Source: Terramyces sp. JEL0728 (lineage: Eukaryota > Chytridiomycota > Chytridiomycetes > Rhizophydiales > Terramycetaceae). From it: DNA of 11,057 nucleotides. The translations under genes and the position numbers were made by a program. Every line of letters starts with the position of its first letter. Positions within the stretch are counted from its first letter, which is position 1. The notes beneath the pieces are model-generated. The model worked only from the letters and a program-made list of their open reading frames with translations, was not told where the DNA came from and did not search any database. Where the stretch lies: the NCBI GenBank assembly GCA_027603945.1, contig JADIIU010000227.1, forward strand, positions 1 to 11,057, in the 5' to 3' direction. Shown one piece after another: positions 1-11,057 of the stretch.

Positions 1-128
1 TCAACGCTGTCAAACCACACGACGATTTTGTCATCAACTCCAAAAACGGCGATCACTCCAAGCGCTTCGTCATCAACGCTGTCAAACCTGGACACAATGG
101 TGCTCATTCTGATTTTGTCATCAACTGA
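1..128 (+). CDS. C-terminal end of a repeat-peptide precursor (partial)
   Basis: The frame starting at base 3 is open from the window edge to the TGA at 126-128, giving 41 residues; the 5' part lies outside. The peptide is repetitive: FVIN occurs three times and NAVKP twice, and the first residues (N-A-V-K-P) look like the tail of another FVINAVKP copy. One copy is preceded by SKR, a dibasic site of the kind cut by kexin-type proteases. The DNA copies are also similar, so the repeat is recent or conserved at DNA level. The pattern fits secreted precursors cut by kexin into short peptides, which in fungi include mating pheromones. Function is inference: only about two units are visible and no signal peptide can be checked. 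An AATAAA lies 18 bases after the stop, supporting a real gene end. Confidence 0.6.
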   Translation, partial: NAVKPHDDFVINSKNGDHSKRFVINAVKPGHNGAHSDFVIN

Positions 129-146
129 GTAGAGCGATTTGGTTTC

Positions 147-152
147 AATAAA
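147..152 (+). terminator. Polyadenylation signal AATAAA
   Basis: AATAAA 18 bases downstream of the TGA at 126-128; the likely 3' end signal of the repeat-peptide gene. Confidence 0.5.
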
Positions 153-900
153 TCAAATTTCATCAATCATATAAATTTCATACAGTTGGACATTCAATCC
201 AATTGAATCGTGTTTGTAAACTGAATTGTATTGGCACTATGAATTTCTGCCATGAGCTTCATAGGGTTAGGTCTGTGCGTGCTTTTAAACTTCAATGCGT
301 TGCTTTTATCAACACTAGGGAACTGTAAAAATCAAAGATTGAAAACAGGAAAAATCCTCAATGATAACCCCATTAGAGTATGGGATAAGTGCCATTTGCA
401 ATATTGGCTGGTGTTCAATAGATTTCATGCCAGTTATGCTTGTTTTGTGAGTTCCCCACAATTGTCGGTGTGAACTGTATATTAAATTCGGCTTGCAAAG
501 AAAAGTTCAAGCTTGATAATTCCAATTCTAGCAGAAATTGAATATCAAAATTTTCAGAGTATTGCGATTGGAATTAGAAGCAAAGATAGGCGGTGGTTCC
601 ATGGTATAGTGTCCTAATACCAGTAAATTCAGTTTTGAAACTGGTGTTAAACGAATCCGTGATCGTGTCAGTTGAGCATTGCTTCTATCAACCGATTTTT
701 AATTCAAAATATTAATACCACAGACTTTTTCCAGTGGAATCTATCCTCTCATTCAAAATGCTAAACGCGGTAAAGTTGTCCTGGTGTAAAATACCTTAGT
801 GCCATATTGTGATCCAAGATACAACGACCAACATGGAGACAAAGAGAAAGAAGCCATATGGTATCTGTGTGCTCGAATCCTACAAGCCGGGAAAGTTGGG

Positions 901-909
901 TATAAATAG
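901..909 (+). promoter_or_regulatory. TATA box of the small Cys-rich gene
   Basis: TATAAATAG begins 35 bases before the ATG at 936. With a usual TATA-to-start distance of about 30 bases, the 5' leader would be only a few bases long. Confidence 0.65.
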
Positions 910-935
910 AAGATTCAAAGGACAGTCGATATCAA

Positions 936-1142
936 ATGTTCAAGTCACTCATCCTTTCTTTCGCACTCATCGCTGGTTCTTTGGCTGCTGCCCACCCTGC
1001 CGACGACAAAGCTCCTGGAAAGCCAGTCGAATTACTAGGATGGAGAGGTTGCCGTAAAACTGGCAGATGTACTTTCTGCTGCGATGGATATGGTGATTGT
1101 GATTCTTGCTGTCCAAACGGTGATGGTACCTATGACTGTTAG
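936..1142 (+). CDS. Small secreted cysteine-rich protein, 68 aa
   Basis: Intronless frame with a signal peptide (residues 1 to about 19, MFKSLILSFALIAGSLAAA) and a mature part of about 49 residues holding eight cysteines. The spacing is C-x5-C-x2-CC-x5-C-x2-CC-x8-C, which reads as two adjacent copies of a ten-residue unit C-x5-C-x2-C followed by a final CC...C segment. The core is rich in Gly and Asp (DGYGD, PNGDG). I do not recognise the family: the size and pattern fit secreted disulfide-rich peptides in general, such as antimicrobial, effector-like or surface peptides, and no specific activity can be claimed. The start is supported by a TATA box 35 bases upstream and the first ATG after it. 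AATAAA follows the TAG stop by two bases. GC content is higher than in the flanking DNA. Confidence 0.8.
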   Translation: MFKSLILSFALIAGSLAAAHPADDKAPGKPVELLGWRGCRKTGRCTFCCDGYGDCDSCCPNGDGTYDC

Positions 1143-1441
1143 ACAATAAATCTGTTTTCTATATTAATTTGTTTGCCAAATATTATATTTCCACAAGTTT
1201 ATAAATACAGGCTCCAAATTCAGATGTTCCTTCGCGCAATAATACCGTACCAGGATCACGGGTGCTCTCTCTGATTCCCACCTCAATTCTATGGTAGCTA
1301 ACTATTGGAGCTGCTTTGGACTGAGCAATCGAAAATTACAACTGAAACTCAGTTGATGTTATTTATAAATCCTTTCAAGCACATGTTATCCGATTTCAGG
1401 TTGACTGCTGGGATTTGCACTGGAATTTTTTTGAAAACAAA
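1143..1441. other. Intergenic region before POP5, with an open minus-strand frame
   Basis: Contains TATA-like TTTATAAAT stretches near 1199 and 1359 (usable on either strand). On the minus strand a frame from about 1340 down to a TAA near 1187 is open for roughly 50 codons and includes protein-like text (RESTRDPGTVLLREGTSEF), but has no ATG and no upstream exon that I can join. It may be a relic or chance. The 5' leader of POP5 lies at the right end. Confidence 0.35.
1145..1150 (+). terminator. Polyadenylation signal AATAAA
   Basis: Begins three bases after the last base of the stop codon of the small Cys-rich gene. Confidence 0.6.
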
Positions 1442-1762
1442 ATGGTGAGATTCAAGAACAGATACTTTTTAATCAAAGTCCAGGAGGATAAAAAAGACAA
1501 ACACCAGTTACTATCGGCAATTAAAGGATCTATTGAAGAATTGTACCAGCTGCATTTGCCCATATCAGTCAAATACTATTCGCCAGCGACTAAAATACTG
1601 ATATTACGAGTACCAAGAGATAATTTCAAGCAGTGCTGGCATGGAGTGTTTTTCTGTAACCTGCGAGTACTCCACATTAGCGGAACGATTAAACAGCTGC
1701 TAAAGTATTGTATAAAGATGAATTACCACGAAATTGAAGAACTAAAGAAAATAAAAGATTAG
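1442..1762 (+). CDS. POP5: RNase P/MRP protein subunit POP5
   Basis: 106-aa protein of the Pop5/Rpp14 family, a core protein of RNase P, which removes 5' leaders from pre-tRNA, and of RNase MRP, which acts in rRNA processing. The family's start MVRFK-x-RY is present at residues 1-8, and the conserved HISGTIKQ stretch near residue 80 matches the usual V-x-GTI motif. The protein is shorter than animal and yeast Pop5: it lacks the acidic C-terminal tail and has a compressed segment between QCWHG and the HISGTI motif. No intron is needed. I chose the ATG at 1442 because the homologues start MVRFK; the frame is open further upstream but without an ATG. The gene converges on the Cys-rich membrane protein gene, with only 60 bp between the stop codons. 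Confidence 0.88.
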   Translation: MVRFKNRYFLIKVQEDKKDKHQLLSAIKGSIEELYQLHLPISVKYYSPATKILILRVPRDNFKQCWHGVFFCNLRVLHISGTIKQLLKYCIKMNYHEIEELKKIKD

Positions 1763-1821
1763 GGTCTAGTATATTTGATCTGGATCCTCTTATCAGACGA
1801 TATTAAGAGCTAACAGCGTTG

Positions 1822-1827
1822 TTTATT
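1822..1827 (-). terminator. AATAAA overlapping the stop codon
   Basis: On the minus strand AATAAA covers the TAA stop (1825-1823) of the long Cys-rich gene, so the cleavage signal and the stop share bases. Confidence 0.5.
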
Positions 1828-2827
1828 TATACTTTTCTTTCAATTCCTCTCTATTTCTTTTCCACTGCTGCTTCAGTTTAGCATTTTCAAACACTTTCTG
1901 CAAGATATTTCCGATACTAAGGAACGCAACCGCCATAGGAATGTAGAAATTGTACCAAGTGACAACAAAACTAGTTATGCAGTTGGTCTGGATGCATTTA
2001 CTGCCTGGGTCGCAAGCATCTGTGAATAAATTACAGTTGGATTCAAGTAACAAACATTTACCCGAATGACACCCCTTGTTGTACGCACAGTTGCTGCTGT
2101 TCAGGCAAAAGTTGTCACCAAAAGCTGTGCACTTGTTTGTTTGATTTTTGCATCCCCAACCACTTGAACAAGCGTTTTTGAATGCTTGGCAATTGTCTGT
2201 TTTCAGCAAACAAGTGCTATTCGTACATCCGTAACTGGAATTGTCGATGCTACACCAACCATTAGAATCACACACGGTATTACAATCATCATCTGTTCCG
2301 CAGTGGTTTTTGCTATAATCTTGACAAGCGTTTGAGGTTGAATTGCAGAACTGTTTGGAACTGCAGGCATTTGCGAATTGTTTACAGTTACTAGTCTTTC
2401 CCACACATTGAGAATTTACACATCCACTCCCACTTCCACAGTTCGAATCATATTTGCAGTGATTGCTATCGTAATTCTTGCATGAATCAGTCAAGTGTGG
2501 ACAGTACATGTTGTCGCCGCAAATCCCAGGAAATCGTGAGCATTTATCTACTTTTGCTGAACATATTCCATCCACGCAAGTGAAATTCTGTTTGCATTTA
2601 TTGCAGGTTGCAGCCACAGGTTGACACCTATTACTGATACAAGTATATCCACCACTAGTATCACAGCTATCACACGGTGATTGCATAAAATTTGAAGGGT
2701 AGCATACACCATTCATACACTCACTGGCCCATCCACAATCAGCACTCGTATCGCAATTTCCTCCTGAACCAAATGCTTGAGTATTCACCAATTGAAATAA
2801 CTGAAATATCAATAATTGAAGCTGCAT
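1823..2827 (-). CDS. Cysteine-rich single-pass membrane protein, long paralogue (334 aa)
   Basis: Begins with a signal peptide (MQLQLLIFQLFQLVNTQAFG); the ATG at 2827 is chosen because upstream codons lack ATG. A Cys-rich ectodomain of about 270 residues follows, with many short C-x4-DC, C-x-NG-x-C and N-x-S/T sites. Near the C-terminus lies one membrane segment (FYIPMAVAFLSIGNILQKVF) and a basic tail (KLKQQWKRNREELKEKYK), so it is a type I protein with a short cytosolic tail. After a region shared with the neighbouring short paralogue, the middle contains three degenerate units of about 50-65 residues, each starting near N-H/F-C and ending in a C-N/Q-x-F-x-x-A-C-x-S type segment. One unit carries an extra CDSNGWC insert. 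The family is unknown to me; EB-like or dickkopf-like disulfide modules are the nearest general description. Intronless as read. Confidence 0.8.
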   Translation of the reverse strand: MQLQLLIFQLFQLVNTQAFGSGGNCDTSADCGWASECMNGVCYPSNFMQSPCDSCDTSGGYTCISNRCQPVAATCNKCKQNFTCVDGICSAKVDKCSRFPGICGDNMYCPHLTDSCKNYDSNHCKYDSNCGSGSGCVNSQCVGKTSNCKQFANACSSKQFCNSTSNACQDYSKNHCGTDDDCNTVCDSNGWCSIDNSSYGCTNSTCLLKTDNCQAFKNACSSGWGCKNQTNKCTAFGDNFCLNSSNCAYNKGCHSGKCLLLESNCNLFTDACDPGSKCIQTNCITSFVVTWYNFYIPMAVAFLSIGNILQKVFENAKLKQQWKRNREELKEKYK

Positions 2828-2918
2828 TTTTTTAAAAAGCAAAGGTTTCACAATTCCCAAAACGGCACCAAACCGAATATTTGCAAAATCATAAGAGAGA
2901 ACGGCAGTATTAATTCTA

Positions 2919-3398
2919 TTATAAAGATTCTCTCTTTCCTTTCCACTTCTTTTTCAACTTTGCATTCTGAAATACTTTTTGAATCAAGTTGACAAACGAT
3001 ATAAACCCAATTACAACTGGTACGTAGCAGTTATACCACGTCAGTCTGAATTTGATACAAGCAGTGTTGCTGCAGTACCCGCTATCCCCACAGCTCCCAC
3101 TGAAAATGTTACAATGATCCATTTTAGATACACAAGTTTCGTTTAGACATGCGAATCCTGTATTGCAAGAGCTTGTACATAGTGTTTCTGTTGGTCTGCA
3201 TTGGCTACTGCCGGTACAAGTGTAGTCTGTTCCACCGCACAGGCCATGAAAGCAGTCGCCTATAAATAGCGTTGGATAGCAGTTGCCATTCAGACATTGA
3301 TGGGCAAATTGGCAGTCGTTTGATTGTTGGCAAGCACCGTCTGCTCCAAGCGCTAAACTATACACCACAGTCAATATCGTTAAAAGGAATATCTTCAT
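2919..3398 (-). CDS. Cysteine-rich single-pass membrane protein, short paralogue (159 aa)
   Basis: Tandem paralogue of the gene at 1823-2827. It has a signal peptide (MKIFLLTILTVVYSLALGADG), an N-terminal Cys module matching the long copy (C-x4-DC...C-x-NG-x-CYP), then C-x-x-R-P and VSKMDHCNIFSGSCG segments that also have counterparts there. It goes straight to the conserved end: LTWYN, a membrane segment (VPVVIGFISFVNLIQKVF) and a basic tail (NAKLKKKWKGKRES). The three middle units of the long copy are absent, so the pair differs by expansion or loss of Cys modules while the membrane and tail part is kept. That conservation suggests the tail interacts with something inside the cell. The ATG lies only 45 bp after the SLP2 stop; the short paralogue's own stop is 91 bp before the long copy's ATG. 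Confidence 0.8.
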   Translation of the reverse strand: MKIFLLTILTVVYSLALGADGACQQSNDCQFAHQCLNGNCYPTLFIGDCFHGLCGGTDYTCTGSSQCRPTETLCTSSCNTGFACLNETCVSKMDHCNIFSGSCGDSGYCSNTACIKFRLTWYNCYVPVVIGFISFVNLIQKVFQNAKLKKKWKGKRESL

Positions 3399-3443
3399 TG
3401 TTTTTTGTCAAGTGCACAGGAAAATTCTTAATAAGAGCTCAAT

Positions 3444-4418
3444 TCATTTATTTGCTTTCATTACAGCCATCATCTGAGTTACCATTCCAGCTACATCACT
3501 AATATTTTGCGGTACAACAACAGTAGTTCCTTCCTTGGCAATATTGCCAAATGATTCAATATACTTTTCAGCAATATTCAACTGAACAGCGTCCTTGCTC
3601 TTTTCATCCAGCAAAGCTTTACTAATCCTGGCAATGGCTTCAGCATTAGCTTGGGCTGATATTAATTAAAGGAACCTTTTAAAAGAATAGATTGAGCTTC
3701 ACCTTGGGCTGTATTGATTTGTCTGGCTTTGTAAGCTTCTGATTCCAAGATTTGTGACTGTTTTTGACCTTCAGCAACGTTAATTGCTGCTTGCCTCTGA
3801 CCTTCAGATTCTAAAATCTCGGCTCTCTTTCTTCTTTCAGCAGATACTTGTTGGTGCATTGAAGTAACTACATTCTCTGGTGGATGAATATCTTTAATTT
3901 CATATCTAGTTGAAATATGTTTACCTGAGACATTGAATCCCCCATTCCGACGATGCCTGGTTCATTGATTGAACTATACACTGGTTCAAGTGACTTCTTT
4001 CTGCCAAAGTTCTATCCAGAGTCATTTGTCCAATTTCAGCTCTCATTGTAGTCTGTGCCAGCTGAGTAATCGCATATTCACAATCATCAATCCCATAGCT
4101 GGCTTTATAAGCATCATAAATCTTGTAATAAAGCACACCATCAAGTGACAGAGTAACGTTATCCTGAGTAATTGCCGACTGTGAAGGAATTGCAACGGCG
4201 ACTTCTTTCAAGTTCTTTACATATTTGATTGTATCAAGCACTGGGAGGAGAATTGCTAAACCTGGAGATAAAATCGAGTGGAATTTTCCCATACGTTCAA
4301 CCACCCATGCTTCTTGTTGCGGAACAAATTTTACTACTGTGTTCATTGGCAATTGCTGGTAGAACCTGATTTGACTTGACCTTGTTGCCTTTGGAGTGTA
4401 TCTGACTAGTCTCTGCAT
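3444..4418 (-). CDS. SLP2: Mitochondrial stomatin-like protein 2 (SPFH/band 7)
   Basis: Three exons on the minus strand: 4418-3925, 3905-3676 and 3655-3444, giving 311 aa. The N-terminus ([19 protein letters not shown]) is basic and hydroxylated like a mitochondrial targeting peptide. The SPFH domain follows with the SLP2 hallmarks [17 protein letters not shown]-x-[14 protein letters not shown] and [12 protein letters not shown]. The splices restore [15 protein letters not shown] and [18 protein letters not shown], both typical of SLP2, followed by a coiled-coil C-terminal half. SLP2 scaffolds inner-membrane microdomains that bind prohibitins and proteases. It is shorter than human SLP2 (356 aa), lacking the acidic end. 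The introns are 19 nt (3906-3924, GTAAACATATTTCAACTAG) and 20 nt (3656-3675, GTTCCTTTAATTAATATCAG). The last sense codons AAT AAA also form the polyadenylation hexamer. Confidence 0.93.
3447..3452 (-). terminator. AATAAA formed by the last two codons of SLP2
   Basis: The final Asn-Lys codons plus the TGA read AATAAATGA, so the hexamer lies inside the coding sequence. Confidence 0.45.
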
Positions 4419-4694
4419 TTAGATTAGTTTTTTTGTGACTGGATTTTTGTGCTGATATTTATATTTCTTTGTTAGTCATCCTCACATGGTTTATTATCAT
4501 TGCATTCTCTTTGATCCTTTGCTCCTTATGATGCAGTTCGTCACATGGATGTTGTGCAGTGCATCAGCGATTGCCAAATATCAGCAGTACTCGACCATTC
4601 CTACATATCAATCTGCATTCTATAATACCTCTATTTTGAAAATACTCTGTCAGATATTAATATTTGTTTTGATTTTTTTTCAACATCAAAAAAC
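4419..4694. promoter_or_regulatory. Divergent intergenic region between SLP2 and mS26
   Basis: 276 bp that must hold both promoters. A hydrophobic ATG frame (4486-4746, +) runs through it into mS26 in another frame; I see no support for it as a gene. A T-rich tract (4670-4680) lies just before the mS26 ATG. Confidence 0.4.
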
Positions 4695-5278
4695 ATGCAG
4701 AGAGCAAGACCAATTCACCCAAAAACACTGTTCAACAAACAAATGACAGAACTGCGAAAGAAATATCTAAACGAACACTTGCAAAATGAAAACACAAAAC
4801 AAGAAAAAAAGGAAAAAATCCAACTGCAACAGCAGGAAATCAGAGACTTTAAAGACTTGGATATCAAGAAATACAAGCAAGAAAAAGTGGACTATCTGAA
4901 AGGCAAAGGAGAATCGACTCATGAGTGGAAAGAATTCGTTGATAGCCGCAAGAAGCAGCGATTGCAGAACTATATTCTGAATCAAAAGAAAATCTCTGAC
5001 AACAGAATGAACTCTTTGGTTTACTTGCTAACCAATTCTGTCTCTTTTGTTACTTATGAAAACATGAATTCGTATGTGCAAAAAGTACTTGCCAACCCTA
5101 TATCTGGTAATTTTATTTTAATGTAGATAATAATTCGCTAGAGTACTTGAAGAATCATTTTGAAAATGAACGGGAAATGGTTTTGAAGGATTTGGTGAAA
5201 GGGACTTGGAAAGACACGGAAGGGATTGATTTGTTGAAAAAGAGGATGGAACGCATGAAAAATATAAACTCCAACTAA
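4695..5278 (+). CDS. Mitochondrial small-subunit ribosomal protein mS26 (PET123-like)
   Basis: Two exons, 4695-5106 and 5127-5278, giving 187 aa. The protein is highly charged and helical from residue 15 to about 110 (runs such as KQEKKEKIQLQQQEIRD), then has RKKQRLQNYIL and a conserved block, LTNSVSFVTYENMNSYVQK followed by VLANPIS. This matches the mS26/Pet123 pattern in which a long coiled helix leads to an aromatic F-[IV]-T-x-E-N-[LM] motif. mS26 sits at the head and mRNA-channel side of the mitochondrial small subunit. The 20-nt intron (5107-5126, GTAATTTTATTTTAATGTAG) must be removed: without it the frame stops at once, with it the C-terminus continues as DNNSLEYLKNHFENE. AATAAA directly abuts the TAA. 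Family assignment rests on pattern and length, so it is a little less sure than the gene structure. Confidence 0.8.
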
Positions 5279-5284
5279 AATAAA
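5279..5284 (+). terminator. AATAAA abutting the mS26 stop
   Basis: The hexamer starts on the base after the TAA stop (5276-5278). Confidence 0.5.
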
Positions 5285-5307
5285 CTGTGGGTTTAAACTG
5301 CTACTCT

Positions 5308-5313
5308 TTTATT
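5308..5313 (-). terminator. Polyadenylation signal of the AlkB-like gene
   Basis: Minus-strand AATAAA 58 bases beyond the stop at 5371. It lies close to the expected 3' end of mS26, so the convergent transcripts probably overlap or nearly touch. Confidence 0.45.
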
Positions 5314-5370
5314 GCACTAACCCTACGATATTGTAATCCTATTCTAGAGTGACAACATCTGATTTCCAGC

Positions 5371-5979
5371 CTACGGCTCTTGATTCAGACTTCTCAACGT
5401 AATCGAAATACGTTCAGTCCGATCTACTCTCTTTCCATTGACAATATCAAAAGTTTGGCTAGGAATCCCGTGTGTCCAGTCCCATCTCATCAATCTCAAA
5501 TTACCTAGCTTCGCCCTCCAGCAATACGATATCTCCAGGCTCGAGAAACACGGCGTAAATATCATCAGAATACAAGTGCTTGAATTCCATCATACAGGTT
5601 CCTTGATTATTTCACACAAACCATAACACGAACAAATTAATACTCTGTCTCTGAATCGTTCTAGGTCTATATGGTCTACTATTCCATCTCCTATTTCGTA
5701 ATAATTCGCAATCATTTGATTAAAGTCGCCGTATTTGAATAGGACTCCAAGCGGGGATGGTAGAGGACCGAAATGCATTGTTTGGTTATTAACTAGCTTT
5801 GGCTTGATGAACTGCACTAGGGAATCAAGGTCTGTTTTGTTGATTTCATTTTTTAATACTGCCATTCCATTTGGTAACGTTTGATTTTCAATTGAATCGT
5901 GTCCCATATAGTCATTATCTGGTTCTGAACCAAATAGCTCCAGCATATCTGTGGTTTCTTGGTATCCAGGTTTCTCCAT
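5371..5979 (-). CDS. AlkB-family 2-oxoglutarate/Fe(II) dioxygenase
   Basis: Three exons (5979-5622, 5601-5505, 5485-5371) give 189 aa. AlkB enzymes use Fe(II), O2 and 2-oxoglutarate to demethylate nucleic acids or proteins. All core residues are present after splicing: HxD at His103/Asp105 (YYEIGDGIVDHIDLERF), the distal His157 in WDWTHGIP, and R-x5-R at Arg177/Arg183 (RISITLR) for 2-oxoglutarate. The segment PGDIVLLEGEARW is typical of the ALKBH group. Introns are 20 nt (5602-5621, GTTTGTGTGAAATAATCAAG) and 19 nt (5486-5504, GTAATTTGAGATTGATGAG); without splicing the first intron leads to a TGA before the distal His. Layout resembles eukaryotic ALKBH4/6/8-like domains, without extra domains, so the substrate cannot be told. 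Its ATG is 31 bp from that of LSM8. Confidence 0.9.
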
Positions 5980-6010
5980 CCAAACTCAAATTATATTTTT
6001 TCAGATCTGA
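5980..6010. promoter_or_regulatory. 31-bp divergent promoter gap (AlkB-like / LSM8)
   Basis: Only 31 bases separate the two start codons. It contains an AT stretch (TTATATTTTTT) that could serve as core element on one side; the promoters must extend into the coding sequences or be shared. Confidence 0.5.
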
Positions 6011-6338
6011 ATGCAAAAGGCAGAACTTCAACTTCAGTCGCTCGTAAATAATAAAGTATCAGTCCTTACAAACGATGGCAAGATATTAATTGGGACTCTA
6101 CTCGGATTCGACCAAACTACAAATTTAATTCTTTCTGGGACAAAAGAGCGTATTTTTTCACAGGAAGGAACGATAGAGGATGAATTGGGGTTATTTTTAC
6201 TTCGAGGTTTGGGTTTAGTTAATGGTAGGTGATTCTATTATGGTTGTTGGGCAAGTGGACGATGAGATTGATGGTGAGATTGAGTGGAATGAGATTAAAG
6301 CTGACCCACTCCCTAAAATGTCAATAAAAGAATTTTAA
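6011..6338 (+). CDS. LSM8: U6 snRNA-associated Sm-like protein LSm8
   Basis: Two exons, 6011-6206 and 6229-6338, give 101 aa. LSm8 makes the LSm2-8 ring nuclear and binds the U-rich 3' end of U6 snRNA. Sm1 is visible as NDGKILIGTLLGFDQTTNLIL (residues about 20-40), with the LSm8-type G-F-D-Q-T-x-N-L-I-L; Sm2 is LFLLRGDSIMVVGQVD, completed only when the 22-nt intron (6207-6228) is removed. The C-terminus (DEIDGEIEWNEIKADPLPKM) resembles LSm8's usual E-I-D...A-x-PL ending. Unspliced, the frame stops at a TGA just after the intron. AATAAA lies inside the coding sequence eight bases before the stop. The rhomboid gene begins 36 bp after the stop. Confidence 0.94.
6323..6328 (+). terminator. AATAAA inside the last codons of LSM8
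   Basis: The hexamer lies in the coding sequence seven bases ahead of the TAA; the 36-bp gap before the next ATG contains no other AATAAA. Confidence 0.4.
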
Positions 6339-6374
6339 TTTGCATCAACAATCTTCTCGTCCTAATCTCACAAA

Positions 6375-7040
6375 ATGCAATTTGGGACTGCAGTATTTAT
6401 AGGATTAATTGGTACGGCTGATGTGATATTCTTTAATACCAAATCAGAATACCATTATTTCAATGTTCACGACACTAGCATTACTTGGAAATCAATTGTA
6501 ACTCACTCGTTCAACCATGTTGACCCATACCACTTGATTACAAATTTCCTTTCGATCGCTTCGTCAAGCTTGTTGCTGGATTTAGGATTTTGGAAGTCTG
6601 CTTGTCTTTACCTGGCCAGTGTTCTTTCAGGCAGTCTCGGGTTTATTGCTTTTCACAATGAGCAGCAGTTGGTTGAAATCATCAGGAACGATATCGGCAA
6701 ATTGACTAATTTCTTTGGTAATTCTTCCAGTGATGTATGGACAGATACGTTTACAAAATGGAAAACACAATTCAAAACCAAATATTCCCTTGTAGGAAGC
6801 AGCTGTGCAGCCTACGGATTCATGGGTGCAGAGTTTGTATATCTGTACTCTAAAATCACTGACATTTATGCAAAGAAATATCGAAAAGAATATAAGCTGA
6901 AAAAGGAGCATGATCTGGCACAGTTAATGTCCTTGGGAATATTTAAGAGCGTGCAATTAGCAGCGGATTTGGTATATTTCAACACTTGCCATTTCGTTGG
7001 ATTTTGTTCAGGAGCAATGTTTTACTACGTTATTCAATAG
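6375..7040 (+). CDS. Rhomboid-family intramembrane serine protease
   Basis: A 221-aa polytopic protein, intronless. The rhomboid signature is complete: TM2 has HSFNHVDPYHLITNF with His53 and Asn57 (oxyanion site), TM4 has GSSCAAYGFMGA with catalytic Ser143 in the G-x-S position, and TM6 has CHFVGFCSG with catalytic His206 in the H-x2-G-x3-G motif. I count about six membrane segments (near 2-20, 52-70, 73-93, 138-158, 185-200 and 203-220). A hydrophilic stretch of about 45 residues between TM3 and TM4 and a Lys-rich loop (YAKKYRKEYKLKKEHD) between TM4 and TM5 are unusual in size. There is no clear mitochondrial presequence, so it may act in the secretory pathway or the ER rather than as PARL/Pcp1. 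Being active is inferred from the intact dyad. Confidence 0.88.
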   Translation: MQFGTAVFIGLIGTADVIFFNTKSEYHYFNVHDTSITWKSIVTHSFNHVDPYHLITNFLSIASSSLLLDLGFWKSACLYLASVLSGSLGFIAFHNEQQLVEIIRNDIGKLTNFFGNSSSDVWTDTFTKWKTQFKTKYSLVGSSCAAYGFMGAEFVYLYSKITDIYAKKYRKEYKLKKEHDLAQLMSLGIFKSVQLAADLVYFNTCHFVGFCSGAMFYYVIQ

Positions 7041-7479
7041 ATATTATTTGAATAAAGAGCACCAACTTGGTTTGATAAGTCACCGAAATTTGTTGTCAAG
7101 CACCAAGATGGTGATCTTACAGAGTGCAGTAGGAATAATCACCTAGTTGCCAGTTCCGGATATTCACGCTATCCACTAATGTCGTACAATTGGAGATACT
7201 AGAGATATTTTCTGTCTTAATTAAAATATTACAAAGACTAAATCTGGATATGCATTGAATAAATTTCCACAGAAATTACTTTGATAGCGCACCAAAGCTG
7301 CCGTTTTGAATTGCTGGAATTCGATAGAAATTACCAGCCAGCATAAATTATCGGGCCAGGACTTCCAATGCCAATCAGAGTGTAAAAAACGAAGCGTGGA
7401 GGATTGTCCACGATGCTAAATAGTGCGATTGTGACGTAAGCGCAGGCTATTGTTGGAGACTCTTTGCATCTCTTGTCGA
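7041..7479. other. Intergenic region before the 7TM pair
   Basis: Holds the rhomboid 3' end and the promoter of 7TM gene A. On the plus strand a frame from about 7058 to 7203 is open but without upstream ATG. On the minus strand 7331-7460 reads like a membrane segment (VFYTLIGIGSPGPIIYA); a 21-nt intron-like stretch lies at the end of that frame, and removing it would extend the frame by 12 codons. A start codon for it would have to overlap gene A's start, so I do not call a gene. See findings. Confidence 0.35.
7051..7056 (+). terminator. Polyadenylation signal of the rhomboid gene
   Basis: AATAAA ten bases after the TAG at 7038-7040. Confidence 0.55.
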
Positions 7480-8365
7480 ATGTCAACAACATTGAATCCC
7501 AGTTCATTAACGGGGATAGTGTCCATAGCAGTATCATCAATCACAGTAATGATAAATATATTTGTGCTTTGTAAGATACTCTGCAAGGACGTGATATCCA
7601 ATTCAAAACTGAAATACAAGCTGTTGTTTTTCCAAATTGCAGCAGTCTTGCATCTAATGCTCTACTGCAGTTTTTATTTTGTTTTTAAGGAAATAATTTG
7701 GTTTGAAATTGGAACTCTATTCAGCGCTATAATTTTATACACGGTAAATTCAATAAACCTGGAGGTAATTTGGAATTTAAATAGATCTTGGGATTGTTCA
7801 AAGCATTAGAAGAACGAATTACGGAAACAAAATTAGCAAAAGCGCGAATTGGAATACTACTGTTACTGGTTATTTGCTCAGGAGGGCTGGTAATTCAAAT
7901 GTTTTACAATTCAATACCGATATTCGCCGCTCTGGTACAGGTTTCCTAATCTTAGTATGCGCAACTCGGTATGCTGGTTCATATCTTATTTACCATTCTC
8001 TACGATAGTAAAACAAAATTAAAGTAGATTTCCAAGCAATGTATCTTACTAGCATTGTGTACAACTTTAAAAAAGTAAAGACCAATATTCCAATCACACG
8101 GCCAATGCAAAATGCAATCCTTACCTGGCTCTTTCTCGTAATGGCAGACTGGATATCGGTGGGACTGTACGTGTATAACATTGTCGTTTATCCACCAGAT
8201 ACACTATACCTACTCAACACATGTGCAACGAACATCCACTCTTCTCTCATGATATTGGTATTTTTGCACATCAAGGATCTGCTTTTCCATGGCAGAAAGA
8301 AACAAGCAAACAGATTCGAAGAGACTGCTATTAAACTGAACCATCCTGCGCACAGTCAATCATGA
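7480..8365 (+). CDS. Seven-transmembrane receptor-like protein A
   Basis: Four exons (7480-7764, 7785-7934, 7956-8007, 8028-8365) give 274 aa. About seven hydrophobic segments are seen near residues 12-31, 46-69, 75-93, 117-134, 144-174, 190-215 and 221-245. A basic stretch (VYNFKKVKT) precedes the sixth segment and a cytosolic tail starts LLFHGRKK. This looks like a 7TM receptor, but I recognise no GPCR class motif (no DRY or NPxxY). Introns are 20, 21 and 20 nt (7765-7784, 7935-7955, 8008-8027), proven by exact correspondence with paralogue B. The start ATG (MSTTLNPSSLTG) is the same in both. AATAAA starts on the last base of the TGA. A ligand cannot be inferred; surface sensing is a guess. 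Confidence 0.8.
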
Positions 8366-8370
8366 ATAAA
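8365..8370 (+). terminator. AATAAA sharing a base with the stop of 7TM gene A
   Basis: Sequence TGAATAAA: the A of the stop codon is the first base of the hexamer. Confidence 0.5.
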
Positions 8371-8473
8371 TATAGCGATTAGGAATATTAATGCAATCTT
8401 TAGACATTCTACATGAGTGCAGTTTCTTGGAATGGCCACCAATTCGCGAATGACATAAGACATTCTTTCCTTG

Positions 8474-9362
8474 ATGTCTACCACGCTAAACCCCTCATCG
8501 CTTACAGGAAAAGTATCGATTGCAGTATCAGCAATCACCATAATCACCAATATCATTGTAATCAGCAGAATACTCAAAAAGGACGCGATTTCAAACGCAA
8601 TACTCAAATACAAGCTGCTGGCATTTCAGATTATAACAATATTGCATCTGTTTCTCTACTGTTGCTTTTATTTCGTTATAAAAGTGCGGATATGGTTCAA
8701 TGTCGCCGCTCTTTTCAGCGGAATACTAATTTATATTATGAATATATTGAATATAGAGGTACACTATGACTAAAAAGACGCTGAATTTGTTCAAGGCGCT
8801 CAATGATAACATTACTGATTCAAAGATTCGCACTGCTAAAATTGTCACTACGGTATTTTGGGTAATCCTCTGCGGAGGGCTGGTTATCCAATTGGGATAT
8901 CAAGAGAATCCTTTTTTCGTGTCGTGGGTAATTTCTGCTGATTTAGTATGCCCAACTGGGGATGTTGTCGTATACAATATTGGCTGTTATCTATGACAGT
9001 AATTGTTTCTAACGTTAGATTTTCAAGCATTTTATCTCGTCGGCTTGGTTTATAATTTCAAAAAAGTCAAAACCAAGCTGCCTATTACCAAACCACTGCG
9101 CAATGCAGTAGCCATGTGTTTATTACTTGTACTGGCTGATTGGGTATCTGTTGGAATATACGTCTACAACATTGTGTACGAGCCAGTGGATACGCTCTAT
9201 CTTATAAATACTTGCTCAACCAATATCCATGCATCATCCATGATTGCTGTATTCATGCACATCAAAGAATTGCTTTTTCATGGAAGGAAGAAAGCAATAG
9301 AAAAGAAAGAGCCGCCTAAAACTGACGATGAAACAAAGAAATTAGCACATACATGCAGCTGA
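8474..9362 (+). CDS. Seven-transmembrane receptor-like protein B
   Basis: Tandem paralogue of gene A, starting 108 bp after its stop. Four exons (8474-8758, 8778-8927, 8947-8998, 9019-9362) give 276 aa. The first three exons have the same lengths as in A (285, 150 and 52 nt) and all introns fall at the same codons and phases. Introns are 19 nt (8759-8777, GTACACTATGACTAAAAAG), 19 nt (8928-8946, GTAATTTCTGCTGATTTAG) and 20 nt (8999-9018, GTAATTGTTTCTAACGTTAG). Shared blocks include STTLNPSSLTG, YAQLGML, VYNFKKVKT, DWVSVGIYVYNIV, DTLYLINTC-x-TNIH and LLFHGRKK; the tails after that differ. Conservation is strongest in the C-terminal half, around the last two membrane segments, suggesting a common coupling or folding constraint. 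The family is unknown to me. Confidence 0.8.
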
Positions 9363-9735
9363 CCAATATTGGCTGATTTCAAAAAGATTTATTTAGAAAG
9401 ATATCGCATCAGGATAAACTGCTAGATACATTGCTGCATTCAAGCTCATCGGTCAGAAGCAGAATATAATCCAAACACCAATGGTGGACAATTGTGCAGT
9501 GGCATCATGCTGCATGAACAAATAAATCATTATTATCACGCCAAGAAAAATTCTTGTTACAGCACTAGCAGGAGCACTTCTGGCAACAGAAACCCAAATC
9601 AAAGTCGAGATTAACAGATTGTACCATTTAATTTACATTTTAATAAATCGCACCATTTTAATTTACATTTTAATAAATCGCGCCACCTCAATTCTTTTAT
9701 ATGGATATTACCACCCAGCTTGTTTTGGACATTGA
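9363..9735. other. Intergenic region with tandem repeat and a membrane-like minus frame
   Basis: Contains a 30-bp tandem repeat (9621-9680), a minus-strand TATA-like CTTTTATA (9694-9701, reads TATAAAAG), and a minus-strand open frame from about 9631 down to a TGA near 9456 that reads as membrane segments (RIFLGVIIMIYLFMQHD). No AG acceptor exists upstream in the right place and no ATG is in frame, so it is not called as a gene. No AATAAA is seen directly after 7TM gene B; the first plus-strand one is near 9520. Confidence 0.35.
9621..9680 (+). repeat. Tandem direct repeat, two 30-bp units
   Basis: Units 9621-9650 and 9651-9680 are identical over their last 24 bases (ending TTACATTTTAATAAATCG) and differ by a one-base shift near the start; a short CGCC piece continues the pattern. 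Each unit contains AATAAA. Confidence 0.85.
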
Positions 9736-10122
9736 TTAAATTTCCATTTCATATCGAATGGACATGTAATGACAGCACATTATATAGAGCCAGCAGAATC
9801 CCATCAAAGCTGAGTCTGACCCTCTCACATTGGTTTCCCACATATGAGACAATTTCAGTGAAATCTTATCTTTTTTGATGGAATCCTTCAAAATACTGAT
9901 TTGGAGAATAAGCTGGTTTCTGGAACAAAAAAATGCATTACTGTTCTTGGGAAAAACTCTAAAAAGCTGGTAAAAACAAACCTTCATTAAATTATCATAT
10001 AGCAGCTGAACTGTTCATAATTATGCAGCAAGTACCAGACAAAATAATGCCGGACTTTTTTTTGACATTGTTACGTGAAGATGATCTTTGACACTTGCTT
10101 GCACAACAAAATCAGTGTCCAT
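9736..10122 (-). CDS. Hypothetical multi-exon protein, possibly XLF-like coiled coil
   Basis: Tentative model of four exons (10122-10041, 10010-9982, 9958-9942, 9919-9736), 103 aa, with introns of 30, 23 and 22 nt and one exon of only 17 nt. Splicing gives LHVTMSKKSPALFFQLLYD, then NLMKSFSQEQNQLILQIS and ILKDSIKKDKISLKL, a helical stretch suited to a coiled coil. The order S-P-x-L, Q, L-M, then a helix with K-D resembles the head-to-stalk junction of XLF/NHEJ1, a partner of XRCC4 and DNA ligase IV in end joining; this is recalled from family pattern and is weak. A full XLF head domain is missing: only 17-27 residues precede, so it would be truncated or a different coiled-coil protein. The last two introns together remove 45 nt, so unspliced reading also stays open. 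Confidence 0.4.
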
Positions 10123-10148
10123 GTTTGGTTCCTGGTCAGCCAAAAAAC

Positions 10149-10157
10149 AATAAATAG
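10149..10157 (+). promoter_or_regulatory. TATA-like element of the lectin gene
   Basis: AATAAATAG followed by AAAG begins 38 bases before the lectin ATG; nearly the same sequence and spacing as TATAAATAG before the small Cys-rich gene. Confidence 0.5.
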
Positions 10158-10186
10158 AAAGAGCTTTTGCATAAAAGTAAAAAACG

Positions 10187-11057
10187 ATGACTGCCAAGTT
10201 GAAAAGCGTTTCCACCATGCTGTCCTTGTTGGTATCTCTGGTTGCAAGCCAAAGCTTAAACTACAAAGTTACGCTAGCGATCAGCCAGAATCTGTACAGC
10301 GATTGCTCGTCATGGGGATGCTCGCTAACGTCACCAACAAACAAATACTTTGCAATGATGCAACATGATTGTCAATTTGCTGTTTATACCTCAGGAACAA
10401 ATGCCCAGGTATTCAAAGCGCCAACCTATCTTGGTGATGGACACCAATGCTTTTTGGCTCCCCAAGCAAACGGACAGTTGATTGTTTACCAGAATGCGAC
10501 TGGGACTCCTGCAGTGGTTTATGCATTCAACAAGGCACCAGCAAACCCAGCTGCATCATATTCTTTAAACATGCAGGATGATGGAAATTTAGTCTGGAGC
10601 GATAATAACGGCCTCGTCGTATGGTCCATCAATCCAGTTACACCGTTATTCACCATCACCAATCCATCAACAATATACAACGCTGTAATGAATGGTGGAA
10701 GCACCTTAAACAGCGATTGTAACTCATTTGGATGCGGGATTTCTTCGCCAAACGGCGACTATTTGGCAGTGATGCAGCACGACTGTCTTTTCGCCATCTA
10801 CACTGCAGATATCAAGACTCAGCTGTACAAGACCAACACTTACCAAGGCGGAACTCCAAAGTGTTTCTTGGCTGGTGAAACCAACGGACAATTGGTGGTA
10901 TTTAAAACCTTGAATGGCGTAAATACCAAATTACAAGTGCTGAATCCAAATACTGTTGCCAAGTTTGATAATTATACTCTGACTCTTGGTGACAGTGGTA
11001 ATCTGATTTGGGCTGATAGTAAAGGTAATGTCGTTTGGTCGGCTTTACCAATTCTAG
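10187..11057 (+). CDS. Secreted tandem B-lectin (bulb-type) protein, 5' part
   Basis: The frame is open from the ATG at 10187 to the window edge, 290 codons, no intron. A signal peptide (about residues 1-22, ending SLVAS) is followed by two similar units of about 130 residues. Each starts L-x-S-DC-x-S-[WF]-GC, then MQHDC-[QL]-FA-[VI]-Y, a C-FLA segment with NGQL-[IV]-V-[YF], and a closing DDGNLVWSDN or DSGNLIWADS strand ending in VVWS. This matches the three-fold B-lectin (GNA-like) beta-prism II, where Q-x-D-x-N-x-V-x-Y sites bind mannose; here the sites are degenerate (QHDCQFAVY, NGQLIVYQ, QDDGNLVWS), so sugar binding is possible but not assured. Paired Cys residues would link each unit internally. 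The protein is probably a secreted or wall-associated carbohydrate binder; more units may follow. Confidence 0.85.
   Translation, partial: MTAKLKSVSTMLSLLVSLVASQSLNYKVTLAISQNLYSDCSSWGCSLTSPTNKYFAMMQHDCQFAVYTSGTNAQVFKAPTYLGDGHQCFLAPQANGQLIVYQNATGTPAVVYAFNKAPANPAASYSLNMQDDGNLVWSDNNGLVVWSINPVTPLFTITNPSTIYNAVMNGGSTLNSDCNSFGCGISSPNGDYLAVMQHDCLFAIYTADIKTQLYKTNTYQGGTPKCFLAGETNGQLVVFKTLNGVNTKLQVLNPNTVAKFDNYTLTLGDSGNLIWADSKGNVVWSALPIL

What the first reader, a model, noticed from the sequence alone, without database searches (positions are those of the whole stretch)
3656..9018. Twelve spliceosomal introns of only 19-22 nt
Frame restoration in conserved or paralogous proteins fixes introns at 3656-3675, 3906-3924, 5107-5126, 5486-5504, 5602-5621, 6207-6228, 7765-7784, 7935-7955, 8008-8027, 8759-8777, 8928-8946 and 8999-9018. 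Four are 19 nt, six 20, one 21, one 22. All are GT...AG; most carry a TNAY-like branch site (CTAAC, CTGAT, TTAAT, TCAAC) only 3-5 bases before the end, which leaves almost no room between 5' site and branch site. Comparable sizes are known in chlorarachniophyte nucleomorphs, some ciliates and dicyemids, but would be remarkable in a fungus-like nuclear genome and imply a modified spliceosome.
Basis: partly seen in the sequence, partly recalled or inferred. Interest (0 to 1): 0.88.

Follow-up and report, generated by a model that had tools for sequence, protein, structure and literature searches.

The report
A fungus with 20-nucleotide introns
Genes in this window, and in the 220 kb sampled from the same 15-megabase genome of a chytrid fungus closest to Boothiomyces, are interrupted by predicted introns mostly 19 to 22 nucleotides long, likely removed by a largely ordinary spliceosome; introns this short were known from a few protists and relict algal nuclei, and my searches found no report of them in a fungus.

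Summary
Homology or paralogy supports eleven: stomatin-like protein, AlkB-type oxygenase, LSM8, and two tandem paralogs sharing three intron positions to the codon and phase; 5107-5126 rests on frame and motif. A gene-finder started with uniform intron lengths (10-150 nt) on 220.7 kb of the same 15.0 Mb genome converges on 364 of 447 introns at 19-22 nt; seven decoy signal pairs show no such peak. Trained without the window, it recovers nine of twelve exactly. The likely branch A sits at position 14 or 15, with 5 or 6 nt after it. Prp8 (98% identical to Boothiomyces sp. JEL0866 over its longest exon) places the genome among Rhizophydiales chytrids, not ciliates or nucleomorphs. Prp8, U2 snRNA, U2AF65, SF1 and the Cwc25 N-terminus look canonical. 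Isy1 lacks its usual N-terminus, as reported for Stentor (15-16 nt introns), though its gene start is uncertain. U6 was not found. Nine searches of open-licence papers found no description of such introns in a fungus. The introns are well supported; splicing itself is not shown, for want of RNA.

The parts
3656..3675 (-). intron, 20 nt, stomatin-like gene
   Evidence: recovered held-out
3906..3924 (-). intron, 19 nt, stomatin-like gene
   Evidence: gapless junction against QmcA; recovered held-out
5107..5126 (+). intron, 20 nt, gene weakly like MRP-S26
   Evidence: frame and motif; no homology proof
5486..5504 (-). intron, 19 nt, AlkB-type oxygenase gene
   Evidence: weak motif and not recovered held-out
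5602..5621 (-). intron, 20 nt, AlkB-type oxygenase gene
   Evidence: recovered held-out
6207..6228 (+). intron, 22 nt, LSM8 gene
   Evidence: not recovered held-out
7765..7784 (+). intron 1, 20 nt, paralog A
   Evidence: recovered held-out
7935..7955 (+). intron 2, 21 nt, paralog A
   Evidence: recovered held-out
8008..8027 (+). intron 3, 20 nt, paralog A
   Evidence: recovered held-out
8759..8777 (+). intron 1, 19 nt, paralog B
   Evidence: weak motif and not recovered held-out
8928..8946 (+). intron 2, 19 nt, paralog B
   Evidence: recovered held-out
8999..9018 (+). intron 3, 20 nt, paralog B
   Evidence: recovered held-out
3444..4418 (-). stomatin-like (SPFH / Band_7) protein gene
4695..5278 (+). 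gene weakly like mitochondrial ribosomal protein S26 (below cut-off)
5339..5979 (-). AlkB-type 2OG-Fe(II) oxygenase gene (stop codon lies inside this span)
6011..6339 (+). LSM8 gene
7480..8365 (+). paralog A, hydrophobic protein without Pfam match
8474..9362 (+). paralog B

Best explanation
The twelve segments are GT...AG stretches of 19-22 nt that interrupt coding frames, and they are most likely ordinary U2-type spliceosomal introns of a Rhizophydiales chytrid whose introns appear to have shrunk genome-wide to that size. Likely working (inferred): U1 would read the 5' end (commonest form GTAATT). U2, whose branch-binding sequence is intact, would pair with YTRAY so that the A at position 14 or 15 attacks the 5' site. 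The AG only 5-6 nt further on would then be used, leaving no room for a polypyrimidine tract between branch and AG. Intron length follows from two short rulers, 13-14 nt from the first base to the branch A and 5-6 nt from the A to the end, which together give 19, 20 and 21. The major machinery is kept; a changed Isy1 N-terminus perhaps eases the tight lariat. Shown: segments, frames, length distribution, motif geometry, factor sequences. Not shown: excision in RNA.
For: Window. Sampled genome (220,708 bases): a gene-finder starting from uniform lengths gives 364 of 447 introns at 19-22 nt (94, 153, 88, 29), and 362 of 449 when up to 400 nt is allowed. Decoys: 18-23 nt make up 373 of 447 for GT-AG, against 22/481, 46/453, 51/543, 57/519, 44/418, 12/400 and 17/443 for seven decoy pairs. 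Branch A at 14 or 15 in 207 of the 243 core introns with the full motif (243 of 364; shuffled interiors 67.6). Prp8: six introns (20, 19, 22, 21, 21, 21 nt); junctions gapless in 112/114, 118/118, 113/117, 114/116, 117/117 and 106/109 of the listed homologs that span them. Placement. Factors.
Against: No RNA evidence. U6 was not found by model or by three patterns; U1, U4 and U5 were not searched for in the whole genome. The full gene-finder missed or mis-bounded 5 of 12 window introns (3906, 5486, 6207, 8759, 8928), the held-out one 3 of 12. 5486 and 8759 have weak motifs: 36% and 33% of random 19-22 nt GT..AG pairs score as high. 83 of 447 called introns lie outside 19-22 nt; those of 31-150 nt (59) have weaker signals (8% reach 5 bits, against 52% of the core and 1.8% of random pairs), but some may be real. 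The unspliced U2AF65 hit stayed below its family cut-off (251.7 of 310.3 bits).
Confidence: 0.93

Rival explanations
1. The segments are chance GT...AG stretches in pseudogenes, or sequencing errors that break frames.
For: Two of the twelve (5486, 8759) have motif scores that a third of random pairs reach; no RNA.
Against: Sharp peak at 19-22 nt for GT..AG only, not for seven decoy pairs; the same intron positions and phases in two diverged paralogs; Prp8 junctions gapless in nearly all listed homologs that span them.
Confidence: 0.02
2. The contig belongs to a nucleomorph, a ciliate or another group where such introns are already known.
For: The lengths match nucleomorph introns, 18-21 nt (PMC10245619, passages).
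Against: Prp8 on another contig of the same assembly, with introns of the same size, is 98% identical to a Boothiomyces protein and joins it in a tree at 100/100; LSM8 and AlkB-type genes here are ordinary nuclear genes. The window itself holds no taxon marker of its own, but its paralogs find only a Boothiomyces protein.
Confidence: 0.01
3. The segments are removed by something other than the spliceosome, such as DNA elimination, tRNA-ligase type splicing or translational bypassing.
For: Spacing is at the limit of what a spliceosome handles; U6 was not found.
Against: GT..AG ends with a branch-like motif at a fixed place; Prp8, U2, U2AF65, SF1, Cwc25 and Isy1 are encoded; chytrids are not known for DNA elimination (recalled).
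Confidence: 0.02
4. Tiny introns are real but share the genome with a sizeable class of longer introns that the gene-finder places badly.
For: 83 of 447 calls lie outside 19-22 nt; the Isy1 start may hold a 70-nt intron.
Against: The longer calls have weak splice signals; allowing up to 400 nt leaves 362 of 449 at 19-22 nt.
Confidence: 0.1

Closest known systems
Chlorarachniophyte nucleomorph introns, 18-21 nt (PMC10245619, passages)
   Same: Same size class and narrow range
   Different: Relict algal nucleus with more than 800 introns in about 300 genes, against a 15 Mb fungal nuclear genome
Stentor coeruleus introns, 15-16 nt (PMC9505925, abstract and passages)
   Same: Tiny AU-rich introns throughout; commonest intron starts GUAAUU; Isy1 N-terminus not conserved
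   Different: Here 3-7 nt longer, branch A at 14/15 rather than 10/11, a clear branch motif, and the Cwc25 glycine N-terminus kept
Mikrocytid introns, 16-17 nt (PMC10245619, abstract and passages)
   Same: Extremely short, uniform introns
   Different: 224 predicted introns in a parasite with a reduced spliceosome; here roughly 25,000 by extrapolation, with canonical factors among those looked at
Paramecium and Nyctotherus introns, around 25 bp (PMC5014332, start of abstract in a listing)
   Same: Genomes with only ultra-short introns
   Different: Ciliates, and somewhat longer introns
Introns of Blastocladiella emersonii, another zoosporic fungus, 55-333 nt (PMC2773782, abstract and passages)
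   Same: GT..AG, CTAAC-like branch site
   Different: At least two and a half times longer

Membership tests
U2-type spliceosomal introns | GT...AG ends | tested here: met
   12 of 12
U2-type spliceosomal introns | Branch-site motif near the 3' end | tested here: met
   243 of 364 core introns with full YTRAY against 67.6 after shuffling; 71 of 106 in the motif-free set against 27 of 223 longer ones
U2-type spliceosomal introns | Removal restores a conserved reading frame | tested here: met
   Prp8, LSM8, AlkB type, stomatin-like, paralogs
U2-type spliceosomal introns | Genome encodes the major spliceosome | tested here: inconclusive
   Prp8, U2, U2AF65, SF1, Cwc25 and Isy1 found; U6 not found; U1, U4, U5 not searched genome-wide
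U2-type spliceosomal introns | Excised from RNA as lariats | not testable with these tools
   no RNA data
Stentor-type tiny introns | 15-16 nt, branch A at 10 or 11 | tested here: not met
   19-22 nt, A at 14 or 15
Stentor-type tiny introns | Cwc25 N-terminal glycine plug lost | tested here: not met
   MGGGDLNLKKSW present
Stentor-type tiny introns | Isy1 N-terminus not conserved | tested here: inconclusive
   Usual motif absent here and in Boothiomyces JEL0838, but the start of the gene is uncertain
Chlorarachniophyte nucleomorph introns | Located in a relict algal nucleus | tested here: not met
   chytrid fungus by Prp8
U12-type (minor) introns | Minor 5' site and TCCTTAAC-type branch site (recalled) | tested here: not met
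   consensus GTAATT and YTRAY; minor snRNAs were not searched for

The most novel reading that the evidence does not exclude
A fungal nuclear genome rich in introns has collapsed nearly its whole intron complement to 19-22 nt, governed by two fixed rulers (13-14 nt to the branch A, 5-6 nt onward), and has convergently lost the Isy1 N-terminus that in other eukaryotes reaches the branching site, as the unrelated ciliate Stentor did, while keeping the Cwc25 plug: a second, independent solution to the minimal intron.
Probability: 0.5. Interest if true: 0.88.

Novelty: new variant of a known kind. Interest (0 to 1): 0.8.

Why it matters
Fungal introns are usually several tens of nucleotides or longer (recalled), and the shorter cases I met in print sit in ciliates, relict nuclei or reduced parasites. 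A chytrid with perhaps 25,000 introns of 19-22 nt would show that such shrinkage needs neither a relict nor a visibly stripped-down spliceosome. It gives a fungal system in which the sterics of a 14-nt lariat loop, the role of U2AF without a pyrimidine tract and the role of the Isy1 N-terminus can be tested. It also warns annotators: the relative's deposited Prp8 has seven extra residues at one such junction, inside a stretch that is gapless in 112 of 114 listed homologs, and a survey of over 3000 genomes excluded introns under 30 bp (PMC10639083, abstract and passage).

Tried and rejected
U6-like hits (E 0.0033 and 0.0045 on re-scan) are below the gathering score and, in L044, lie inside a predicted protein gene: rejected as chance. 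The gapped U6 pattern gave one match, and its control one as well: rejected. SSU rRNA: the family search did not complete; a short pattern found nothing. Rfam scans of the held stretches found only two tRNAs at gathering score. Enrichment of in-frame stops in 21-nt introns (76% of 88, against 53% and 65% in the other phases) was not pursued, because detection favours stop-bearing introns of length 3n. The full gene-finder's doubtful calls in the window (for example 14, 26, 10, 98, 94 and 129 nt) were rejected on homology or paralogy. It also called a 15-nt intron in SF1 and 13- and 25-nt introns in Cwc25, which I did not verify. Searches for printed reports of tiny introns in chytrids led nowhere; one search returned no paper at all. 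PMC11649378, PMC3569864, PMC3680246 and PMC12075339 (passages only) had nothing to the point.
Full report
OBSERVATION. The twelve segments are exactly as described. They fall in six genes, which are open when spliced: a stomatin-like protein (Band_7 E 4.2e-35 and Band_7_C 2e-23), a gene weakly like MRP-S26 (below cut-off), an AlkB-type oxygenase, LSM8, and two tandem paralogs. At the junction LSM8 is gapless in both printed alignments, and the oxygenase at both of its junctions. The stomatin-like protein is gapless at 3906-3924 against QmcA, with a two-residue gap beside the 3656-3675 junction. The paralogs are identical at 162 of 274 residues; their introns sit at residues 95, 145 and 162 with the same phases, although lengths differ at two of three (20/19, 21/19, 20/20), the intron sequences have diverged, and only 68 of 157 third positions at conserved residues agree. 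That fits inherited introns, not errors. The intron at 5107-5126 has no homology proof but the best motif score of the twelve.

GENOME-WIDE. The window lies on contig 227 of a 15,016,339-base assembly of 231 contigs. In a mechanical scan GT..AG has its highest counts at 19 and 20 nt (19 each of 258 hits), a peak that none of seven control pairs shows at the lower threshold; at the higher one all counts are small, 13 GT..AG hits in all. A semi-Markov gene-finder that starts with equal weight on lengths 10-150 moves by itself to 19-22 nt: 364 of 447. Seven decoy signal pairs, run the same way, put 12 to 57 of 400 to 543 'introns' in 18-23 nt, against 373 of 447 for GT..AG, and reach total scores of 14,393-15,558 against 17,739. 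With lengths to 400 nt allowed it is 362 of 449. Calls outside the peak have poorer signals. Simple scaling (364 in 220.7 kb) suggests about 25,000 tiny introns in the genome, a rough figure. Trained on the other 209,651 bases only, the finder recovers 9 of the 12 window introns exactly; the full run recovered 7.

GEOMETRY. 243 of 364 core introns carry full YTRAY; shuffled interiors give 67.6 on average. In those 243 the A is at position 14 (118) or 15 (89), with 5 (116) or 6 (92) bases after it. Because the learned acceptor model could force this, I repeated it on the first-pass set, found without motif or length model: of 74 introns with the motif, 57 have A at 14 or 15 and 5 or 6 bases after it (sum of the table; 185 of 237 in the final set). 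So 19 is mostly 14+5, 20 is 14+6 or 15+5, 21 is mostly 15+6. GTAATT is the commonest start (50 of 364); G at +5 is only 16% among the 153 introns of 20 nt.

ORGANISM. The longest Prp8 exon finds Boothiomyces sp. JEL0866 at 98% identity, then Entophlyctis luteolus at 86% and Batrachochytrium dendrobatidis at 85% (120 of 2922 matches listed). A tree of 22 Prp8 proteins joins own and JEL0866 (100/100), then Gorgonomyces (100/99), then Batrachochytrium (100/100); it is rooted at the midpoint. Boothiomyces belongs to Terramycetaceae, Rhizophydiales, Chytridiomycota. The deposited JEL0866 Prp8 carries seven extra residues exactly at my first intron and is gapless at the other five junctions; seven residues would fit a 21-nt intron left in by annotation (inference). 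Isy1 is nearest to Boothiomyces sp. JEL0838 (92%). So this genome is close to, but not identical with, both strains.

MACHINERY. Prp8 is complete with six introns of 19-22 nt. U2 scores 140.2 bits, and its GUGUAGUAUCUG stretch is intact. U2AF65 aligns over RRM1-RRM2 (E 9.1e-62) and itself has introns of 20, 20, 19 and 19 nt; unspliced, it stays below its family cut-off. SF1 passes PF16275 and, by eye, has its KH region, zinc knuckles and RWGS motif (labels recalled). Cwc25 begins MGGGDLNLKKSW, unlike Stentor, where the glycine motif is lacking (PMC9505925, passages). Isy1 differs. Among 120 listed homologs 66 match a strict M.RN.EKA start; most of the other 54 are close variants or begin at the inner Met before RF or RW. 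Boothiomyces JEL0838, like this genome, has neither, and no such motif occurs in the locus upstream. Globomyces is intermediate. Three further listed proteins (P0125, P0185, P0211) also lack it and look mis-started, so absence in an annotation is not proof by itself. The Isy1 N-terminus, which elsewhere reaches the branching site, is not conserved in Stentor either (PMC9505925, passages). Caution: the 70 nt before the conserved part look like three tiny introns in a row, so the true start is uncertain. U6 could not be found: assembly gap, interrupted gene or divergence.

MECHANISM (inferred). Removal by the major spliceosome through intron definition. With 5-6 nt between branch A and the end there is no pyrimidine tract in the usual place; in a subset of human short introns SPF45 replaces U2AF65 on truncated tracts (PMC8363638, abstract and passages), whereas U2AF65 is kept here and SPF45 was not looked for. 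With 13-14 nt from first base to branch A, U1 and U2 contacts would nearly touch, so U1 may leave before U2 is fully seated. An altered Isy1 could make room for the small lariat loop.

KNOWN OR NEW. Introns of 15-17 nt (Stentor, mikrocytids) and 18-21 nt (nucleomorphs) are in print (PMC9505925, PMC10245619). I found no report for a fungus in nine paper searches. These cover open-licence papers only and were read as listings or passages, so a subscription paper could exist. Deposited Boothiomyces gene models may already contain such introns without comment.

Noticed in passing
L041/L042, G000:C35 about 111600-112350, minus strand: Isy1 gene without the usual MARNEEKAQSM N-terminus; 70 nt before its conserved part look like three consecutive tiny introns (17 or 20, 20 and 21 nt) a few bases apart.
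   Followed up: partly
whole genome G000: No U6 snRNA found by covariance model or three patterns, although U2 is present and canonical.
   Followed up: partly
core introns of the sampled stretches: Commonest 5' site GTAATT; the usual +5 G is rare (16% in 20-nt introns). Stentor's commonest intron also starts GUAAUU (PMC9505925, passage).
   Followed up: no
core introns of 21 nt: 76% of 88 contain an in-frame stop, against 53% and 65% in the other phases; detection bias or selection.
   Followed up: no
window 7480-8365 and 8474-9362: Tandem hydrophobic paralogs; A has no Pfam match and one relative in the protein search, in Boothiomyces JEL0866, 177 aa and cut short.
   Followed up: partly
G000:C30:109075 and G000:C33:23034: The Cwc25 gene occurs twice with identical predicted protein and introns: two haplotypes or a recent duplication.
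   Followed up: no
window 1823-3407, minus strand: Two adjacent cysteine-rich protein genes without a Pfam match over cut-off.
   Followed up: no
window 10181-11056, plus strand: Protein with B_lectin-like sequence below the Pfam cut-off, open at the end of the window.
   Followed up: no
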